Below are positions 1 through 64,000 of a stretch of 64,000 nucleotides of DNA, one piece after another. Below the pieces are notes generated by a model that did not search any database, was not told the DNA's origin, and was given only the letters and a program-made list of their open reading frames with translations. A program made the position numbers and the translations under genes. This stretch comes from Fimbriimonadaceae bacterium (lineage in GTDB: Bacteria; Armatimonadota; Fimbriimonadia; Fimbriimonadales; Fimbriimonadaceae). The stretch lies in contig JAHBTB010000003.1 in NCBI GenBank assembly GCA_019638795.1, positions 112,295 through 176,294 of the forward strand. The letters run 5' to 3'. Each line of letters begins with the position of its first letter. Position 1 is the stretch's first letter.

Positions 1-119
1 GGTCGATCCCATCTTTGTTAGTCTACCGTGGCACATTGCCGCCCACCAGCCGAATGTCGTTTGGCCGACGCACCGTCGCACCAAGGGCCCGGACCGGCCG
101 TCAGGTAAAACCGCCGGTG

Positions 120-1550
120 ATGGCAGAGCCCAAGGCTGGCCGGGTGCAGGCCCTCGACGCCCTGCGCGGTTTGGCCCTGTTGGGCATGGGCATGAGCGGG
201 ATGGTCCCCTACCGGGACATGCCGGCATGGATGTACCACGCCCAAGAGCCGCCCCCGACCCGCCAGGTCAATGAACAAGTCTACGGCATCACCTGGGTCG
301 ACCTCGTTTTTCCCTTCTTTCTCTTTTGCCTCGGCGCCGCGATCCCCATCGCCATCGGGAACCGGCTCAAACGTGGCGAGACGACCGGCCAGATTCTGTG
401 GTGGACGGTCAAACGCGGCGTCGCCCTCGCCGCCTTCGCGATCGTGGAGCAGCACTTCCGACCCGGCGTGTCGGCCCTGGACGCCCAGTCCCCACTTCCC
501 TACGTGCTGTCGTGGGTCGGCTTCGGCCTGATGCTCCTGGTCTGGGCGAGGTGGCCGGACTCCGTCCCCAAGCGCACGCAACAAGTCTTGTTCTGGGTCG
601 GGGCTGTCGTCGGCTTGGTCTTCCTGTTCCTCCTTCCCTACGACAACCCGCCGCGGCCGGACTGGTCGCGCTTCAACATCATCCTGATGGTCCTCGCCAA
701 CGTGGCGGTGAGCGGCGGAATCTGTTGGATGGTCACCCGGGCCAAGCCCCTGGCCCGGGTGGCGATCATCGGGGTGGTCTTCGCCACGTACTTGTGCGGC
801 CAGAACGGCGTGGGTATCGCGCGCTGGGTGTGGGACTGGGAGCCGTTCGACTGGTTCAAGTACGTCTATCACTTCAATTACAACAAGTACTTGATGATCG
901 TCTTGCCGGGCACTTTTTGTGGCGAGATGCTTCTCAAAGCCTGGGAACCCTACGCCGAGGGGATCAAGACCCAGCCGTGGGTCAAGGTCTGGGTCGGTCT
1001 CACTGGCCTCGCCCTTCCCGTCATTTGTTGCGCCGGGTTGCTGTCGCGGCAATTGCTCCCCACCTTCTTCTGGGCGATGGGACTGTGCCTGGCGTGTTGG
1101 TGGATGATCGACGCCACCAGGACGGTCCCCCGGGCCCAGCGTGACATGGTCGCGTGGGGCTCGGTGTTACTCCTGATCGGTCTCCTCTTTGAAAGCCACA
1201 ACGGCGGCATCCGGAAGGACACCGCCACCGCGTCGTACTTTTTCACCACCGCCGGCCTGGCCTTCTGGGCGATGCTCGCGCTCCTCCAGGTCGAAGGGCA
1301 ACGGTGGTGGAAGCGCACCGGCGACTTCCTCGCCGGCACCGGGATGAACCCGATGCTCGGCTACATCGCGATCTCGCTCCTTGTCATCGGTCTCGTCATG
1401 GCCACGGGTTTGGACAAGTGGCTGGTCGACCTGCGCAACGAGACCCACTACGACCCCTGGTGGTTGGTCCTCTACGCCGCGGCCCAATGCTGGGTCGTGG
1501 GCCGCGTCTGCATCTTCGCGAATAAGCGGGGCTTCTTCCTGCGCGCCTAG
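120..1550 (+). CDS. DUF5009 / heparan-glucosaminide acetyltransferase-like membrane protein
   Basis: Polytopic inner-membrane protein of about 476 residues with roughly ten to twelve hydrophobic segments. The N-terminus carries the family signature: a DALRG motif (residues 13-17), a conserved His near residue 40, then a GITWVDLVFPFFLF segment near residues 54-68. This matches the COG4299/DUF5009 family related to heparan-alpha-glucosaminide N-acetyltransferase, whose members move acetyl groups across the membrane to sugars. The substrate here is unknown. The start is uncertain. The frame is open from near position 15, with an ATG at 54, but the family core begins right after the ATG at 120 and no Shine-Dalgarno site precedes any candidate. 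The stop shares CTAG with the convergent hydrolase gene. Confidence 0.8.
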   Translation: MAEPKAGRVQALDALRGLALLGMGMSGMVPYRDMPAWMYHAQEPPPTRQVNEQVYGITWVDLVFPFFLFCLGAAIPIAIGNRLKRGETTGQILWWTVKRGVALAAFAIVEQHFRPGVSALDAQSPLPYVLSWVGFGLMLLVWARWPDSVPKRTQQVLFWVGAVVGLVFLFLLPYDNPPRPDWSRFNIILMVLANVAVSGGICWMVTRAKPLARVAIIGVVFATYLCGQNGVGIARWVWDWEPFDWFKYVYHFNYNKYLMIVLPGTFCGEMLLKAWEPYAEGIKTQPWVKVWVGLTGLALPVICCAGLLSRQLLPTFFWAMGLCLACWWMIDATRTVPRAQRDMVAWGSVLLLIGLLFESHNGGIRKDTATASYFFTTAGLAFWAMLALLQVEGQRWWKRTGDFLAGTGMNPMLGYIAISLLVIGLVMATGLDKWLVDLRNETHYDPWWLVLYAAAQCWVVGRVCIFANKRGFFLRA

Positions 1551-2485
1551 TCGGGGTCCGCTTCGTATGGCGCCGGGGTGACCGTCGGGAGACCGAGACG
1601 CTTGAAGAGGTCACCGACCACCCACGAGACGAGCTTCACGTTCTTGCCCCGCTTGGTGAAGACGGCGACGACCCACTCCTGCCCGTCGGGGAAGACCACG
1701 CCGGCGACGTCGTGTCGGTTCGAGTCCACCCACCCCGCCTTGCTGTACAGGGTCGATCCCTTGGGTAACACCGCCCCGGTGAATCCTCGCGCCTGGCCGT
1801 CGGTGTCGGCCTTGTCGGCGGGCACGTCCCGCTTGAGCACCTTGAGTGCCCATGCCGTGCGCTCCGGGCCGACGATCTTTCCAAGCATCAGTTCCGACAT
1901 CAGCCGGGCGCAGGCGTTGGGGTTCAAGGAGTTCCGGTTCTCCAGTTTCTCGCCCAGTATCTGCGACTCACGACCGTAAGGCCCCTCGTTGAAGGTGCGG
2001 TTGCAGGCGTTGACGCCGGTGTAGTGGAGGCTCTTGTACCAATTGTTCACCGCCTGCCGTTTGGCCACCCACTTCTTGAGTTCGTCGGGGGGCAACTCCG
2101 GCCCGGGGGTCGTGCCGCACAGCCAGTCCACGACATAGCCGGTGGCGTCGTTGTTGGAGTCGACGATCATGTCGTGCACGGCCCGGGCCGCCTCGTCGCT
2201 AAGCTTGAGCTTGCCCTGCTCCAGCTGATGGGCGGCGAACACCAGGTAGAAGAACTTGATGACGCTCGCCGGGTACATCGAGTCGGCGCCATGGTAGTCC
2301 CCGTGGGCCCAAGTCTTGGTTTTCGGGTCCAGGTGGTGGACGGTGACGGCGACGTCACCCTCGGCGAGTTTCTCGTCGGGGAACGCCTTGGCGGCGGCCG
2401 CCACCGTTTCTCGGCAGGCCAGGTCTAGGTCGATGCTCTTGGTCTGCAAGACAGTCAGCGTCATGGCGAGGGCCCCTGGGATCAC
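1547..2485 (-). CDS. Beta-lactamase-fold serine hydrolase (class A-like)
   Basis: A 312-residue protein with the three landmarks of penicillin-recognising serine hydrolases in the right order: S-x-x-K at residues 74-77 (SVIK), an S-N-N at 110-112 in the SDN position, and K-A-G at 249-251 in the KTG position. It could be a class A-like beta-lactamase or a peptidase/esterase of the same fold; substrate is not deducible. The start is taken as the GTG at 2485 because an AGGAGG sits seven bases upstream. This adds a short hydrophobic N-terminus (MIPGALAMTLTVLQ) that may act as a weak export signal. A later ATG at 2464 is the alternative. It follows the glycosylase gene on the same strand after about 100 bp. 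Confidence 0.82.
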   Translation of the reverse strand: MIPGALAMTLTVLQTKSIDLDLACRETVAAAAKAFPDEKLAEGDVAVTVHHLDPKTKTWAHGDYHGADSMYPASVIKFFYLVFAAHQLEQGKLKLSDEAARAVHDMIVDSNNDATGYVVDWLCGTTPGPELPPDELKKWVAKRQAVNNWYKSLHYTGVNACNRTFNEGPYGRESQILGEKLENRNSLNPNACARLMSELMLGKIVGPERTAWALKVLKRDVPADKADTDGQARGFTGAVLPKGSTLYSKAGWVDSNRHDVAGVVFPDGQEWVVAVFTKRGKNVKLVSWVVGDLFKRLGLPTVTPAPYEADPD

Positions 2486-2588
2486 CGGGTCCCCTCCTGC
2501 CCCGGTCCGGTGCCATTCATGGAGGTCTCAGTCTGTCTCATCAAGTCCAGTTTGGCCGGACCGGAGCCGGATTGAGCGCTTGGGGCGG

Positions 2589-3491
2589 TCAATCCTCGTC
2601 GAGGGCCTCCACCTTCTTGGCCCAGTCGGGGCCCAAGAGGCGGCTAAGGGCGCGGTCGGCAAGGACCTTGCCGCCGCACTGGCACGTCGGACAGTAGTTC
2701 GTCTCGTTGTCGGCGTAGCGGATGCGCTCGATCTTGTCGCCGCAGACCGGGCATGGACACCCAAACTTGCCGTGGGCGGCGAAGTCGGGTCGGAACGCGG
2801 TGACCTGGCCCCGGCCGGGAAACTTTCCCTTCCGTTCGGCACGGAGTTTGTCGCGCCAGTAGACGAGGGTGGACTGAGTCGCCAAGTGCAGGTCGACCCA
2901 TTCGGCGTCCGTCATCTGCCGCGTCTGGCGGACCGGGGAGACCCGGGCGGCATGGAGGATCTCGTCAGAGTAGGCGTTGCCAATGCCCGCCACGTAGCGC
3001 GGGTTGGTCAAAGCCCGTTTGACGGTGTGGTTCTCGGGGGTCAGGGCAGCCCGGAACTCCTCCAGCGTCGCAGTGAGCGGCTCGACGCCCCCGGGGTCAA
3101 GAGAACTCAGTTCAGACGTTCTGACGACGTGGACGGACGCCCGGCGCTTGCTCCCCGCTTCGGTGAGCAGAAGGTGTCCCGCCGGGAACTGGAACAGCGC
3201 CAGCGTGTTCCGACCGCCCGGTTGACGGACCTTCGGTTCGCCTGCCGCCCACAAGAAGCGTCCGGCGACCATCAGGTGCACGACCAAACAGAGACCACCC
3301 TCGACGTGGATGACCACCCGTTTGCCCAGCCGGCCGATTTCGGTGACCTCCTTCCCCGACAGTTCGGCCGCCTTCGGCGTCACCGTGCGCAAAACGAACG
3401 GGTTGAAGAACTTGGTCTCGACAAGCGGCGACCCGACCACACGCTCGGCGATCGCGTCGCGGTAGAGCTCGATGTCGGGCAACTCCGGCAT
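2589..3491 (-). CDS. Fpg/Nei family DNA glycosylase
   Basis: DNA glycosylase/AP lyase of 300 residues acting in base-excision repair of oxidised bases. It starts MPELPDIELY, so Pro2 (nucleophile after Met removal) and Glu3 are present, and Lys57 matches the catalytic beta-hairpin lysine of E. coli Fpg. A C-terminal zinc finger has CPVC and CPTC pairs about 16 residues apart. About 25 residues extend past the finger (SRLLGPDWAKKV), longer than E. coli Fpg. The PDIE variant of the N-terminus leaves open whether it prefers 8-oxoguanine (MutM) or pyrimidine lesions (Nei). A TATCGT hexamer lies seven bases before the ATG and there is no Shine-Dalgarno site, so the mRNA may be leaderless. Confidence 0.92.
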   Translation of the reverse strand: MPELPDIELYRDAIAERVVGSPLVETKFFNPFVLRTVTPKAAELSGKEVTEIGRLGKRVVIHVEGGLCLVVHLMVAGRFLWAAGEPKVRQPGGRNTLALFQFPAGHLLLTEAGSKRRASVHVVRTSELSSLDPGGVEPLTATLEEFRAALTPENHTVKRALTNPRYVAGIGNAYSDEILHAARVSPVRQTRQMTDAEWVDLHLATQSTLVYWRDKLRAERKGKFPGRGQVTAFRPDFAAHGKFGCPCPVCGDKIERIRYADNETNYCPTCQCGGKVLADRALSRLLGPDWAKKVEALDED

Positions 3492-3498
3492 AGAGAGG

Positions 3499-3504
3499 AC
3501 GATA
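3499..3504 (-). promoter_or_regulatory. Candidate -10 (TATCGT), leaderless start of the DNA glycosylase
   Basis: The hexamer ends seven bases before the ATG at 3491, so transcription would begin at or next to the start codon. No ribosome-binding site is visible. No convincing -35 element. Confidence 0.4.
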
Positions 3505-3589
3505 TCTGGTCGTCCCCGTCAATGTCCTGGTTTGTCGCGAAGAACCGGGACGCCTAAGTTCAAACCGGTACACTTTGAACCTGGCTGAA

Positions 3590-4663
3590 ATGGACCATCG
3601 GAGCGCGACCAGGGGCAAGCAGACCAACCGTGTCGACGACGTGCGGATCGACGCGACCCGCCCGCTCGTGTCGCCGGCGATCCTGATGGAAGAGGTGCCG
3701 AACAGCGAGTCGAACACCGCGTTCCTCGCCCAAAGCCGCGAAACGGCCCGCGCCATCGTCTCGGGCGAAGACCGCCGTCTCTTGGTCGTCGTCGGCCCGT
3801 GCAGCATCCACGACCCGGTGGCCGCCCGCGACTACGCCGAGTGGCTCAAGGAGCGGGCCGACCGGTACGCCGACAAGCTGTTCGTCGTCATGCGGACGTA
3901 CTTTGAGAAGCCGAGGTCCACGGTAGGTTGGAAAGGGTTCATCAACGACCCGGAACTGGACGGTAGCCACCGGATCAACAGAGGCCTGCGTGAGGCCCGG
4001 ACCCTGCTCCGCGACGTGGCCGACCTTGGCCTGCCCTGTGCGACCGAGTTCCTGGACATGATCGCCCCGCAATACATCGCGGACTTCGTGACGTGGGGCG
4101 CCATCGGGGCCCGGACGGTCGAGTCCCAGCCCCACCGCGAACTGGCCAGTGGCCTTTCGATGCCGGTGGGGTTTAAGAACGGGACAGACGGAAGGATCTC
4201 GTCGGCAGTCGAGGGTGTCATCGCGGCCCGAGAGCCGCATTGGTTTGCGTCCGCCACCAAGGACGGTGTCGCCGCCCACTTCCGCAGCACCGGCAACGAC
4301 ACGTGCCACATCATCCTCCGCGGCGGCAGCAAGACCGGCCCGAACTACGGGGCTTCCCACGTCGCCGACGCCTGCCGGGCGCTGGGCAAGGCTGGTTTGG
4401 CCGAGCGGGTGATGATCGACTGCTCCCACGCCAATTCGGGCAAGGACCCCGCCAGGCAGCCCGAAGTGCTGGCCGACGTGGTCGGTCAAATCAAGTCCGG
4501 CTCACGGGCCGTCCTCGGGGTCATGGTCGAAAGCAACCTTGTCGCCGGCCGCCAAGACGTCGTCGAGGGCCAGACCCTCGTCTATGGCCAAAGCATCACC
4601 GACGGGTGCGTCGGGCTCGACACCACCGACGCGATGCTGGAGTCCCTTGCTTCGGCCAAGTGA
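3590..4663 (+). CDS. aroF/G-type: 3-deoxy-7-phosphoheptulonate (DAHP) synthase, class I
   Basis: First enzyme of the shikimate pathway, condensing phosphoenolpyruvate with erythrose 4-phosphate. About 357 residues, the usual length of the AroF/AroG/AroH group. Family blocks are visible in order: VVVGPCSIHDP with the metal-ligand Cys, FFEKPR-like YFEKPRSTVGWKG, GARTVESQPHRELAS, GFKNGTDG and IDCSHANSGKDP. The ATG at 3590 is chosen; an in-frame TTG at 3575 would add five residues. A TACACT hexamer at 3569-3574 could be a -10 element giving a leader of only some ten bases. Which amino acid inhibits it cannot be read from the sequence. It stands alone rather than in an aro operon. Confidence 0.94.
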   Translation: MDHRSATRGKQTNRVDDVRIDATRPLVSPAILMEEVPNSESNTAFLAQSRETARAIVSGEDRRLLVVVGPCSIHDPVAARDYAEWLKERADRYADKLFVVMRTYFEKPRSTVGWKGFINDPELDGSHRINRGLREARTLLRDVADLGLPCATEFLDMIAPQYIADFVTWGAIGARTVESQPHRELASGLSMPVGFKNGTDGRISSAVEGVIAAREPHWFASATKDGVAAHFRSTGNDTCHIILRGGSKTGPNYGASHVADACRALGKAGLAERVMIDCSHANSGKDPARQPEVLADVVGQIKSGSRAVLGVMVESNLVAGRQDVVEGQTLVYGQSITDGCVGLDTTDAMLESLASAK

Positions 4664-4713
4664 CGGACAATATCTCGCCCGACCGCTAGCAATCTTGCCG
4701 GGGGCGACGGACA

Positions 4714-4719
4714 TACTGG
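4714..4719 (+). promoter_or_regulatory. Candidate -10 (TACTGG), leaderless start
   Basis: Seven bases before the ATG at 4727 of the Asp-box protein; no Shine-Dalgarno site. This is a weaker match because the last base is not T. Confidence 0.3.
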
Positions 4720-4726
4720 TCGCGCC

Positions 4727-7723
4727 ATGACGATTCCCGCACTCGTGCTCGTCGCGCTCATGCCGGGGCTGGGGACCCCGCATGTCCAAGACCGGGGACA
4801 ACAAGTCACCGAACAACAAAGGGAGATTGACGAGGAACTCCGCCGCGAGGCTGAAGAACGCGAACAGTACCGTGACGGCACCAATGCCAAGGAGCAGCGG
4901 GCCAAACTCCACAAGACGGTCATTGGCAGCCCGGCGAGCCTCCGGGCCAAGGCCTGGGCGCAGCGCCAAGAGATGGTCCTCGACACACAGACCCGGGGCG
5001 TCACTTGGCAGCAGATCGGACCCGTGAACCAGGGGGGCCGGATCATCCACATCGAGGTCCCCGCCAAGACCCCAGACACCGTCTTGGTCGCCTACGCGAC
5101 CGGCGGTCTTTGGCGGACCGACGCGGCGGGCCTGAACTGGACGCCGATCTTCGACGACCAGAGTTCCTATGGCATCGGTGCGTTTGACGTGACCGCCGAC
5201 GGCAAGACGATTTGGGTCGGTACCGGCGAGGTGAACAGCCAGCGCACCAGCTACGCCGGGACCGGGATGTTCGTCAGCCGTGACGGGGGCAAGACGTGGC
5301 GGCACTCCGGCCTGGACGAGAGCCACCACATCGGCAAGGTCATCATCGACCCCAAGCACCCGGACACCGTTTGGGTCGCCGTCTTGGGGCACCTCTACAG
5401 CCAGAACTCCGAACGCGGGGTCTACAAGACCACTGACGGTGGCAAGACTTGGCAGCACGTGCTCAAGGTCGATGACTGGACCGGCGTCCACGACATGGCG
5501 ATGGACCCGCGCAACCCCAAAGTCGTCTATGCCTGCGCATGGGACCGCGACCGGCGCGCCTGGGACATCAGCGAGTCTGGGCCGGGTTCGGCGGTCTATA
5601 AGACGACCAACGGCGGCAAGTCGTGGGACAAGGTCACCGGTGTGCCGAGCGGTTGGGACGGCGGCCGCTACAGCATCGCCGTCGCCCCGAGCAAGCCGGA
5701 CCGGGTGTACGTGTTCATGGAGAACATGGGCTCGGACCCCGAGACCGACAAAATCGACGAGTTCACGCCTCCGGGCCGCTTGACCATCCAGCGGTACCTC
5801 CGGACGCCCTGGGACGTGGTCAAGCAAGTCCCCGACGCGACCCTCAAGACGTTCCTCCAACGCTACCTACCGAGGACGGAGAAGCCGGACGACGTCATCA
5901 AGAAAGTCAAAGACGGTTCCCTCAGCCAAGAGGCCCTGAACGAACTGTTCTTGAAGGCCAACAAGAAAGTCTTCGACCTGGCTGAGGCGGGATCACAAGT
6001 GTGGCGCTCCGACGACGGCGGCAAGAAGTGGACCAAGATGACCGCCAACGTCGGGGTCCTCGGCGGCTACTACTTCAACAGCACCGTCGTCGACCCGAAC
6101 GACCCGGACACCCTCTATGCGACGGGCACGTTGCTCTACAAGTCAAAGGACGGCGGCAAGACATGGGAGACGACGGCACGCACGGTCCACGTCGATTTCC
6201 ATGCCCTGTGGATCGACCCCAAGGACTCCAAGCGGCAGTATGTCGGCGAGGACGGCGGTTTCGGCATGAGCATGGACGGCGGCGATACCTGGACGGCGGT
6301 CAACCGTGTCCCGGTCGGCCAATTCACCACCATCGCGGTCGACAACAAGACGCCGTACAACGTCATCGGGGGTCTTCAGGACAACGGCACCCTGATGGGG
6401 CCGAGCACCCACCGCACCGGGATCAGCGACCCCGACCAATGGAAGTCGATCGGCGGCGGGGACGGGAGCCAGGTGGCCGTCGACCCGCGTGGCGACGGTG
6501 ACACTCTCTACACCGCCTCCCAGTTCGGGGCCTTCTCGCGGTTGGAACTGGGTTCGGGCTCGCGACGGGGCGCGTTCATCCAGCCGCGCCCCCGCCAAGG
6601 CGAGACCCTGCGGTGGAACTGGCTGGCCCCGATCATCATCTCGCCGTTCCACCCCGACGTCATCTACGTCGGGTCGCAGAAACTGCACCGGTCGTGGAAC
6701 CAAGGCCGGAGCTGGGAGACCCTGAGCGGCGACCTGACCAAAGACTTGCCGAACGGGAACGTGCCGTTCTCGACCCTCACCCAGATTAGCGAAAGCAAGT
6801 TCCACTTCGGACGCCTCTACGTCGGGGCTGACGACGGGACAGTCAAGACGACGCCGGACGGGGGGATCACCTGGCAGGACATCTCGACCCCGGCCAAGGA
6901 CAAGTGGGTGACGCGGCTCACCGCCAGCGTCCATGTCGACGGGCGCCTGTACTGCAGCCAAAACGGCTACCGCGACGACGACTGGACGCCTTACGTGTGG
7001 GTCAGCGAAGACAATGGCAAGTCTTGGAAGTCCATCGCCGACGGACTTCCCTCCATGCCGGTCAACACCGTCCGCGAGGACCCCGACCACGCCGACGTCC
7101 TGTACGTCGGTAACGACGACGGCGTCTACGTCTCCATCGACCGGGGCATGTCGTGGCAGTTCCTCGGCTCGGGCCTGCCCAACACGCCTGTTCACGACTT
7201 GGCGGTCCAGTCCCGGGAACGGGAGATCGTCATCGCCAGCCATGCCCGGAGCGTTTACAAGCTCGAGCTCAAATGGCTGGACGAGATCGTCAAAGGGACC
7301 TTCAAAGACAAGGGCCTGACCATCTATGAGGCGGGGAACCTGTCCGGCCAGAAGGACTGGCCGTACTCCCGTTACCCGGCCTACAGCGCGGGAACGCCTA
7401 ACGAACACGACCTTAACGTCACGGTGTGGTCGACTGCCCGCGGCGAAGGGACCCTTGAGTTGGTGGACAAGGACGGTAAGGCCGTCGCGAGTAAGAAGGT
7501 CGAAGTCAACAACGGCATCAACTTCTTCGCCGTCTCGACCCTGGTCAAGGCGGGCGACCGGTTTGCCCCGTTCACGGCCCCGGAGAAACCGACCTCACCG
7601 GACGAGGCGCTACAGGACCCCTACGCCGCCCGTCGCCCGACGTACGTGCCGGCCGGGGAGTACAAAGTCGTCCTGACCGTCAATGGCCAGAAGGCGGAGA
7701 AGTCCGTCAAGGTGAACGCGTAG
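4727..7723 (+). CDS. Secreted Asp-box (BNR/VPS10-like) beta-propeller protein
   Basis: A 998-residue exported protein with a short hydrophobic leader (MTIPALVLVALMPGLG) followed by a charged helical stretch (residues 25-70). The bulk is a chain of Asp-box repeats of the form S-x-D-x-G-x-T-W: SRDGGKTW, TTDGGKTW, TTNGGKSW, SDDGGKKW, SKDGGKTW, SMDGGDTW and SEDNGKSW among others. Such repeats build sialidase, sortilin (VPS10) and xyloglucanase-type propellers, probably two propellers here. A C-terminal domain of about 150 residues looks beta-rich (TVNGQKAEKSVKVNA at the end). The catalytic residues of a known glycosidase family could not be recognised, so hydrolase activity is only possible. It is flanked by metabolic genes and probably monocistronic. 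Confidence 0.8.
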   Translation: MTIPALVLVALMPGLGTPHVQDRGQQVTEQQREIDEELRREAEEREQYRDGTNAKEQRAKLHKTVIGSPASLRAKAWAQRQEMVLDTQTRGVTWQQIGPVNQGGRIIHIEVPAKTPDTVLVAYATGGLWRTDAAGLNWTPIFDDQSSYGIGAFDVTADGKTIWVGTGEVNSQRTSYAGTGMFVSRDGGKTWRHSGLDESHHIGKVIIDPKHPDTVWVAVLGHLYSQNSERGVYKTTDGGKTWQHVLKVDDWTGVHDMAMDPRNPKVVYACAWDRDRRAWDISESGPGSAVYKTTNGGKSWDKVTGVPSGWDGGRYSIAVAPSKPDRVYVFMENMGSDPETDKIDEFTPPGRLTIQRYLRTPWDVVKQVPDATLKTFLQRYLPRTEKPDDVIKKVKDGSLSQEALNELFLKANKKVFDLAEAGSQVWRSDDGGKKWTKMTANVGVLGGYYFNSTVVDPNDPDTLYATGTLLYKSKDGGKTWETTARTVHVDFHALWIDPKDSKRQYVGEDGGFGMSMDGGDTWTAVNRVPVGQFTTIAVDNKTPYNVIGGLQDNGTLMGPSTHRTGISDPDQWKSIGGGDGSQVAVDPRGDGDTLYTASQFGAFSRLELGSGSRRGAFIQPRPRQGETLRWNWLAPIIISPFHPDVIYVGSQKLHRSWNQGRSWETLSGDLTKDLPNGNVPFSTLTQISESKFHFGRLYVGADDGTVKTTPDGGITWQDISTPAKDKWVTRLTASVHVDGRLYCSQNGYRDDDWTPYVWVSEDNGKSWKSIADGLPSMPVNTVREDPDHADVLYVGNDDGVYVSIDRGMSWQFLGSGLPNTPVHDLAVQSREREIVIASHARSVYKLELKWLDEIVKGTFKDKGLTIYEAGNLSGQKDWPYSRYPAYSAGTPNEHDLNVTVWSTARGEGTLELVDKDGKAVASKKVEVNNGINFFAVSTLVKAGDRFAPFTAPEKPTSPDEALQDPYAARRPTYVPAGEYKVVLTVNGQKAEKSVKVNA

Positions 7724-7779
7724 ATTCCCCATAATCCACTTGTCGGGCCCGACGTCGCGCCTGCAGAGAGGACGCGGAT

Positions 7780-8838
7780 ATGGCCTGGAAAGGGATTGTC
7801 GAAGAGTTCCGCCCGCGCCTGGACTTGGCTCCAGGCGCGGCGGCGGTCACCTTGCTTGAAGGCCAGACTCCACTGGTCCCCTTGCCCAAGATCGCCCGGC
7901 TCATGGGGGGCGGTTTCAACTTGTATGCCAAGTTCGAAGGCCTCAATCCGAGCGGTTCGTTCAAAGACCGGGGGATGACCGTCGCCGTCACTCAGGCTGT
8001 CCACGAGGGGGCGGCGACCGTCGTCTGCGCCAGCACGGGCAACACCGCCGCGTCGGCGGCGGCCTACGCCGCGCGGGCCGGGTTGAAGTGCGCCGTCGTG
8101 ATCCCCGAAGGCAAAGTCGCCTTGGGCAAACTCGCCGGGGCCATCGCCTATGGGGCGCAGGTCGTCCAGATCCGAGGGTCGTTCGACGACGCCCTCCGCA
8201 TTGTGCGCGAGGCGTCGGACCGGGCTCCGCTTTGCCTGGTTAACTCCGTGAACCCCGCCCGCATCGAAGGGCAAAAGACGGCGGCGTTCGAGGTCGTCGA
8301 CCAACTGGGTGACGCGCCAGACGTCCTCTGCCTACCCGTCGGCAACGCGGGAAACACGACCGCGTATTGGAAGGGGTTCCGCGAAGACTTCGCCGCGGCC
8401 CGGTCCACTAGACTCCCGGTGGTCGTCGGCGTCCAGGCGGCCGGGTCGGCCCCCATGGTGGTCGGCCACGTGGTCGACGACCCTCAGACCGTGGCCACCG
8501 CGATACGCATCGGCAACCCCGCGCGCTGGTCCGAAGCCGCCGAGGCGTTCCGCGAATCTGGCGGCCACGTCCGGTCGGTCAGTGACGAGGCGATCCTCGG
8601 GATGGCCCGGACATTGGCCGAACATGAGGGTGTGTTCTGCGAACCTTCGTCCGCGACCGGACTGGCCGGGTTCGCCGCCGCTGTGGCCGAGGGTTCCCTC
8701 GATGTCCACGGCAAGTCGGTCGTCACCGTCTTGACCGGCCACGGGATGAAGGACCCTGACAACGCGATGACGGGCCGGGCCGCACCGGTCACCGTCGACG
8801 CCTCCACCGACGCCTTCTTGCGCGAGGTCACGGGATGA
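7780..8838 (+). CDS. thrC: Threonine synthase
   Basis: PLP enzyme converting O-phosphohomoserine to threonine. The 352-residue length fits the short bacterial type. The PLP lysine is Lys62 in NPSGSFKDRGM, followed by a phosphate-binding VCASTGNTAASAAAYAARAG segment and the glycine-rich LPVGNAGNTTAYWKGF. The leader of about 55 bases has a purine-rich AGAGAGGA about nine bases before the ATG. It overlaps the next gene by ATGA, so thrC-thrB form a two-gene operon. This order without a homoserine dehydrogenase gene is common outside the enterics. Confidence 0.96.
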   Translation: MAWKGIVEEFRPRLDLAPGAAAVTLLEGQTPLVPLPKIARLMGGGFNLYAKFEGLNPSGSFKDRGMTVAVTQAVHEGAATVVCASTGNTAASAAAYAARAGLKCAVVIPEGKVALGKLAGAIAYGAQVVQIRGSFDDALRIVREASDRAPLCLVNSVNPARIEGQKTAAFEVVDQLGDAPDVLCLPVGNAGNTTAYWKGFREDFAAARSTRLPVVVGVQAAGSAPMVVGHVVDDPQTVATAIRIGNPARWSEAAEAFRESGGHVRSVSDEAILGMARTLAEHEGVFCEPSSATGLAGFAAAVAEGSLDVHGKSVVTVLTGHGMKDPDNAMTGRAAPVTVDASTDAFLREVTG

Positions 8839-9752
8839 TCAGGGTCAGGGTGCCGGCCACCACCGCGAACCTCGGCCCGGGGTTCGACTGCATGGGAATG
8901 GCCCTGGACCTGTGGAACACTTTCACCGTCGAGGAGACCGGGCCGCGCGGCGAAGTCGTGGTCGAGAACACGGGCGAAGGCGCCGACCGACTGCCCACCG
9001 ACCGGACGAACCTGGTCGCCGAGACGACCCTGGCTTTGTTGGGGAAGCGTTACGACGACCTTAAGCGCGGACTAAAGTTCACCAGCCACGCCGAGGTGCC
9101 GTGCGGGAGCGGGCTGGGCTCCAGTTCGACCGCCGTCGTCGCCGGGGTCACGTTCGCCGAAGCCCTTTTGGGCGACATCGACCGCGACCGGATCCTCCGC
9201 CGCTCGGTGCAGATCGAGGGCCACGGCGACAACGTCGGCCCGGCGATCGTCGGCGGCTTACTGCTCATCATGCCCCACGACGGCGGCGTTGTCGTGCGCA
9301 GCGTCCTCACTGAACCGATGCGCGTGGTCGTGTGCGTGCCCGACTTTGACTTCCCGACCTCGGTCGCCCGCGCCGCGTTGCCCCAAGAGGTGCCGCTCAA
9401 GGACGCGATCTTCAACCTGGGCCGGGCCATGTTCGCCCTCCAAGCGTTCCGCAACGGTGACGACGACCTCCTCAGCATCGCCCTCGAAGACCGTATCCAC
9501 CAGCCCTACCGGCTCGGCCACATTCCCGGCGCCGCCGACGCCATCGAGGCGGCGCGCCAGCAGGGGGCGGTCGGCAGTTGTCTCAGCGGAGCCGGGCCGG
9601 GGATCATCGCCTTTGCCCGGAAAGACCACGGGCTGATCGGGCAGGCGATGGTCGAGGCCTATGCGCAGGCCGGCCTCCAGGCTCGTGCATGGGTCCTGGA
9701 CACCACCCAGGAAGGCGTCTCGTTCGAACGCTCGGTCAGCGTCACTTCTTGA
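8835..9752 (+). CDS. thrB: Homoserine kinase (GHMP family)
   Basis: Phosphorylates homoserine with ATP and supplies the substrate of the upstream threonine synthase. About 305 residues. GHMP motif 1 (VPATTANLGPGFDCMGMALD) is at the N-terminus, the ATP-binding motif 2 (VPCGSGLGSSSTAVVAG) near residues 90-105, and the C-terminal SCLSGAGPGIIAFA near residue 250. The start overlaps the thrC stop (ATGA). Its 3' end overlaps the convergent CAP-domain gene by 11 bp. Confidence 0.96.
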   Translation: MIRVRVPATTANLGPGFDCMGMALDLWNTFTVEETGPRGEVVVENTGEGADRLPTDRTNLVAETTLALLGKRYDDLKRGLKFTSHAEVPCGSGLGSSSTAVVAGVTFAEALLGDIDRDRILRRSVQIEGHGDNVGPAIVGGLLLIMPHDGGVVVRSVLTEPMRVVVCVPDFDFPTSVARAALPQEVPLKDAIFNLGRAMFALQAFRNGDDDLLSIALEDRIHQPYRLGHIPGAADAIEAARQQGAVGSCLSGAGPGIIAFARKDHGLIGQAMVEAYAQAGLQARAWVLDTTQEGVSFERSVSVTS

Positions 9753-10623
9753 CGCCAAGGACGAACACCGTCCACGCGTCGTCCGGGGTACCGGTCGTGA
9801 AACCCGTGCGGAGGGTCGTCTGCCTGTTCTCGCCCGACTTCACCACGAGTTCGAACGAGTACTCGGTCTTGGACTTCAAGGGCCGGGCCGGCATACACAC
9901 GACCTCGCCGGGGCGTAGCTCATTGTCGTTCCCGGGGTGGTTGACCAACATGTCGACCACTTCCCCCTTCCGCGTCGTCAGGCGCGCCCCCACAAACGCA
10001 AACGAAGTCAGCCCGTAGAACTGGACGGTGATCGGCATCCCCACCAGCTTTCCTGCGCCCGGGTGCAACCTCAGCGGGTCGGGCATCTCGTTCACGACCA
10101 CGGCGGGCGGCACACCTTCTTGGCCGTCGAACGGAAATACGATGGGGTTGGCCGGGAGAGTCTTGGCCTTCCCCGGCGAATAGTCAATGACGAGGAACCC
10201 CTTGCCCGGGCCAGTGCCCATCACCAGGGGGCCCGGTGAGAACAGCGGCATCCGATGGTAGGGCTGCAGGAGGAGCCGGACAAGACCCGACTGGTAGGCC
10301 TCGCTCCCCTTGCCGTCGATGGTCGTGACGACTTCGCCCAGGGGCTTCACAAAGCCCTTCTGCCGGGCCCGGTCGCGAGGCGTGGCGCCAAGGAAACCGG
10401 TGACTTCGCGGGATTCGCTGTGCGAAACCCGACCCGTCCCGTCCAGATACCGGGCGTGGGACGTCGCCGCGTCGTCGAGACGGTCGTCGGGCAGTGCGGG
10501 CTCAAGGCCCAGCCGCTGCCGGAAGGCGTTCAGGACGATGACCGTCTCGGCCCGGAAACGCGTCAGGTCACCGTCGGCCGGCTTGGTCTGCCCCAATCCC
10601 AAAGCAACTGCCATCGCCCACAT
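9742..10623 (-). CDS. CAP/SCP-domain secreted protein
   Basis: A 293-residue protein with a short hydrophobic leader (MWAMAVALGLGQ). A CAP (SCP/PR-1-like) domain follows: VIVLNAFRQRLGLEPALPDD, an ARYLDG helix, and S-H-S-E-S near residue 90 in the position of the family His and Glu. The rest appears to be a beta-rich C-terminal domain of about 120 residues (PVVVNEMPDP onward). Bacterial CAP proteins are exported and their biochemical role is usually unknown. A TACTAT hexamer nine bases before the ATG may be its -10. It diverges from the P-loop kinase gene. Confidence 0.75.
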   Translation of the reverse strand: MWAMAVALGLGQTKPADGDLTRFRAETVIVLNAFRQRLGLEPALPDDRLDDAATSHARYLDGTGRVSHSESREVTGFLGATPRDRARQKGFVKPLGEVVTTIDGKGSEAYQSGLVRLLLQPYHRMPLFSPGPLVMGTGPGKGFLVIDYSPGKAKTLPANPIVFPFDGQEGVPPAVVVNEMPDPLRLHPGAGKLVGMPITVQFYGLTSFAFVGARLTTRKGEVVDMLVNHPGNDNELRPGEVVCMPARPLKSKTEYSFELVVKSGENRQTTLRTGFTTGTPDDAWTVFVLGVKK

Positions 10624-10666
10624 GGCCGACTCATAGTACCGGCACCCACCCGCCGGACTTCGCGGG

Positions 10667-10672
10667 TATGGT
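10667..10672 (+). promoter_or_regulatory. Candidate -10 (TATGGT), leaderless start of the P-loop kinase
   Basis: Eight bases before the ATG at 10681; no ribosome-binding site. Upstream lies the divergent CAP gene start. Confidence 0.35.
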
Positions 10673-10680
10673 CACCGACC

Positions 10681-11223
10681 ATGACCAGAGGCCCGATCGT
10701 CTTCGTCACCGGATCCCCGGCGGCGGGCAAGACGACCTTATGCGCCGCCCTTGCCAGGCAGTTCGACCGGACGATGGTCGTCCCGGTGGACGACATGCGG
10801 GACAGTTGGGTGGTCCAGGGGCATGCGGGGTCGGTGGACTGGGGCGACGAGACAGAGCGCCAGTTCCAGCTTGCCGAGCACGCGACGTGCGCCGTAGCGA
10901 AAGTCTATTCAGAGGGCGGGTTCACTGTCTTCATCGACCACTGCCGTAACCTGGCGAGGCTCGACCAAGTCGTCGCCGAGCACCTTGCCGGTTGGCCCGT
11001 CCTCAAGGTCTGCCTCCAGGTGCCCACCGACGTCGCCCTTGACCGCAACGCGAAGCGGACCAACAAGTCGTTCGACACCCAGGCCCTCGTCCCGATCATC
11101 CACCACGTGACGGCCCAACACTTTGCCGCGTCAAGCCGAGACGGCTGGCTTGTCCACGACAACTCGGGTGGCGACGTCCAGGTGGCCGTCCGAGCCGTGG
11201 TCGCTGCGATCGAGGCCCTTTGA
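10681..11223 (+). CDS. P-loop kinase-like ATPase (zeta-toxin/AAA_33-like)
   Basis: A 180-residue P-loop protein with Walker A GSPAAGKTT at residues 11-19 after a beta strand (IVFVT). An acidic DDMRD follows in the substrate-binding position and then FIDHCRN as a possible Walker B strand. The layout fits small nucleotide or metabolite kinases and zeta-toxin-like folds. No antitoxin partner lies next to it, so a toxin role is not supported. The reading frame is open much further upstream, but the ATG at 10681 is chosen because the P-loop strand starts immediately after it and a -10-like hexamer lies eight bases before it. Substrate unknown. Confidence 0.7.
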   Translation: MTRGPIVFVTGSPAAGKTTLCAALARQFDRTMVVPVDDMRDSWVVQGHAGSVDWGDETERQFQLAEHATCAVAKVYSEGGFTVFIDHCRNLARLDQVVAEHLAGWPVLKVCLQVPTDVALDRNAKRTNKSFDTQALVPIIHHVTAQHFAASSRDGWLVHDNSGGDVQVAVRAVVAAIEAL

Positions 11224-11244
11224 TGCAAACGTCGAAACTCTTGG

Positions 11245-11250
11245 TAATCT
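11245..11250 (+). promoter_or_regulatory. Candidate -10 (TAATCT), leaderless start of the thioredoxin-like gene
   Basis: Six bases before the ATG at 11257, in a short AT-rich gap after the kinase gene. Confidence 0.4.
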
Positions 11251-11256
11251 AATGAT

Positions 11257-11796
11257 ATGAAACGCCTCGCCCTCGTCAGCGTCGCGCTGGTCGCCGGACT
11301 GGCCTGCACCTGGTCGGACGGTGACTATCCGCCCGTGGTCAAGAAGACCCTCTATGCGAGCAACGACCTGCGGGGGAAGGCCGCTCCCAAGTTCGAGTTT
11401 GGCAAGTGGGTGAAGAACGGCGACCCGGACCTCAAAGGGAAAGTCGTCCTCATCGACTTTTGGGCGACGTGGTGCGGACCGTGCCGCAAGACGATCCCCG
11501 AACTCAACGAATGGGCCAAGAAGTTCTCTGGTGACCTGGTTGTGATCGGCGTCAGTGACGAACCAGTGGACACGATCAAGAAGTTCATGGAGAAGACGCC
11601 GATGGACTACAGCGTCGCAAGCGACGCGGCAAAAACAATGTCCAAGCAGGTCGGGGTCATTGGCATTCCCCACGTCCTCGTGGTCACCCCCGACGGAGTG
11701 GTCCGGTGGCAAGGGTTCCCCAGCCAGGCGGAGGACAAGCTGACCACAGAAAAGCTCGGCCAGATCATCGCGGCCAGCAAGAAGCACGGGGCCTAG
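11257..11796 (+). CDS. TlpA/ResA-like exported thiol-disulfide oxidoreductase
   Basis: A 179-residue thioredoxin-fold protein with an N-terminal export signal (MKRLALVSVALVAGLAC). The Cys at residue 17 could be lipidated, though GLAC is a poor lipobox. The redox motif is WCGPC with Cys73 and Cys76, followed by the cis-Pro region IGIPHVLVVTPDG. TlpA/ResA proteins reduce apocytochrome c or other periplasmic disulfides, so this may feed the cytochrome c maturation protein CcmF encoded near 40 kb. That link is inference. Its stop TAG overlaps the stop of the convergent esterase gene in one CTAG. Confidence 0.87.
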   Translation: MKRLALVSVALVAGLACTWSDGDYPPVVKKTLYASNDLRGKAAPKFEFGKWVKNGDPDLKGKVVLIDFWATWCGPCRKTIPELNEWAKKFSGDLVVIGVSDEPVDTIKKFMEKTPMDYSVASDAAKTMSKQVGVIGIPHVLVVTPDGVVRWQGFPSQAEDKLTTEKLGQIIAASKKHGA

Positions 11797-12962
11797 TCCA
11801 CGAAGCCGACCTGGATGGGCTTCGTGTGATGAAGCCACCAGACCAACGCTTGGTCAAAGACCCGGCGGGCGTGCTTGGTGCTGTGGAACCCGTTCCCGGG
11901 CGCCCAGACGTAATCGTAGCCCTTCCAGCGAAGGGCCGCCATCATCTGTTGGTTGCAGATCCACCAGCTTCCGTGGACGTTGTCCAGGTCATTCGCCCCG
12001 TCCTGGAGGAAGACGCGGACCGGCTTGACCTCGGACTTGCGGACAAGGAACGGATAGTTGTGCCCGCCCTCCACCAGGGTCGGGCCGCTGGCGATGTCGG
12101 CGAAGCTCCCGATGAAGCTGATCGCCGTGCCGAAGAGGTCGGGACGCTCCCAACACGCGGTGAACGAACAGATGCCCCCGCTGCTGTTGCCCGTAAGCGC
12201 CCGCCGGGCGGGATCGTGGCTCAGCCCGACCAGCTTCTCCACTTCGGGAAGGACTTCCCTTTCCAGGAAGGTCACGTACTTGTTGTCGAGGGCGTCGTAC
12301 TCACGGCTGCGGTCGCTGTAGTTCCCCGGCTTGTCTTGGCCAGGCTCGACGAACACGCCCACCACGGGCGGAATCTTGCCCGCGGCGGCTAAGTTGTCAA
12401 GGAACGCCGACTGCCACTGCCTGTCCCACTGGGCGTCCTGGCACACCAGAAGGGGGTAGCCAGTCGCCTTGTCGTAGCCTGGGGGCAGGTAAACGTACCA
12501 CCGCCTGGTCGTGCCCGGGTACGTCTTGCTCCTGAGCTCACCCATGTCGCGGAGTTCGCCCTTGAGCCCAGACTTGGGGACAGACTGGTAGGGGTTTGCC
12601 CGGTAACCCTCCACCTGGATCCCGGTGCGAAGGGGCTTGCCGTCCACTTCGATCTGGGCGGGAAAGGCCTGCCCGTCGTCCAGGTGGACGGCCCCGATGT
12701 GGAGCCCACCCCCCACGTTGGTGAGGGTCACCACCGCCTTGCCACGACTGGTGACGGTGACCGACCGGCCAGACGTCTGCACCGCGAAGACATAGTCGAG
12801 GAAGTCGTCGGCGACGGCGCCCTTCGCGAGGTCTTGGGTGCTGAACCGCCGACGGACGGCCTCGGCGGCCTGGAACGGTTCGCGGGCGATCAGCGACCGG
12901 ATGTCGGCGATAGAGGGCGGTTCCTGGTGACTCATGGCGACCATCGCGAGGGCGGCAAGCAT
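11793..12962 (-). CDS. Secreted esterase (enterochelin esterase/feruloyl esterase-like, alpha/beta hydrolase)
   Basis: About 389 residues with a signal peptide (MLAALAMVAMSHQ). An N-terminal beta-sandwich-like part is followed by an alpha/beta-hydrolase domain that starts at RRWYVYLPPGYD. The triad can be placed: nucleophile Ser in GNSSGG, Asp in FLQDGANDLDN, and His in GNGFHSTKH. This fits the Fes/esterase-D (COG2382) group, which includes carbohydrate esterases. The ATG at 12962 is chosen for the best signal peptide; the frame is open to 12992. Confidence 0.82.
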   Translation of the reverse strand: MLAALAMVAMSHQEPPSIADIRSLIAREPFQAAEAVRRRFSTQDLAKGAVADDFLDYVFAVQTSGRSVTVTSRGKAVVTLTNVGGGLHIGAVHLDDGQAFPAQIEVDGKPLRTGIQVEGYRANPYQSVPKSGLKGELRDMGELRSKTYPGTTRRWYVYLPPGYDKATGYPLLVCQDAQWDRQWQSAFLDNLAAAGKIPPVVGVFVEPGQDKPGNYSDRSREYDALDNKYVTFLEREVLPEVEKLVGLSHDPARRALTGNSSGGICSFTACWERPDLFGTAISFIGSFADIASGPTLVEGGHNYPFLVRKSEVKPVRVFLQDGANDLDNVHGSWWICNQQMMAALRWKGYDYVWAPGNGFHSTKHARRVFDQALVWWLHHTKPIQVGFVD

Positions 12963-13024
12963 TTTCCAACCATACCGCCCACAAAACGACACGACGACAT
13001 CTGTCGAAGCGAGTGCCCAACGGG

Positions 13025-13030
13025 TAGAAC
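13025..13030 (+). promoter_or_regulatory. Candidate -10 (TAGAAC), leaderless start of the SGNH hydrolase
   Basis: Exactly seven bases before the ATG at 13038. The identical TAGAAC-N7-start arrangement occurs before the hydrolase at 41342. Confidence 0.4.
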
Positions 13031-13037
13031 ACCGCCC

Positions 13038-13721
13038 ATGCCCCGGCCGACCATGGCGACGTTACACCAGTTCCCCAATGCCGCCACGACTCCGGTGGAC
13101 CGCCTTGACGACCTCGGGTGGGAGGAACGGCATGTCTTATGCGTGGGCCGCACCATCAACGGCCCGCACGGGGTCGCGTTCATCGGCGACTCGATCACCG
13201 AGGGTTGGGACTCGACCGGCCGCGCCGCCTGGGACGCCTACTTCGCCCCGTTGGGCGCGGCCAACTTCGGCATCGGAGGTGACGGGACGTACAACGTCCT
13301 GTGGCGGTTTGACAACGGCGAAGTCCTCGGTGTGCCGTGGAAGGCGTTCGTCGTCCTTATCGGGACGAACAACGTGGGCTGGGGCATTTGCGACGGGGAG
13401 CAGACCTACCAAGGGGTGGTGGCGGTCGTCGAAAGACTTCTTTCCGCCCAGCATGACGCCCCGGTGCTCCTTCACGAGATACTGCCGCGAGACCACGAAC
13501 CGGACGGCAAGATGCGCGTCCAAGTCGACCGGTGCAACGAGTTGCTCCGCCGCCACGACTTCGGCCCACGGGTGAGGCTCCTCGACTTTTCGGGGCTGTT
13601 CCTGCGGCCTGACGGGACCCTGCCCGTCGACGCGGCCCCGGACTTCCTGCACCTGTCTCCAGGATCGTACGAGGTCTGGGCAGCCGCCCTCCATCCGGAA
13701 GTCATCGCCGCCATCGGCTGA
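13038..13721 (+). CDS. SGNH/GDSL-family hydrolase
   Basis: About 227 residues. The four SGNH blocks are visible: GDSITEGW (nucleophile Ser), GIGGDGT (Gly), IGTNN (Asn) and D-x-x-H in DFLHLSPGSYEVWA (catalytic Asp and His). The FIGDSITEGW and NFGIGGD pattern resembles PAF-acetylhydrolase-like and carbohydrate esterase members. No signal peptide is evident, so it is probably cytoplasmic. The frame is open far upstream across the divergent esterase gene. The ATG at 13038 is preferred because of the TAGAAC hexamer seven bases before it; an ATG at 13053 is also possible. Confidence 0.87.
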   Translation: MPRPTMATLHQFPNAATTPVDRLDDLGWEERHVLCVGRTINGPHGVAFIGDSITEGWDSTGRAAWDAYFAPLGAANFGIGGDGTYNVLWRFDNGEVLGVPWKAFVVLIGTNNVGWGICDGEQTYQGVVAVVERLLSAQHDAPVLLHEILPRDHEPDGKMRVQVDRCNELLRRHDFGPRVRLLDFSGLFLRPDGTLPVDAAPDFLHLSPGSYEVWAAALHPEVIAAIG

Positions 13722-13776
13722 CAGCAAACTGGCCTGCTGACGCGCAAAATTGCGGGAATGACCGGGGGTAAACCCC

Positions 13777-13794
13777 TATTCCCTACACAATAGA
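13777..13794. promoter_or_regulatory. Candidate operator upstream of the DUF2961 gene, shared with the ABC operon
   Basis: TATTCCCTACACAATAGA, which nearly matches TATTCCCTGTGCAAAATAGA at 18392-18411 between the GntR/LacI-type regulator and the sugar ABC operon. It contains CTATT-N8-AATAG. Its left part also forms the 3' arm of a hairpin (GGGAAT at 13754-13759 with ATTCCC at 13778-13783, inner GGGG/CCCC). That hairpin could be the real function. Confidence 0.4.
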
Positions 13795-13840
13795 GGAAAC
13801 CCTGGCATATTCGTGGCGCCACCGGCCAGAATGGGAGGTG

Positions 13841-14926
13841 ATGTCTGGATTCAACGGACTCGGATTGCATTTGGGGAACCTCTCTCGGCTGTCCGACGCC
13901 AAAACACGGAGTATCAGCCCGGAGAACTTCACGGGGGGCAAGGGCGAGGGGGGCAAGTCGACGGACGGGCCGGCGGCCGGGTGCGCCCGCGACCTCGGCG
14001 TCGGCTGGAAGCTTTCACCGTTTGTCCGGATCGAACCGAAGTCCGAACATGTGATGGCGGACATCGAGGGGCCGGGGGCGGTCCAACAAATTTGGCTCAC
14101 GCCGACCGGCAATTGGCGCTACACGATCATCCGCATCTATTGGGACGGGCAGGAACACCCCTCCGTCGAATGCCCGATCGGAGACTTCTTTGCCTGCGGC
14201 TGGGGAGAGTACGCCCAAGTGACCTCGTTGCCCGTTTGTGTCAACCCGGGCAGTGCCTTTAACTGCTACTGGGAAATGCCCTTCCGCAAGCGGTGCCGGA
14301 TCACGGTCACCAACCTCGCCGACGAGCAGATGACCCTGTACTACCAGGTCAACTACACCCTGACCGAGGTCCCCGAAGACTGCGCTTACTTCCACGCCCA
14401 GTTCCGCCGCACGAACCCCCTGCCTTACAAGGAGGTCTACACCATCCTGGAAGGCGTCAAGGGGCGGGGCCACTACGTGGGCACCTACATGGCCTGGCAG
14501 GTCAACAACAACCAGTGGTGGGGTGAGGGCGAGATCAAGTTCTTCATGGACGGGGACAAGGAATTCCCCACGATCTGCGGCACGGGCACAGAAGACTACT
14601 TCTGCGGGTCGTACAACTTCGACTTAGGCATCGAAAGGGGCGGGTACCGCGAGTTCACCACTCCCTACGCCGGATTGCCCCAGGTCATCCGGCCGGACGG
14701 CCTTTACCGGGCCAACACCCGGTTCGGCATGTACCGATGGCACATCATGGACCCGGTGCGCTTCGAAGAAGACCTGCGGGTGACGATCCAAGCCCTGGGA
14801 TGGCGGAGCGGCGGCCGCTACCTTCCTCTTCAGGACGACATCGCCAGCGTCGCCTACTGGTACCAGACCCTGCCGACCGCCCCGTTCCCCGAACTGCCGA
14901 GCCGCGACTACCTCGAGATCATCTGA
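13841..14926 (+). CDS. DUF2961-family protein
   Basis: About 361 residues and complete for the family, with the hallmark N-terminus NLSRLSDAKTRSISPENFTGG followed by a beta-sandwich core (GPGAVQQIWLTP, GTGTEDYFCGSYNF). DUF2961 proteins have a double jelly-roll fold, and some members are known to act on glycans such as difructose anhydride or arabinan. No signal peptide is visible here. The ATG at 13841 lies inside a perfect anti-16S complement (GGAGGTGAT at 13834-13842), so spacing is tight and an in-frame GTG at 13838 is an alternative. It opens the saccharide locus and may share an operator with the ABC operon. Confidence 0.88.
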   Translation: MSGFNGLGLHLGNLSRLSDAKTRSISPENFTGGKGEGGKSTDGPAAGCARDLGVGWKLSPFVRIEPKSEHVMADIEGPGAVQQIWLTPTGNWRYTIIRIYWDGQEHPSVECPIGDFFACGWGEYAQVTSLPVCVNPGSAFNCYWEMPFRKRCRITVTNLADEQMTLYYQVNYTLTEVPEDCAYFHAQFRRTNPLPYKEVYTILEGVKGRGHYVGTYMAWQVNNNQWWGEGEIKFFMDGDKEFPTICGTGTEDYFCGSYNFDLGIERGGYREFTTPYAGLPQVIRPDGLYRANTRFGMYRWHIMDPVRFEEDLRVTIQALGWRSGGRYLPLQDDIASVAYWYQTLPTAPFPELPSRDYLEII

Positions 14927-14954
14927 TTCCGAGGGCGTCGCGGCCCGGCGGGGC

Positions 14955-16085
14955 TCAGCGGCTCAGTCGGGCCCTCATGAGGACGACGTTGTACGGGTTC
15001 CACGTCGACATAAGGAAGTAGACCGTGGCGTTCTTCTGGGTTCCCTTGAAGAACTTCGGGATCATGTAGGGCCCGTACTCTCCGCCATAGTCGTTCTCCC
15101 GGCCCGGGTCATGCACCGAGTCGGCTTTCTTGACCTTCCAACTGATGTGCATGAACTTGCCGTAGCCGTCGCGGTCGGGGTCGAAGACGATGGTCGGGTC
15201 TGACCATGGCCCCCACGGGGTCTTGGCCGAGCGCAACGTGATGCCCCTGGGCTTGTCGCTGTTGTAGAGCATGATGTAGCGGCCCAACTGCGGGTTCCAC
15301 GCCACAGACAACTCCCCGACCACGGGATGGTCGAACAACGCCTTGGCGTTGTCTTCCGACGGGCTCCATCCGTTGCCGTCCCAATAGCGATAGGCGCTCT
15401 TTTTGTCGACGTCCTTGAGCGGCACGTAGGCCAGTCTGGGTGAGCTCCGCCGGTACTCGGCCCCGCTCGCCCACATGAAAAGGACCTTCCCCTGTTTCAC
15501 CGGAAAGCCCTTGAGCTTTGAGGCGTCGACGATCTGGGGGGAGACGTTGACGAAGTGGTTGCTGGAGAGGTCCAGCACCTTGACCCAGTTCAGGCCGTCC
15601 TTCGACCGGGCAAGGACGCTCCGGCCCATCACGACGCCCCGTTGTTCAAACCGGTGGGCCGTCGTGTAGAAGCCGTACATGTAACCGGCGTGGCTGAAGC
15701 CGCCGTTTGGCACTTCGAAACCGGCAAGACTGACCCCCGGGATCTTGACGGTGCCGTACTTGCCGTCCGGTGCGGTGATGAAGTCGAGCTTTAGACCATT
15801 GTCGGGGTTGGTGTCGCTGGAGTAAGCGATGGAGTCGCCGTCCACCGGACGGTCTGGCGTGTTCGGGCCTGTCGGCCACGTGTCACCAAAGAGGAAGACG
15901 AGTTTGCCGTTATGTTCAAAGGAGGCGCCCAAGTCGGTGCCGCGCAGTCCGAACCGGCTCTCGGTCTGGCTGTCGGTGGGTTTTTGGCGTTGCCGGTCGG
16001 TCTGACCGGTCACTTGAGAGACTTTGTCAACGGCGAGGACTTTGATCTCAGCCGCAAATGTGGTGAGGATGGCAGTGAGGAACAT
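14955..16085 (-). CDS. DUF4185-family secreted protein
   Basis: About 376 residues with a short export signal (MFLTAILTTFAAE). Five-bladed-propeller-like glycosidase features follow: LVFLFGDTWPTG, GVSLAGFEVPNGGFS, SVLARSKDGLNW, LSVAWNPQLGRYIMLYN, RSAKTPWGPWSDP and YGGEYGPYMIPKF. These match the DUF4185 family, related to GH43/GH62-type propellers, although the catalytic acids cannot be assigned by eye. It lies downstream of the pseudopilin gene pair on the same strand. The hairpin at 16098-16126 sits only 12 bp before its start codon and no Shine-Dalgarno site is visible, so expression probably depends on read-through or an overlooked promoter. Confidence 0.82.
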   Translation of the reverse strand: MFLTAILTTFAAEIKVLAVDKVSQVTGQTDRQRQKPTDSQTESRFGLRGTDLGASFEHNGKLVFLFGDTWPTGPNTPDRPVDGDSIAYSSDTNPDNGLKLDFITAPDGKYGTVKIPGVSLAGFEVPNGGFSHAGYMYGFYTTAHRFEQRGVVMGRSVLARSKDGLNWVKVLDLSSNHFVNVSPQIVDASKLKGFPVKQGKVLFMWASGAEYRRSSPRLAYVPLKDVDKKSAYRYWDGNGWSPSEDNAKALFDHPVVGELSVAWNPQLGRYIMLYNSDKPRGITLRSAKTPWGPWSDPTIVFDPDRDGYGKFMHISWKVKKADSVHDPGRENDYGGEYGPYMIPKFFKGTQKNATVYFLMSTWNPYNVVLMRARLSR

Positions 16086-16097
16086 GGGGGAGAAAAG

Positions 16098-16126
16098 GAC
16101 GCCGGCCAGGCGAGCTGGCCGGCGTC
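16098..16126 (-). terminator. Rho-independent terminator after the pseudopilin pair
   Basis: A perfect 12-bp stem (GACGCCGGCCAG paired with CTGGCCGGCGTC) with a 5-nt loop. On the minus strand it is followed by CCTTTTCT. It lies between the small membrane protein and the DUF4185 start, so it may act as an attenuator of the latter. Confidence 0.8.
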
Positions 16127-16134
16127 TGGTGCCA

Positions 16135-16338
16135 TTACCGTTGACCCGGGTTCTGGCTTTGCGACGTGGGGGATTTTCCGTCAGAAACCCCGTAAGCGGC
16201 TTTCAACTGGGGCGGCAAGGTGTTCTTGTCGCCGATCGTGGTTTCGCCGCCACCACCCTTGACGAGCATAGCCGCGAGCACCCCGACGATGATGACCGCC
16301 ACAATGACGATCACGGGTGTTGGGAGAGGTTTCTTGAT
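16135..16338 (-). CDS. Small single-pass membrane protein, probable ATC start
   Basis: A frame of 67 residues just downstream of the pseudopilin gene. It runs KKPLPTPVIVIVAVIIVGV then a short Gly-rich linker (KGGGGE) and a polar tail (TIGDKNTLPPQLKAAYGV, ending in QNPGQR). One transmembrane helix spans residues 8-27. No ATG or TTG is available. An AAGGAG stands six bases before an ATC codon at 16338, so ATC is the likely start; a GTG at codon 9 has no ribosome-binding site and falls inside the helix. It begins 10 bases after the pilin stop and ends before a strong terminator. Small K-P-x-P-T-P-V membrane proteins next to such pilins are, from memory, found in related phyla. Function unknown. 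Confidence 0.6.
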   Translation of the reverse strand: MKKPLPTPVIVIVAVIIVGVLAAMLVKGGGGETTIGDKNTLPPQLKAAYGVSDGKSPTSQSQNPGQR

Positions 16339-16348
16339 GGTCTTCTCC

Positions 16349-17218
16349 TTAGCCTCGGCAAGCCTGGATCGGATCGTCGGCCTTGTCGTCCTGGATCGTC
16401 CAGTCCGTCACACAGCCCGCGAACTTCTTCCGCGACTTGGCGTGGGTGTCCGTGTACGTGATGTTGATCTGGCCGTTGAACGCGCCGCCCTTGATCGGGT
16501 CGGTGGTCGTCGAGTCGAAGTAACCGATGACGGTGAAGCCGCACGGCAGTGCGCCGTTGACGACGACGTCCTTCGAGTCGACCGCCCACAGGTCGTGGAA
16601 GATGGCGTTCGTGAACAGGATGGTGTCCGCCGGGAGGGCGACCGCCGTCGCGTTCGTGTTGATGCCGTCGGGGCGGCTCACGCCATAGTGGCCCTTACCA
16701 AACGACCCGTCGCCCCAATCCGAGAGGACGCCGCCGCACTGGTCATGCCACAGCGAGGTGCCGGCCGTGTAGCCGCGGTCCTCGGTGTTGTTGATACCGT
16801 AGGAGATGTCGATGGTGTAACCGCTGTTGGTCTGCTTGGCAAGGCCTTCCTTGACCATCAGGTCCCAGTTCCAGTTCCACCGCCAGTCAAGGTTGTCCCA
16901 GCGCTGCGCATAAGCGGGCGAGAGGAACATCTGGACGTTCTTGGTGTACGGCTTGATCATCAAGTACCACAGCGTGGTCTGCGGGCCGTTGGGCGTCGGC
17001 GAGTTGTAGTGCGCGGGCGCATGATAGACGTCGTCGTAGTCCGACAGGTACAGGGCTTCGGCAATGCCGAGTTGCTTCAGGTTGCTGAGGTCTTGGGTCT
17101 TCTTTGCCGCCGTCTTCGCCTGGGCGAAAACAGGGAAAAGGATCGCCGCGAGGATCGCGATGATCGCGATGACGACGAGCAGTTCGATAAGCGTGAAGGC
17201 TCTTCTGGTTTGGTGCAT
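16349..17218 (-). CDS. Prepilin-type N-terminal cleavage/methylation protein (type II pseudopilin)
   Basis: About 289 residues. The type III signal is textbook: [20 protein letters not shown], with prepilin peptidase cleavage expected before Phe and Glu at +5, then a hydrophobic helix ([18 protein letters not shown]). After the helix come [28 protein letters not shown] and an H-rich C-terminal globular part, the pattern of the prepilin-like proteins highly duplicated in Armatimonadota and Planctomycetes. These are thought to form short pseudopili or surface fibres. It sits inside a saccharide locus, so a role in secretion or substrate capture is possible but unproven. The ATG at 17218 is preferred to one five codons upstream. 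Confidence 0.93.
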
Positions 17219-17262
17219 CTTTGCTACTTCCAATTGAGGATGACGTGAGAACAGGGCTGGGG

Positions 17263-18363
17263 TCAGCTGGACGACGAGAGTCGAGACACAGTCTCGTGGG
17301 CTTCAATAAACTGGGCAGGGATGCGGAGCGGGCCGCGTTCGATCTTCTCTCCGCGCATCAGCGCGTTCAAGCGGTTGACCGCGGAGATGCTCATCAGGTC
17401 CATCTGCTGGATGATCCGATGGAAGCGCCAGTGCTGGCGAAGGAACACGTGGCCGTAGTCGTTGAACGTGGCCACTTCGAAATCTCGACCGATCTGCAGG
17501 TTGAGTTGTTCGCAGGCCTCGTTGATCCCCATGGCCAAGCGGTCGTGGACGCAGAAGGCGGCGGTGGGCGGCTCGTCGGACACCCGCATGGCGACGAGCG
17601 CGTCGATCACCGACTGGAACATCGTCTCCGGGTCATAGTCGAGGGCCAACTGGATCCACCGCTCAAGCGATTTGCGCGGCTTGTCGGCCTCCGCGATCGC
17701 GGCGGAATAGCCCAAAAAGCGTTCGCGGACGCTTTGGGCGTGGTCGTTGTTACTGCCGAAGAACGCGATGCGACGGTGGCCGCGGCTGACGAGTTTCTTC
17801 ACCGCCAGGCGGCTCGCTTCGACGTTGTCGGTCAGGACGACCAAGTGCTCGCAACCGCGCGGGGCACGGTCGATGAGCACCAGGGGGTACCCGGTGTCGC
17901 TCAATTCGTTGAAAAGACCCGCGTTGGTGTCGCCGTCCGCGGGGTAACAGATGATGCCGTCGACTTCGCCCGCCAGACGCCGTAGGTTCTCGGCCTCACG
18001 CTCGGGGTCACCCTTGGAAGTCGAGACGACCAGCCTCGCGTCTTCGTCCAAGGCGTGTTCGATGTGCATCATCAAGTCGCCCTGGAACCTGACGTTCGCA
18101 TAGTCGACGATGTAGGCGACGCGGTTGGACTTGCGCGGGGCCTGGCTTGCCACGACGCTTCCCCACCGTCGCTGGCGGGTGATCAGACCCTGGCCCTGCA
18201 ACTCGTGCAGGGCCCGATGGGCGGTGTGCCGGCTCACTCTCAGCCTGACCGCCAAGGCCTCCTCCGTCTCGACCCGGTCACCCGGCAACAGAGCACCACT
18301 CGTGATCTGCGCCGCGATCTCGTCCGCGATCTTTTGCCAGGTTGCCCTCTGCACGGAAGTCAT
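17263..18363 (-). CDS. GntR-type DNA-binding domain fused to LacI-type sugar-binding domain (AraR-like regulator)
   Basis: About 366 residues. An N-terminal GntR winged helix ([21 protein letters not shown], then [21 protein letters not shown]) is followed by a periplasmic-binding-protein-like domain of the LacI/PurR type ([52 protein letters not shown]). This architecture is that of AraR-like repressors, which leave DNA on binding a sugar. It is divergent from the sugar ABC operon, and the shared motif at 18392-18411 lies between the two starts, so it probably represses the importer and itself. The ATG at 18363 is chosen over one 14 codons upstream because the HTH begins about ten residues later. 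Confidence 0.9.
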
Positions 18364-18391
18364 TTTACGACAAAAACTCAGGAAACGCAAA

Positions 18392-18411
18392 TATTCCCTG
18401 TGCAAAATAGA
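18392..18411. promoter_or_regulatory. Candidate operator in the regulator/ABC divergent promoter region
   Basis: TATTCCCTGTGCAAAATAGA, overlapping a TAGAAT hexamer (18408-18413) that could be the -10 of the ABC operon. A close copy is at 13777-13794. The site lies 29-48 bases upstream of the regulator start, so binding would cover both promoters. Confidence 0.45.
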
Positions 18412-18475
18412 ATCTCAGGCTATCATACGGGAACCTCAAAATCGAGTATCACCCCGACAGGAGGCTTGCTGACCA

Positions 18476-19834
18476 ATGCTAAGGGCAATCACCGTCGCCG
18501 CACTCGCCCTGCTCGTCTTCCGGCTCGTCATGCCGGAGCGGGCCGCGCCTAAACATGACGCCTCGTCCCCCGTCGAGGTGGAGATGTGCGTCTGGGGCAT
18601 GCCTTTCGAAAACGACCTCTACACCAAGGTCTACATCCCCGAGTTTGAGCGGCAGAACCCCGGCATCAAGGTTCGGTTCCACCACTTCGAAGACTATCCC
18701 AACCGCGTCTTGCTGTCCTACGCCGGAGGGATTTCACCCGACGTGATCCGCGAGAACACCGCGGGCAACATGCCCTGGATCCGGCGCGGGCTCGACCTGC
18801 CCCTGAACAAGTACATCGACGGCCCCGATGGGATCGACCGGAAAGACTTCATCCCGATCCTGTGGGACGCCCTCCAGTACGACGGCGAGACCTACGGTGT
18901 CCCCCAGGACATCAACATCCTCGGCCTCTTCTATAACAAAGACCTCTTTGACAAGGCCGGGATGGCGTACCCCGACGAGAACTGGACGTGGGACGATCTC
19001 AGCAAGGCCGCCGAAAAGCTGACCAAAGACACGGACGGCGACGGGCATCCCGAGATCATCGGCCTGAACATGGGCTGGAACGACGCCACCTTCCAACCAT
19101 TTGTCTTCCAGGCCGGAGGCAAGATCTGGTCCGACGACGGCGAGAAGGTCGTCATCGACAGCCCTGAAGCGGCAGGCGCCCTCAAGTTCTACAAGAGTCT
19201 GATGCACTCCTACACCCTCAGCCAGTCGAGCGACCAGCGCGGCGGCCTCGGCCCTGACAAGTTTTTTGAGGCCGGCAAGGTCGCCCTCTTCATCGACGGC
19301 AGTTGGCGGACTCCGTCACTCAAGAAGAACGCGCCGAACCTCCGGTTTGGCGTCGCCCCGCTTCCCCGCGGCAAATACCCCATGTCGGTCAGCGGCTCCT
19401 GCTTCTGGGGGATCAGCGCCCAGACAAAGCACCCCGACGAGGCTTGGAAGTTGGTCAAGTTCCTGAGCAGCAAGGAAGCCCTGATCGAGTATTGGCGCTA
19501 TCTGTGGGTCGCGCCGCCGGCCCGCTGGTCGGCCCTTCGCTCCCCCGAGTTCCGTGACGTGACCGGCGCCAAGGGGATCATTCCCGGCATCGACAGCCAG
19601 GAAGAGTTCGACGAGAAGTGCGGGTGGATACCGACCGTGCTGCAGAACAACTGGACCACGATCAAGCAGTCCAGCCAGCACTCCGACGTCCTCGGGATGT
19701 TCCTCCGCGAGGCGGTGGACCGCGTCCTCCTGCAAAACGCCGACCCGATGGAGTCGCTCAAGGACGCGGCACGCCGGGCGAACCAGCAGATCGCCGAGTC
19801 CAAGCGGGTTGAGAAGATGAGGGTGGGACCCTGA
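18476..19834 (+). CDS. Sugar ABC transporter, extracellular substrate-binding protein (family 1)
   Basis: About 452 residues. An N-terminal hydrophobic leader (MLRAITVAALALLVFRLVMP) has no lipobox Cys, so it is either membrane-anchored or released. The mature part has family-1 landmarks: VYIPEFERQNPGIKVRFHHF, GISPDVIRENT, LPLNKYIDG, YGVPQDINILGLFYNKDLFD, a glycine-rich GGLGPDKFFEAGKVALFIDG and SVSGSCFWGISAQTKHPDEAW. An AGGAGG about eleven bases upstream supports the ATG. It is the first gene of an operon with two permeases, with overlap at 19834. Likely substrate: an oligosaccharide released by enzymes of this locus. Confidence 0.92.
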   Translation: MLRAITVAALALLVFRLVMPERAAPKHDASSPVEVEMCVWGMPFENDLYTKVYIPEFERQNPGIKVRFHHFEDYPNRVLLSYAGGISPDVIRENTAGNMPWIRRGLDLPLNKYIDGPDGIDRKDFIPILWDALQYDGETYGVPQDINILGLFYNKDLFDKAGMAYPDENWTWDDLSKAAEKLTKDTDGDGHPEIIGLNMGWNDATFQPFVFQAGGKIWSDDGEKVVIDSPEAAGALKFYKSLMHSYTLSQSSDQRGGLGPDKFFEAGKVALFIDGSWRTPSLKKNAPNLRFGVAPLPRGKYPMSVSGSCFWGISAQTKHPDEAWKLVKFLSSKEALIEYWRYLWVAPPARWSALRSPEFRDVTGAKGIIPGIDSQEEFDEKCGWIPTVLQNNWTTIKQSSQHSDVLGMFLREAVDRVLLQNADPMESLKDAARRANQQIAESKRVEKMRVGP

Positions 19835-20715
19835 TGAAACCGAGACGCTCCAAAGACAACTGGGGGTGGGAGTTCATCGCGCCCGCCCTGCTCCTCATCA
19901 CCTTGTTCGTCATTGTGCCGTGCGCCTGGGGGATCGGCCTCAGCTTCACCGCCTTCGACGGGATCAGCAAGCCGTACTTCGTCGGGTTTGAGAACTACGC
20001 CCGCCTGAAGGACGACCCGCTGGTGTGGACCACCCTCACCAACACGGCGGTTTTTGTCCTCTTCACCTTACCGACCGGCCTGGCCCTGTCACTCGCCGTC
20101 GCGATGGCCCTGGACCAGAAGTGGTTCCGGGGCCGGTCGGCGATGCGGGCGATGTACTTCTTGCCCAACGTGACCAGCCTGGCCGCCGTCGCCTTCGTCT
20201 GGCAATGGCTGCTCAATCCCGAGTTCGGCTTGTTCAATGCCCTTCTTCGATCGTTCGGACTTCCCACCCCGGGCTGGCTAGGAGACCCCAACCTCGCGAT
20301 GCCGACCGTCGCCGCCGTCAGCGTGTGGCACGGGCTGGGCTTCAGTGTCCTCATTTACATCTCCGGGCTCAAGTCGATCCCCGACGAAGTCTTGGAGGCG
20401 GCCAAGATCGACGGCGCGAGTTTCTGGCAGAGCTTCCGCCACGTCACCTGGCCCTTGCTCACCCCGACCACCATGTTCCTCACGATCATGGGTGTCATCG
20501 GAGGCTTCCAAGTCTTCCAAAGCGTGTACATCATGACCGGCGGCGGACCGCTCGATAAGACCAGGGTTTATCTGTTCTACTTGTGGCAAACTGCGTTCCA
20601 AAGTTTAGACTTTGGTTATGCGTCAGCGATGGCCGTCCTCCTCTTCGCCATCGTCCTTGTCTTGACAGTCCTCCAACGGCAATACTACAACCGGAGGTTG
20701 CAGACATGGCAGTGA
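19834..20715 (+). CDS. Sugar ABC transporter permease (MalF/UgpA type)
   Basis: About 293 residues with six membrane spans and the cytoplasmic coupling loop EAAKIDGASFWQSFRHVTWPLL, the EAA-x3-G motif that docks on the ATPase. The N-terminus (WEFIAPALLLITLFVIVPCAW) and the C-terminal FAIVLVLTVLQRQYYNRR are typical of MalF-like CUT1 permeases. It overlaps the binding-protein gene by one base and the next permease by 10 bp. No ATPase gene follows. Confidence 0.94.
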   Translation: MKPRRSKDNWGWEFIAPALLLITLFVIVPCAWGIGLSFTAFDGISKPYFVGFENYARLKDDPLVWTTLTNTAVFVLFTLPTGLALSLAVAMALDQKWFRGRSAMRAMYFLPNVTSLAAVAFVWQWLLNPEFGLFNALLRSFGLPTPGWLGDPNLAMPTVAAVSVWHGLGFSVLIYISGLKSIPDEVLEAAKIDGASFWQSFRHVTWPLLTPTTMFLTIMGVIGGFQVFQSVYIMTGGGPLDKTRVYLFYLWQTAFQSLDFGYASAMAVLLFAIVLVLTVLQRQYYNRRLQTWQ

Positions 20716-21542
20716 AGCCGCTCACGCGGATTGTCCGGGGGTCGGTGTGGACCATCGTCACGTTGGTGGGCCTGGCCATGCTCGTGCCGTTCCTGTGGAT
20801 GGTCCTCACCTCCCTGCGCACCGACGCCGACGCCTTCGCTTTCCCGCCGAAGTTCTTGCCCCTGCCCCTGCGGTTCGAAAACTACGTGGCGGCGTGGAAA
20901 ATCGCGCCGTTTGCCCGGTTCTTCTTCAACAGCATCGTCGTCAGCGTGACGATCACCGTCGGCAGCCTGCTCATTAACTCCATGGCGGCGTTCGGTTTTG
21001 CCAAGTATGATTTCAAGGGCCGGAACGTCTTGTTCCTCGGGCTTCTCGCCACCCTGATGATCCCGTTCCAAGTGAACATGATCCCGACCTTCTTGTTGCT
21101 CAAGCAATTGCGATGGTTGGACAGTTTCCCTGGCCTGATCGTCCCCGGCCTGGCCGGTGCGTTCGGCATCTTCTTCCTCCGCCAGTACATGATCACGATC
21201 CCGGACGACTATCTCGACGCCGCCCGCATCGACGGGGCCAGCGAGTACCGGATCTATGCCCGGATCATCATGCCCTTGGCTAAACCCGCCGTCGCGACGT
21301 TGGCGCTCTTCACGTTCCTTGGTGCGTGGAACGACTTCCTCGGCCCCTTGATCGTCGTCAAGAGCGACGAGATGCGCACCTTGCCCCTCGCGATCTCCGC
21401 CCTCTCTGCCGGCCACTACGTGATGAGTTGGCCCTTGCTGATGGCGGGGGCGACCTTTGTCGTCGTGCCGGTGCTGATCGTCTACCTCTTCAGCCAGCGC
21501 TACGTCGTCGAAGGCATCGCGCTCGGGGGGCTCAAAGGTTGA
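20706..21542 (+). CDS. Sugar ABC transporter permease (MalG/UgpE type)
   Basis: About 278 residues with six membrane spans. It has the CUT1 EAA-type loop DAARIDGASEYRIYARIIMPLA and a C-terminus ending FSQRYVVEGIALGGLKG, the classical MalG/UgpE ending. The ATG at 20706 is chosen because it gives the usual N-terminus (VWTIVTLVGLAMLVPFLWMVL). The open frame extends further upstream but that part is inside the previous gene. The gene overlaps both neighbours. Energising would require a shared MsmK/UgpC-like ATPase encoded elsewhere. Confidence 0.94.
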   Translation: MAVKPLTRIVRGSVWTIVTLVGLAMLVPFLWMVLTSLRTDADAFAFPPKFLPLPLRFENYVAAWKIAPFARFFFNSIVVSVTITVGSLLINSMAAFGFAKYDFKGRNVLFLGLLATLMIPFQVNMIPTFLLLKQLRWLDSFPGLIVPGLAGAFGIFFLRQYMITIPDDYLDAARIDGASEYRIYARIIMPLAKPAVATLALFTFLGAWNDFLGPLIVVKSDEMRTLPLAISALSAGHYVMSWPLLMAGATFVVVPVLIVYLFSQRYVVEGIALGGLKG

Positions 21543-23785
21543 GCCTGTCCCTGTCGTTTCTCCTCGCTCTGACCGGGGCCGTGTCGGCCCGCGGTCCGGT
21601 GGTCCATCGCGTGCAGCAAAGCCTCCATTCCCAAGAGACCGCCGTCGGCCACGGCGTGTCCCTCGTCATCAAGAGTTCCGCCCCACTCCCGAAGGTGACG
21701 CACAGTCGCACGGAGACGACCCTCGACTTTGTCGACCAATTGCCGGAGAAGGGTTCGGGGCCTGGGGCGGTGTGGCGCTTGCGGCACAACATCCAGTCCC
21801 CGACGTCGATTTGGCTTCCCCACGTCTCGCCCTACGGCGACACCGTCATCGGGGACCACTCCTTGCGCTCCCCGGTCGTCCTGCTCGCCGACGGTGGCCG
21901 GGTCATGGCCCTTGTCATCGACAAAGACGACATTGAAGCGGCCCACCGCCACGGCTGGATGGTCTGGCTGGACTACGACCACCCCGCCCACACCGTCAGC
22001 GTCGCGGCCGGTGCGTACAAGGTCGATAAGTTCCACGTCGCCTACGTGCCGACCGACGTGCAGTACACGGGGCAGAAGGCACGGGTGCGTGTCCACGTCT
22101 TGACCAGCGACAGCCCGGAGGACCTTGCCAACCCATACGGCTTTGCCTCACGTGAGCTTTGGCGACGGTGGGGACGGAGCGGCTACCTCAAGGGAGGCAG
22201 CCAACGCGCCACCTTTCTGACCTACTCCGGCCATGTCGCGAACTGGGCGTTCGCCCATGAGCCCAAGGGCTGGGGAGACACGGTATGGCAAGAGTTCACC
22301 GTCGACGGGAGGCCCTGCGGCGCGCCCGCGTTCATCGTCGACGTCGCCCAGCACCCCAGCGTCCCGATGGACCAGAGGAAATGGCGCGAGCAACGCTCGG
22401 TGTGGAACCAAGCTTGGTTCTCAAACCAGCGGACGGCCAACGGCCTTCTGCGATATGCCCGGCGCACCGGGTCGGGGGATCTAGAGCGTCGGGCCAAACT
22501 GATGACCAACCTGGCCTTGGCCGCCCCGCAGACCGACGGCCTCTTCCCCGCCGTCTACACGACCGGGAACGGCCAGTGGTACCAGCTCTACAAGGACACG
22601 GTGGGTTGGGACAAGGCCCGGTGGACGAATTCCGACCGCCGGCCGCCCGGTGTTTCGGAGAAGGCCGTCCACATCCTTGACGCCGCCTTCACCGCCCGTC
22701 TCCTTCTGGAATGGGCCGACATGAATCCTGGGTCGGCGGACGCCGACACTTACGTGGCCAAGTTCGCCGACCGCCTGTGCAAGCTCCAGGCCGCCGACGG
22801 GAGCTTCCCCGGCTGGGTCGAGCCCGACGGCTCAGTCTGCCCGGTGCTCAGGGCCGGGCCGGAATCGGCGATGGGCGCTTCCTTGCTCATCGACCTGGTC
22901 CGACGGCACCCCGACCGGGACGACTACCGCCAAGCGGCCCGACGTGCCCTCGACTACCTCGCCGACGGCCCCGTCAAGGAGAGTCGGTGGGAGGACTTCG
23001 AGACCTACTTCTCGTGCAGCCGTTGGGGTGACGACCTGATCGGCAAGCGCATCGCCCGCAACGGTGTCTATAAGTCCAACACCCTCTCGATCTTCTGGTG
23101 CGCCGAGGCGTTCCTGAAGGCCGACGAAGTGTTTGGCCAAGGTAAGTACCTGGCCCTGGGCCGTCGGTGCCTCGACGAGCTCAGCCTGTACCAACAGGTT
23201 TGGGAGCCGTCCAACATCCCCGCCCCGACCCACGGCGGCTTTGGCGTGATGAACGCCGACGGTGAATGGGACGACGCCCGCCAGAGCCTCTTCGCTCCTC
23301 TCTACCTCGACTATTACCGGAGGACGGGCCACCCCGAGTACTTCGAGCGGGGCGTCTCCGCCCTCCGCGCCTCCTTTGCGATGATGTATTGCCCGGAGAA
23401 CAAGGAGGTCAAGGCGGCTTACGAGGCCAAGTACCCCTTCTTTGGCCCGGAAAGCTACGGCTTCATGATGGAGAACATCGCCCACGGTGGCCCCGGGCCG
23501 GCGGTCGACCAGATCGGCCCGTTCAACATCTATTCGTGGGGCAACGGCGCGGCCTTGGCCGCGGCCGCCACCGTCTTCGATGGCTACGGTGACGCCTATG
23601 TCGACGTCAGCCGCCGGGAGGCCTTCGGGATCGACGGGCTGACCGCCCAAGTCGACGGGGACGAGGTCGTCCTCTCCGACCGCTACGACCGGGCCGAGGC
23701 GGTCGTCGTCTCCTCCACGGGCAAGCGGAACAAGGTCACGCTCACCGACCACAAGGGCCGCGTCTCCTTGGCTCGCCTCAAGTAG
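21539..23785 (+). CDS. Secreted protein with probable (alpha/alpha)6-toroid domain, unassigned family
   Basis: About 748 residues from a TTG start at 21539. The start shares TTGA with the permease stop and has a GGGGGG eight bases before it, so it is translationally coupled to the ABC operon. It begins with a signal peptide (SLSLSFLLALTGAVSARG). The first half is beta-rich, from residue 40 to about 270. The second half has repeated helical hairpins typical of six-hairpin glycosidases, with aromatic stretches such as NGQWYQLYKDTVGWDKARW, DFETYFSCSRWGDD and SIFWCAEAFLKADEVF. No family could be named with certainty. Position as the last gene of a sugar-import operon suggests a polysaccharide or oligosaccharide-cleaving enzyme. 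Confidence 0.75.
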   Translation: MSLSLSFLLALTGAVSARGPVVHRVQQSLHSQETAVGHGVSLVIKSSAPLPKVTHSRTETTLDFVDQLPEKGSGPGAVWRLRHNIQSPTSIWLPHVSPYGDTVIGDHSLRSPVVLLADGGRVMALVIDKDDIEAAHRHGWMVWLDYDHPAHTVSVAAGAYKVDKFHVAYVPTDVQYTGQKARVRVHVLTSDSPEDLANPYGFASRELWRRWGRSGYLKGGSQRATFLTYSGHVANWAFAHEPKGWGDTVWQEFTVDGRPCGAPAFIVDVAQHPSVPMDQRKWREQRSVWNQAWFSNQRTANGLLRYARRTGSGDLERRAKLMTNLALAAPQTDGLFPAVYTTGNGQWYQLYKDTVGWDKARWTNSDRRPPGVSEKAVHILDAAFTARLLLEWADMNPGSADADTYVAKFADRLCKLQAADGSFPGWVEPDGSVCPVLRAGPESAMGASLLIDLVRRHPDRDDYRQAARRALDYLADGPVKESRWEDFETYFSCSRWGDDLIGKRIARNGVYKSNTLSIFWCAEAFLKADEVFGQGKYLALGRRCLDELSLYQQVWEPSNIPAPTHGGFGVMNADGEWDDARQSLFAPLYLDYYRRTGHPEYFERGVSALRASFAMMYCPENKEVKAAYEAKYPFFGPESYGFMMENIAHGGPGPAVDQIGPFNIYSWGNGAALAAAATVFDGYGDAYVDVSRREAFGIDGLTAQVDGDEVVLSDRYDRAEAVVVSSTGKRNKVTLTDHKGRVSLARLK

Positions 23786-23848
23786 GCGCCGGGCCCCGAC
23801 GGACCGGACCTTGACACGGCCTTGATACAGGGCTTGGGCCGGTCCATG

Positions 23849-23854
23849 TATATT
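23849..23854 (+). promoter_or_regulatory. Candidate -10 (TATATT), leaderless start of the methyltransferase
   Basis: Six bases before the ATG at 23861. Possible upstream TTGACA at 23811 and TTGATA at 23822 are not at ideal spacing. Confidence 0.4.
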
Positions 23855-23860
23855 TCTGGC

Positions 23861-24658
23861 ATGTCCGATGACCCCTTTGCCGCTTTCAAAGCCGCACAGC
23901 GGGAGGTCTGGGCTCTGTTCGTCCCGGTCGAGACGTTCACGACCCCGCCTGCCGCCGCCCTAGTCCGTCATGCGGGGATCAAAGCCGGAGACCGTGTCCT
24001 GGACGTTTGTTGCGGCACCGGTGTCGTGACGGTCACGGCAGCACGCAAAGGTGCGCGTGCCAAGGGTTTGGACCTCTGCCCGCCATTGCTCGAAAGGGCG
24101 CGTTGGAACGCCCGCATGGCCGAAGTCGACATTGAGTTCATCGAAGGAGATGTGGAGGCGTTGCCGTTTGATGACGGCCAGTTCGACATCGTGACCAGCC
24201 AATTTGGCCACATTTTCGCGCCACGCCCTGCCTTGGCGGTGTCGGAGATGCTCCGGGTCTTGCGGCCTGGAGGCACGGTCGCGTTTTCCACTTGGCCGCC
24301 CGAAATGGTCATGGGCCGCATGTTCCAGCTCGTCGGACGCTACTCGCCGCCGATGGAAGGCGTGCCCCACCCGGCCCAGTGGGGCTCCGCCGAGACCGTC
24401 CGTGAGCGGCTGGGTGCGGCCGTCAAGGACATTGTGTTTGAGCGCGAACTGACGACGACCCCGGCATTGAGCCCCCAACACTTCCGCCACTTCATGGAGG
24501 TGACCGCCGCACCCTTGATCAAGATCGTCGCGAGCACGCAGGACGATCCGGCCCGCTTGGCGGAGTTCCGGGCTGAACTCGACGCCCTGCTCGCGGAGTA
24601 CATCCAGGACAACCAACTCCGCCAGCATTACCTGGTCACCCGCGCGACCAAGGCCTGA
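23861..24658 (+). CDS. Class I SAM-dependent methyltransferase (UbiE-like)
   Basis: About 265 residues with a Rossmann methyltransferase core: motif I VLDVCCGTGVVTVTAA, an acidic D after strand 2 (GLDLCPPLLERA), EGDVEALPFDDGQFDIVTSQFG (motifs II-IV) and LRVLRPGGTVAFSTW. This matches the Methyltransf_11/UbiE group; the acceptor is unknown. Two further in-frame ATGs lie upstream, at 23822 and 23846. The ATG at 23861 is preferred because the -10-like hexamer would give a leaderless mRNA starting there. Confidence 0.85.
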   Translation: MSDDPFAAFKAAQREVWALFVPVETFTTPPAAALVRHAGIKAGDRVLDVCCGTGVVTVTAARKGARAKGLDLCPPLLERARWNARMAEVDIEFIEGDVEALPFDDGQFDIVTSQFGHIFAPRPALAVSEMLRVLRPGGTVAFSTWPPEMVMGRMFQLVGRYSPPMEGVPHPAQWGSAETVRERLGAAVKDIVFERELTTTPALSPQHFRHFMEVTAAPLIKIVASTQDDPARLAEFRAELDALLAEYIQDNQLRQHYLVTRATKA

Positions 24659-24691
24659 CTTGGCCCGTCCCGCCGCCCTCCCTGAGGACGG

Positions 24692-24697
24692 TAGGAT
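24692..24697 (+). promoter_or_regulatory. Candidate -10 (TAGGAT), leaderless start of the DinB-like gene
   Basis: Five bases before the ATG at 24703; no ribosome-binding site. Confidence 0.4.
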
Positions 24698-24702
24698 GGG
24701 CC

Positions 24703-25164
24703 ATGGACCTCACCCGTGCCGCCGTCGGCCCGCTCAAATCGGCCCTCAAGATCTTCCGTCAGGACCTTGAAGCCATTCCCGAATCGGCGTTCGCCCAGTC
24801 GTTCGGAGGCAAGAGCCGGACGGTGGCCGACATCGTCTACGAGGTCAATATGGTCAACGACGATGTCGCGAGGTGCCTTCGCGGCGAGCCGATGGTGGAC
24901 TGGCCCGAGGGCTGGCTGACCGCCCCCGACGGACTACGGGACAAGGCGTCTGCCCTCGCGTCGTTCGACGCCTCGTCAGCAGCGGTGATGGCCACGGTAA
25001 GCCCATTCACCGAGGCCGACTTGGAGACCAAGGTGACCACCGAGTACGGTGAGACCACCAAGTTCGAACGGTGTCGGTTCATGACCCTGCACCTTTGGTA
25101 TCACAGCGGCCAATTGAACTTCATCCAGACCCTGCTTGGCGACGACGCCAAGCACTGGGCCTGA
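24703..25164 (+). CDS. DinB-like (four-helix bundle) protein
   Basis: A 153-residue all-helical protein. It has the DinB/YfiT layout: an early helix (LKIFRQDLEAIPESAF), a His-poor middle with TVADIVYEVNMVNDDVARCL, and the C-terminal FMTLHLWYHSGQLNFIQTLLGD, where His (HLWYHSGQ) provides metal ligands. Some family members are bacillithiol or mycothiol-dependent transferases; activity here is unknown. It ends 12 bp from the convergent flagellar operon. Confidence 0.72.
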   Translation: MDLTRAAVGPLKSALKIFRQDLEAIPESAFAQSFGGKSRTVADIVYEVNMVNDDVARCLRGEPMVDWPEGWLTAPDGLRDKASALASFDASSAAVMATVSPFTEADLETKVTTEYGETTKFERCRFMTLHLWYHSGQLNFIQTLLGDDAKHWA

Positions 25165-25176
25165 GCCGTCCCGTGG

Positions 25177-25689
25177 TCAGAGGGCCTTGGACGGCGCCCC
25201 GGCGATCTTCGCCATCTCTTGGCTGAGTTTGGCCGCGGTGGCGGGGTCCAAGCCGGCGAGGAGCTCGGCCGCCTTCTCCGCTTCCATCCGGGTCAAGATC
25301 AGCGGAAGTTCGGCCTGGGGATACGCCTTGGCGATTTTCACAAGGTCAGCGGTCTCCATGTTGTTCCAGACCGAGGCGATCTTCTTGGCCCCCTTCACGG
25401 GATCAGGCGGCTCGACGGCAGCGACCGGCTTCTTGGCCGGAGCGTCCGGCTTCGTACCGGCCGGGTCGGCGGTGGTGGCGGCAGGCTTCGCCTCGGCCGT
25501 GTGCTCAGTCAAGGGCTTCGCCTTCGACGGCTCCTTGCCTTCTCCGTACGTGACCGGGGGGGTCTTGCCCTTTTTGGCGAGGAACGGCACCTTGCCCATC
25601 GCCGCCATCGCGGCGAAGCCACCCCCGCCAAGCACGAGCAGGCCCACCACGATCCCGATGACCAGACCCTTCCCCTTCTTTCCAGCCAT
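25177..25689 (-). CDS. MotE-like flagellar protein (MgtE N-terminal-like domain)
   Basis: A 170-residue protein anchored by one N-terminal helix (GLVIGIVVGLLVLGGGGFAAMAAM). A long Pro/Ala/Lys-rich linker (residues 45-105) follows, and then a C-terminal helical domain (WNNMETADLVKIAKAYPQ, ILTRMEAEKAAELLAGLDP) like the MgtE N-domain. This is the architecture of MotE/FliL-neighbour proteins that chaperone the flagellar stator component MotC or act at the motor. It is the last gene of the flagellar operon; its ATG overlaps the upstream stop by one base (TAATG). Confidence 0.75.
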   Translation of the reverse strand: MAGKKGKGLVIGIVVGLLVLGGGGFAAMAAMGKVPFLAKKGKTPPVTYGEGKEPSKAKPLTEHTAEAKPAATTADPAGTKPDAPAKKPVAAVEPPDPVKGAKKIASVWNNMETADLVKIAKAYPQAELPLILTRMEAEKAAELLAGLDPATAAKLSQEMAKIAGAPSKAL

Positions 25690-26315
25690 TAGAGCCCTCC
25701 GCCAGCCCGGATGCGCTCAGCGTAGCCAAGCACCTTGCGCACGTAGTCTTGGGTCTCGGGGATCTCCGGGATGCCCTTGGCCCTGGCCACCGCGCCAGGC
25801 CCCGCGTTGTAGGCGGCGAGGGCCAGCTTCACGTCACCAAACTGCTTGAGCATCTGGCTGAGGTACTTGGCCCCGCCTTCGAGGTTTTGGCGCGGGTCGA
25901 ACGGATCGTCGACACCCAGGGCCCGGGCCGTGGCCGGCATCAACTGGGCCAAGCCCATCGCCCCGGCCGAGCTGACGAGACGGGAGTTGAAGTCGCTTTC
26001 TTGCTGGACGAGACCCTGGAACAGGGCGGTGTCCACCCCGTACTTGGCCGCCGCCTCGCGGACCATGTCCAACAACGCGGCCCGGGCCGTGCTCGGCACC
26101 CTTCCCAGTCCAAACGCCATCGGGTCCATCGGGGCGAGAGACCCGCCTGGACCCGGCTTGATCTTGCCCGCGAGTGTAGCGGCGAAGCTGCCTGGACTCG
26201 CCGTCGGTTGCGGGCTGACGTCGGCCCCCAGCTTTCCCGAGATGCTCGCGATCTGGTTTTCGATCTCTTGGATGCGGGCCAGGACGCCCTCCGGACCCTT
26301 CATTTGGATCGTCAT
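25689..26315 (-). CDS. Lytic transglycosylase (SLT domain), flagellar
   Basis: About 208 residues. The C-terminal half is a soluble-lytic-transglycosylase domain: AAKYGVDTALFQGLVQQESDFNS with catalytic Glu, SSAGAMGLAQLMPATA, NLEGGAKYL and LALAAYNAGPGAVA. No signal peptide is visible, so it is probably exported by the flagellar type III apparatus, as FlgJ-type muramidases are. It would open peptidoglycan for the rod. The start at 26315 overlaps the fliJ stop by ATGA; an upstream in-frame start would lie inside fliJ. The N-terminal 90 residues (QEIENQIASISGKLG, then Pro/Gly-rich) may be the export and cap-interacting part. Confidence 0.88.
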   Translation of the reverse strand: MTIQMKGPEGVLARIQEIENQIASISGKLGADVSPQPTASPGSFAATLAGKIKPGPGGSLAPMDPMAFGLGRVPSTARAALLDMVREAAAKYGVDTALFQGLVQQESDFNSRLVSSAGAMGLAQLMPATARALGVDDPFDPRQNLEGGAKYLSQMLKQFGDVKLALAAYNAGPGAVARAKGIPEIPETQDYVRKVLGYAERIRAGGGL

Positions 26316-26731
26316 GCCACCCTCCTCATCGACACCCACTCGTCGAGTTCCTTTTGCTCCTCCCTCTCTTCGAACTTCTTCCAGTCGGCGGCAGCTTGCT
26401 CACGCAGGGTCTCTAGGGCGTGGGCTTCCTGACGGGCGGCCAACCAGGCCCGCCTCGCCTCTTCCTCCTCGTCCAAGAGGATCGCGACCAGCGCCTCGTG
26501 GGCCCGCTCTTGGTCGTCGAGGCGGTCAAGGTACCGCTCCAAGGCCTGGTGGTCAGCGAGGGTCAAGGGTTTGGACTCGAGCATGCCGGCGCGTTCAACC
26601 TGCACCGCCTCGATGTCGCGCTCGACGTCGATCCGTCGGCGCTGGGCGTCGGCCCATGCGTCTTTGGCCCACTTCTCCTGCAGGCGACGGTAGTCCAGTA
26701 GCTTCTGAAGCCGAAATCGGAATCTAGGCAT
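26312..26731 (-). CDS. fliJ: Flagellar export protein FliJ
   Basis: A 139-residue coiled-coil protein starting MPRFRFRLQKLLDYRRLQEK, the FliJ signature. It consists of two long heptad-rich helices with Ala/Glu/Arg bias (residues 10-65 and 70-130). FliJ is the stalk-like component joining the FliI ATPase ring to FlhA. It overlaps fliI by 8 bp and the lytic transglycosylase by 4 bp. Confidence 0.88.
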   Translation of the reverse strand: MPRFRFRLQKLLDYRRLQEKWAKDAWADAQRRRIDVERDIEAVQVERAGMLESKPLTLADHQALERYLDRLDDQERAHEALVAILLDEEEEARRAWLAARQEAHALETLREQAAADWKKFEEREEQKELDEWVSMRRVA

Positions 26732-28025
26732 CGATGATCTCCCTGAGTCGCTCGCGCGTCACTTCGAACTCGGAGCGTTCTGACTTGTCTTGTCGCAAGA
26801 ATTCGTTGACCGCCGGCATCTTGGCGATGGCGGTGTCCGACCGGGGTTGGGTGCCCGGCTTGTAGGCGCCGACGCTCACGAGGTCTTCGACGTCGGCGTA
26901 GTCGGCCATGAGCTCGCGCATGCCGTTGGCCTGGCTCACTTGGTCAGGGCCGACGACCATCGGCATGGTCCGGCTCAGGCTGTTCTGCACGTCGATCGGC
27001 GGGTAGTGGCCCCGGCTGGTGAGCTTACGGCTCAGCACGATGTGGCCGTCAAGGATCGCCCGAGTCGCGTCGGCGACGGGCTCGTTCGTGTCGTCGCCGT
27101 CGACCAAGACGGTGTAGATCGCCGTCACCGCCCCTTTGGCGGCGCACCCGGCCCGCTCCAACAGACGAGGGAGCAGCGCGAAAACGCTCGGCGTGTACCC
27201 CTTGGTGCTCGGCGGCTCGCCCACGGCGAGGCCCACTTCGCGTTGGGCCATGGCGAAGCGGGTGACCGAGTCCATCATCAGGAGCACGTCGTGCCCTTGG
27301 TCACGGAAAGACTCGGCCACGGCGGTGGCGGTGAGTGCCGCTTTGATGCGGACAAGGGCCGGTTCGTCGCTCGTGGCGACGACGACGACGCTGCGCGCGA
27401 GGCCGTCCGGGCCAAGGTCGTTCTCGATGAACTCCCGCACTTCGCGGCCCCGCTCGCCGACGAGGGCGATGACGTTGACATCGGCCCGCCCGTACCGGGC
27501 GATCATGCCCAGGAGCGTGCTCTTTCCCACGCCAGAACCGGCGAAGACGCCCATGCGCTGCCCGACCCCCATCGTCAGCATCCCGTCGATGGCCCGGACG
27601 CCGGTGGCAAAGGGACGGTCGATCATCTGCCGTTCCATCGGGTTGGGCGGTGCGGCGATGTTGGGGACGGTGCCGGTTATGTCCAACGGCCCCTTCCCGT
27701 CAATGGGGCGGCCCAAGCCGTCGAGCACCCGTCCAAGCAAGCCGTTGCCCGACGGCACACGCAGGCAAGAACCGGTCGAACGGACCAGGCTGCCCGGCTG
27801 GACCCCGGTCATTTCGCCGAGGGGCATGAGCAGGACACGCTCGCCCCGGAACCCGACCACCTCGCAGGTCACCTGCCCAGCGCCGCCACTTGTCTCGACG
27901 ACGCAAACGTCGCCGATCCTTGAGGTGGGGCCGTCTGACTCGGCGACCAGGCCGACGACTTGGGCGACGCGGCCAAGCACGACGTGGCGCGCCGTGCGGC
28001 GCGACGCCTCAAGGATCTTGGTCAT
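26724..28025 (-). CDS. fliI: Flagellum-specific ATP synthase FliI
   Basis: A 433-residue AAA/F1-type ATPase of the flagellar type III secretion system. Walker A is GVFAGSGVGKST (near 165-176), followed by ALVGERGREVREF, Walker B DVLLMMDSVTRFAMAQREVGL and the LPRLLERAG segment. The N-terminal domain (VSDGPTSRIGDVCVVE) is that of FliI rather than F1 beta. The start overlaps the fliH stop by ATGA. Confidence 0.96.
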   Translation of the reverse strand: MTKILEASRRTARHVVLGRVAQVVGLVAESDGPTSRIGDVCVVETSGGAGQVTCEVVGFRGERVLLMPLGEMTGVQPGSLVRSTGSCLRVPSGNGLLGRVLDGLGRPIDGKGPLDITGTVPNIAAPPNPMERQMIDRPFATGVRAIDGMLTMGVGQRMGVFAGSGVGKSTLLGMIARYGRADVNVIALVGERGREVREFIENDLGPDGLARSVVVVATSDEPALVRIKAALTATAVAESFRDQGHDVLLMMDSVTRFAMAQREVGLAVGEPPSTKGYTPSVFALLPRLLERAGCAAKGAVTAIYTVLVDGDDTNEPVADATRAILDGHIVLSRKLTSRGHYPPIDVQNSLSRTMPMVVGPDQVSQANGMRELMADYADVEDLVSVGAYKPGTQPRSDTAIAKMPAVNEFLRQDKSERSEFEVTRERLREIIDA

Positions 28026-28690
28026 GCCGACCGCGCCTCCTGGGCGATGCGGTCAAGGAAAGTCTCCACCCTGGCGTCCACCAGGCCAAACTCCGACTCG
28101 ACCTGACAACCGGCGGCCACGCTCTCGTCGGCGACGATCTCGACGTCCTTGATGCCCGCCACCGCCTGCATGATCATCGCCCGGTTGGTCGCGACCATCT
28201 CGGCGTCGCCCGGGTTGACCCTCAAGCGCACCGTCGTACCGTGGCGGAGTTCGGCAAGGGCCTCTTTCGCAAGCTCCAGCACCGACTCCCGGCTCAGCTG
28301 GAGCTCTGCCCCGATGGCTCGACGGGCGATCTCCAGCGCCACTCCGGCGTAGTGCTCCGCGGCGGCGGCGTGCCATTCGTCCACCGACCGCTCGGCGACC
28401 GCGACAATCTGGCCCAGTCGCTCGCGTACCGCAGCGACCTCAGTCTCGTAGCTTCCCTTGGCGATGTCATAGCCTTCAGACCGGCCCACGTCGAAGCCGT
28501 CTTGGTAGCCGTCGCTGTAACCCGCGGCGCGCCCCTCGTTCACCGCGTTCTCGCGGAGTTGGCTGATTTCCAACTCAAGCCTCGAGACCCGCCCGACGTG
28601 CCCCCCGAGGATGCCGATGGGCTTGAGAGCGTCCACAAACTTCGGTAGCTCGCCCGCCCCGCGCAAGATCCTCGGGCTAGATGAGGACAT
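28022..28690 (-). CDS. fliH: Flagellar assembly protein FliH
   Basis: A 222-residue protein, the regulator and stator of FliI. An N-terminal disordered part is followed by a G-x-x-x-G-like helix (EGRAAGYSDGYQDGFDVGRS, residues 54-73) typical of FliH. The C-terminal half has the V/A-ATPase E-subunit-like fold (ALEIARRAIGAELQLSRESVLELA, VRLRVNPGDAEMV). It lies between fliG (14-bp overlap) and fliI (4-bp overlap), as expected. Confidence 0.88.
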   Translation of the reverse strand: MSSSSPRILRGAGELPKFVDALKPIGILGGHVGRVSRLELEISQLRENAVNEGRAAGYSDGYQDGFDVGRSEGYDIAKGSYETEVAAVRERLGQIVAVAERSVDEWHAAAAEHYAGVALEIARRAIGAELQLSRESVLELAKEALAELRHGTTVRLRVNPGDAEMVATNRAMIMQAVAGIKDVEIVADESVAAGCQVESEFGLVDARVETFLDRIAQEARSA

Positions 28691-29687
28691 CTGCTTCTCC
28701 GCGGCCGATGGTGATGTCGCCGGACTCCTCCAGGCGCCGGATCACGGCGACGATGCGCTGCTGCGACTCCTCGACCAACCTCAGCTTGATCGGCCCCATG
28801 AAGTCCATGTCCTCCTTCAGCATGTTCATCGCCCGCTCGGACATGTTGCTGAAGACCTTCTGCTGCACCTCGTGGCCGACGCCCTTGAGAGCCGTGGCCA
28901 GATCCTTGCCGTCCACTTCCTTAAGCACCGCTTGGATGGCGCGGTCTTCCAAGACCACGATGTCCTCGAAGACGAACATCATGTTCTTGACCTCTTCGGC
29001 AAGCTCGGGGTTGTTCTCGCTCAGGTTTTCGATGATCAGTCGTTCGGTGGCGCGGTCGACACGGTTGAGCAGGTCGACAAGGGCCTTGGGGCCGCCGGCC
29101 TTGGTCATCTCGGTGTTCAAGATGTTGTGCATCTTGCGTTCAAGGACCTTTTCGACACCTCGGATGACTTCCGGCGGGGTCTGGTCCATCGCCGCGATGC
29201 GCTCTGCCACTTCGGCGCGTAGTTGCTCGGGCAGGCGGGTCAAGATCATCGCGGCCTGGTTCACCGGCATGTAGGCCAGGATGAGCGCGACGGTCTGGGG
29301 GTGTTCGTCTTGGATGAACCCAAGAAGCTGTTGGGGGTCGGCCCTCTTCAGGAACTCGAACGGCACGACCTGCATCGCGGTCAGCACCTTGCGGACCATC
29401 CCTGCGGCCCTCTCTTCACCAAACGCGGCCTCAAGCACCTTGCGGGCGTTGTCGATGCCCCCCTCGGCGATGAAGTCCTGAGCCTGGGCGATCTGGTGGA
29501 ACTCTTCGATGATCTGGGCGCGCTGCTCGTGCCCGATCTTTTCCATCCGGGCGACTTCGAGCGAAAGGGCCTCGACCTGGTCGTCGGTGAGGTGGCGCAC
29601 CACCCCGGCGGCCAGCTCGGGCCCGAGGACGGTGAGGATGACCGCGGCCTTGCGCCGCGGGGTCATTTCCGACGGGATCTTCCTCAT
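28677..29687 (-). CDS. fliG: Flagellar motor switch protein FliG
   Basis: About 336 residues, standard length. It has all three FliG domains: the N-terminal FliF-binding part (RRKAAVILTVLGPELAAGVVRHLTDD), the middle part with the HPQT motif (QDEHPQTVALILAYMP) and the C-terminal torque-generating helix with charged residues (MFVFEDIVVLEDRAIQAVLKEV). The C-ring rotor function is inferred from the family. The ATG at 29687 is chosen because it overlaps the fliF stop as ATGA; upstream starts would lie inside fliF. Confidence 0.95.
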   Translation of the reverse strand: MRKIPSEMTPRRKAAVILTVLGPELAAGVVRHLTDDQVEALSLEVARMEKIGHEQRAQIIEEFHQIAQAQDFIAEGGIDNARKVLEAAFGEERAAGMVRKVLTAMQVVPFEFLKRADPQQLLGFIQDEHPQTVALILAYMPVNQAAMILTRLPEQLRAEVAERIAAMDQTPPEVIRGVEKVLERKMHNILNTEMTKAGGPKALVDLLNRVDRATERLIIENLSENNPELAEEVKNMMFVFEDIVVLEDRAIQAVLKEVDGKDLATALKGVGHEVQQKVFSNMSERAMNMLKEDMDFMGPIKLRLVEESQQRIVAVIRRLEESGDITIGRGEADVLI

Positions 29688-31411
29688 CGCAGGCTGGGCC
29701 CCTCTTCCATCAGCCAACTCTTCAGCAACATCGCGACAATCTCAGGCCTCTTCTTCGCCATCTTCTTGATCTGTTCCAGCGGCACGTTGATCTTTGCTTT
29801 GATCGCGCTCACATCGACGCTGGAGTCCTCTTCGTCGATGCCGAGTGCGGCCATGACTTGGGCGGTCCGCTCTGTCTCGCGCATGGCTTCCTCCGCGGCC
29901 TCCTTCGCCTGCACTTCCTCAGGCGTCGACTCTCCCTCAAGGGCCTGGAGGGCGTTAGCCGACTCGGCGCTCATCCGGACGCCGTCCGGCCCGATCTGGA
30001 CCATGTTGCCGGGTAGTGCCCCACCGCCTTCGATGGCCAGGCTGGGAGCGGTCACCTGGCCGGTCACGGACCCGAGATGCTTGCCCAAGGCACGGACCAC
30101 CATGAACCCCGCGACGATCAGGGCGACGGCGGGAAGGGCCTGGATGATCTGGGCCGTGCGCTGAGCGCTGGCGTTTTCCGCCACCATCTTCTCGGTCGCC
30201 TTCGCCTGCTCCTGGCTGAACTCGGTCTCGACAACGGTCGCGGTGAATCCGGGCTCGCCAAACTTGTCACCCAGCTTGCCTTCTACAAGTTTCTTCAGGG
30301 CCGGGATGTCTTTCACCGCCCCCTTGTTGGCAAGCACCGAATAGGTGATGCCGGCGATGTCGCCGCGCGCCTTCGTCTCCTTCTTGTTGACCACGCTCAC
30401 CGCGTACGTCGCGCTCTTGACGTTGCTGTCGTACTTCTGTCCGTTCGTGCCGACCGACGTCGTGTTCGCCCCGTTCTGCGGGATGTTGGCGTCGAGGCCA
30501 CCGACCCCTGTCGGTGTCGCCGTGCTTGCGTTGAGCTTCTCGACCCCCGTGTCGATTCGCGCGGGAGTCTCGCTCGGCGTCTCTTGATGCGTCACGACCT
30601 CGGTCGGGTCCATGTTCAGGGTCACCTGGACGTCGGCGATCGTGTTGCCCTTGCCGAAGGCCATGTCGAGTTCGCGTTGCAGGGCCTCGGTGCGGGTCTT
30701 TGATTGGGCCCTCTCCGCCTCAAGCTTGGTGTTGGCGATGGCGCTGTCCGATTCCTGCTCGGCCCCGTCGTAGAGAGTCTTGCCGCTGGAGAGGACCACC
30801 TTGACGCCCTTGCTGTCCAGGCCGGTGACCGCCCCTTGGATCAGGTTGGCGATCGACTTGCCCTCGACCTTGCCCAGCTTGCCGGGCTGCGACTCCATGA
30901 TGTTGACGGTGGCGGTGGGGTTCACCTTCTCGTCCACAACGGCCGACTCACGGCCGGGGGCGATGTGGACCCGGGAAGACTGCACGCCGTCCAGGGTGTT
31001 GATGGACTCAGAGAGTTCGTTCTCCAACATCGCGAGCAACTTCTGCTTCTCGACGTTGGGGGTGTCAAAGGCGCCGACGGTGGTGGAGAACCCGCTGCTG
31101 CCTCCGCGAGGCAACTTGCCGGCACCGGCAAGGGTCATCTTGGCCCGCGCGACGTCCTTCTCGGGGACGACGACGTTTCCGGCCTGGTTGACCTCGACGC
31201 GATAGCCCTTCTTCTGAAGTTCGTCAAGCATGCCTTGCTTTTCGACTTCGGTCGCGCCGATGGCGACGGGCTGCATCGTCGGCGCGCTGGCCATGATGAC
31301 CGTCACCGCCACGACGGCAGCGAACAGCGCGACGCCCACGACACTGACCACACGCTGGGTGCGGTCGGCGGCGTCCCACCAGTCCCTGACTTTCTGAAAA
31401 ATTGAACCCAT
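29684..31411 (-). CDS. fliF: Flagellar MS-ring protein FliF
   Basis: About 575 residues. It has an N-terminal membrane span (VVSVVGVALFAAVVAVTVIM), the YscJ/FliF ring-building domains (KKGYRVEVNQAGNVVVPEKD; ELSESINTLDGVQSSRVHIAPGRES), a periplasmic insertion and a second span (IIQALPAVALIVAGFMVVRAL). A cytoplasmic FliG-binding C-terminus follows, ending PEIVAMLLKSWLMEEG. The ATG at 31411 has GAGG five bases upstream; an in-frame GTG at 31426 is less likely. Confidence 0.95.
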   Translation of the reverse strand: MGSIFQKVRDWWDAADRTQRVVSVVGVALFAAVVAVTVIMASAPTMQPVAIGATEVEKQGMLDELQKKGYRVEVNQAGNVVVPEKDVARAKMTLAGAGKLPRGGSSGFSTTVGAFDTPNVEKQKLLAMLENELSESINTLDGVQSSRVHIAPGRESAVVDEKVNPTATVNIMESQPGKLGKVEGKSIANLIQGAVTGLDSKGVKVVLSSGKTLYDGAEQESDSAIANTKLEAERAQSKTRTEALQRELDMAFGKGNTIADVQVTLNMDPTEVVTHQETPSETPARIDTGVEKLNASTATPTGVGGLDANIPQNGANTTSVGTNGQKYDSNVKSATYAVSVVNKKETKARGDIAGITYSVLANKGAVKDIPALKKLVEGKLGDKFGEPGFTATVVETEFSQEQAKATEKMVAENASAQRTAQIIQALPAVALIVAGFMVVRALGKHLGSVTGQVTAPSLAIEGGGALPGNMVQIGPDGVRMSAESANALQALEGESTPEEVQAKEAAEEAMRETERTAQVMAALGIDEEDSSVDVSAIKAKINVPLEQIKKMAKKRPEIVAMLLKSWLMEEGPSLR

Positions 31412-31445
31412 TTCGGCCTCGGACACAGACCGGCCGGGTCGAGGG

Positions 31446-31751
31446 CTACACGTTCATCCTGCTGATCTCCTGGTAGGCCTCCAGCACCTTGTTGCGCACT
31501 TGCAGCGTCAGCTGCATGGCGGTGCTGGCCTTCTCCATCGCGATCATCAGATCGTGGGTCTCCACCGGCCGATTCGCCATAAAGTCGTTCTGCAAGCGCT
31601 GGCTCTCCACCTGCGTCTTGTTCACTTCCTTCAGGGCGTCCATCAGCATGTGGCCGAAGTCCTCGGACGGTTCTTCGACCGTCGTCGGGGTGGCCAGTTC
31701 CGGTGTCTGCGTCAACTGGGCAGGCGCGGCGATCACGTTGTCGATGCGCAT
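31446..31751 (-). CDS. fliE: Flagellar hook-basal body protein FliE
   Basis: A 101-residue protein, the adaptor between the MS ring and the rod. The C-terminal half is diagnostic: NDFMANRPVETHDLMIAMEK and MQLTLQVRNKVLEAYQEISR. The N-terminus is low-complexity. It lies between flgC and fliF. Confidence 0.93.
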   Translation of the reverse strand: MRIDNVIAAPAQLTQTPELATPTTVEEPSEDFGHMLMDALKEVNKTQVESQRLQNDFMANRPVETHDLMIAMEKASTAMQLTLQVRNKVLEAYQEISRMNV

Positions 31752-31783
31752 AGTGTCGATACTCCCTTACTTCCCTGGCCTGG

Positions 31784-32173
31784 TCACACCTTGCCGATTT
31801 GCATCGCGGCGCGGATCATGCCTTTGACTGAGTTGAACGCGGCGATATTGGCCTCGTACGACCGGTTGGCCGTCATGAGGTTCACCATTTCGGTGACCGG
31901 TTCGACGTTCGAGTAGTACACGTAACCTTTGTCGTCGGCAAAGGGGTTGGAGGGGTCGGGCACGGCCCGCAGCGAGCCCATGTCCTTCTGGATGCCGCTG
32001 ACCCGTACGCCTTGGTCGGACCCCGTGAGCACGACCGATTGGCGCCGGTAGGCGTCTTGGTCGGGGGTCTTCATGCTGTTCGCGTTGGCGATGTTCGCGC
32101 TGATCACGTCCATCCGCGTGCGCTCGGCCACCATGCCGGAGCCGCTGTACCGCAATGCTTGGTTGAGTGTCAT
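31784..32173 (-). CDS. flgC: Flagellar proximal rod protein FlgC
   Basis: About 129 residues. The N-terminal rod motif (ALRYSGSGMVAERTRMDVIS then ANIANANS) and the C-terminal VNLMTANRSYEANIAAFNS are those of FlgC. The ATG at 32173 shares TGATG with the flgB stop; a GTG one codon upstream is possible. Exported by the flagellar type III apparatus. Confidence 0.95.
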   Translation of the reverse strand: MTLNQALRYSGSGMVAERTRMDVISANIANANSMKTPDQDAYRRQSVVLTGSDQGVRVSGIQKDMGSLRAVPDPSNPFADDKGYVYYSNVEPVTEMVNLMTANRSYEANIAAFNSVKGMIRAAMQIGKV

Positions 32174-32556
32174 CACTTACCTTCCCGGATCACGTTCTTG
32201 AGACCGCTGAAGAACCGCCCCGTCATTTCGGTGAGCATGTCGTAACGAAGCTCGGTCTCCGAAATCGCGGTGACCTCTTTCTCCAGGTCGACGCTGTTGC
32301 CGTCGACGCGGACTTTGGCGCGTTCGGTGGTCACACCGTGCATGCCCAGCTTTTGCTGGATCGACTTGAGCTTGGCCCCGGGTTTGCTGGTCTCACCTTC
32401 GAGCACAGTGCTGAAATCGACGTCGCGCCGACGGTAGTTCGGCACGTTGACGTTGGCGAGGTTGTTGTTGAGCACCGACTGACGCATGGACGCCCGAGTC
32501 ATGGAGTGGCTCAGGTTCCTCACGTTCGGCCCAAACAGGGTTTCCAGTATCTGCAC
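32173..32556 (-). CDS. flgB: Flagellar proximal rod protein FlgB
   Basis: About 127 residues and the first gene of the operon. It has the rod N-terminal motif (RQSVLNNNLANVNVPNYRRR) and C-terminal LRYDMLTEMTGRFFSGLKNV. It starts with GTG at 32556; an AAGGAG lies about eight bases upstream, supporting this start. The promoter must be within the 118 bp after the glucoamylase-like gene; no clear sigma-28 or sigma-54 site was seen. Confidence 0.94.
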   Translation of the reverse strand: MQILETLFGPNVRNLSHSMTRASMRQSVLNNNLANVNVPNYRRRDVDFSTVLEGETSKPGAKLKSIQQKLGMHGVTTERAKVRVDGNSVDLEKEVTAISETELRYDMLTEMTGRFFSGLKNVIREGK

Positions 32557-32587
32557 GGTCGTCTCCTTCCGCGCTTCCGTTCGCGGT

Positions 32588-32613
32588 CAGGCAACCTGGT
32601 CCATGGTCGCCTG
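32588..32613. repeat. Inverted repeat in the flgB leader region
   Basis: CAGGCAACC (32588-32596) and GGTCGCCTG (32605-32613) pair over 9 bp with one mismatch (G-U in RNA) across an 8-nt loop. It lies about 30 bases upstream of flgB. It could be an operator or a leader hairpin. It has no U-tract, so a terminator for the upstream gene is unlikely. Confidence 0.3.
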
Positions 32614-32674
32614 GTCCGGCGCTAGTCCGGCCCATCTGGATTTTCGGTGTTTTTACTGGGGAACCTTAGGGGTG

Positions 32675-33958
32675 CTACTTCTTGAGAGGACGGGTCTCCA
32701 ACGGCCCTTCGTCGGTCTTGACCAAGCCGATCTTGGCAAAGGCGGCCTGTACCCTCGGGTCGGCCATGACCGCCTTGTGGAGCGCGCCGTCCCGGGCGTT
32801 CTCAATATTGAGCATCATTTGCCCGATGTCGATGCCGATCACGTCGGGTGACTGCCACTTGCGCGACGGATTGAAGCCGGTGGTGAAGCCGTAAATGCCG
32901 TATGTCTGGGGATACCGGCGGACGATCGCCTCGGTGGCGGCCAGGCTTTCCTTCGGTGTGAAAAGCACGCTTGCCGTCGCACACGCGGGAGCCAGCGTGC
33001 CGTTGTCCGTCACCCACACCGGAGCGCCGTTGGCGTTGTAGCCGTCGGGGTTGTCGCAGGCGGAGAGGCCCCAGATTTGGTCCGAATAGCCCGCAAACTT
33101 ACCGGGGTTGGCCTTGCAGTAAGCGATCTGGGCAAGGGTGGCCTCCCGACTGTCGACCCAGTAGTCATAACCCAGTCGGTCGCGGCGGCCCGACAAGTCG
33201 TAGAACCCCTGCGACATTTGGTGCAGGAACAGCGGTCCGCCCGCGAACAAACGGTGACCTGCATACTCGACCACGGGCCGCTTCCAAGTCTCCCAACTCT
33301 TCACCGGCATTTCGGGCCACAACGAGTAAGCGATCAGTTCCAAGTGGATCAACTCGTTAAAACTGTCCCACCTCGCCTCGATGAAGCCGTTTTCCGGCCT
33401 CCATCCCATCGAGAAGTGGACGGAGTCTGGCTTCGCCCCACCGTCGGTCAGCATCCATTTCCAGTCGATCCGGTCGGTGATCCGCTTCAAGAGCGCGTCG
33501 AACTCCTTGTCTTTGAAGTAGGTCTGCGCCACCAACGCCCCGTTCAGGAACAGCGACGTGTCGATCGAACTGACTTCGCTGTTCCATACCCTCTTACCGG
33601 TCTGCCAGTCGATGAAGTGATAGAACCAGCCGTGGTCGTGCTGAGACTTGGCGTACACCTGGCGCAAGGTCTCTCGCACCCGTTCGAGGGCCTCGCCTTT
33701 GCGGAGCCAACCTCGGTGCACCCCCACCGCACAGGCCGCCAAAGCGTATCCGGTCGAGGCGATGCTGCTGACCTCCCCGTTACTCGTCGGCGAGTCGTCA
33801 AAGTTGGGTGCGCGGTCCAGGGAAAAGTGGGTCCGGGGATTAGGCGTCTCCCAAAAGAACTTGACCGCCCGGCGCGACAAGTCGTCGAGCAGGGCCTGGC
33901 CTCTGAGGGGAGTCTGCGCGGAAAGGGTTGCGACGGCGGCGACGAGGGCAAGGCTCAT
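32675..33958 (-). CDS. Glucoamylase-like secreted glycoside hydrolase (PF10091, GH144-type)
   Basis: About 427 residues with a signal peptide (MSLALVAAVATLSAQ). It has the PF10091 'glycoamylase' toroid features: RRAVKFFWETPNP, SIASTGYALAACAVGV, HGWFYHFIDWQTGKR, EVSSIDTSLFLNGAL, LIAYSLWPEMP and GIDIGQMMLNIENARDG at the C-terminus. The family includes endo-beta-1,2-glucanases (GH144), so a beta-glucan substrate is possible. Its start overlaps the stop of the lacI-type gene by 4 bp, so repressor and enzyme are one operon. Confidence 0.9.
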   Translation of the reverse strand: MSLALVAAVATLSAQTPLRGQALLDDLSRRAVKFFWETPNPRTHFSLDRAPNFDDSPTSNGEVSSIASTGYALAACAVGVHRGWLRKGEALERVRETLRQVYAKSQHDHGWFYHFIDWQTGKRVWNSEVSSIDTSLFLNGALVAQTYFKDKEFDALLKRITDRIDWKWMLTDGGAKPDSVHFSMGWRPENGFIEARWDSFNELIHLELIAYSLWPEMPVKSWETWKRPVVEYAGHRLFAGGPLFLHQMSQGFYDLSGRRDRLGYDYWVDSREATLAQIAYCKANPGKFAGYSDQIWGLSACDNPDGYNANGAPVWVTDNGTLAPACATASVLFTPKESLAATEAIVRRYPQTYGIYGFTTGFNPSRKWQSPDVIGIDIGQMMLNIENARDGALHKAVMADPRVQAAFAKIGLVKTDEGPLETRPLKK

Positions 33959-35007
33959 GGACGGGTGAGGTGTGATGGCGTGGGGCGGACGGCTTGCGTC
34001 GATGCCCGGACGTCGAGTTCCAACGGGAAGACGATTTGCCGGCCTTCTGCCGGAGCATCGCCACGAAGGATGCGGGCGAGCAACTTTGTCGCTGCGCGGG
34101 CCATTTCGGCCACTGGTTGGTTGACACTGGTGAGGGGCGGCGAGACCCGGTCGCAGGCGGCCGAACTGTCGAAGCCGACGACGCTGACGTCACCGGGCAC
34201 GTCGAGCCCAAGTCCGCCGAGAAGACGCAGGCACTCGAACGCGACGTCGTCCGACCAGACGAACAAGCCAGTCGGGCGGTCGGGGAGCCTCATCAATTCG
34301 ACAAAGGGCCGGGGGTCGTCGTCGGCCGACGCAAACGGCCGCACGAGGCCGGGATCGTAGGCGATCCCGTGCCTTTCAAGGGCGGCGCGGTACCCCGCCC
34401 CACGCTCTACCGAGTCCACGCTCTTGACCGACCCGTGCAGAAACCCGATCCGCCGGTGTCCGAGGCTGATGAGGTGTTCCGTCGCGAGCATGCCGCCGGA
34501 ATGGTTGTCGCAGTCCACGAAGGGCACGCCCTCTTGTGTCGTCCTCGTGAAGAACAGCACGGTCGGAAACCGTCGTCCCAGCACCGCGTTCAACGTCGGG
34601 TCGTCGGCGTCGCGGAGCATCAGCACCCCGTCGACGCGCCCGTCGGTGAGGGCCCCCGCCTCCGCGGTCGGGTCGCTGGCCGGCTTGGTGTGCAAGAGGA
34701 CGTCCAGGCCTTCCTCCACGCATGCCTCGCAGACACCGCGCATGACCTCGTTGATGAACGAGCTGGAAGCGCTGAAGTAGTCCGCATACTGGAACACGAC
34801 GGCCACCGTGTCCGTACGCTGGCGGCTAAGGGCCCGGGCAAGCCCGTTGGGACGGTAGTCCAGTTCCCGGGCGGCGGCGAAGACACGCTCGGCTGTCTCC
34901 GCGCTGATCCGTGCTTGGTCGGCGCGCCCGTTGAGCACATAGCTCACCGTCACTTTGCCCACGCCCGCCAAACGGGCGACATCGTCGATCGTGGTCCTTC
35001 TCGTCAT
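33955..35007 (-). CDS. LacI-family transcriptional regulator
   Basis: About 350 residues. The N-terminal HTH is classical (TTIDDVARLAGVGKVTVSYV, hinge ELDYRPNGLARALS) and is followed by a sugar-binding domain (VAVVFQYADYF, DGVLMLRDADD, SLGHRRIGFLHGSV, FVWSDDVAFECLRLLGGLGL, DVSVVGFDSS). It probably represses its own operon with the glucoamylase-like gene through the palindrome that covers its start codon. The inducer is presumably a glucan-derived sugar. Confidence 0.93.
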   Translation of the reverse strand: MTRRTTIDDVARLAGVGKVTVSYVLNGRADQARISAETAERVFAAARELDYRPNGLARALSRQRTDTVAVVFQYADYFSASSSFINEVMRGVCEACVEEGLDVLLHTKPASDPTAEAGALTDGRVDGVLMLRDADDPTLNAVLGRRFPTVLFFTRTTQEGVPFVDCDNHSGGMLATEHLISLGHRRIGFLHGSVKSVDSVERGAGYRAALERHGIAYDPGLVRPFASADDDPRPFVELMRLPDRPTGLFVWSDDVAFECLRLLGGLGLDVPGDVSVVGFDSSAACDRVSPPLTSVNQPVAEMARAATKLLARILRGDAPAEGRQIVFPLELDVRASTQAVRPTPSHLTRP

Positions 35008-35026
35008 TGCTGAACGCCTTCAGCAA
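35007..35026. promoter_or_regulatory. LacI-type palindromic operator
   Basis: TTGCTGAACGCCTTCAGCAA: perfect 8-bp inverted arms (TTGCTGAA/TTCAGCAA) around CGCC, the size and symmetry of LacI-family operators. It begins at the first base of the lacI start codon, so the bound repressor would block its own transcription start. Confidence 0.7.
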
Positions 35027-35087
35027 TTGCATTTTACGCCACTTTTGGCCGTTTCCGCTCAATGTGCGGGGCGACCGCTGGTGAATC

Positions 35088-37136
35088 TCACCAACGGCCG
35101 CGCAGCAGGGGCATGAACACACCGCCGACCACCGACCGGGCTTGGAAGCCCACCATCCGGCCCGTCTTGGTGTCGAACCAGTCGGTCATCGGCACCCGGC
35201 TTGGTGTCTCACGCAAGAACTTGACCATCGGCCGGCAAAGATCCTGCACGTCTTCCTTCTTGCCGGTCAAGGTCGACGTCCACACCACCCAATCGAGTTT
35301 GGTGTAGTCCTTCCGGCTGTCCAATGGAAGCCCGTACTTATTGAGTTTCTTCTTATAGAGGGCCATCTCGCTGGACTTGAGGCTGGCGGGAAACAGTCCG
35401 AGTCCCAACACGTCGTCCCAGGCGATGTTGTACTTCTGGCTCCAGGTGCCGGGGCGGTCGAAGGTCAGCTTCGTCGCGTCACCGTCCTTTGCCATCTCCA
35501 TCCACTTCGCCGCGTAGTCTTTCGCCACCTTCGCGTACTTGTCCGCCTCGTCGGCATGGCCCAGGTCACGGGCCAACTGGGCGTAAGCCCCTAGGGCGAC
35601 GATCGCCTTGGCGGAGAGGTTGATGTTGTGGGCGAGGTGTCCGGCAAAGTCGTCGGTGCAAAGCTGGTTCTCGGGGTCGAGTCCCTTCGCCTCAAGGTAC
35701 GCGGCCCATTTCTTAAGTTCAGACCAATACTCTTGGGCGAGCGACGGGGACTTCTCTGCCTTGGCCAAGGCGGCACAGAGGAGGATCATGTTCGCACTCT
35801 CCTCGACGGGCATTTGGTTTTCCTCCGTCTTCTCGCCGCCTCCGTACACCTGGCCGGTCGCCAAGGGATACGTGCCGATGTCGTGAGGCGCGAACGGGAA
35901 CTTCCACCGGTCGGTGGATGCGTATTCCAGCACGGGCAGGAGCATGGCCCGGCACAGTTCCGGCTGGAACGCCAGGAGTTGGGGGGCCATCGGATAGATG
36001 ACGTCCACCGTGGCGATACAACCGTTGCTGAAGTTCTCCTTCGGGAAGAGCATCGGACGGCCCTGCTTGTCGAGCGTGACCTTGCTCGCCGCCAGGCACT
36101 GTCGGTAGGCGAGGACACCGAGTGTCTTCAACTCTTCTCCGCCTTTGGCGACGCACTCCTCCGCCAGTTTGGCGTCAAACGCTTGTGCTTCCTTGGCCAG
36201 CTTGCTCTCTTCGACCATCGCTTTGCGGAGGATGCTGTTGACGTCCTCGCTATGCCGCCAAACCGCCTGTTGGTGGTCGCCGAGGAAGTTGATCGACTCG
36301 ATGTCGTCGTATGCCAGGTAGGCGGTCCAACTCTTGGAGGTCTGACCGACCGTCCCCAGGTCGGCGACCAGCGACACCGACGGCCAACCGTCCTGCACTT
36401 CACGCGGGAACTCGCTGGCCGCCATCGGCGTGGGGGTCTGTCCCCGGTCAAACTCGGCCCGGGCCAGGTCACCCGAGACAACCGCCGAGTTCACGCGGGG
36501 CGACTTCTTTGCGGCCAGATAGAGGTAGCCCCAGTCGATGCGCAGGTCGTCACCCTTGCGGCCAAGGACCTTCTGGTCCTTAGTGCCGACCCGGGACGCG
36601 ACCATCCCGTCAACGGCGTAGCGCTCGCCGACCACCTGCTGGTTAGGCCGGTCCACCGCCAACTCGGCGGTGGCGTCCAAGTAAATCTTCACCGGCCGCT
36701 TGGTGCCGTCGGTGGTCCGCACGGCGTACCGGAGATAGGTGACCGGCCGGGTCAGGCGGGCGAGGTCGCCGGGGTGGACGGGCGACAAAAACTCCAGCTT
36801 GACCTCGATCCCCGAGCCCCGGAACAGGTAGCGGGTCGCCGTCGCCGTCACTTCGCGGTCAACCTGCTTGAGCGTCGGCAACGCCGAGGGTGCCGCCCCC
36901 ATCAAGCGGTAGGTCCGCCCGTCGACCCGGACCATGCTCTGCAGGGCATGGACGGCGCCGGTCCAGTGGCGCGGCCAGTCGGCGTAGAGCTCGTCTGTCT
37001 CGCTCCAGATGCTGAAATAGGGGTCGTGGGCGACGAGGGGGACGGCGGGAAGCCGGCCGCTGATTGACGGGGAGTCCACTCCGACGGCGACGGCAAATGC
37101 CGCGAGACCAAGCATAGGCCCCATTTTACGCGGCAT
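35088..37136 (-). CDS. DUF4965/DUF5127/DUF1793 (glutaminase A-like) secreted protein
   Basis: About 682 residues. A signal-like N-terminus (GPMLGLAAFAVAVGVDSPS) is followed by the family opening RLPAVPLVAHDPYFSIWSETDELY with W-T-G near PRHWTGAVHALQSM (DUF4964/DUF5127), then a DUF4965 part and a C-terminal DUF1793-like toroid (FAPHDIGTYPLATGQVYGGG, EESANMILLCAALAKAEKS, DDFAGHLAHNINLSAKAIVA). Bacterial members are often labelled glutaminase but are usually placed with glycoside hydrolase-like enzymes, so the substrate is open. Starts at 37136 or 37124 are both possible. It lies downstream of no clear promoter. Confidence 0.85.
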   Translation of the reverse strand: MPRKMGPMLGLAAFAVAVGVDSPSISGRLPAVPLVAHDPYFSIWSETDELYADWPRHWTGAVHALQSMVRVDGRTYRLMGAAPSALPTLKQVDREVTATATRYLFRGSGIEVKLEFLSPVHPGDLARLTRPVTYLRYAVRTTDGTKRPVKIYLDATAELAVDRPNQQVVGERYAVDGMVASRVGTKDQKVLGRKGDDLRIDWGYLYLAAKKSPRVNSAVVSGDLARAEFDRGQTPTPMAASEFPREVQDGWPSVSLVADLGTVGQTSKSWTAYLAYDDIESINFLGDHQQAVWRHSEDVNSILRKAMVEESKLAKEAQAFDAKLAEECVAKGGEELKTLGVLAYRQCLAASKVTLDKQGRPMLFPKENFSNGCIATVDVIYPMAPQLLAFQPELCRAMLLPVLEYASTDRWKFPFAPHDIGTYPLATGQVYGGGEKTEENQMPVEESANMILLCAALAKAEKSPSLAQEYWSELKKWAAYLEAKGLDPENQLCTDDFAGHLAHNINLSAKAIVALGAYAQLARDLGHADEADKYAKVAKDYAAKWMEMAKDGDATKLTFDRPGTWSQKYNIAWDDVLGLGLFPASLKSSEMALYKKKLNKYGLPLDSRKDYTKLDWVVWTSTLTGKKEDVQDLCRPMVKFLRETPSRVPMTDWFDTKTGRMVGFQARSVVGGVFMPLLRGRW

Positions 37137-37296
37137 CTCACGATCGGGGCTTGCCCGAGGCACCGGGTCGTCTTGCCTGGTTCCCGAGCATCTGGTCTCA
37201 AGTTTCTGTCCCCCACTGAACGGCGGGCCGCCTTGACCGTCACCAGGGACAAGCCCGGATCAAACGGGCTGGGTAACCAGACAGGAGACCAACAGA

Positions 37297-37824
37297 ATGA
37301 AGACACTCACTTTGACCGCTGCGTGCTTGATCCTCGCCGTGACGTCGGCCAACGTCGCCCTGGCCCAACGGGCCCCGGGCCATGCCAACCCCAAGGCCGA
37401 CCACCACCGGGTGGACCCCAGTGACGCCCTGATGCGCCAGGCCGCCAAGGAAATCCAGAAAGCCCACGGGATCCTCCAACACGCCCTGCCGATTTACAGC
37501 GGGCACCGCGTGAACGCGATGGTGGACTGCGTCGAGGCGGACAAACAGATCGCCCTCGGCTTGCGCTACGACCGACGCCACAACGAAGGCCAAGCTCCGG
37601 CCAACACCCCGGACAACGCCTCGCCAAGCCGCTACACGAAGGAGCAAGTGGCCAAGAGCAACAACATGCTCAAGAAGGCCGCCGAGGTCCTGGCCCATGC
37701 CAAGGAGAAGCTCTCGAAGGGCAACAACGAGTACGGCGGGCACCGGGTCGAGGCGATCAAGCAGGTCGACCAGGCATTGGCCCAGATCCGCCAGGCCCTT
37801 GCCTCCCTGGACCACCGCCCCTAA
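37297..37824 (+). CDS. Secreted protein with two related helical Y-G-H-R-V repeats
   Basis: A 175-residue exported protein with signal peptide (MKTLTLTAACLILAVTSA, cleaved near ALA-QR). The mature part carries two related units. The first is near residues 50-95 (QKAHGILQHALPIYSGHRVN then DCVEADKQIALGL). The second is near 130-168 (KAAEVLAHAKEKL, EYGGHRVEAIKQVDQALAQI). Each has a helix, a [YS]-x-GHRV turn and a second helix. This suggests a duplicated helical hairpin with a conserved His-Arg pair. The AGGAG about ten bases before the ATG supports the start. Function is unknown. Not recognised as any named family. Confidence 0.75.
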   Translation: MKTLTLTAACLILAVTSANVALAQRAPGHANPKADHHRVDPSDALMRQAAKEIQKAHGILQHALPIYSGHRVNAMVDCVEADKQIALGLRYDRRHNEGQAPANTPDNASPSRYTKEQVAKSNNMLKKAAEVLAHAKEKLSKGNNEYGGHRVEAIKQVDQALAQIRQALASLDHRP

Positions 37825-38429
37825 GCCGGGGCCGCACCGGGACGGGTCCCGGGCTTGGTGACCGGCACCGCCGCCAGCCAGTCCGGGACATCGTCCGGAG
37901 CATACGACTCGGCCTCGACCCTATACGCCGCATAGGTCGGCGCCCCGAACCCTGGGTCGGCCGTCGAACGGTCGATCAGGACACCGACCCCGACGCACAC
38001 GCCACCCGCAGACCGCACCACTTCGATCGTCTCACGGACAGAGAGACCCGTCGTCAGGACGTCGTCGACGACAAGTGTCTTGGCACCCGGGGCCACCGTC
38101 GCGCCCCGACGGACCACCTTTCTGCCCTCCACACTCTCGACGTACAGGGCCGGGACACCCAGTTGACGGGCGACCTCAAAGGCGATGATGATCCCCCCCG
38201 TGGTCGGGCCGGCGACCAGCTCGATCCCGGCCGTGCGGAAGTGGTCGGCGACCGCCGTGCAGAGGGCCGAGAGCACGTCTGGACGCTCCAACACTCGGAA
38301 CTTCTCAAAGTAGACGTCGCTATGCCGGCCGCTCGTCAGCAGGAAATGCCCGTGGAGGACGGCCCCACTCGATTCCAGCAGGGCACCGAGGTCAACCGAC
38401 GGTGGAGTAGGGGGCAATGTCTCGGACAA
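37821..38429 (-). CDS. pyrE: Orotate phosphoribosyltransferase
   Basis: About 202 residues, converting orotate and PRPP to OMP in pyrimidine synthesis. It has GHFLLTSGRHSDVYFEKFRV at the substrate loop, AGPTTGGIIIAFEVARQLG and the PRPP-binding TLVVDDVLTTGLSVRETIE. The C-terminal 40 residues are variable. Its stop overlaps that of the convergent gene, and its 5' end overlaps the panD 3' end by about 38 bp on the same strand, so panD-pyrE are probably co-transcribed. Confidence 0.92.
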   Translation of the reverse strand: MSETLPPTPPSVDLGALLESSGAVLHGHFLLTSGRHSDVYFEKFRVLERPDVLSALCTAVADHFRTAGIELVAGPTTGGIIIAFEVARQLGVPALYVESVEGRKVVRRGATVAPGAKTLVVDDVLTTGLSVRETIEVVRSAGGVCVGVGVLIDRSTADPGFGAPTYAAYRVEAESYAPDDVPDWLAAVPVTKPGTRPGAAPA

Positions 38430-38754
38430 TGTTGTTCTCTTCGTCCAACAGGACGACCTGAGGGGTCACCGGCTCGTCACTCAGGCAGAAGGACGCGACG
38501 ACGATCCGGTCGCCGGGCTGGAAGAAGTGGGCTGCCCCGCCGTTAAGCCCGACACAACCCTTGGGGCCGGAAAAGACATAGGTTTCGATCCGCGACTTGT
38601 GGTCGACGGCCCAGACGTGGACCGCCTCGCCCTCCATCAGGCCGACGGCCTTCATGAGTTCGCCGTCGATCTGGATGCTGCCGACGTACTCGGGGTCAGC
38701 GTACGTGACCCGCGCGTGGTGCAGTTTCGACTTCAGGAGTTGGTTCAGACGCAT
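38392..38754 (-). CDS. panD: Aspartate 1-decarboxylase (pyruvoyl enzyme)
   Basis: About 120 residues, making beta-alanine for pantothenate. It starts MRLNQLLKSKLHHARVTYAD and has the self-cleavage site YVGS-I, where the Gly24-Ser25 bond is broken to form the pyruvoyl group. The conserved G-x-x-GCVGLNGGAAHFFQPGD follows. The start codon must be this ATG because the N-terminal Lys/His residues are part of the fold. Thus panD begins 59 bp inside the ccmF gene. The partner genes panB-panC are 8 kb away. Confidence 0.95.
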   Translation of the reverse strand: MRLNQLLKSKLHHARVTYADPEYVGSIQIDGELMKAVGLMEGEAVHVWAVDHKSRIETYVFSGPKGCVGLNGGAAHFFQPGDRIVVASFCLSDEPVTPQVVLLDEENNIVRDIAPYSTVG

Positions 38755-41104
38755 CGACTTCGGCTTCGGGCTCTTGGTCGTCGTCGGTGGGGCGCTTGCG
38801 GTCGGACCGACGTCCCCAAGCGGCGACCAGCCCGCCGAGGGTCATGATACCGACCCCACCCCAAACCGCCCGGACCAACGGTTTATAGAAGACTTCGACC
38901 GGATACGCCGGGCTCCGGAACATGATCTGCACCATGGCGGACTTGTCTTTGGCGTCCATGCCCACCAGCCGAAGGGCGTACCGCTCACTGATCGGGACGT
39001 CGACGTAGCTGAAACCACCCTCTCCCTTCAGCATCAGGCTGGGCGACCCCTTCGACTCGCCTTCGGGCGTCAGGATGTTGAAGTCGGCGTAAAAGGTAGA
39101 GCCTGCCTGCCCGACCGGGCCCTCGTGGCGCATACCCGTGTACCGGAAGCCTAGGTCGTGGAACGTGCCGACCTGCCCTTTCTGGAGGCGGAGCGGGTCC
39201 GACGCTTCAAGGCTGGGTTCGTGGATCGTGAAGTAGAGGTCGTGCAGCCAAAAGCTCTCGACCCACGGCCAAGTCATCGGGGTCGGCTTGTCGTTCATCA
39301 TCGTCAAGTACATGCCCGGCTTGGCCTGGAACTTCCCTTCCGGGCCGGTGACGTCGATGACGACACGGTTGTGGCGGTCGGCAAAACTCCCCGTCGGGCC
39401 GACAAGGCGCATCGTCCGTCCGAAGAAATTGGCGTCCGTCACCCGGTCGACCATGACGACCTCCTTCTTCTCGAAGCCACGCGAGAAAACGAGCCCGAGG
39501 AGCGCGGTCGCGAGACCGACATGGGTCAGGTAACCCCCCGCCGACTTCCAGGAACCCCGGAACGACTCGACAAGCCTCCAGACGTTGGCGACGAGGGCGA
39601 ACAGACAAAGGAACGACAGGAAGACGACCCATGGCGTCGCGGGCACCGAGAAGCCGGGCGTGAACGCGATCGTCCTGGACTCGTCGGCGAGGAAGCCCTG
39701 GTCACCTCGCTTGACCCACAAGAGCAGACAACCCGACAGGCCGACCGCGACCGCCAAAGAGTTCGACAGCTTGGCGAAAACGGCCTTGAACCCGGTTCCC
39801 CGCCAGGTGAGGAACGGGGCGACCGCGATCATCAGCATGATCGGCACAAAGGGGTAGCTCAGGACCTGGTGGTACAGGTGCTCTTCCACCACCTTGGGCT
39901 TTTGCCCGGCCAGGCTCTGGAACAACGGCACGCTCATGCCCACCGCCGCGATCACGCCGAACGTGCACAAGAGCCAGATGCCGACTTGGTAGAAAGTGTC
40001 CCTCGTCCAGAAGGCCGGCTTGGTGGCCAGTTCGCCGGCCGCCGCGGCCAGCCCACGGTAGTTCCTCGCGAAGATGACGCCGAACGCCACCGCGGCCAGA
40101 CTGCCGACGCTGACGAGGATCCACAACGCCGACCTGTCCATCTCGGCGAAGCTGTGGACGCTGGTGTCACCCAGGAACCCGCTTCGGGTCAAAAAGGTGC
40201 CGTACACGAAGCTGACGAACGGCAGGGCGCCGCCGATCAGGTTGGTCAGGTGGCCACGGCGCTTCGCCGCCTGCAGGAACGCCCCGTGGACAAAAGCGGC
40301 CACCGCGACCCAGGGGACAAAGCTCGTGTTCTCGACCGGGTCCCACATCCAGAACCCGCCCCAGCCGAGGGTCTCGTAAGCCCAAAAACCGCCCATGCAG
40401 AGACCCAGCCCCAGCAAGGACAGGCTGACCAGCGCCCACGGACGGACCAGGGGCAACCAACTGTGAGGGTCTCGGCGGACCGTGGCGGCGGTCGCCCAGG
40501 CGAAGAGGGCGGCCAGCGAACCAAAGCCCAGAAAGATCGTCGGCGGGTGGATGACCACCCAGTAGTTGAGAAGGGACGGGGCGAGGCCGCGCCCGTCGGG
40601 CGGCACCAGCCACTTACCGTCGATCAAGTCGATAGGCTTGAACGGCGACTCGAAAGCGAGAATGCCGACCAGAGCGGCGAGAAACAGCGTGTAGACGATG
40701 CTGAACCAGCGCCGGTCCACCCCGGTGCGTGGCCCGACGAGCAGGAAGAACACCGCCGACGTCACCGCCCACAGGAGGAACGACCCCTCCTGACCACTCC
40801 AGATCCCCGCGATCTTGTACTGGAGCTCATGGTCACGGGCCGCATGGGCGAACACGTACTGGAACTGGAACTGGTCGGTGACAAAGAGGACGCCGACGCA
40901 CGCGAAAGCGGCAAAGAGTGCCACCGCCCCGAAGAGTCCTGCCCACCGGGCCGACCTCTCCCGGTCAGGGTGCTGCGACGACGTCCACCAGAGGAAGGCC
41001 GCGGCGACGAACGCGACCACCGAGAGCAACACGGCCCCTTGACCCGTCTGCGCCACCGCCGCAGCCCAGGCAGGCGCTTCCTTCAGGTCGGCAAAGTCTT
41101 GCAT
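38696..41104 (-). CDS. ccmF: Cytochrome c maturation protein CcmF
   Basis: About 802 residues with some fourteen membrane spans, the heme lyase core of System I cytochrome c maturation. The heme-handling WWD-type region reads WAYETLGWGGFWMWDPVENT. The tract KIAGIWSGQEGSFLLWAVTS and several conserved His residues (NYWVVIHPPTIFLGF) are present. The tail is acidic and low-complexity (DDDQEPEAEVDASEPTPEVE) and its last 19 codons overlap panD. No ccmE, ccmG or ccmH is adjacent. The ATG at 41104 is used; a TAGAAT hexamer about 38 bp upstream is a possible -10. Confidence 0.94.
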   Translation of the reverse strand: MQDFADLKEAPAWAAAVAQTGQGAVLLSVVAFVAAAFLWWTSSQHPDRERSARWAGLFGAVALFAAFACVGVLFVTDQFQFQYVFAHAARDHELQYKIAGIWSGQEGSFLLWAVTSAVFFLLVGPRTGVDRRWFSIVYTLFLAALVGILAFESPFKPIDLIDGKWLVPPDGRGLAPSLLNYWVVIHPPTIFLGFGSLAALFAWATAATVRRDPHSWLPLVRPWALVSLSLLGLGLCMGGFWAYETLGWGGFWMWDPVENTSFVPWVAVAAFVHGAFLQAAKRRGHLTNLIGGALPFVSFVYGTFLTRSGFLGDTSVHSFAEMDRSALWILVSVGSLAAVAFGVIFARNYRGLAAAAGELATKPAFWTRDTFYQVGIWLLCTFGVIAAVGMSVPLFQSLAGQKPKVVEEHLYHQVLSYPFVPIMLMIAVAPFLTWRGTGFKAVFAKLSNSLAVAVGLSGCLLLWVKRGDQGFLADESRTIAFTPGFSVPATPWVVFLSFLCLFALVANVWRLVESFRGSWKSAGGYLTHVGLATALLGLVFSRGFEKKEVVMVDRVTDANFFGRTMRLVGPTGSFADRHNRVVIDVTGPEGKFQAKPGMYLTMMNDKPTPMTWPWVESFWLHDLYFTIHEPSLEASDPLRLQKGQVGTFHDLGFRYTGMRHEGPVGQAGSTFYADFNILTPEGESKGSPSLMLKGEGGFSYVDVPISERYALRLVGMDAKDKSAMVQIMFRSPAYPVEVFYKPLVRAVWGGVGIMTLGGLVAAWGRRSDRKRPTDDDQEPEAEVDASEPTPEVETAPRAGHVR

Positions 41105-41213
41105 GCGCTACGTTCCAGAGGCCCTGCCCCGCTCCCCCAATTCTACGCCACCCGGTCCGGGGGCCGACCTTGCCAGGGACTACTTGGCCAAGGAACTCTG
41201 CTGACCAAGGGAT

Positions 41214-41289
41214 TGGCCCGGGCGGAGGGATTCGAACCCCCGACACCCAGTTCCGAAGACTGGTGCTCTATCCACTGAGCTACGCCCGG
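41214..41289 (-). tRNA. tRNA-Arg (anticodon TCG)
   Basis: A 76-nt cloverleaf with CCA encoded. Acceptor CCGGGCG/CGCCCGG, discriminator G, D-arm GCTC...GAGC, anticodon stem CCAGT/ACTGG with loop CTTCGGA (anticodon TCG) and T-loop TTCGAAT are all present. Confidence 0.96.
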
Positions 41290-41328
41290 CCGCGCGGAGG
41301 ATACCCGTGGCAGGCAGGCTGAACCAGG

Positions 41329-41334
41329 TAGAAC
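41329..41334 (+). promoter_or_regulatory. Candidate -10 (TAGAAC), leaderless start of the alpha/beta hydrolase
   Basis: Seven bases before the GTG at 41342; same hexamer and spacing as at 13025. Confidence 0.4.
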
Positions 41335-41341
41335 CGTCCCC

Positions 41342-42103
41342 GTGACAGCCCTGCGCGAGCGACTGGCCGTCCCTGGGCGGGCCGACCTGCCCTTCGACTT
41401 CACCCGCCCCGAATCGGCGACGCCCCTCCCCTTGGTCGTCTACGTCCATGGGGGCGGTTGGATCACGGGCGACCTGACGATGTTCGCCGAGGAGGCGGTG
41501 TGGGCGGCTGGCAACGGCCTCGCCGCCGCCTGCGTCAGCTACCGCCTCGCCCCGCTCCACACCTTCCCTGCCGCCGTCGCCGACATCCAGGCGTTTGTCC
41601 GCCATGCCCGCACCGACGCCGACCGGCTCGGTGTCGACCGGGGCCGGATCATCGTCGTCGGCAATTCGGCGGGCGGCTACCTGGCGGCCATGGCCGGACT
41701 CTGCGCGACCGACTTCGGCACCGGAGGCCCGGCGGAACGGGCCGACGCGGTGGTCAGCCTTTCCGGCATCAGCGACATCCGCGACCCCGAGATGACCGCC
41801 GAGCCGATCGCGATGTCGTTTGTCGAGCAGTTCCTCGGCGGCCCTTATGCCGCCCTGCCGGAGTCGTACACCCAGGCCAGCCCGGTGACCCATGTCGGGC
41901 CTGGCGCACCGCCATTCCTCGTCGTCCACGGCGACGACGACGAGATCGTCCCGGTCCAGCAGTCCCGTCACCTGGTGGAGAGGCTGCGGGAAGCGGGTGC
42001 ATCAGTCGACTACCACGAACTGCCCGGCGAGGGTCATGCCTACACCTTGCCGGCGTGGCTCGGAATCCGTGAAATGGTCCTGGAGTTTGTGAGGTCACGA
42101 TGA
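41342..42103 (+). CDS. Alpha/beta hydrolase (hormone-sensitive-lipase/BD-FAE type)
   Basis: About 253 residues. The HGGGW oxyanion block (VYVHGGGWITGD) is at residues 34-43. The nucleophile is in GNSAGGYLAAM, the Asp in VVHGDDDEIVPV and the His in LPGEGHAYTLP. This fits the HSL/BD-FAE esterases, cytoplasmic here because no signal peptide is visible. It starts with GTG. Its stop overlaps the threonine aldolase ATG (ATGA), so the two are coupled. Confidence 0.88.
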   Translation: MTALRERLAVPGRADLPFDFTRPESATPLPLVVYVHGGGWITGDLTMFAEEAVWAAGNGLAAACVSYRLAPLHTFPAAVADIQAFVRHARTDADRLGVDRGRIIVVGNSAGGYLAAMAGLCATDFGTGGPAERADAVVSLSGISDIRDPEMTAEPIAMSFVEQFLGGPYAALPESYTQASPVTHVGPGAPPFLVVHGDDDEIVPVQQSRHLVERLREAGASVDYHELPGEGHAYTLPAWLGIREMVLEFVRSR

Positions 42104-43116
42104 CCGTCGACCTGCGCAGCGACACGGTGACCCGTCCGACACCGGAGATGATGGCGGCGATCGCCACGGCTCCGGTCGGCGACGACGTCTTGGGCGACGA
42201 CCCGACCGTGACCCGGCTCGAAGAAGTGGCCGCCCAGATGACCGCCAAGGAGGCCGCAGTCTTCGTCCCCAGCGGCACGATGGGCAACCAGATCGCCCTG
42301 GCCAGCTGGACCAAGCCAGGGGACAGCGTCCTCATCGACGACGACGCCCACGTCCTTTACTACGAGTGCGGCGCACCGGCCGTCCTGTCGGGCGTCGTCC
42401 TCCGGGGCGTGACTTCGACGGACGGACGGATGAGGGTCGAGGACCTGGAAGCCAAGCGGCTTCGGCCCGACATCCACACGCCGGGGACGACGCTCCTGTG
42501 TCTGGAGAACACCCACATGAGGTCGGGTGGCGTGCCCCAGACCGTCGAGACCCACCGGGCTTACCGGGCGTTCGCCGTCGAGCACGGCCTTCGCGTCCAC
42601 CTCGACGGGGCCCGCGTCTGTAACGCCGCCGTGGCCCTCGGCGTGCCCTTGTCGGCGATCACCGCGCATGTCGACTCGGTCACGGTCTGCCTGAGCAAGG
42701 GCTTGGCGTCGCCGGTCGGCACCGTCCTGTGCGGCCCGGCCGACTTTATCGGTCGCGCGCGGCAGTGGCGGAAGCGGTTGGGCGGAGGCATGCGCCAGGC
42801 GGGGATCCTCGCCGCCTGCGGCATCGTCTCGCTGACGAAAATGGTGGACCGCCTGGCCGAAGACCATGCCCGGGCGAGGCGGCTCGCGTCTCTTTTGACC
42901 AGCCTACCCGGACTCGCGCCGCTCGACCCCCCCACCAACATCCTCATGGTGGACACCGAGGCACCCGCCGCCGGTTGGGGGGAGAAACTCCGCGAAAGCG
43001 GTGTCCTCTGCCTTCCGGTCGGCCCGAACCGGCTCAGGCTGGTCTTTCACAACGACGTGGGCGACGAGGCGGTCGACAAGGCCGCCGACGTGTTCCGCCG
43101 ATTGGCGTCGCCCTAG
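42100..43116 (+). CDS. Low-specificity L-threonine aldolase (PLP)
   Basis: About 338 residues, cleaving threonine/allo-threonine to glycine and acetaldehyde. Family blocks: VDLRSDTVTRPTPEM, GDDVLGDDPTVTRLE, VPSGTMGNQIAL, ENTHMRSGG, the substrate-binding HLDGARVCNAAVALG and the PLP lysine in CLSKGLASPVGTVL. The C-terminus RLVFHNDVGDEAVDKA is typical. Its stop shares CTAG with the convergent nuclease gene. Functional coupling to the upstream esterase is unclear. Confidence 0.94.
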   Translation: MTVDLRSDTVTRPTPEMMAAIATAPVGDDVLGDDPTVTRLEEVAAQMTAKEAAVFVPSGTMGNQIALASWTKPGDSVLIDDDAHVLYYECGAPAVLSGVVLRGVTSTDGRMRVEDLEAKRLRPDIHTPGTTLLCLENTHMRSGGVPQTVETHRAYRAFAVEHGLRVHLDGARVCNAAVALGVPLSAITAHVDSVTVCLSKGLASPVGTVLCGPADFIGRARQWRKRLGGGMRQAGILAACGIVSLTKMVDRLAEDHARARRLASLLTSLPGLAPLDPPTNILMVDTEAPAAGWGEKLRESGVLCLPVGPNRLRLVFHNDVGDEAVDKAADVFRRLASP

Positions 43117-43877
43117 AGGGCGGCCAGGCCTGCCGCCGCGACCAGGCCCCGCTTTGACCGGTCGTAAGCGATCCGGGCCAGGGCCTTCATGTTGACGACG
43201 TCCTCTTTGTTGTAGGCGGTCAAGACGCGCAGGGCCTCTTCGTCACCCCGGTTGTGCATACGCCAAAGGCGGATCGCGTCCCTCCCCGTCAGGCCGTCGG
43301 TGTCGTCACTGCGACAGATGCCCATCTGGCGCTCGATCTTTTTGAGCCCGCCCCGGACACCCAGGTTCTTGAACAGGGGGCAGAGGTCCAAGTGGATCTG
43401 GTCGTAGGCAAGTTGGGGGAACGCCTTCCGAAGCACGGGGACGTCGAAGCCTGCCCCGAAAAAGGTCACCAGCATGCCGCACTCCGCCATCATCTCCGGG
43501 AACCGCTCAAGGTCCCTTCCCTGCACCAGGCAGGTGAAGTCGTACCCGTCGTAGAGGCCGACCATGGTGATGGACGCGCCGCTGTTGCCTCCGTCGGTCT
43601 CGATGTCCAGATAGAGGGTGCGGTCCTGGAACTCCTCCCACGCCCGCCAGGCGTTGGTCAGGCCCAGGGCCTCGGAGAAGAACCGGTGGTCACGCTTGGC
43701 CAAGGCTTCGGCCGACCATGTGACGACGTCGCGGACCAAGCCCCGGTCGGCGGTGCCGACCCGGTAAGCACCTGGATCGGCCAAGTAGGCGTCCCACGTG
43801 GTGCATCCTTGCTGCCACAGAGAAGCCTCCGTCGTCGAGCCGATACCCGGGACATGGCAGAAGGTGCTCCGGAGCAC
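43113..43877 (-). CDS. Ribonuclease H-fold exonuclease (YprB-like)
   Basis: About 254 residues. An N-terminal HhH-like part (HVPGIGSTTEASLWQQGCTTWDAYL) precedes a DnaQ/RNase H-like domain: LYLDIETDG (metal-binding D-x-E), TFFGAGFDVPVLRKAF, HLDLCPLFKNLG and the C-terminal YNKEDVVNMKALARIAYD with D-x3-N. This matches the YprB/COG3359 group. The target nucleic acid is unknown. It starts with GTG at 43877, with TAGGCG six bases before it and no ribosome-binding site. Confidence 0.82.
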   Translation of the reverse strand: MLRSTFCHVPGIGSTTEASLWQQGCTTWDAYLADPGAYRVGTADRGLVRDVVTWSAEALAKRDHRFFSEALGLTNAWRAWEEFQDRTLYLDIETDGGNSGASITMVGLYDGYDFTCLVQGRDLERFPEMMAECGMLVTFFGAGFDVPVLRKAFPQLAYDQIHLDLCPLFKNLGVRGGLKKIERQMGICRSDDTDGLTGRDAIRLWRMHNRGDEEALRVLTAYNKEDVVNMKALARIAYDRSKRGLVAAAGLAAL

Positions 43878-43883
43878 CTCGCC

Positions 43884-43889
43884 CGCCTA
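43884..43889 (-). promoter_or_regulatory. Candidate -10 (TAGGCG), leaderless start of the RNase H-fold gene
   Basis: Six bases before the GTG at 43877. The match to TAnnnT is imperfect. Confidence 0.3.
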
Positions 43890-44444
43890 TCCTCCGCCCT
43901 TCTTTCGCTCGCGCGGGACGGCCGTCTGGTTGCCCTGGAAGTCGGGCTTGGGCAAGTACACGGTCAGGACGCTCGTGGCCGGGAACGCCTGCTTTTCTTC
44001 AGCGTTGTCGTACCAGTAGTCCCCCGTCTTGAAGTTGCGGTCGAATTCACCGGCCAGTCGGATCGCGCCGCTGCCGTACCACACCGCGGACATGTTCTTG
44101 CCGAACCACTGGAAGCCGCGCCACTCGCCGCTGGCGACGATGCGGCCGGTGCCGGTGAAGAGGGTCCGTCCGTTCTTGTCGTACTCCTTGCGGACCTTGC
44201 CGCTGACTTGGAGTTCTTTGCCGTTGTACTTCGTCACGAGGACGGTTCCGGTGAAGGTGACGTCGATCCGGCCCTTGCCGTCGATCACCTTGAAACTGCC
44301 GAGGTTGGTCTGGAGGTGCATGACAGCCATCCCGGGCTTGCCGGCAAAGTCGCCCATTTGCTCCGGCGTGGCGGCTTGGGCATGGGCCGACCCTGCCACC
44401 GCGACCGCAGCCACCACCAGAGAACTCACCTTGAAAATCTTCAT
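43887..44444 (-). CDS. Secreted hypothetical protein
   Basis: A 185-residue exported protein with a clear signal peptide (MKIFKVSSLVVAAVAVAGSA, cleavage after AHA). The mature part is beta-rich: GSFKVIDGKGRIDVTFTGTV, KELQVSGKVRKEYDK, WRGFQWFGKNMSAVWYGSG and IRLAGEFDRNFKTGDYWYDN. It resembles small beta-barrel or beta-sandwich periplasmic proteins but no family was recognised. The TATAAT about 30 bp upstream is a good -10 candidate. It ends 10 bp before the nuclease start. Confidence 0.7.
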   Translation of the reverse strand: MKIFKVSSLVVAAVAVAGSAHAQAATPEQMGDFAGKPGMAVMHLQTNLGSFKVIDGKGRIDVTFTGTVLVTKYNGKELQVSGKVRKEYDKNGRTLFTGTGRIVASGEWRGFQWFGKNMSAVWYGSGAIRLAGEFDRNFKTGDYWYDNAEEKQAFPATSVLTVYLPKPDFQGNQTAVPRERKKGGG

Positions 44445-44508
44445 GCTTCAGTCCGTCTCTCGACCCACGATTATAGACCGGTCGGCCATGTCGGCTGCGG
44501 TCGGGCGA

Positions 44509-45366
44509 TCACTCTAACCCGTTTGGGGCGCCGAAAGTTCCGGACACGACCCGGAGCACCTCATACCGTGCGACGTCCCAGAGCGGGGTGCCGGGCAAAG
44601 GGTCGACGGCCAACCGGAACTGGGGAGGCAGACCGGCCGGGAGCCCGAACCACGACCACGCCCACCGGGCGTCCCGGGCGCCACGCATCGCTTGCCACGT
44701 CCCGGCCAGTACACCGTCCACATACACCCGGGCACGCTGCAGCCCATGGAACCGGTCGTACAGTTTGGCCAAGACCAGCGGCTCGCCGGTATGGTCGACG
44801 ACATGCCACTCGGCCGGTCCCAGGTGCTGGACGTGGGTCTCGGTGAGCGTGTCGCCGTTGTCGCAGCCGCTGGCGAGGACCGACGGCTTCGAAGATGACC
44901 GCACCGAGCCATCATGCGCGGCCAGGTCGGCACCGTCCTTCATGTCGACCACCGTCGTCCGAAGCAGGGATTGACCGGTGGGGAACACGCCCGCCCGACG
45001 GAACCGTGCGCCGGTCCAGACGGGCACCATCGGCAGGTCAACGGACGGCAGCGGGCGGCCGTCCAGTTCAGCCAGACCCTCCACGTCGACGAGCCAACCC
45101 GTCCCCGAGAAGGAGCGCGCCGCACTCGTCAGGGGCCCGACCTTTGGCGTCGGGCCAGGCAACGCCCAGGCCGTCGCCGGGCCTTCGTCAGCGGCGAGCA
45201 CGAGGGCGTCATCCACTTCGCCGACCCGGAACACCCCGGCCGACCCGCCCCATACGGCGCCAGGGTCCGCGACATCCAGCACGATCCGCCTTCCCGCCGG
45301 GTCGGTGTAGAGCCGGTCTCCGGTGCGCCACACCAAAACCTCAAGCAAGTTCCGAGGGTCGAGCAT
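44509..45366 (-). CDS. Hypothetical protein, beta-rich
   Basis: A 285-residue protein with no signal peptide. Strand-rich segments (GAVWGGSAGVFRVGEVDDALVL, GTGWLVDVEGLAELDGRPLP) precede a second half with jelly-roll-like patches (RARVYVDGVLAGTWQ, WAWSWFGLPAGLPPQFRLAV). The glycan-binding fold suggested by YVDGVLAGTWQ is speculative. No family was recognised. Codon use looks like the neighbours. A TAACAT hexamer 12 bases before the ATG could be a -10. Confidence 0.6.
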   Translation of the reverse strand: MLDPRNLLEVLVWRTGDRLYTDPAGRRIVLDVADPGAVWGGSAGVFRVGEVDDALVLAADEGPATAWALPGPTPKVGPLTSAARSFSGTGWLVDVEGLAELDGRPLPSVDLPMVPVWTGARFRRAGVFPTGQSLLRTTVVDMKDGADLAAHDGSVRSSSKPSVLASGCDNGDTLTETHVQHLGPAEWHVVDHTGEPLVLAKLYDRFHGLQRARVYVDGVLAGTWQAMRGARDARWAWSWFGLPAGLPPQFRLAVDPLPGTPLWDVARYEVLRVVSGTFGAPNGLE

Positions 45367-45467
45367 TTTGACCCCGTAATGTTAGCAAGGTGGCGAACCG
45401 ATTTTTGCTATGGACAATGCCCCTACGACGAGTCACCCCCACGACCTTCTTGGTCATCAAGCGGCGC

Positions 45468-45725
45468 ATGGCGACAGAGAACTTCGTGGTCTGCCCGTTG
45501 TGTGGAGCCCTCAACGTCATTGAAAACGAAGAGTGCTTCGTCTGCGCATGGCACGGAGCGTTTGACGACGACCCGTCCCTCGTCGAGAGCCAACTAGACG
45601 AGATCGTCCGCCGTTGCCCCGGGCTCGTCCGAACTCAACCGAACGTTGCGCCCGCACGCTTTTTCCATACACTTATCCACAGGCTCCGCGCCCTGTTCCG
45701 GAGGCCGCTCAACATCGAGGCCTGA
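45468..45725 (+). CDS. Small zinc-ribbon protein
   Basis: About 85 residues from the ATG at 45468. The N-terminus has a C-x2-C...C-x2-C ribbon (CPLCGALNVIENEECFVCAW), then an acidic helix and a basic C-terminus (FHTLIHRLRALFRRPLN). The frame is open upstream to a GTG at 45390; the longer form adds a hydrophobic and basic stretch of doubtful value. Likely a small nucleic-acid or protein-binding zinc protein; function unknown. It precedes the acetyltransferase gene by 21 bp. Confidence 0.6.
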   Translation: MATENFVVCPLCGALNVIENEECFVCAWHGAFDDDPSLVESQLDEIVRRCPGLVRTQPNVAPARFFHTLIHRLRALFRRPLNIEA

Positions 45726-45746
45726 GAAACGGGCCAGACTGGCAGA

Positions 45747-46256
45747 ATGCTGCCCGTCTCGACCATCAGGCCTGCCCGACCTGACGATGTCCCCGTACTT
45801 TTGAACCTGATCAAGGGGTTGGCAGAGTACGAAAGGCTCCTTGACCAAGCGGTTGGCACCCCCGAACATTTACGGGGCCATCTCTTTGGCGAACACCCTA
45901 AAGCCTTTGCCGCCCTTGTCGAAGAAGACGGCGTTCCCGTCGGCTACGCCCTCTGGTTTTTCAACTTTTCCACATTCAGGTGCCAACCGGGCGTATACCT
46001 TGAAGACCTTTTCGTGCTTCCCGGACACCGGGGCCGTGGGCACGGTAAGGCGTTGATCGCTCATGTCGCCCGGTTCGCCGTGGAGAATGGATGCGCACGG
46101 TTTGAATGGTCGGTACTGGACTGGAACGAACCGTCCATCGCCTTCTACCGGTCCTTGGGAGCGGAACCGATGGATGAGTGGACGGTTTTCCGCTTGACCG
46201 GCGAGAATTTGCACCGTTTGGCCCACAGTGCTGAACTTCAGAGGCCAATATCCTAG
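45747..46256 (+). CDS. GNAT-family N-acetyltransferase (diamine/polyamine-type)
   Basis: About 169 residues. The GNAT acetyl-CoA motif is PGHRGRGHGKALIAHVARFA, with the preceding strand VYLEDLFV and C-terminal WSVLDWNEPSIAFYRSLGAE. Together with the N-terminal IRPARPDDVPVLLNLIKGLA and YALWFFNFSTF this is close to the spermidine/diamine N1-acetyltransferase (SAT2-like) group. The acceptor cannot be proven. It lies upstream of the bcp-panB-panC run by 8 bp. Confidence 0.86.
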   Translation: MLPVSTIRPARPDDVPVLLNLIKGLAEYERLLDQAVGTPEHLRGHLFGEHPKAFAALVEEDGVPVGYALWFFNFSTFRCQPGVYLEDLFVLPGHRGRGHGKALIAHVARFAVENGCARFEWSVLDWNEPSIAFYRSLGAEPMDEWTVFRLTGENLHRLAHSAELQRPIS

Positions 46257-46259
46257 GCT
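46254..46259 (+). promoter_or_regulatory. Candidate -10 (TAGGCT), leaderless start of the peroxiredoxin gene
   Basis: Five bases before the ATG at 46265 and overlapping the acetyltransferase stop. Confidence 0.35.
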
Positions 46260-46264
46260 AACCG

Positions 46265-46717
46265 ATGCTCCAAGTTGGCGACCCGTTCCCTGACTTTTCC
46301 TTGCAAGACCAGGACGGCCAGACCCATACGCTGGCGGGACTGCGAGGCACAAGGTTTGTCGTCTACTTCTATCCCAAGGACGACACGCCCGGTTGCACGA
46401 CCGAGTCCTGCGAGTTCCGCGACCTGGCGTCGTCCTTCTCGGGGTCGCCGGTCTTTGGTGTCAGCCCCGACGGCGTGAAGAGCCATAAGAAGTTCGCGGA
46501 CAAATTCTCCTTACCCTTCACCTTGCTTGCCGACACTGACCGGTCGCTTTGCGAAGCCTGCGGCGTCTGGGTCGAGAAGTCCATGTACGGCAAGAAGTAC
46601 ATGGGCGTCGCTCGGACGACATTTGTGGTCGGCCCCGACGGCACCGTGACCCACGTTTGGGAAAAAGTCAAACCCGAGGGGCATGCCGCGCAAGTGGCCG
46701 CCGCGTTGGGCTCATGA
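46265..46717 (+). CDS. bcp: Peroxiredoxin (Bcp/PrxQ type)
   Basis: About 150 residues, a thiol peroxidase reducing H2O2 and organic peroxides in the cytoplasm. The peroxidatic Cys is Cys44 in TPGCTTESCEF and Cys49 is the resolving Cys, spaced as in atypical 2-Cys PrxQ proteins. The ARTTFVVGPDGTVTHVWEKV near the C-terminus is typical. The stop overlaps the panB start by ATGA. Confidence 0.94.
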   Translation: MLQVGDPFPDFSLQDQDGQTHTLAGLRGTRFVVYFYPKDDTPGCTTESCEFRDLASSFSGSPVFGVSPDGVKSHKKFADKFSLPFTLLADTDRSLCEACGVWVEKSMYGKKYMGVARTTFVVGPDGTVTHVWEKVKPEGHAAQVAAALGS

Positions 46718-47514
46718 GCGGCAGGCCGACTCAGGCAAAGGTGACAGCTCCGGCCATCAGGGCGAGGAAGGGGTCGGGGCACAAGATCGTCTGCCTGACC
46801 GCCTATGACTTCCCCTCGGCCCGGATCGCCGAGGCCGCCGGAGTGGACGTCGTCTTGGTCGGCGACTCTCTCGGCAACACTGTCCTCGGCTACGACTCGA
46901 CCATTCCCGTGACAATGGACGAGGTCGCCCACCACCTGCGGGCAGTCCGTCGGGGTCTGGAAAAGCCCTTGCTCGTCGCCGACCTCCCGTTCGGATCATA
47001 CAACGCGTCGGTCGCTGCCGGCGTCGACGCCGCCGTCCGGTTCATGAAGGACGGCGCCGAGGCGGTCAAGCTGGAAGGCGACTACCCCGAGGTCATTGCG
47101 GCCATGGTGAAGGCGGGCGTCCCGGTCATGGGCCACGTGGGGTTCACCCCTCAGTCGGTCCACCGTTTCGGCGGCCACCGTGTCCAGGGCAAGGGTGACG
47201 AGGCCGAGGCGGTCGTCGCCACGGCGCGACGGATCCAGGACGCTGGGGCCTTTTCCATCGTCGTCGAGCTCGTGCCGGCGGCCTTGGCCCGCGAACTGAC
47301 CACTGAATTGTCCATCCCCACGGTCGGGATCGGCGCCGGCCCCGACTGCGACGGAGAGATCCAAGTGTTCCACGACGTGATGGGCCTGTCCGAAAGGGTG
47401 TATCGTCACGCAAAGGCATACACCAAGGGGTTGTCTGCGTTCAGCCGGGCGGCCAAGGCTTATGCTCAAGAGGTCCGTGACGGCACTTTCCCAGGCCCAG
47501 AAAACAGCGTGTGA
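46714..47514 (+). CDS. panB: 3-methyl-2-oxobutanoate hydroxymethyltransferase
   Basis: About 266 residues, making ketopantoate from alpha-ketoisovalerate and methylene-THF. It has CLTAYDFPSARIAEAAGVDV, VGDSLGNTVLGYDST (metal-binding Asp), the catalytic Glu region VKLEGDY and MGHVGFTPQSVHRFGG. The C-terminal part reads TVGIGAGPDCDGEIQVFHD. The ATG at 46714 is chosen because it overlaps the bcp stop; longer frames run into bcp. It overlaps panC by GTGA. Confidence 0.95.
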   Translation: MSGRPTQAKVTAPAIRARKGSGHKIVCLTAYDFPSARIAEAAGVDVVLVGDSLGNTVLGYDSTIPVTMDEVAHHLRAVRRGLEKPLLVADLPFGSYNASVAAGVDAAVRFMKDGAEAVKLEGDYPEVIAAMVKAGVPVMGHVGFTPQSVHRFGGHRVQGKGDEAEAVVATARRIQDAGAFSIVVELVPAALARELTTELSIPTVGIGAGPDCDGEIQVFHDVMGLSERVYRHAKAYTKGLSAFSRAAKAYAQEVRDGTFPGPENSV

Positions 47515-48341
47515 AAGTAGTCCATACCATATCCGAGCTTCGCCGCGAACTTGCGGGCCAATCAGACATCGGTTTTGTCCCGACGATGGGGGCCCTTCAC
47601 GCTGGCCACGCTTCCCTTCTGAAGCGGGCCCAGGCGGAACGCCAGTGCGTAGTCTTGTCCATCTTTGTCAATCCCACCCAGTTTGGGCCGAGTGAAGACC
47701 TCAGCAAATACCCGAGGCCGTTGGACGCTGACCTCGCAGTGGCGAAAGCGGACGGCGTCGATGTGGTCTTTCTCCCGTCCGTGGAAGAAATGTACAAACG
47801 TCAAGACGTCGTGGTCCATGTCGAGGGGCCTAGCCAGCAGTGGGAAGGGGCGTTTCGCCCCGGACACTTTGACGGTGTCGCCACGGTCGTCGCGAAACTC
47901 TTCCTGGCGGTAGGACCGTGTCGGGCGTACTTTGGCCTGAAGGACTTGCAGCAGTGCGCGGTTGTCCGCGCCTTAGTCGAAGGGCTGGGGATTCCCGTGG
48001 AACTGGTGTTTTGTGAAACAGTCCGCGAGACGAACGGACTGGCCATGTCCAGCCGCAACGCATACCTTTCATTAGAAGACCGGGATGGCGCGGCTCAGAT
48101 TTATCAGTTTCTGTCGCAACTATCATCACGCATCAAGATTGGCTACGATATCTCACAGATAGACATATGTCTATCGCAAACAAAACAGCAACTGCAGGAC
48201 GCGGGGTTTCAGGTTGACTATCTTGCATTGGTCGACCCCAGTTCGATGGCGTCCAGCACGGTAGCCTCGGACTCAGACCGCATCATTGTGGCCGTCAGGT
48301 GGAAGGGCGTCCGCCTCATTGACAACGTCCCAATCACATAG
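47511..48341 (+). CDS. panC: Pantothenate synthetase
   Basis: About 276 residues, ligating pantoate and beta-alanine. It has GFVPTMGALHAGHASLL (HIGH-like), FVNPTQFGPSEDLSKYPR, FRPGHFDGVATVVAKLF, YFGLKDLQQCAVVR and ETNGLAMSSRNAYLS. It starts with GTG. The last third is unusual: bases 48061-48240 count 84 G+C in 180 (47%), while the rest of the gene is clearly GC-richer. Its codons there (ATA, TTA, TCA) are unlike the neighbours, and its residue sequence is atypical after position 190. The core active site is before this region, so the enzyme is probably functional. Confidence 0.92.
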   Translation: MKVVHTISELRRELAGQSDIGFVPTMGALHAGHASLLKRAQAERQCVVLSIFVNPTQFGPSEDLSKYPRPLDADLAVAKADGVDVVFLPSVEEMYKRQDVVVHVEGPSQQWEGAFRPGHFDGVATVVAKLFLAVGPCRAYFGLKDLQQCAVVRALVEGLGIPVELVFCETVRETNGLAMSSRNAYLSLEDRDGAAQIYQFLSQLSSRIKIGYDISQIDICLSQTKQQLQDAGFQVDYLALVDPSSMASSTVASDSDRIIVAVRWKGVRLIDNVPIT

Positions 48342-48442
48342 GCCCGACGAGACCTTGCGAAAATAAACTCACTAGTGCCAACATAGCCTCATTGGCCGCT
48401 GGAGAGCCGGTCTTTGACACACTCTGAAGCGGAAACAACAAT

Positions 48443-48844
48443 ATGGCTAAATCACTGGAAAAAACTAAGGCTGGGCTTAAGCTCCGCACCTCGCCCAAGG
48501 GTTCGCTAGTCCTTAACTTGGGGCGAGGCAAGAAGTACACCCTTCCCTTCGAAGCCCGCCTCCTCCAATCCGAAGGCTACGTCTTCATCCATATTCCGCC
48601 CAGCGCGGAGATTTTCTCGGTCGCCAACAAGGAGTTCCGGTTGGTGACGGACGACGCCGAGGCCGAGAAGGCGGCGGGTAGTTTCCGCCGCAGTCGAAAG
48701 GGTTCGGCCCGGTCGGCCAAGTCCACCGAACTCCCCGCCGATCTCAAGGCCGCCCTCAGCAAGATCCCGGCAGGCCACAAGATCGCCTACACCCCAAGCG
48801 GCGACCCGAAGCTTGTCAAGACCCGCCGCCGCCGCAAGGCCTGA
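48443..48844 (+). CDS. Small basic hypothetical protein
   Basis: A 133-residue protein, very basic at both ends (MAKSLEKTKAGLKLRTSPKG and KLVKTRRRRKA), with a middle beta-like segment (YTLPFEARLLQSEGYVFIHI). The region 85-110 is Ser/Arg/Lys-rich (GSFRRSRKGSARSAKSTELP), a pattern often seen in nucleic-acid-binding tails. No family was recognised. The first 60 bases are AT-richer than the rest, continuing the dip in the panC end. A strong hairpin follows 17 bp after the stop. Confidence 0.65.
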   Translation: MAKSLEKTKAGLKLRTSPKGSLVLNLGRGKKYTLPFEARLLQSEGYVFIHIPPSAEIFSVANKEFRLVTDDAEAEKAAGSFRRSRKGSARSAKSTELPADLKAALSKIPAGHKIAYTPSGDPKLVKTRRRRKA

Positions 48845-48861
48845 GGCACCGGCAAACAGCC

Positions 48862-48894
48862 AAGGAGTCCGGGCCACATCGGCCCGGACTCCTT
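48862..48894. terminator. Hairpin terminator after the small basic protein
   Basis: A perfect 14-bp stem (AAGGAGTCCGGGCC/GGCCCGGACTCCTT) with a 5-nt loop ACATC. The U-tract is weak (CTCATT), so efficiency is uncertain. It isolates the small basic protein from tRNA-Thr. Confidence 0.7.
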
Positions 48895-48922
48895 CTCATT
48901 GCGACAAGTACACTGTCGCCAC

Positions 48923-48997
48923 GCCGAGTTAGCTCAGTGGTAGAGCAACCGCCTTGTAAGCGGTAGGTCATCGGTTCGAATCCGTTACTCGGCTCCA
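48923..48997 (+). tRNA. tRNA-Thr (anticodon TGT)
   Basis: A 75-nt cloverleaf, CCA encoded, discriminator T. Acceptor GCCGAGT/ACTCGGC, anticodon stem ACCGC/GCGGT with loop CTTGTAA. One T-stem mismatch (T50-T64). The last 13 bases overlap the 3' end of the convergent MFS gene. Confidence 0.95.
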
Positions 48998-50250
48998 GCA
49001 TTCCCGGTCAGGGGCTCTTTCACCGCCCCGCGCGCGGCATACGCCGCGACCGACACCGCCGCCATCGCCACGGCGCACCACCGCGTCGCCACCGGCAACG
49101 ACGTGAGCTTGGCGAGCCATCCAAAAAGCCAAGTGCCGATCGGGGCGAGTCCGGCCAAAGCCCAAAAGTGCATCGAGAGGACGCGCCCCCGCAAGTTCGG
49201 TGGTGAAAGGAGTTGAAACAGGGTGTTGGTCGTGTTGAACTGCATGATCGCCGCCGCCCCCGTCACCGCCAAGGCGGCAAACGTCAGGGGGACGCTGGTG
49301 CTGAACGACAAGACAGCCAGGCCGACGCTGAAACAGGCCAAGGACGCGCGAAGGACCAGCGCCTTGTGCGGCAGGTGGGCGATCGACTGGAGCAAGAGCA
49401 GACCGACCAGCGCGCCGACGCCGACCGCGCTGTATGCGGCACCGAGGAGCCGCTGGTCACCGTGCAGGATGTCCGTCACCAGCGCGGGCATCTGAACCAT
49501 GTAGGGCATACCGACGAGCGATGTCGCCGACTCCATGAAGAAGATGGCTCGCAAGGACGGTTCACGAAACGTGTAGAGGACACCCTCCAGGATCAGGTCC
49601 TTGACCGGTTGCCCAAAGCCCTCCCCCTTCCGGGGGACGGGCTTCACCGCAAACGCGGCCCAGACCAGCGCGACGAACGAGGCCGCGTTCGCGTAGAAGC
49701 AGGCGGCAGTACCCAAGGCCCCGGCCAGGACGCCGCCGACCGCCGGCCCGACGACCCGGGCGAAGTTGAACGTCATGGACTGGAGCGGGATCGCCTTGGG
49801 CAAGTCCTCGTCGCCGACCGCGTCGCGGAACATGCCTTGGCGGGCGGGCATCTCGGTCGTCTGCGCGATCCCGGCGACCAAAGAGACCAACGCGACCGCC
49901 ACGAAACTGAGGGTGTTGTTGGAGGCGGTCACCGCCAAGTACAGGGCCCCGACGCCCATGACGAGGTTTGATGCCGCGAGGACGTAACGCTGGTCAAAGA
50001 GGTCGACGACAATACCGATAAACGGAAAGAGAAACGTGCCCGGGATCAGGCTACAAAAGGTGACAAAGGCCAACTTTTCGTTGTCGTGGGTCAATCGCCA
50101 CACAAAATCGCCTTGCACGACCGTCTGAATCTGTGAACCCGTGAAGGAGATGAACGCCGCCACCCACAAGACACGGAAGTCTCGGTGCCGCAAGACGGAA
50201 AACCCGGGCAAGACCCGGTCCGCGACCGAAGCCGACCATCCCCGGGCCAT
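48985..50250 (-). CDS. MFS exporter (MFS_3/EntS-like)
   Basis: About 421 residues with about twelve membrane spans. It begins with a helix-rich N-terminus (DRVLPGFSVLRHRDFRVLWV) followed by FISFTGSQIQTVVQGDFVWR, the pattern of the MFS_3 (enterobactin exporter-like) group, and DLFDQRYVLAASNLVMG between helices 2 and 3. The substrate is unknown. The ATG at 50250 is chosen because TAGACT lies five bases before it; a longer frame to 50352 gives a non-membrane N-terminus. Its last codons lie antisense to the tRNA-Thr 3' end. Confidence 0.88.
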   Translation of the reverse strand: MARGWSASVADRVLPGFSVLRHRDFRVLWVAAFISFTGSQIQTVVQGDFVWRLTHDNEKLAFVTFCSLIPGTFLFPFIGIVVDLFDQRYVLAASNLVMGVGALYLAVTASNNTLSFVAVALVSLVAGIAQTTEMPARQGMFRDAVGDEDLPKAIPLQSMTFNFARVVGPAVGGVLAGALGTAACFYANAASFVALVWAAFAVKPVPRKGEGFGQPVKDLILEGVLYTFREPSLRAIFFMESATSLVGMPYMVQMPALVTDILHGDQRLLGAAYSAVGVGALVGLLLLQSIAHLPHKALVLRASLACFSVGLAVLSFSTSVPLTFAALAVTGAAAIMQFNTTNTLFQLLSPPNLRGRVLSMHFWALAGLAPIGTWLFGWLAKLTSLPVATRWCAVAMAAVSVAAYAARGAVKEPLTGNAGAE

Positions 50251-50255
50251 GACCC

Positions 50256-50261
50256 AGTCTA
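50256..50261 (-). promoter_or_regulatory. Candidate -10 (TAGACT), leaderless start of the MFS gene
   Basis: Five bases before the ATG at 50250. Confidence 0.4.
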
Positions 50262-50322
50262 GTCGGACGCACGGGATGCTGTCGAGGACCCCGGTATACT
50301 TTCCGAAGCATTTGGTGAACCT

Positions 50323-51414
50323 GTGACATCGCCACGTCTTCGCGTCCTTCAAGTGGTGTCAAGTTCGGCCACTTCTGGCGCGGAGCGTCAGACGATTGTC
50401 GTCAGCAAGAGACTGGCCCGCGACGGCCACCACGTCGAGGTGGTCTGTCCGCAAATCGACTGGATGCTCCGGGAACTGGAAGAAGCCGGCATCACCTGCC
50501 ATCCCGTCGACATGCGGGTCAAGTGGGGTGCCTCGGCGATCGCCCATATCGCCAAAGTGGTCGGTCGGAAGAAGTTCGACGTCATCCACGCCCACCTCAG
50601 CCGGGCGACATACCTGGGGCTCGTCGTCGGCACGCTGAAAGGCGTCCCCCTCGTCTCGACCGTCCACGTGGAGACCCGAGAGCCGGTCTACAAGTTTTGC
50701 GCCCACCGCCACAACCGTTTGGTCGCCGTCAGCAACTTCATCCGTGGCGTCCTGCGCGGACAGGGCGTCCAAGACAGGTACATCGACGTCGTCTATAACG
50801 GGACCGATTTCAGCGACGTCCCGTTCGTCTCGGGAGACCCTGTGCACGAGGAGTTTGGTCTGCCGCCCGAACGGCAGTTGGTCGGCCTCGTCGGCCGGGT
50901 CGCCGAAGAGAAGGGGCACGGGATCGCGGTCGCCGCGATGCCCCGGGTGCTCGACCGCCACCCTGAGGCCCACCTCCTCTTCGTCGGGCGCCAGGTCGGC
51001 GACTACCCCAAGATTGTCCAGGACGAGGTCGCCCGGCTTGGGATTGAGAGCCGAGTCACCTTCACGGGAAACCGTGAGGACGTCCCCCGACTGTTTGACG
51101 CGATGCACTTTTCCATCCTGCCCAGCGTCATGGAGTCATTCGGACTGGCCGTCATCGAATGCATGGCCCGGGGGCGCCCGGTGGTCGCCAGCAACGTCGG
51201 TGCCTTGGGCGAGCTCATCATCCCCCACGAGACCGGCCTCCTCGTCGACAACACCCCAGAGAGCCTCTACAAGGGAATGGATTTCATGCTCACCCACGAC
51301 GACGAGCGCCGTCGGATGGGGGCGAACGCCGAACAACTGATCCGCGAAAAGTTCACGCTCGACCAAATGGTCGAGCGTCTGGAAGCGGTCTATTGCAAGG
51401 CGGCCGGCCTTTAG
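50323..51414 (+). CDS. Glycosyltransferase family 4 protein
   Basis: About 363 residues with a GT-B fold. The N-terminal domain has VLQVVSSSATSGAERQTIVV and FDVIHAHLSRATYLGLVVG. The C-terminal donor domain has QLVGLVGRVAEEKGHGIAVA, RVTFTGNREDVPRLF and the E-x7-E motif ESFGLAVIECMARGRPVVAS. It starts with GTG and transfers a sugar from a nucleotide donor to an unknown acceptor, probably cell-surface glycan. A TATACT at 50293 is a good -10 candidate. The stop shares TTAG with the convergent gene. Confidence 0.93.
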   Translation: MTSPRLRVLQVVSSSATSGAERQTIVVSKRLARDGHHVEVVCPQIDWMLRELEEAGITCHPVDMRVKWGASAIAHIAKVVGRKKFDVIHAHLSRATYLGLVVGTLKGVPLVSTVHVETREPVYKFCAHRHNRLVAVSNFIRGVLRGQGVQDRYIDVVYNGTDFSDVPFVSGDPVHEEFGLPPERQLVGLVGRVAEEKGHGIAVAAMPRVLDRHPEAHLLFVGRQVGDYPKIVQDEVARLGIESRVTFTGNREDVPRLFDAMHFSILPSVMESFGLAVIECMARGRPVVASNVGALGELIIPHETGLLVDNTPESLYKGMDFMLTHDDERRRMGANAEQLIREKFTLDQMVERLEAVYCKAAGL

Positions 51415-51848
51415 TCTTCGAAACCGTCGAAGTCGGCCGGCGCCGACGCCTTCAGCTCGCGCAACTGCCTGCGGGCGACCTCAAGCGATGCCTCGACCTT
51501 CGCACGGGCCTCGTCGGGCACCATGGCGACAATGTCTTCCATGGGGAACTCATGGCCGCGCTTCGCGGACGTGCTCCTCAACTTCACCGTAGGCTGGACA
51601 TACCGGACAACCACGACAGGCTCGGGAGCCGGCGCAGAATAGGCGACCAGCATGTTAGAAACGGGCAGGGCGGCCAAGGCACCGTTCAGGTTCGGCAGAA
51701 GCGAAGGGGGCTTGGCGGCCAGAGGACTGCTTGCCGCCACGGTCTGAGGGGCGGGCGCGACCGTCGTCGGCGTGTCCATACTGCCACCTCCCAGGTGGCT
51801 GGACAGCGACGCCAGCATCATTGCCAGAAAGTTCAGGATCGCCCTCAT
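51411..51848 (-). CDS. Secreted hypothetical protein
   Basis: A 145-residue exported protein with a short hydrophobic N-terminus (MRAILNFLAMMLASLSSHLG), a Pro/Ala-rich linker (residues 25-75) and a helical C-terminus (EDIVAMVPDEARAKVEASLE). No family was recognised. A TACTCA lies five bases before the ATG. Confidence 0.6.
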   Translation of the reverse strand: MRAILNFLAMMLASLSSHLGGGSMDTPTTVAPAPQTVAASSPLAAKPPSLLPNLNGALAALPVSNMLVAYSAPAPEPVVVVRYVQPTVKLRSTSAKRGHEFPMEDIVAMVPDEARAKVEASLEVARRQLRELKASAPADFDGFED

Positions 51849-51853
51849 GACAC

Positions 51854-51859
51854 TGAGTA
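51854..51859 (-). promoter_or_regulatory. Candidate -10 (TACTCA), leaderless start of the secreted hypothetical
   Basis: Five bases before the ATG at 51848. Imperfect match. Confidence 0.3.
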
Positions 51860-51919
51860 CAACGTCGGGACGCCCTGATAGTTTCGTAGTGTTCCGTGTC
51901 TAGGGCCAAATTCCACCGT

Positions 51920-52927
51920 TCAGCAGACGACGGCCACGATGTCGCTGAACTCGGTGGGGACAAAGAGCCGGACATAAGTCGAGATCGCGAACCGGTCGGT
52001 CATTCCGGCGACGTAGTCCAGCGCCCCCTGGACCCCTTCGAAACCCGCGGGGAGTGCCCCGGGCCGAAGGTAGTGCAGTAGCAGGTCCCTCACCATTCTC
52101 TGGGCCTTAGCGATTTGGTCGGCCGGGTGCGGCTTCAGGAGATAGACGTTCTCGTAGAGCCATTCCTTGAGGGAGTTCATCTGCCCGGCCATGTCGTCGC
52201 TGAGCCGCACGGCCGGTTGGTCGAGTGAGTTGTCAATGAGGTCGAAGACCATCGACGAGACCCGTTTGCCGTGCGACGTGCCCAAGCGCAAGAACTCGGC
52301 GGGCACCGACGACACCAGACCGCTCCGGAGAGCGTCGTCAAGGTCATGGTTAAGGTAGGCGATCCGGTCGCAGATCCGGACGACCGCCGCCTCCAGAGTC
52401 GATGTCGGCTCGCCGTCGCTCGGCTCCAAGTCCTTCCGTCCCTTGCTGTGCCCGCCGATCCCCGCCCGCGTCTCATAGGTCAGGTTGAGGTCGGCCAAGA
52501 CGTCCACCACCCGCAAGGAATGTACGTCGTGCCGGAATCCTGGATGCCCGGGGACGGCCTCCCTGATCGTCTCGTCCAGGGCGTGCTCGCCGGCGTGGCC
52601 AAACGGGGGGTGCCCGACGTCGTGGGCGAGGGCGACCGCCTCGATCAAGTCCTCGTTGAGGCGGAGCGCCCGCCCCACTGTCCGCGAAATCTGGGCCACC
52701 TCCAACGAGTGGGTGAGCCGGGTGCGGTAGTGGTCGCCACGGGGCTCGATGAACACTTGGGTCTTGTGTTTGAGCCGTCGGAAGGGCTTGGAGTGGAGCA
52801 CGCGGTCCCGGTCGCGCTGAAAGGCGGTGCGGACCGGGTCCGGCTCCTCCTCCCGCGGTCGACCGGCGCTGTCACCGGCACAGGTGGCGAAAGGCGAAAG
52901 GTATTCGCGCTCGCGCGCCTCCACCAT
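51920..52927 (-). CDS. dgt: Deoxyguanosinetriphosphate triphosphohydrolase-like protein
   Basis: About 335 residues, an HD-domain dNTPase that hydrolyses dGTP to deoxyguanosine and triphosphate. It has RVLHSKPFRRLKHKTQVFI, RTRLTHSLEVAQISRTVGRA, ALAHDVGHPPFGHAGEHALD (HD pair) and RIAYLNHDLDDALRSG, the standard order of dgt type 2. The N-terminal part is MVEAREREYLSPFATCAG, starting at an ATG at 52927 with a TATTCG four bases before it. An ATG at 52948 is possible. Confidence 0.93.
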   Translation of the reverse strand: MVEAREREYLSPFATCAGDSAGRPREEEPDPVRTAFQRDRDRVLHSKPFRRLKHKTQVFIEPRGDHYRTRLTHSLEVAQISRTVGRALRLNEDLIEAVALAHDVGHPPFGHAGEHALDETIREAVPGHPGFRHDVHSLRVVDVLADLNLTYETRAGIGGHSKGRKDLEPSDGEPTSTLEAAVVRICDRIAYLNHDLDDALRSGLVSSVPAEFLRLGTSHGKRVSSMVFDLIDNSLDQPAVRLSDDMAGQMNSLKEWLYENVYLLKPHPADQIAKAQRMVRDLLLHYLRPGALPAGFEGVQGALDYVAGMTDRFAISTYVRLFVPTEFSDIVAVVC

Positions 52928-53072
52928 TTGCCGAATACTTCCCGCCACGACGCTTCAAGAGACGCTGGCGGGCCGGCATTTGACGCTCGGCGACAGGCGA
53001 AACAGGCCCGGGCATCCGGGAAGGTCTGGTCGCGACCCCGCCCGACCGACCATAATCGTCAGGCAGACACGG

Positions 53073-53160
53073 GGAGCGGTGTCCGAGTGGTCGAAGGAGC
53101 ACGATTGGAAATCGTGTATACGGCAACGTATCGTGGGTTCGAATCCCACCCGCTCCGCCA
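53073..53160 (+). tRNA. tRNA-Ser (anticodon GGA)
   Basis: An 88-nt cloverleaf with a long variable arm and CCA encoded. Acceptor GGAGCGG/CCGCTCC, discriminator G, anticodon stem CACGA/TCGTG with loop TTGGAAA, T-loop TTCGAAT. Confidence 0.96.
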
Positions 53161-53169
53161 GAAAACGTG

Positions 53170-53568
53170 ATGTCTTTCAATCCCGACGGTGAAGACGTTG
53201 CCCGGCGCGACGAGGTCGTCGCCGCCCTCCTTGCGGCCGTCCGAAACCTGGAGACGGTGAAGCTCCCTGCGTTCGATCCAGAACTCTCCGTACCCGAAGA
53301 ACACGCCGCCCTTCTCGCCGTGGGGTCGGAACCCAATCCCTTTGGCGGGCACGCCGGCGAGTTCCGCTACCAGTTGGAAGGCGAAGACGACTTGCTCCAC
53401 CTCATCGTCAGCCGGATCGACGGCGGTGAAGTCCCCGTCGAAGACGCCCAGGCCGTCGCCGCGTTCGTCTGGCCAGACGTCCCCCGCGGCCTCGTCTGGG
53501 CGAAGCCGGGCACCCGTTCGCACCACTTCTACATCGGCCATGACGTCCTGCTTGAGGCCCGGGGCTAG
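53170..53568 (+). CDS. Hypothetical protein upstream of ppx
   Basis: A 132-residue acidic protein with no signal peptide. It reads ARRDEVVAALLAAVRNLETV, then HAGEFRYQLEGEDDLLHLIV and VPVEDAQAVAAFVWPDVPRG, ending SHHFYIGHDVLLEARG. No family was recognised. The GTG at 53167 is an alternative start. It begins nine bases after the tRNA-Ser end and ends 2 bp before ppx, so it may be co-transcribed with the polyphosphate genes. Confidence 0.6.
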   Translation: MSFNPDGEDVARRDEVVAALLAAVRNLETVKLPAFDPELSVPEEHAALLAVGSEPNPFGGHAGEFRYQLEGEDDLLHLIVSRIDGGEVPVEDAQAVAAFVWPDVPRGLVWAKPGTRSHHFYIGHDVLLEARG

Positions 53569-53570
53569 AC

Positions 53571-54482
53571 GTGGGGACACTGGTCGCGGCCGCTGACATC
53601 GGGAGTAACACCGCCCACCTGCTGGTCGCCGACGTCACCCCGACCGGGCTACGACGCATTGTCAACGAGTCGGAGTGGCTTTCGCTCGGCGAGGTCGTCA
53701 AACGCGAGGGGCATATCCCGAAGAAGGACGCCGACCGCCTGATTGCGACCCTCAGGGCGTTCAAGGAGACGGCGAACAACTACCGGGTCAAGGTGTTCTA
53801 CGTCTTCGCGACCGAGGCGATGCGCCGGGCGGCCAACCATGACAGTCTGCTTGCCGCGATCAAAACCAAGCTCGGCATCGAAGTCGATGTCGTGTCGCCG
53901 TCCCGTGAGGCCGAACTGAGCCTAAGGGGGGCGTCGGTGGACAGCCCGGTCGACGGCCACGTCGTCCTCGTCGAGACCGGAGGGGGCAGCGTCCAGGTCG
54001 CCGACTGCCGGGACGGAAAGATCGTCGCTGAGAAGAGTCTGCCCATCGGCACCGGCACGCTGATCGCGGCGAGCCAGATCGGTCAACCGGCCGACCCTGC
54101 CCATATCGGGCGGGTCAAGGAATTGGTCGCCGACGCCCTCCGCGAGGTCACCGACTTTGCCCGTCCGGACCGGATCGTCGCCTGCGGCGGGGTGGCCCGA
54201 GGTGTGTGGCGCGCCCTCCATCCCGACGGTCACCCAGAGTTGGACGCCGAGGAGATCCGCTACCTCGCCTGGGACACGGCACGCCTGGCCACCGCCACGA
54301 TCTCGGCCCGGTACAGCGTGAAACTGAAGCGGGCCCAGACTCTGCTGCCGGGGTCACTGGTCTACCTGGGGGTGTTGGACACGTTCGGCCAGACCAAGAT
54401 GTACGTGAGCGAGTACGGCGTGCGCGAAGGTGCGGTGCTCGAACTTGCCGACGACCAGGAAGGACGATGGCGGAAACGATAG
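53571..54482 (+). CDS. ppx: Exopolyphosphatase / guanosine pentaphosphate phosphohydrolase (Ppx/GppA family)
   Basis: About 303 residues, the short form of the family (ASKHA fold). It has AAADIGSNTAHLLVADV (phosphate 1), VVSPSREAELSLRGASVD and VVLVETGGGSVQVADC (phosphate 2), plus IVACGGVARGVW. It starts with GTG. The gene runs into ppk1 with a 16-bp overlap, so the two make a polyphosphate synthesis and breakdown operon. Which substrate (polyP or pppGpp) it prefers is not decidable. Confidence 0.92.
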   Translation: MGTLVAAADIGSNTAHLLVADVTPTGLRRIVNESEWLSLGEVVKREGHIPKKDADRLIATLRAFKETANNYRVKVFYVFATEAMRRAANHDSLLAAIKTKLGIEVDVVSPSREAELSLRGASVDSPVDGHVVLVETGGGSVQVADCRDGKIVAEKSLPIGTGTLIAASQIGQPADPAHIGRVKELVADALREVTDFARPDRIVACGGVARGVWRALHPDGHPELDAEEIRYLAWDTARLATATISARYSVKLKRAQTLLPGSLVYLGVLDTFGQTKMYVSEYGVREGAVLELADDQEGRWRKR

Positions 54483-56560
54483 GCACCGAAGACCTGCGGA
54501 TCTCGCCCGCCCGGTTCATCAACCGGGAAGCCAGTTGGCTTGAGTTCAACGCGCGGGTCCTTGCCGAAGGCGAGAACCAGGCCAACCCATTGCTCGAGCG
54601 GGCCAAGTTCCTTTCCATCTTCGAATCCAACCTGGACGAGTTCTACATGGTGCGGGTCAGTGGCCTGATCGAGCAGGAGGCCACCGGCATCCTCGAGCGC
54701 ACGCCGGACGGTATGACCGCCACCGAGCAACTCGACCTCGTCTCGGTCCGGGCCAGCGAGCTTCGACGGAGGTGCGGCGTGGCTTGGGAAGAGGGTCTTC
54801 GTCCGGCCCTGGACAAAGCCGGCATCAAGATCGTTTCTTTCTCCGACCTGTCGTCGAAGGAACAGGCCGCCTTGGCCTCTTACTTCGCGCGCGACGTCTT
54901 CCCCCTTTGCACGCCGCTCATGGTGGAGCCGGCTGTCACCTTCCCCTTTATGAGCAACCGCTCGCTGAACCTCGCGGTGGTGCTCAAGGACGCCGACGGG
55001 CTGAAGCTGGCCCGGGTGAAGGTGCCGACCGTCGTCCCGCGCACCGTCCGGGTACCGGGCAAGACAGCGGCCTTCGTCATGCTGGAGGACCTGATGGCCT
55101 CCCAGGCGGGCACCCTGTTCCCCGGCGTCGAGGTCGTCGGTTGCCATCCGTTCCGCGTCATCCGTGACGCCGACATCGAAATCCGCCAACTGGAGGCCGC
55201 CGACCTGATCACCATGGTCGAGCAGTCCCTGCGGCTACGACGGTTCGGCGACCCCGTCCTCCTCCAGGTCTCGTCGTCACTCAGCGACGATTGGCTTGGC
55301 GTGCTGACCACCGGCCTCCACCTCGACCCCGAGGACGTCATGCGCCTGGACGGGGCCCTTGGGCTTGAGTTCCTCTGGGACCTTGCCGCCCTGGACCGGC
55401 CCGCCCTCAAGTTTCCGCCCCACACCCCGGCGACCAGCGAGCGTCTGGCGGACGCCCCTCTGCTGTTCGAGGCCGTCCGCAAGGGCGACGTCCTGCTTCA
55501 CCACCCGTACGACAGCTTCGCCCCGGTCGAGACGTTCGTCCGGTCCGCCGTCGTCGACCGGGACGTGATCGGGGTCAAGCAGACCCTTTACCGGGTCGGA
55601 CAGGAGTCGCCCATCGTCGAAAGCTTGCTCCAGAGCGCGGAAGAAGGCAAGCAGGTCGCCGTCATGGTCGAGCTCAAGGCCCGCTTTGACGAGAGCAACA
55701 ACCTGGTGTGGTCAAAGGCCCTGGAGCGGGCCGGCGTCCATGTCAGTTACGGAGTGCCGGAGATCAAGGTCCATTGCAAGCTCTGCATGGTCGTCCGCAA
55801 AGACCCCGGGGGCATCCGCACCTACGTCCACATCGGCACGGGCAACTACAACCCGGCCACAGCCCGCGTCTACACCGACCTCGGCCTCTTCACCTGCGAC
55901 CCGGACATCGCCCAAGACGTCACCGAACTCTTTAACGTCCTCACGGGATACAGCAAGCAGACCGAGTACCGGCGCCTGCTCGTCGCACCGCATAACCTCC
56001 GTGAGGGCATCATCGAACGGATCGAGCGGGAAGAAGCCCACGCCAGGCGGACGGGCAAGGGGCGGATCGAGATCAAAGTCAACAGCCTCGTCGACCCCGA
56101 AGTCATCGACGCCCTCTATTCTGCCAGCCAAGCCGGAGTGGACGTCAACCTTGTCGTGCGTGGCGTTTGTTGCCTCAGGCCGGGCGTCCCCGGCCTCAGC
56201 GAAAGGATCCGCGTCGTCTCTGTCGTGGGCCGGTTCCTCGAACACAGCCGGGTCTACTCCTTTGACAACGACGGCGAGCCCGAGGCCTTGGTCGGTAGCG
56301 CAGACATGATGCGCCGCAACCTCGACCGGCGGACCGAGGTGCTCGTCCCCTTGCGCGAGCCCGCCCACATCAAGTACGTCCGCGACATGGTCGTCGACTA
56401 TGCCCTGCGCGACAACACCAACGCCTGGGAACTAGGCGCCGACGGAAGCTACGTCCGCTTGAGCCCCGAAGGCGGGCAAGAGTTCTCGTCCCAGACCGCG
56501 CTTTGCGACATGCCGGCGACCCGGCTCCTCGTCGAGCCACCCCGGAAGCGGGGCAAGTGA
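54467..56560 (+). CDS. ppk1: Polyphosphate kinase 1
   Basis: About 697 residues, transferring ATP gamma-phosphate to polyphosphate. N-domain: RFINREASWLEFNARVLAEG, FLSIFESNLDEFYMVRVSGL. Active-site His 1 is in TYVHIGTGNYNPATARVYTD and active-site His 2 in RFLEHSRVYSF; the phosphate-binding Arg residues are near MVELKARFDESNN. The C-terminus has NLDRRTEVLVPL. The ATG at 54467 follows AGGAAGGACG and lies 16 bp inside ppx; longer frames read through ppx. The stop is directly adjacent to the surE stop on the other strand. Confidence 0.96.
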   Translation: MAETIGTEDLRISPARFINREASWLEFNARVLAEGENQANPLLERAKFLSIFESNLDEFYMVRVSGLIEQEATGILERTPDGMTATEQLDLVSVRASELRRRCGVAWEEGLRPALDKAGIKIVSFSDLSSKEQAALASYFARDVFPLCTPLMVEPAVTFPFMSNRSLNLAVVLKDADGLKLARVKVPTVVPRTVRVPGKTAAFVMLEDLMASQAGTLFPGVEVVGCHPFRVIRDADIEIRQLEAADLITMVEQSLRLRRFGDPVLLQVSSSLSDDWLGVLTTGLHLDPEDVMRLDGALGLEFLWDLAALDRPALKFPPHTPATSERLADAPLLFEAVRKGDVLLHHPYDSFAPVETFVRSAVVDRDVIGVKQTLYRVGQESPIVESLLQSAEEGKQVAVMVELKARFDESNNLVWSKALERAGVHVSYGVPEIKVHCKLCMVVRKDPGGIRTYVHIGTGNYNPATARVYTDLGLFTCDPDIAQDVTELFNVLTGYSKQTEYRRLLVAPHNLREGIIERIEREEAHARRTGKGRIEIKVNSLVDPEVIDALYSASQAGVDVNLVVRGVCCLRPGVPGLSERIRVVSVVGRFLEHSRVYSFDNDGEPEALVGSADMMRRNLDRRTEVLVPLREPAHIKYVRDMVVDYALRDNTNAWELGADGSYVRLSPEGGQEFSSQTALCDMPATRLLVEPPRKRGK

Positions 56561-57328
56561 CTAGACCGTCGCGGCGACGGAGGCGGCGAGCCGGTCTAGG
56601 GTCGCCTCGTCGGTCCAGTCGATGCGAACCGGCGTGATGCTCACGTAGCCTTCCGCGACTGCCTTGACGTCGGTACCTTCCTCTTCGGGACGAAGCATCG
56701 TGGCCCCACCTTGCCAAAAGTACGACCGCCCCCAAGGGTCGCTCCGCTCCTCGACCCGGTCCTCCCAAATACGCTTGCCCATCCGGGTGAACCGGTGTCC
56801 ATGGACTTCGGGCAAGGCGACGGCGGGAACATTGACGTTGAGGAACGTCCCTTCGGGCAGCTCCGCGCCGGTGACGAGGCCCCAGTTGGCCTCCAGCCAC
56901 GCCGCCCCGGTCTCGTAGTGCATGGGGGCGTCTTCCAAAGCCGCGACCATGCTGAGACTGAGCGACCGGATGCCGTTGATCGTCCCCTCCATCGCTCCGG
57001 CGACCGTTCCCGAGTAGGTCACGTCGAACCCCAGGTTGGGCCCGTTGTTGAACCCGCTCATGACCAGGTCGCATCCGTCGGGCCAGCACAGGGTCAGGGC
57101 GACATTGACGCAGTCCACCGGGACCCCGTTCACCACCATCGCCTCCAACCCGTCGTACTCCACCGTCTTCGCCCGCAGGGGGTCGCGGATCGTCATCGCA
57201 TGGCCGCAGGCGCTTCGCTCCCGGTCCGGAGCGACCACCTTCACCTCACCGAACTTCCGGGCTACAGCGGCCAGGGCCCGGAGTCCCGGCGCGTCGATAC
57301 CGTCGTCGTTAGTGAGGAGGATGCGCAT
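56561..57328 (-). CDS. surE: 5'/3'-nucleotidase SurE
   Basis: About 255 residues, a survival-protein nucleotidase that dephosphorylates nucleoside monophosphates and short polyphosphates. It has MRILLTNDDGIDAPGLRAL (metal-binding Asp8-Asp9), PDRERSACGHAMTI, VNGVPVDCVNVAL and SGFNNGPNLGFDVTYSGTVAGA. The C-terminus has YVSITPVRIDWT. It lies beside the polyphosphate operon, which fits its exopolyphosphatase side activity. A TAGCAT six bases before the ATG suggests a leaderless mRNA. Confidence 0.94.
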   Translation of the reverse strand: MRILLTNDDGIDAPGLRALAAVARKFGEVKVVAPDRERSACGHAMTIRDPLRAKTVEYDGLEAMVVNGVPVDCVNVALTLCWPDGCDLVMSGFNNGPNLGFDVTYSGTVAGAMEGTINGIRSLSLSMVAALEDAPMHYETGAAWLEANWGLVTGAELPEGTFLNVNVPAVALPEVHGHRFTRMGKRIWEDRVEERSDPWGRSYFWQGGATMLRPEEEGTDVKAVAEGYVSITPVRIDWTDEATLDRLAASVAATV

Positions 57329-57334
57329 ACCAGA

Positions 57335-57340
57335 ATGCTA
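57335..57340 (-). promoter_or_regulatory. Candidate -10 (TAGCAT), leaderless start of surE
   Basis: Six bases before the surE ATG at 57328. It coincides with the ATG of the divergent VanZ-like frame, so that frame probably starts further on. Confidence 0.4.
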
Positions 57341-58000
57341 CCGCTGGTCCAAAATCAACTTGTGGACCAGCCGACCCTCACCGCCGTCACGGCCGGCGCC
57401 GCCGGCGGTGTCGGTGTGTGCTGGGCGCTGGTCTGGGGTAAGCGGGCCTGGTACGTCGCCCCGCTGGTCGCGCTGGTCGTCCTGTCCACCCTCGCGGTAT
57501 GGTTTCCCTTAGGCCTGGGATGGCTCGTTCTCATCGGGGTCGGCTTCGGGATAGCCGTGGTCCGGGCAAGGCAAGGCGAGGCGAGGGGATCCCACCTCTG
57601 GCTCATGGTCGCCAGTGCGTTCGCCGTGTTTGTGGCCGGGCTGAGCAACTCGACGGGGTCGCCTGGCCACCTCCACGAAGTGGTCGCCGCCTGGCTCCAT
57701 ATCTCGCCTCAACAGGCCTGGCATTTGATCGTCGGTCTGCGTAAGTGTGTCCACTTCTCCGCCTATGGGCTTGCCGCCCTCGCCGCCTACCGATGGAGCA
57801 CGGCCGTCGGTGCACCTGGACTGTGGCGAGGTGTCGCCTTCACCCTTCCGCTCGCGTGTTTCGACGAGTTCCGCCAACATTTCGCCGCCGGCCGCGAAGG
57901 ATCGGCGTGGGACGTCGCCCTCGACATGGCCGGGGCCGTCACCTTTCTTGTCGTCGTGTGGCTGATCGACCGGAGGCGTGGTGCGACCGCTTCGGCCTGA
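57335..58000 (+). CDS. VanZ-like membrane protein
   Basis: About 221 residues from the ATG at 57335, with five or so membrane spans. The VanZ signature is present: GLSNSTGS, then WHLIVGLRKCVHFSAYGLAALAAYRWST and CFDEFRQHFAAGREGSAWDV with conserved K-x2-H and D-E-x2-Q-x-F. The function of these proteins outside glycopeptide resistance is unknown. A GTG at 57362 is an alternative start, because the ATG at 57335 is inside the probable surE -10. It overlaps the next gene by about 20 bp. Confidence 0.8.
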   Translation: MLPLVQNQLVDQPTLTAVTAGAAGGVGVCWALVWGKRAWYVAPLVALVVLSTLAVWFPLGLGWLVLIGVGFGIAVVRARQGEARGSHLWLMVASAFAVFVAGLSNSTGSPGHLHEVVAAWLHISPQQAWHLIVGLRKCVHFSAYGLAALAAYRWSTAVGAPGLWRGVAFTLPLACFDEFRQHFAAGREGSAWDVALDMAGAVTFLVVVWLIDRRRGATASA

Positions 58001-59135
58001 CCGACTCGTCGTCGTCGCCCCCCACCTGGTGGCGGCGGAAGGGCGCGACCAGTTCGCCGTGCCCTTGCCCACCGCATTGGCGCAGATGGCCGGGCGGGCC
58101 GAGGTCTGCCGCCTCGACCCCTTGCCTGTCCAGCCCACGCCTGAGTCGGCGTTTCTGGGCCTTGCCCCCGGGGAAGTCAAACTGGCACCCGGCCCGCTCA
58201 CCGTCGCCGCCTTGCGGCGGGACCCACCGGGCGACAGCGTCCAGTTCCACCTGAGCTTGATGTCGGTGGACGCCGACGGCGTGGCCTCGACGGTGGCGAC
58301 GCCACTCGACGAAAGGGACGTCCGCGAAGTGATGGAGGCCGCCCGACGGCTGGACACGGCCCGGCTCACCGTCCTGCCCGGTGAGCAGACCGACCACGCA
58401 TTGGTGTGGGAAGAAGGCTCGCTGGACCTTGGGGTGGCAAGCCCCGCCGATGTCGCCGGCGACCAGGTGCGCCGGCACCTCCCGGAAGGAGACGGTGAGA
58501 CTCTGCTTCGGCGCTTCATCGACGACTCGGTCAACCTCTTGGACGGCCTTGAGGCCAACCGTCGACGGGAGGGTGAGGGGGCCCCGAAGCTCAACCTTCT
58601 CTGGCCCTGGGGCTTCGGGTTCCGTACCGCCGTGCCGAACCTGGGCCTTCGCCGTGGCGAGCCTGCCGTCGTCCACAGCGCCAGCATCCGCCTTGACGGT
58701 CTCGCCCGCCTGGTCGGGTACCAGCATGCCCACCGCGCCGCCTTTCGGCGCGGCCTGTTCGCCAGCGAGCTTGCATTGCGGCAGGTGCGTCCCGACGGCA
58801 GGCTCCACATCGTGGTGTTCCCCGGCTTCGACGAAGTCCAGCGTCACGGTCGGCTCGACGAGGGTGCGTGGGCTCTCGACATGCTCTCACGGGAGCTTGC
58901 CGACGCCTGGACAGGCACGCCAGAGTCACCGACCGAGGTCGCGTTCCTCGCACCGGGTGGCCATACCTCGCCAGACACGCCCCCGGCCGATGCCTCGCCG
59001 CTGGGCCTCGCCTTCCACTACCGGTCTTGGGACACCGCGTCAGCCCGGTCCCCGTTCGACCCCAAGGTCCTGGACGACCCCCGAGTCCCACGGAAGGCGA
59101 CATGGGACGCGGCCCGCGCCATCATGGAACCATGA
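57981..59135 (+). CDS. ApgM-like phosphoglycerate mutase homologue, active site degenerate
   Basis: About 384 residues. The middle resembles the ApgM type of cofactor-independent phosphoglycerate mutase: ESAFLGLAPGE and GPLTVAALRRDPPGDSVQFH (residues 71-90), then LNLLWPWGFGFRTAVPNLGL (204-223), ARLVGYQHAHRAAF and IVVFPGFDEVQRHGRLDEGA (277-296). The metal and phosphate ligands seem lost. The N-terminal strand reads LVVVAPHLVAAEGRD in place of a DGxGD-type motif, and the C-terminal D-H motif is replaced by AFLAPGGHTSPD. This suggests a catalytically dead family member, perhaps regulatory. The GTG at 57981 with GGAGG four bases upstream is the preferred start. It is coupled to VanZ and HIT genes by overlaps. 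Confidence 0.6.
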   Translation: MRPLRPDRLVVVAPHLVAAEGRDQFAVPLPTALAQMAGRAEVCRLDPLPVQPTPESAFLGLAPGEVKLAPGPLTVAALRRDPPGDSVQFHLSLMSVDADGVASTVATPLDERDVREVMEAARRLDTARLTVLPGEQTDHALVWEEGSLDLGVASPADVAGDQVRRHLPEGDGETLLRRFIDDSVNLLDGLEANRRREGEGAPKLNLLWPWGFGFRTAVPNLGLRRGEPAVVHSASIRLDGLARLVGYQHAHRAAFRRGLFASELALRQVRPDGRLHIVVFPGFDEVQRHGRLDEGAWALDMLSRELADAWTGTPESPTEVAFLAPGGHTSPDTPPADASPLGLAFHYRSWDTASARSPFDPKVLDDPRVPRKATWDAARAIMEP

Positions 59136-59587
59136 CCACCGCCATCCATCGCTTTGTCGAGGCCTGCGAAAACGGCACCCACCCCAGCCTGGTGGCCCGG
59201 GTGCCCAGTGGATGGGTGGTGATGGGCGAGCAACAGGTCCTGCCCGGCTATTGCCTGCTGTACCCCGAGCGGGTCGTGCCCGACCTGAACGCCCTCACCG
59301 GCGACGAGCGTGCCCGGTTCCTGGCCGACATGGCCCGCGTCGGCGACGCCCTCCTCGCCTGCACCGACGCTGTCCGGATCAACTACGAAATCCTCGGGAA
59401 CCTGGAGCCGGCCCTCCACGCCCACATCGTCCCTCGCTACGCCGACGAACCGGCCGAGCTGCGGACGAGGCCGTTCTGGTTTTATGACTGGCCATCCGCC
59501 CGCCGGTTCGACCCCGAGACCGACGACGCCCTCCGCCAGGCCCTTCGCCGGCGGCTGTCCGGCGAAGGCCTGAGCCCCGAAGACTGA
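59132..59587 (+). CDS. HIT-domain-like nucleotide-binding protein
   Basis: About 151 residues. Histidine triad-like C-terminal motif LHAHIVPRY (H-x-H-x, third His replaced), preceded by VRINYEILGNLEPA. The N-terminal half has CENGTHPSLVARVPSGWVVM and QQVLPGYCLLYPERVVPD, fitting the HIT fold. Because the motif lacks the usual H-x-H-x-H, the catalytic His may be absent or shifted and activity is uncertain. ATGA overlap with the previous gene. Confidence 0.75.
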   Translation: MTTAIHRFVEACENGTHPSLVARVPSGWVVMGEQQVLPGYCLLYPERVVPDLNALTGDERARFLADMARVGDALLACTDAVRINYEILGNLEPALHAHIVPRYADEPAELRTRPFWFYDWPSARRFDPETDDALRQALRRRLSGEGLSPED

Positions 59588-59636
59588 CGGGTGGCCTTAG
59601 GCCGACGGCCCCGGCGCGAGTACTCTCTTCGGCCAG

Positions 59637-60113
59637 ATGGACACCCAGCCAGGCCTGTTCCACCCGCGCACGACGGTGGAGGAAGTGGAAGAAGGGCGCA
59701 CCCTTGCCCCGAAGTTCGACAAGGACGGACTGATCCCCGTCGTCACGACCGACCACGCCAGCGGCGAGCTCCTCATGCACGCCTATATGAACGCGGAGGC
59801 GTTGCGGAAGACCATCGAACTCGGCGAAGCGGTCTACTGGAGCCGGAGCCGGGGCGTCCTCTGGCACAAGGGGGCGACGAGCGGCCTCGTCCAAATTGTC
59901 AAGGAGATCCGGATCGACGACGACCAAGACTGCGTCTGGTTGCGCGTCGATGTGCAGGGCGGGGCCAGTTGCCACGTCGGCTACCGGTCATGCTTCTACC
60001 GCTCGGTGCCGTTCGGCTCCAAGACGGGTGGCGAATTGGCCTTTGAGGAGACCGAAAAGGTGTTCGACCCCAAGGCCGTCTACGGTGACGCGCCGAATCC
60101 GACCAAGCTCTGA
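59637..60113 (+). CDS. hisI: Phosphoribosyl-AMP cyclohydrolase
   Basis: About 158 residues, the third step of histidine synthesis, opening the purine ring of PR-AMP. It has [40 protein letters not shown] and the zinc-binding [17 protein letters not shown] with Cys112 and Cys119. The third usual zinc Cys (D-C-D) is replaced: residues 94-99 read DDDQDC, with Asp95 in the Cys position and Cys99 four residues on. Family variants with this pattern may exist. It stands alone, not in a his operon. Confidence 0.93.
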
Positions 60114-60151
60114 CCCGGGCTTGGCACGGTTTGTGTAGGTTGTCAGACAGG

Positions 60152-60409
60152 ATGTTCTGGTTCGTCACCCCAGTGCCCGCCTCGTCCGTCACCCCGGACC
60201 TCACCGTCGTCGCCGTCAAGGAGACCAAGGTCTTTACGGGAAGGCTGGGCAACCGTGTCTTCACCGACGTCACCCTCCGGGCCGCCGACGGGCGGACTCT
60301 GTCTGTCCGCATCGACGATATTAGGCACGACCGGTTCCGCCCGCTGAGGCCGGCCTACCAGGTCGGCGACACCGTCCGCATGGTCGACGGTCGCCTGTCC
60401 CGCCCCTGA
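60152..60409 (+). CDS. Small hypothetical protein
   Basis: About 85 residues, all beta-strand-like: LTVVAVKETKVFTGRLGNRV, TDVTLRAADGRTLSVRIDDI and ending VGDTVRMVDGRLSRP. It might be a small OB or barrel domain. The ATG at 60152 is the best start; no clear ribosome-binding site. It lies 38 bp after hisI, so it could be the second gene of that unit. Existence is likely but unproven. Confidence 0.45.
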   Translation: MFWFVTPVPASSVTPDLTVVAVKETKVFTGRLGNRVFTDVTLRAADGRTLSVRIDDIRHDRFRPLRPAYQVGDTVRMVDGRLSRP

Positions 60410-60418
60410 CCGGCCCGG

Positions 60419-61072
60419 CTAGATCCGGAACCCATAGGACACGACGAGGCTGTGCTGGATGCCGGTGGCTTTCTGCCCCGGGAATCCCACGCCGACCATC
60501 GCCGACAACCCGGGCACCTGCTTGACCGGGACACTGAGCGAGAACCACGTCTGCGACCCCTCGCCCGATATGTGCTCGACCGACCAGGTGCAGTCGGCCA
60601 TCCGCTTCCAGGGCACAGGGCCGTCGGCCCCGGCGATCAACCGGTTGTCGCCCGTTTGCATGTACCCGGCGTGGAGGCGGCACGTGGGGCTGAGGTTGTA
60701 CCGACCGACCAGGTACATGTCGCCCGAGCGGTCACCCAGGTTGAGGAGGCCGAAGCTCAGGGCGTACCGACCGTCCTTCTTGTCGTCGAGCAGCAGCACC
60801 TTCGCGTTGAGCGTCGTGGCTCCCCGCAAGTCGTTGTCAAACCCAACCTCGAACCGGTCGGCCAAGCCGATTTCGACACCGTGGCTGTGCAGGTACCCCT
60901 TGTCGATGTTCCGCTCGTTGCCCACGAAACCGTACAGGTAGAGCACCTCCCCATGGCCCAAGATGTCGGCGATCGGGATGACCATCAGACCGGTGGGAAA
61001 GGCACATGCCACCCCCGTCGCCGCCCCCGCCAGACCGGTCAGGACACCCTTGACCCACTTTCGCCCACCCAT
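60419..61072 (-). CDS. Probable outer-membrane beta-barrel-like protein
   Basis: About 217 residues. A signal-like N-terminus (KWVKGVLTGLAGAATGVACA) is followed by alternating strands (EVLYLYGFVGNERN, RFEVGFDNDLRG, YALSFGLLNLGD, DMYLVGRYNLSPTCRLHAGY, TWFSLSVPVKQVPG, SAMVGVGFPGQK), with the chain ending SLVVSYGFRI in a C-terminal aromatic strand. This is the pattern of small outer-membrane barrels. The ATG at 61072 is preferred; a GTG at 61090 is possible. It lies next to the AbiE island. Confidence 0.6.
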   Translation of the reverse strand: MGGRKWVKGVLTGLAGAATGVACAFPTGLMVIPIADILGHGEVLYLYGFVGNERNIDKGYLHSHGVEIGLADRFEVGFDNDLRGATTLNAKVLLLDDKKDGRYALSFGLLNLGDRSGDMYLVGRYNLSPTCRLHAGYMQTGDNRLIAGADGPVPWKRMADCTWSVEHISGEGSQTWFSLSVPVKQVPGLSAMVGVGFPGQKATGIQHSLVVSYGFRI

Positions 61073-61181
61073 GTACCTGTTGGATTCCACATAGGGGTTT
61101 TGCCGGGGTCGTTAGAATTACCAGATGCTGGTGTGCGTGCTGGCACTGGCAATCGGTCGGCAAGTGCCGGCGATAAAGAGA

Positions 61182-61201
61182 AAGCCGCCTTTCGGCGGCT
61201 T
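61182..61201 (-). terminator. Hairpin terminator at the left end of the AbiE island
   Basis: AAGCCGCC (61182-61189), TTTC loop, GGCGGCTT (61194-61201), an 8-bp stem. On the minus strand it is followed by TCTCTTTA, so it can end transcripts coming from abiEii, although 200 bp away. Confidence 0.6.
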
Positions 61202-61203
61202 GG

Positions 61204-61214
61204 AAGATGGGTGC
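61204..61214. repeat. Left direct repeat of the island (candidate att half)
   Basis: AAGATGGGTGC, identical to 63137-63147, which covers the 3' end of the initiator tRNA gene. The region between the copies has lower GC and carries the toxin-antitoxin genes. Confidence 0.45.
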
Positions 61215-61398
61215 CCAAAGTTCAACTGCTCCGAACTATCGCCCCATCGTGCTGGAGGTTCAGATTCCGCGGTTCGGTGACGAGCGGCGCTTGAAAGGCC
61301 ATCGAAGCAACCGAATTCGACGAAACGAATGATACTCCTCTTCACGGCGCTGATGGCTGCCCGTCGTCTTTTGGGGACGCCTGAGACAGAGCCGAGCC

Positions 61399-62262
61399 TC
61401 AATGGTCAAGGGTTGGCAGCAGCAGTCCACGCATTTGGGATTGAATGAAATCAAGATCGTCAAAGGGCGCGGTGATGTCGTTCTTTCGGACGAACGCGCG
61501 CCATCGAATGCTCACTTGAGGATCGCTTGCAAACTCCTGCTTGAAGCAGATCGGCACCTCGGTGGGAAGTTCAGTCTTGCGGCAGCGAAATGTAGCCTCA
61601 ACAGCCCTTCGGAGAGTGTCTGCATCGATGGCCATAGAACTAGCCAGCATGGCCACGTCGAAGTAGTCCTTCATGCGACTGTTGTTCAATCCAAGCACCA
61701 CGATCGCGTGAAACTTCTCTGCAATGGCTGTTTCGACAGGGTAACCGTGAATCCGTGCCTCAGGCACCGTAGAGACAATGCCTGGGATGATGATCTCCAC
61801 TGGGCCAGGCGTCACAGCATCGCCTAGGCCAACGTCGATTTGAAGCGGAATACGGGCGGTGCCCAGGTAGCCAACCAACTTGATTCTCGCCCCCACATAT
61901 GCCTGCTCTTCGCGAATCAGCTCGGAAGTAACCGAATGTGAATCAAAGACGACTCCGTCCTCAGCGCAGTCAATTTCGCAGATATTTACGAAGAGGTCTC
62001 GGAGCTCGTCAAGGTCAGAATTTGTGAGAGATAGGAGGTCGAGATCGCGTGTTGGACGATGTGCAGAGCCTGTCCAGAACAGGAACATCGTTGCGCCTTT
62101 GACAAGGAACTGATCGCGATACGGTGAGATCGACAGCCTGTAAAGCAGCCGAAACCCGACATATCTCGCGAGCAGTGGGTTGAACGGCTCCGAGTTCTTC
62201 GCGGCTTCGTTCTTGAGGCGAGCCAATATCGAGGCGGAGACGTTGGACGGAGCTGGTTTCAT
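61399..62262 (-). CDS. abiEii: AbiEii/AbiGii-type nucleotidyltransferase toxin
   Basis: About 287 residues, the toxin of type IV TA/abortive infection system AbiE. It is a nucleotidyltransferase-fold protein: FLVKGATMFLFWTGSAHRPT, with the G-S-x3-R-x-T-R-D-x-D pattern (TRDLDLLS) and downstream VETAIAEKFHAIVVLGLNN with the conserved K and D (RMKDYFDV). Members transfer nucleotides to tRNA ends or other targets. The start overlaps the abiEi stop by ATGA. GC is lower than flanking genes (two sampled 60-base lines gave 53% and 47%). Confidence 0.92.
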   Translation of the reverse strand: MKPAPSNVSASILARLKNEAAKNSEPFNPLLARYVGFRLLYRLSISPYRDQFLVKGATMFLFWTGSAHRPTRDLDLLSLTNSDLDELRDLFVNICEIDCAEDGVVFDSHSVTSELIREEQAYVGARIKLVGYLGTARIPLQIDVGLGDAVTPGPVEIIIPGIVSTVPEARIHGYPVETAIAEKFHAIVVLGLNNSRMKDYFDVAMLASSMAIDADTLRRAVEATFRCRKTELPTEVPICFKQEFASDPQVSIRWRAFVRKNDITAPFDDLDFIQSQMRGLLLPTLDH

Positions 62263-62876
62263 GCCGTAATCGCCTCGATGTAGGGACGCATGATCCGATC
62301 AACTCGGTTGAGCTTGCCGAAGTGGGTCAGTTCGTCGAGCGTGAACTTCCGAAGCCGCCAGCCTTCCCTAAGTGCCTCGACAGCCACATCGTATCCGACC
62401 TTGGACCGCAGGCGAAAGCAGTCAGCGACCGTCTTGGCTGCGCCGAAGACCCGAACTGGTACGCCTTCGATTTGATGCACTTCCACTCCAGCAGACAGGT
62501 ACGGTTCCGAGAGTCGCGTAACGCGGAGCCTGTGGTGATACGTTGGTTTTCTTGCCCCGTCTGGCAGGGCTATCCAAATCTCATGAGGAACCTGTGTGCC
62601 GATCTCATGGAATGCAAGCGCTGAGATGAGGGCCACCACCGCTGACGGGATGGCCTTCGCAACTTCAGCGAGATCGTGCCATTCGGTCAGGGGGTGGTCC
62701 GCAGATGCGTATAGTCCTCGTCCAAGACGCTGAAGCTCTCCGTTTCTGACAAGTCGAGTTAGCATCACTCGGGGAAAGCCTGCATCGACGATGTCGCGAG
62801 TTCGGGCTACTCCACGCTCTGTCACGAATTTCACCAGAGCCTCGGCATTCCCCTTATGTTCCATTTCGTCGATCAT
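62259..62876 (-). CDS. abiEi: AbiEi-type antitoxin / transcriptional regulator
   Basis: About 205 residues. An N-terminal winged helix (GVARTRDIVDAGFPRVMLTR, LVRNGELQRLGRGLYA) is followed by a C-terminal AbiEi domain (VVALISALAFHEIGTQVPHE, VRVFGAAKTVADCFRLRSKV). In known AbiE systems this protein represses the operon and neutralises the toxin. The ATG at 62876 has TAGATA (62887-62892) ten bases upstream and a direct-repeat site beyond it. Lower GC than neighbours. Confidence 0.92.
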   Translation of the reverse strand: MIDEMEHKGNAEALVKFVTERGVARTRDIVDAGFPRVMLTRLVRNGELQRLGRGLYASADHPLTEWHDLAEVAKAIPSAVVALISALAFHEIGTQVPHEIWIALPDGARKPTYHHRLRVTRLSEPYLSAGVEVHQIEGVPVRVFGAAKTVADCFRLRSKVGYDVAVEALREGWRLRKFTLDELTHFGKLNRVDRIMRPYIEAITA

Positions 62877-62896
62877 TGTACTTCCCTATCTACGTT

Positions 62897-62915
62897 TCGG
62901 AACACAGCTCGGAAC
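62897..62915. promoter_or_regulatory. Candidate AbiEi operator (TCGGAAC direct repeats)
   Basis: TCGGAAC at 62897-62903 and again at 62909-62915, a period of 12 bases (about one helical turn), just upstream of the probable abiEi -10. Its position suits autorepression, but known AbiEi sites are often inverted repeats. Confidence 0.35.
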
Positions 62916-62920
62916 CTTAA

Positions 62921-63217
<297 letters not shown>

Positions 63218-63272
63218 ATAGCTCCGGTGTTGTACCCCCTTGTCCGGGGCGAGGTGTGGGACCACCGGCCGG

Positions 63273-63635
63273 TCAGGCCCGGCGGCGGGTGCGGTACGCC
63301 GCGAAGATCTTCCCGACTGCGGCGAGGCCCATGAGGAGCGGGGCGAACCGCTCGACAATCTGGACGGCCGGGCCCGCGACCTCGTCCACCAATCGGACGA
63401 TGCCGGTGGTCCGCGCGCCGACCTCCGTGGTGACCGTCCGGACTTGTTCGGCGATGCCGTCGACCTTCTCCGTCAACTTCTCGACCCGGGCGCCCAAGGC
63501 CAGCGTCGCGTGCCTCAAGTCAGCGAGGACCTTGATCAAATACGCCAGGGCGACGACGGAGACGAGGGTCGCGGCCGAGCCAAGGACAAAGAACGCCCCC
63601 GACGCGGTCAGCCACCACTCTGGAATCTGGCCCAT
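63273..63635 (-). CDS. Small membrane-anchored coiled-coil protein
   Basis: A 120-residue protein: an N-terminal membrane helix (SGAFFVLGSAATLVSVVALA) and a long heptad-like helix (VEKLTEKVDGIAEQVRTVTT) with a basic end (FAAYRTRRRA). The layout resembles DUF948-type proteins found near cell-envelope genes, but the family is not certain. The ATG lies at 63635. It shares its strand with the truncated gene at the window edge. Confidence 0.6.
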   Translation of the reverse strand: MGQIPEWWLTASGAFFVLGSAATLVSVVALAYLIKVLADLRHATLALGARVEKLTEKVDGIAEQVRTVTTEVGARTTGIVRLVDEVAGPAVQIVERFAPLLMGLAAVGKIFAAYRTRRRA

Positions 63636-63706
63636 ATGCGAACTCTACCAGCCGCCCACCGGCATTGACGTCGCTCTACCCACCATGGAACAACCGGCCC
63701 GGAACC

Positions 63707-64000
63707 TCACGAGACGACCCTGCCCTTGACGGTGGTCTTGGCCCCCGCCGCCAGTCTGATGGTCACGACCGCCCAGCCGTCGCTGGTCCTGACTCGCTGC
63801 CCCTCGACCTCGACCTCCGCCCCCCACAGGCCCCGGACCCGGAGGACGGCGTCCACCGCCTTGTCGCTCGGGTTGTCGACGGTGGCCTCGAACCAGCGTT
63901 TACGCTCGTCCAGCCGCACCTCTTCGAAGCACCCGAAGCCGAGATGGAACTCAGCCCCGATCTGCCGCATCACGACGCGGCGTCCGACGCCGTCCCACGG
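63707..64000 (-). CDS. Partial gene, 5' end outside the window
   Basis: An open frame of 97 codons continuing through the right edge, with no start needed before it (PWDGVGRRVVMRQIGAEFHL runs in from the edge). It is beta-rich: RWFEATVDNPSDKAVDAVLR, VEGQRVRTSDGWAVVTIRLA, ending GAKTTVKGRVVS. It could be the C-terminal sandwich domain of a larger secreted enzyme. An internal ATG at 63973 is probably not the start. Function unknown. Confidence 0.55.
   Translation of the reverse strand, partial: PWDGVGRRVVMRQIGAEFHLGFGCFEEVRLDERKRWFEATVDNPSDKAVDAVLRVRGLWGAEVEVEGQRVRTSDGWAVVTIRLAAGAKTTVKGRVVS

Follow-up and report, generated by a model that had tools for sequence, protein, structure and literature searches.

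A small membrane-protein gene with ATC as its most likely start codon behind a type IV pilin gene in a Fimbriimonadaceae bacterium

Directly behind a type IV pilin gene in the genome of a Fimbriimonadaceae bacterium lies a frame for a small single-pass membrane protein of 67 amino acids (16135..16338, minus strand), for which ATC is the most likely start codon. Positions are those of the window, by which is meant the whole stretch of 64,000 nucleotides analysed, and the small protein is termed the partner. Taking the evidence together, it is probable that this is the genuine gene of an inner-membrane protein that is a standing partner of the pilin, initiated at ATC at a low rate after termination of pilin translation.

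The partner frame and its start codon

On the minus strand the pilin gene ends with TAA at 16351–16349, followed by GGAGAAGACC and then by the ATC (16338–16336), which sits 10 bases past the pilin stop. The Shine–Dalgarno sequence AAGGAG (16345..16350) overlaps the pilin stop by two bases and is located 6 bases before the ATC. Reading of these positions on the minus strand gives the spacing that the sequence-only reading had described. The frame continues for 67 codons from the ATC and terminates with TAA at 16137–16135. According to the open-reading-frame listing there is no in-frame ATG, GTG or TTG between the upstream stop of this frame and the ATC, and direct reading of 19 of the 23 codons upstream of the ATC gave no usual start. 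The first usual start after the upstream stop is the GTG at codon 9 (16312..16314, minus strand), in agreement with the earlier statement that neither ATG nor TTG is available.

The partner has a single hydrophobic stretch. The AlphaFold2 model, based upon an alignment of 40 rows, has a helix at residues 7–28 (pLDDT of at least 90 at 21 residues) and a loose tail at about residues 55–61, so the protein is as first described, a chain of 67 residues with one membrane helix. The positive charges would place the N-terminus inside, with the helix spanning the inner membrane and a short flexible tail outside; this topology is part of the explanation that we consider probable. Initiation at the GTG would drop both lysines and the conserved P-x-P, and just two of the 22 predicted helix residues. 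Of the two earlier objections to this codon, the absence of a Shine–Dalgarno sequence stands, while the claim that it would cut the helix was overstated.

A 12-pair hairpin (16126–16098, minus strand) begins 8 bases past the partner stop codon and is followed by CTTTTCTCCC, a short T-run. The z of this fold is −3.4. It has the longest stem among nine terminator-like sites in 16000–18600, where shuffled sequences average 2.0 sites, and it corresponds to the strong terminator proposed just past the partner stop.

A family of small membrane proteins behind pilin genes

On comparative evidence the partner frame is a real gene of a small membrane protein, belonging to a family modelled by neither Pfam nor NCBIfam. 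A profile of 64 relatives (window left out), which had first been found by alignments including the window protein so that look-alikes are favoured, placed the window frame as the sole one of 1121 stop-to-stop frames above the inclusion threshold (E = 2.9e-9). The upstream pilin was no criterion in the search for relatives, but was required when the profile rows were gathered. A second profile, of 61 relatives, contained none of the orthologues of the window, of the related genome G121 and of a further relative, G101; the orthologue in G009 and one other partner of G101 had been taken out as well. In the window, G121 and G101 loci 3 of 1822 frames were above the inclusion threshold of this profile, all of them partner orthologues (E = 2e-14 for G121, 9e-9 for the window and 2.5e-7 for G101). 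The matches of the window and G101 begin at profile position 2, the residue after the ATC, and the ATC therefore occupies the place of the start methionine of the relatives.

The N-terminus has the family pattern of K-x-x-[LIV]-P-x-P/G followed by one helix (61-relative profile and alignment), with K-K-P-x-P-T-P conserved in the alignment, while the tail varies among relatives. In keeping with the family as defined here, the gene is directly behind a pilin gene on the same strand. Family members start with ATG (rarely GTG); the window partner has ATC at the aligned position. Scanning of 40 members against Pfam and NCBIfam gave no convincing family, with at most two members per model and a best E of 0.00027. 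A search among the relatives with the single partner sequence gave weak matches, the best outside its own genome being 9.9e-4; it was gene order and profiles that revealed the family. The accessible portions of the literature on pilins with small lipoproteins or membrane proteins contained no description of it that we could find. Elsewhere in the window, a minus-strand frame with an N-terminal hydrophobic stretch (25180–25716) gave partner-profile matches below threshold (E = 0.11 and 0.56).

The pilin was searched for in 85 genomes from the family, scoring up to 28 candidates per genome, and afterwards in 291 from the phylum, scoring up to 8. This gave 33 pilin matches with E no higher than 1e-36, spread over 23 of the 291 genomes, the window's own included; some of the 23 hold two or three matches, which are thus not all strict orthologues. 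Behind these 33 pilins there are 29 membrane partners and two lipoproteins (G007 and G192), and in two cases (G182 and G190) no neighbour was found. The idea that the partner is a membrane-protein neighbour of the pilin is thus upheld by homologues behind pilin genes across the phylum.

Conservation of the ATC codon

Behind the closest pilin matches, 27 of 29 partners have ATG at the aligned start position, while the window and G101 have ATC. ATC is therefore found in 2 of 29 partners overall, and in two of the three closest orthologues, the third (G121) having ATG. Since 27 partners start with ATG, weak initiation is no property of the family, and the tightly limited partner of the original description is a supposition. 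Homologues starting elsewhere, sought as evidence against the reading, did not appear: the relatives begin at the same place, with ATG.

G101 is a deep relative (the two pilins are 59% identical) whose assembly is one contig of 5,231,762 bases. Its sequence at this point is TAAAGGAGAAACAAG-ATC-AAG-AAT-CCA. The pilin stop closes the partner frame four codons upstream of the ATC with no usual start between them, and downstream none comes before codon 18, which falls midway along the helix. Because G101 has ATC at the homologous place and no usual codon before codon 18, ATC is judged from the alignment to be the most likely start of the partner. Gene callers would overlook such a protein, as had been anticipated, or start it wrongly: usual start rules would shorten the window protein, and in G101 would remove the N-terminus together with about half or more of the helix.

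A tree of 15 pilins has the form (window, (G121, G101)), with support of 100/99 and 98/97. Either the ancestor had ATC and G121 reverted to ATG, or ATC arose twice; both require two changes. Whichever the ancestry, two intact ATC frames have, as judged by this comparison, stood for a long time. The dN/dS ratios are about 0.66 for window–G101 and 0.29 for G101–G121, with dS high or undefined, so that selection is weakly visible. Compensation for the ATC by a stronger Shine–Dalgarno sequence was considered and dropped, since in G121, whose orthologue starts with ATG, a G-run gives a more favourable duplex energy (−10.6, compared with −8.2 and −8.8 for the ATC pair, using an anti-Shine–Dalgarno sequence taken from general knowledge). 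Hiding of the Shine–Dalgarno sequence in a hairpin was not significant (z of −1.1 in the window and +0.7 in G101).

Alternative explanations

The ATC is one base away from the ATG of almost all homologues, and could reflect loss of the start by an ATG-to-ATC mutation, leaving the gene silent as a young pseudogene in each lineage. There is a parallel in a PAAR copy of Neisseria, where an ATg-to-ATc change is reported to have probably hidden the gene from annotation (PMC10210955). For the partner we think this unlikely. Both ATC frames are intact, with a Shine–Dalgarno sequence and family resemblance, despite the divergence of the pilins, and a double loss of the start or a long silence with no stop or frameshift would be improbable; the dN/dS ratios point weakly the same way. 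Translation might instead begin at GTG codon 9 in the window, making the upstream ATC irrelevant. This codon is the first usual start, and of the predicted helix it would leave 20 of 22 residues. However, it lacks a Shine–Dalgarno sequence, and the conserved K-K-P-x-P-T-P would be lost. Moreover codon 9 of G101 is no usual start. G101 has no alternative to its ATC before a codon inside the helix and the GTG of the window is not kept there, which favours the ATC start, so that initiation at GTG seems quite improbable.

The window comes from a draft assembly in 18 contigs, and the base in question rests on one genome of its species. A sequencing or assembly error of one base at the ATC has nevertheless very little probability, as ATC is found at the same place in G101, a separate single-contig genome. 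Finally, the partner might be joined to the pilin as one fused chain, through readthrough at the pilin stop or frameshifting, as could be imagined from G101 where it is in the pilin's own frame directly after the TAA. This is the most far-fetched of the alternatives: in the window the partner is in another frame than the pilin, and the partners of relatives start from −4 to +97 bases from the pilin stop with an ATG or GTG of their own (locus L174 left out).

Precedents for AUN initiation

The infC gene of Escherichia coli starts with AUU, and AUN initiation controlled by IF3 is generally the rule for infC. To our knowledge, there is hardly any record of AUC as a start codon in natural use in bacteria. 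In infC of the window genome, the stretch leading from the upstream stop to the IF3 domain is devoid of ATG, GTG and TTG, and a probable ATA start is located behind GAGGTGG (L136:1440-1520; G000:C1, about 302335-302415). Among 30 of 40 infC matches, 17 loci have no usual codon before the domain and 13 have at least one, so that a non-canonical start need not apply to all infC genes of the lineage. Since infC loci without usual starts are present, IF3-controlled AUN initiation seems to operate in this lineage. The infC gene at L219 may use ATC.

In Staphylococcus aureus the start of infC is reported to be AUA, that of cvfC1 (61 residues) AUU and those of ccpN and citZ AUA; the last three give about 10% of the yield of AUG in poor medium, rising at ccpN to as much as 30% in rich medium (PMC13009471). 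In a reconstituted system IF3 was reported to be less strict on the third codon base than on the other two, weak third-base pairs being disfavoured (PMC10158994), and an AUC mutant of a Bacillus reporter to have much lower expression (PMC10303841). Reinitiation is described as dropping steeply with distance from the stop, with close gene pairs enriched in complex subunits (PMC10666635); the 10-base gap between pilin stop and ATC would fit partial coupling. We found no demonstration of a natural bacterial AUC start in the excerpts on AUC or ATC start codons, which mostly concern mitochondrial genomes.

The partner resembles infC and the other AUN-start genes in the presence of a Shine–Dalgarno sequence before the AUN start; cvfC1 is also a short protein, and infC of the window genome also lacks a usual start. 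It differs in its AUC codon and its operon place behind a pilin. The codons of cvfC1 and ccpN are reported to be conserved, whereas the ATC is found in 2 of 29 partners; the closer resemblance is with citZ, which according to the same report has AUA in one lineage of S. aureus (PMC13009471). An ATC start proposed for L12ae of the archaeon Staphylothermus marinus was deduced from alignment of homologues, as for the partner, but L12ae is an archaeal ribosomal gene and the excerpt seen presents no operon or Shine–Dalgarno argument (PMC2678158). As AUN starts with a Shine–Dalgarno sequence are already known, the ATC of the partner is not a new initiation principle.

The pilin and its sugar-utilisation locus

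The pilin or pseudopilin gene (16349..17218, minus strand) is taken to start at ATG 17218, with TTG 17233 also possible. Its prepilin N-terminal motif matches PF07963 (33.2 bits; cut-off 21.2) and TIGR02532 (30.9 bits; cut-off 16.3). N_methyl is the sole Pfam match at E up to 0.001, neither DUF1559 nor SBP_bac_10 being found at this level, and the label 'DUF1559-like' given to the pilin at the outset thus finds no backing in Pfam. The model has the long pilin helix at residues 10–60 with a poorly modelled head (mean pLDDT 68); no solved structure matched it significantly at an E of 0.001 or below. Compared with solved sequences, the pilin is best matched by geopilin and PilA, over the N-terminal part. 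The prepilin N-terminus and helix are features of the pilin; the partner lacks a prepilin motif and is no pilin.

A GntR-N/LacI-type sugar regulator (17263..18405, minus strand) ends 44 bases before the pilin ATG. Divergent from it is the binding protein of a sugar ABC transporter (18476..19834, plus strand), followed by two ABC permeases (19834..20715 and 20703..21542, plus strand) that were named by eye and are conserved in L243, L244 and L208. On the other side of the partner are a DUF4185 protein (14955..16085, minus strand) and a DUF2961 protein (13838..14926, plus strand), assigned by Pfam match and literature to GH183 and GH172 respectively. The order of ABC transporter divergent from GntR/LacI regulator, pilin, partner and DUF4185 is common to the window, G101 and G121, the genes having about 56–76% identity (tblastn). 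DUF2961 is near the locus in the window and G101 (78%), and had no match in the stretch of G121 that was read. These families are reported to include endo-D-arabinofuranases (GH183) and exo-D-arabinofuranosidases (GH172) (PMC10115798), and GH172 also holds a difructose-dianhydride enzyme (PMC8605356). The features sought in a D-arabinan locus, DUF4185 and DUF2961 beside a sugar transporter and regulator (Pfam), are present in the window, with both families in G101 and DUF4185 also in G121. Window 13838–21542, with the pilin inside it, is a candidate locus for the utilisation of D-arabinan or fructan.

For more distant pilin matches these neighbours were absent from the stretches read, the exceptions being G007, G146 and G091, where a regulator or a transporter was matched. 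The array in G007 (L208:1290-9614; G007:C15) comprises a LacI-type regulator, a pilin, a lipoprotein partner, two hydrolase-like genes (by eye) and an ABC sugar transporter. In G204, pilin and partner come after a regulator that by eye resembles the LacI type. Judged by these two arrays, the regulator-linked pilin with a partner seems to be an old arrangement, the arabinan link being narrower.

Proposed role of the partner

Under the explanation that we prefer, of a weakly initiated gene for a standing pilin partner, the operon would be induced together with the sugar locus and the pilin made in quantity. Ribosomes terminating pilin translation at the TAA would lie over the AAGGAG, and a fraction of them would use initiator tRNA to start at the AUC, so that less partner than pilin would be produced. 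The partner would be placed next to the pilin in the inner membrane, in which pilins reside until they are assembled, and by means of its helix or outer tail it may help to hold, guide or release the pilin, affecting assembly, retention or anchoring. It would act during growth on a D-arabinan- or fructan-like sugar. A weak, IF3-sensitive AUC would thus set a low ratio of partner to pilin from one sugar-controlled operon. The further proposal, that selection has maintained the AUC in two distant bacteria as a means of dosage control, and that beyond this locus a large undescribed class of small membrane-tethered partners accompanies many pilins of the phylum, is a tentative one that we hold to be rather doubtful.

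The window ATC provides a probable AUC start with a comparative case, of a kind that gene callers cannot see, and the partner represents a protein family lacking a Pfam or NCBIfam model that is tied to the pilin genes of the phylum. The placement of the pilin–partner pair inside a sugar locus suggests that these pilins may serve in polysaccharide capture, beyond motility or attachment.

Small neighbours of other pilins

Examination of 149 loci from relatives gave 105 distinct pilin frames, 68 of them (the window's own included) with a small hydrophobic frame right behind. The other 67 hydrophobic frames start with ATG (65) or GTG (2), under an assignment that prefers ATG when present; most of these genes come from loci fetched with the window protein or a profile containing it, and one row (L174) looks like a chance frame. 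On re-reading 36 loci that had no partner row, 34 exhibited a hydrophobic frame, each with one or more of ATG, GTG and TTG no further than 12 codons from where the match begins; several of these are non-members (pilins and others). When pilins of relatives were fetched by pilin similarity alone, a partner was behind 5 of the 25 parsed (29 loci examined). In G101 a partner is present for 17 of the 30 pilins examined, from 103 N_methyl matches, with ATG, GTG or TTG available in all 17.

In the window genome a small hydrophobic frame comes after 18 of the 41 pilin stops, compared with 4 of 188 other genes (Fisher p = 4e-12). This control used a stricter gene caller and drew on the window and ten stretches of 20 kb under the same rule; a cruder caller, which missed the window's own pilin, gave 5 of 201. 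A looser rule gave 15 lipoprotein neighbours, five of membrane type (of which L034 looks lipoprotein-like) and 21 with none, this last group including L048 that was counted positive under the stricter rule. Pairing of pilin and partner is thus common but not general, and many pilins of the phylum go with a small membrane-anchored or lipoprotein neighbour.

The small pilin-linked lipoproteins of these genomes are like the partner in their position behind pilins, their size and their tethering to the membrane. They are lipid-anchored, in contrast to the N-terminal helix of the partner, and it is a lipoprotein that the related pilins of G007 and G192 carry. That a lipoprotein can replace the partner suggests that tethering of a short outer tail to the membrane is what matters. 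Genomes of the phylum may have dozens of pilins. The window genome (2.7 Mb) has 49 N_methyl matches (loci L032–L076), many directly followed by a lipoprotein gene (e.g. L036, L050 and L061). At L042 (G000:C7, about 41000) a lipoprotein frame overlaps the pilin stop. Its best-placed start would be CTG (in a CTGA overlap); as there is a TTG in frame further upstream, it was dropped as a second non-canonical partner start of the window genome.
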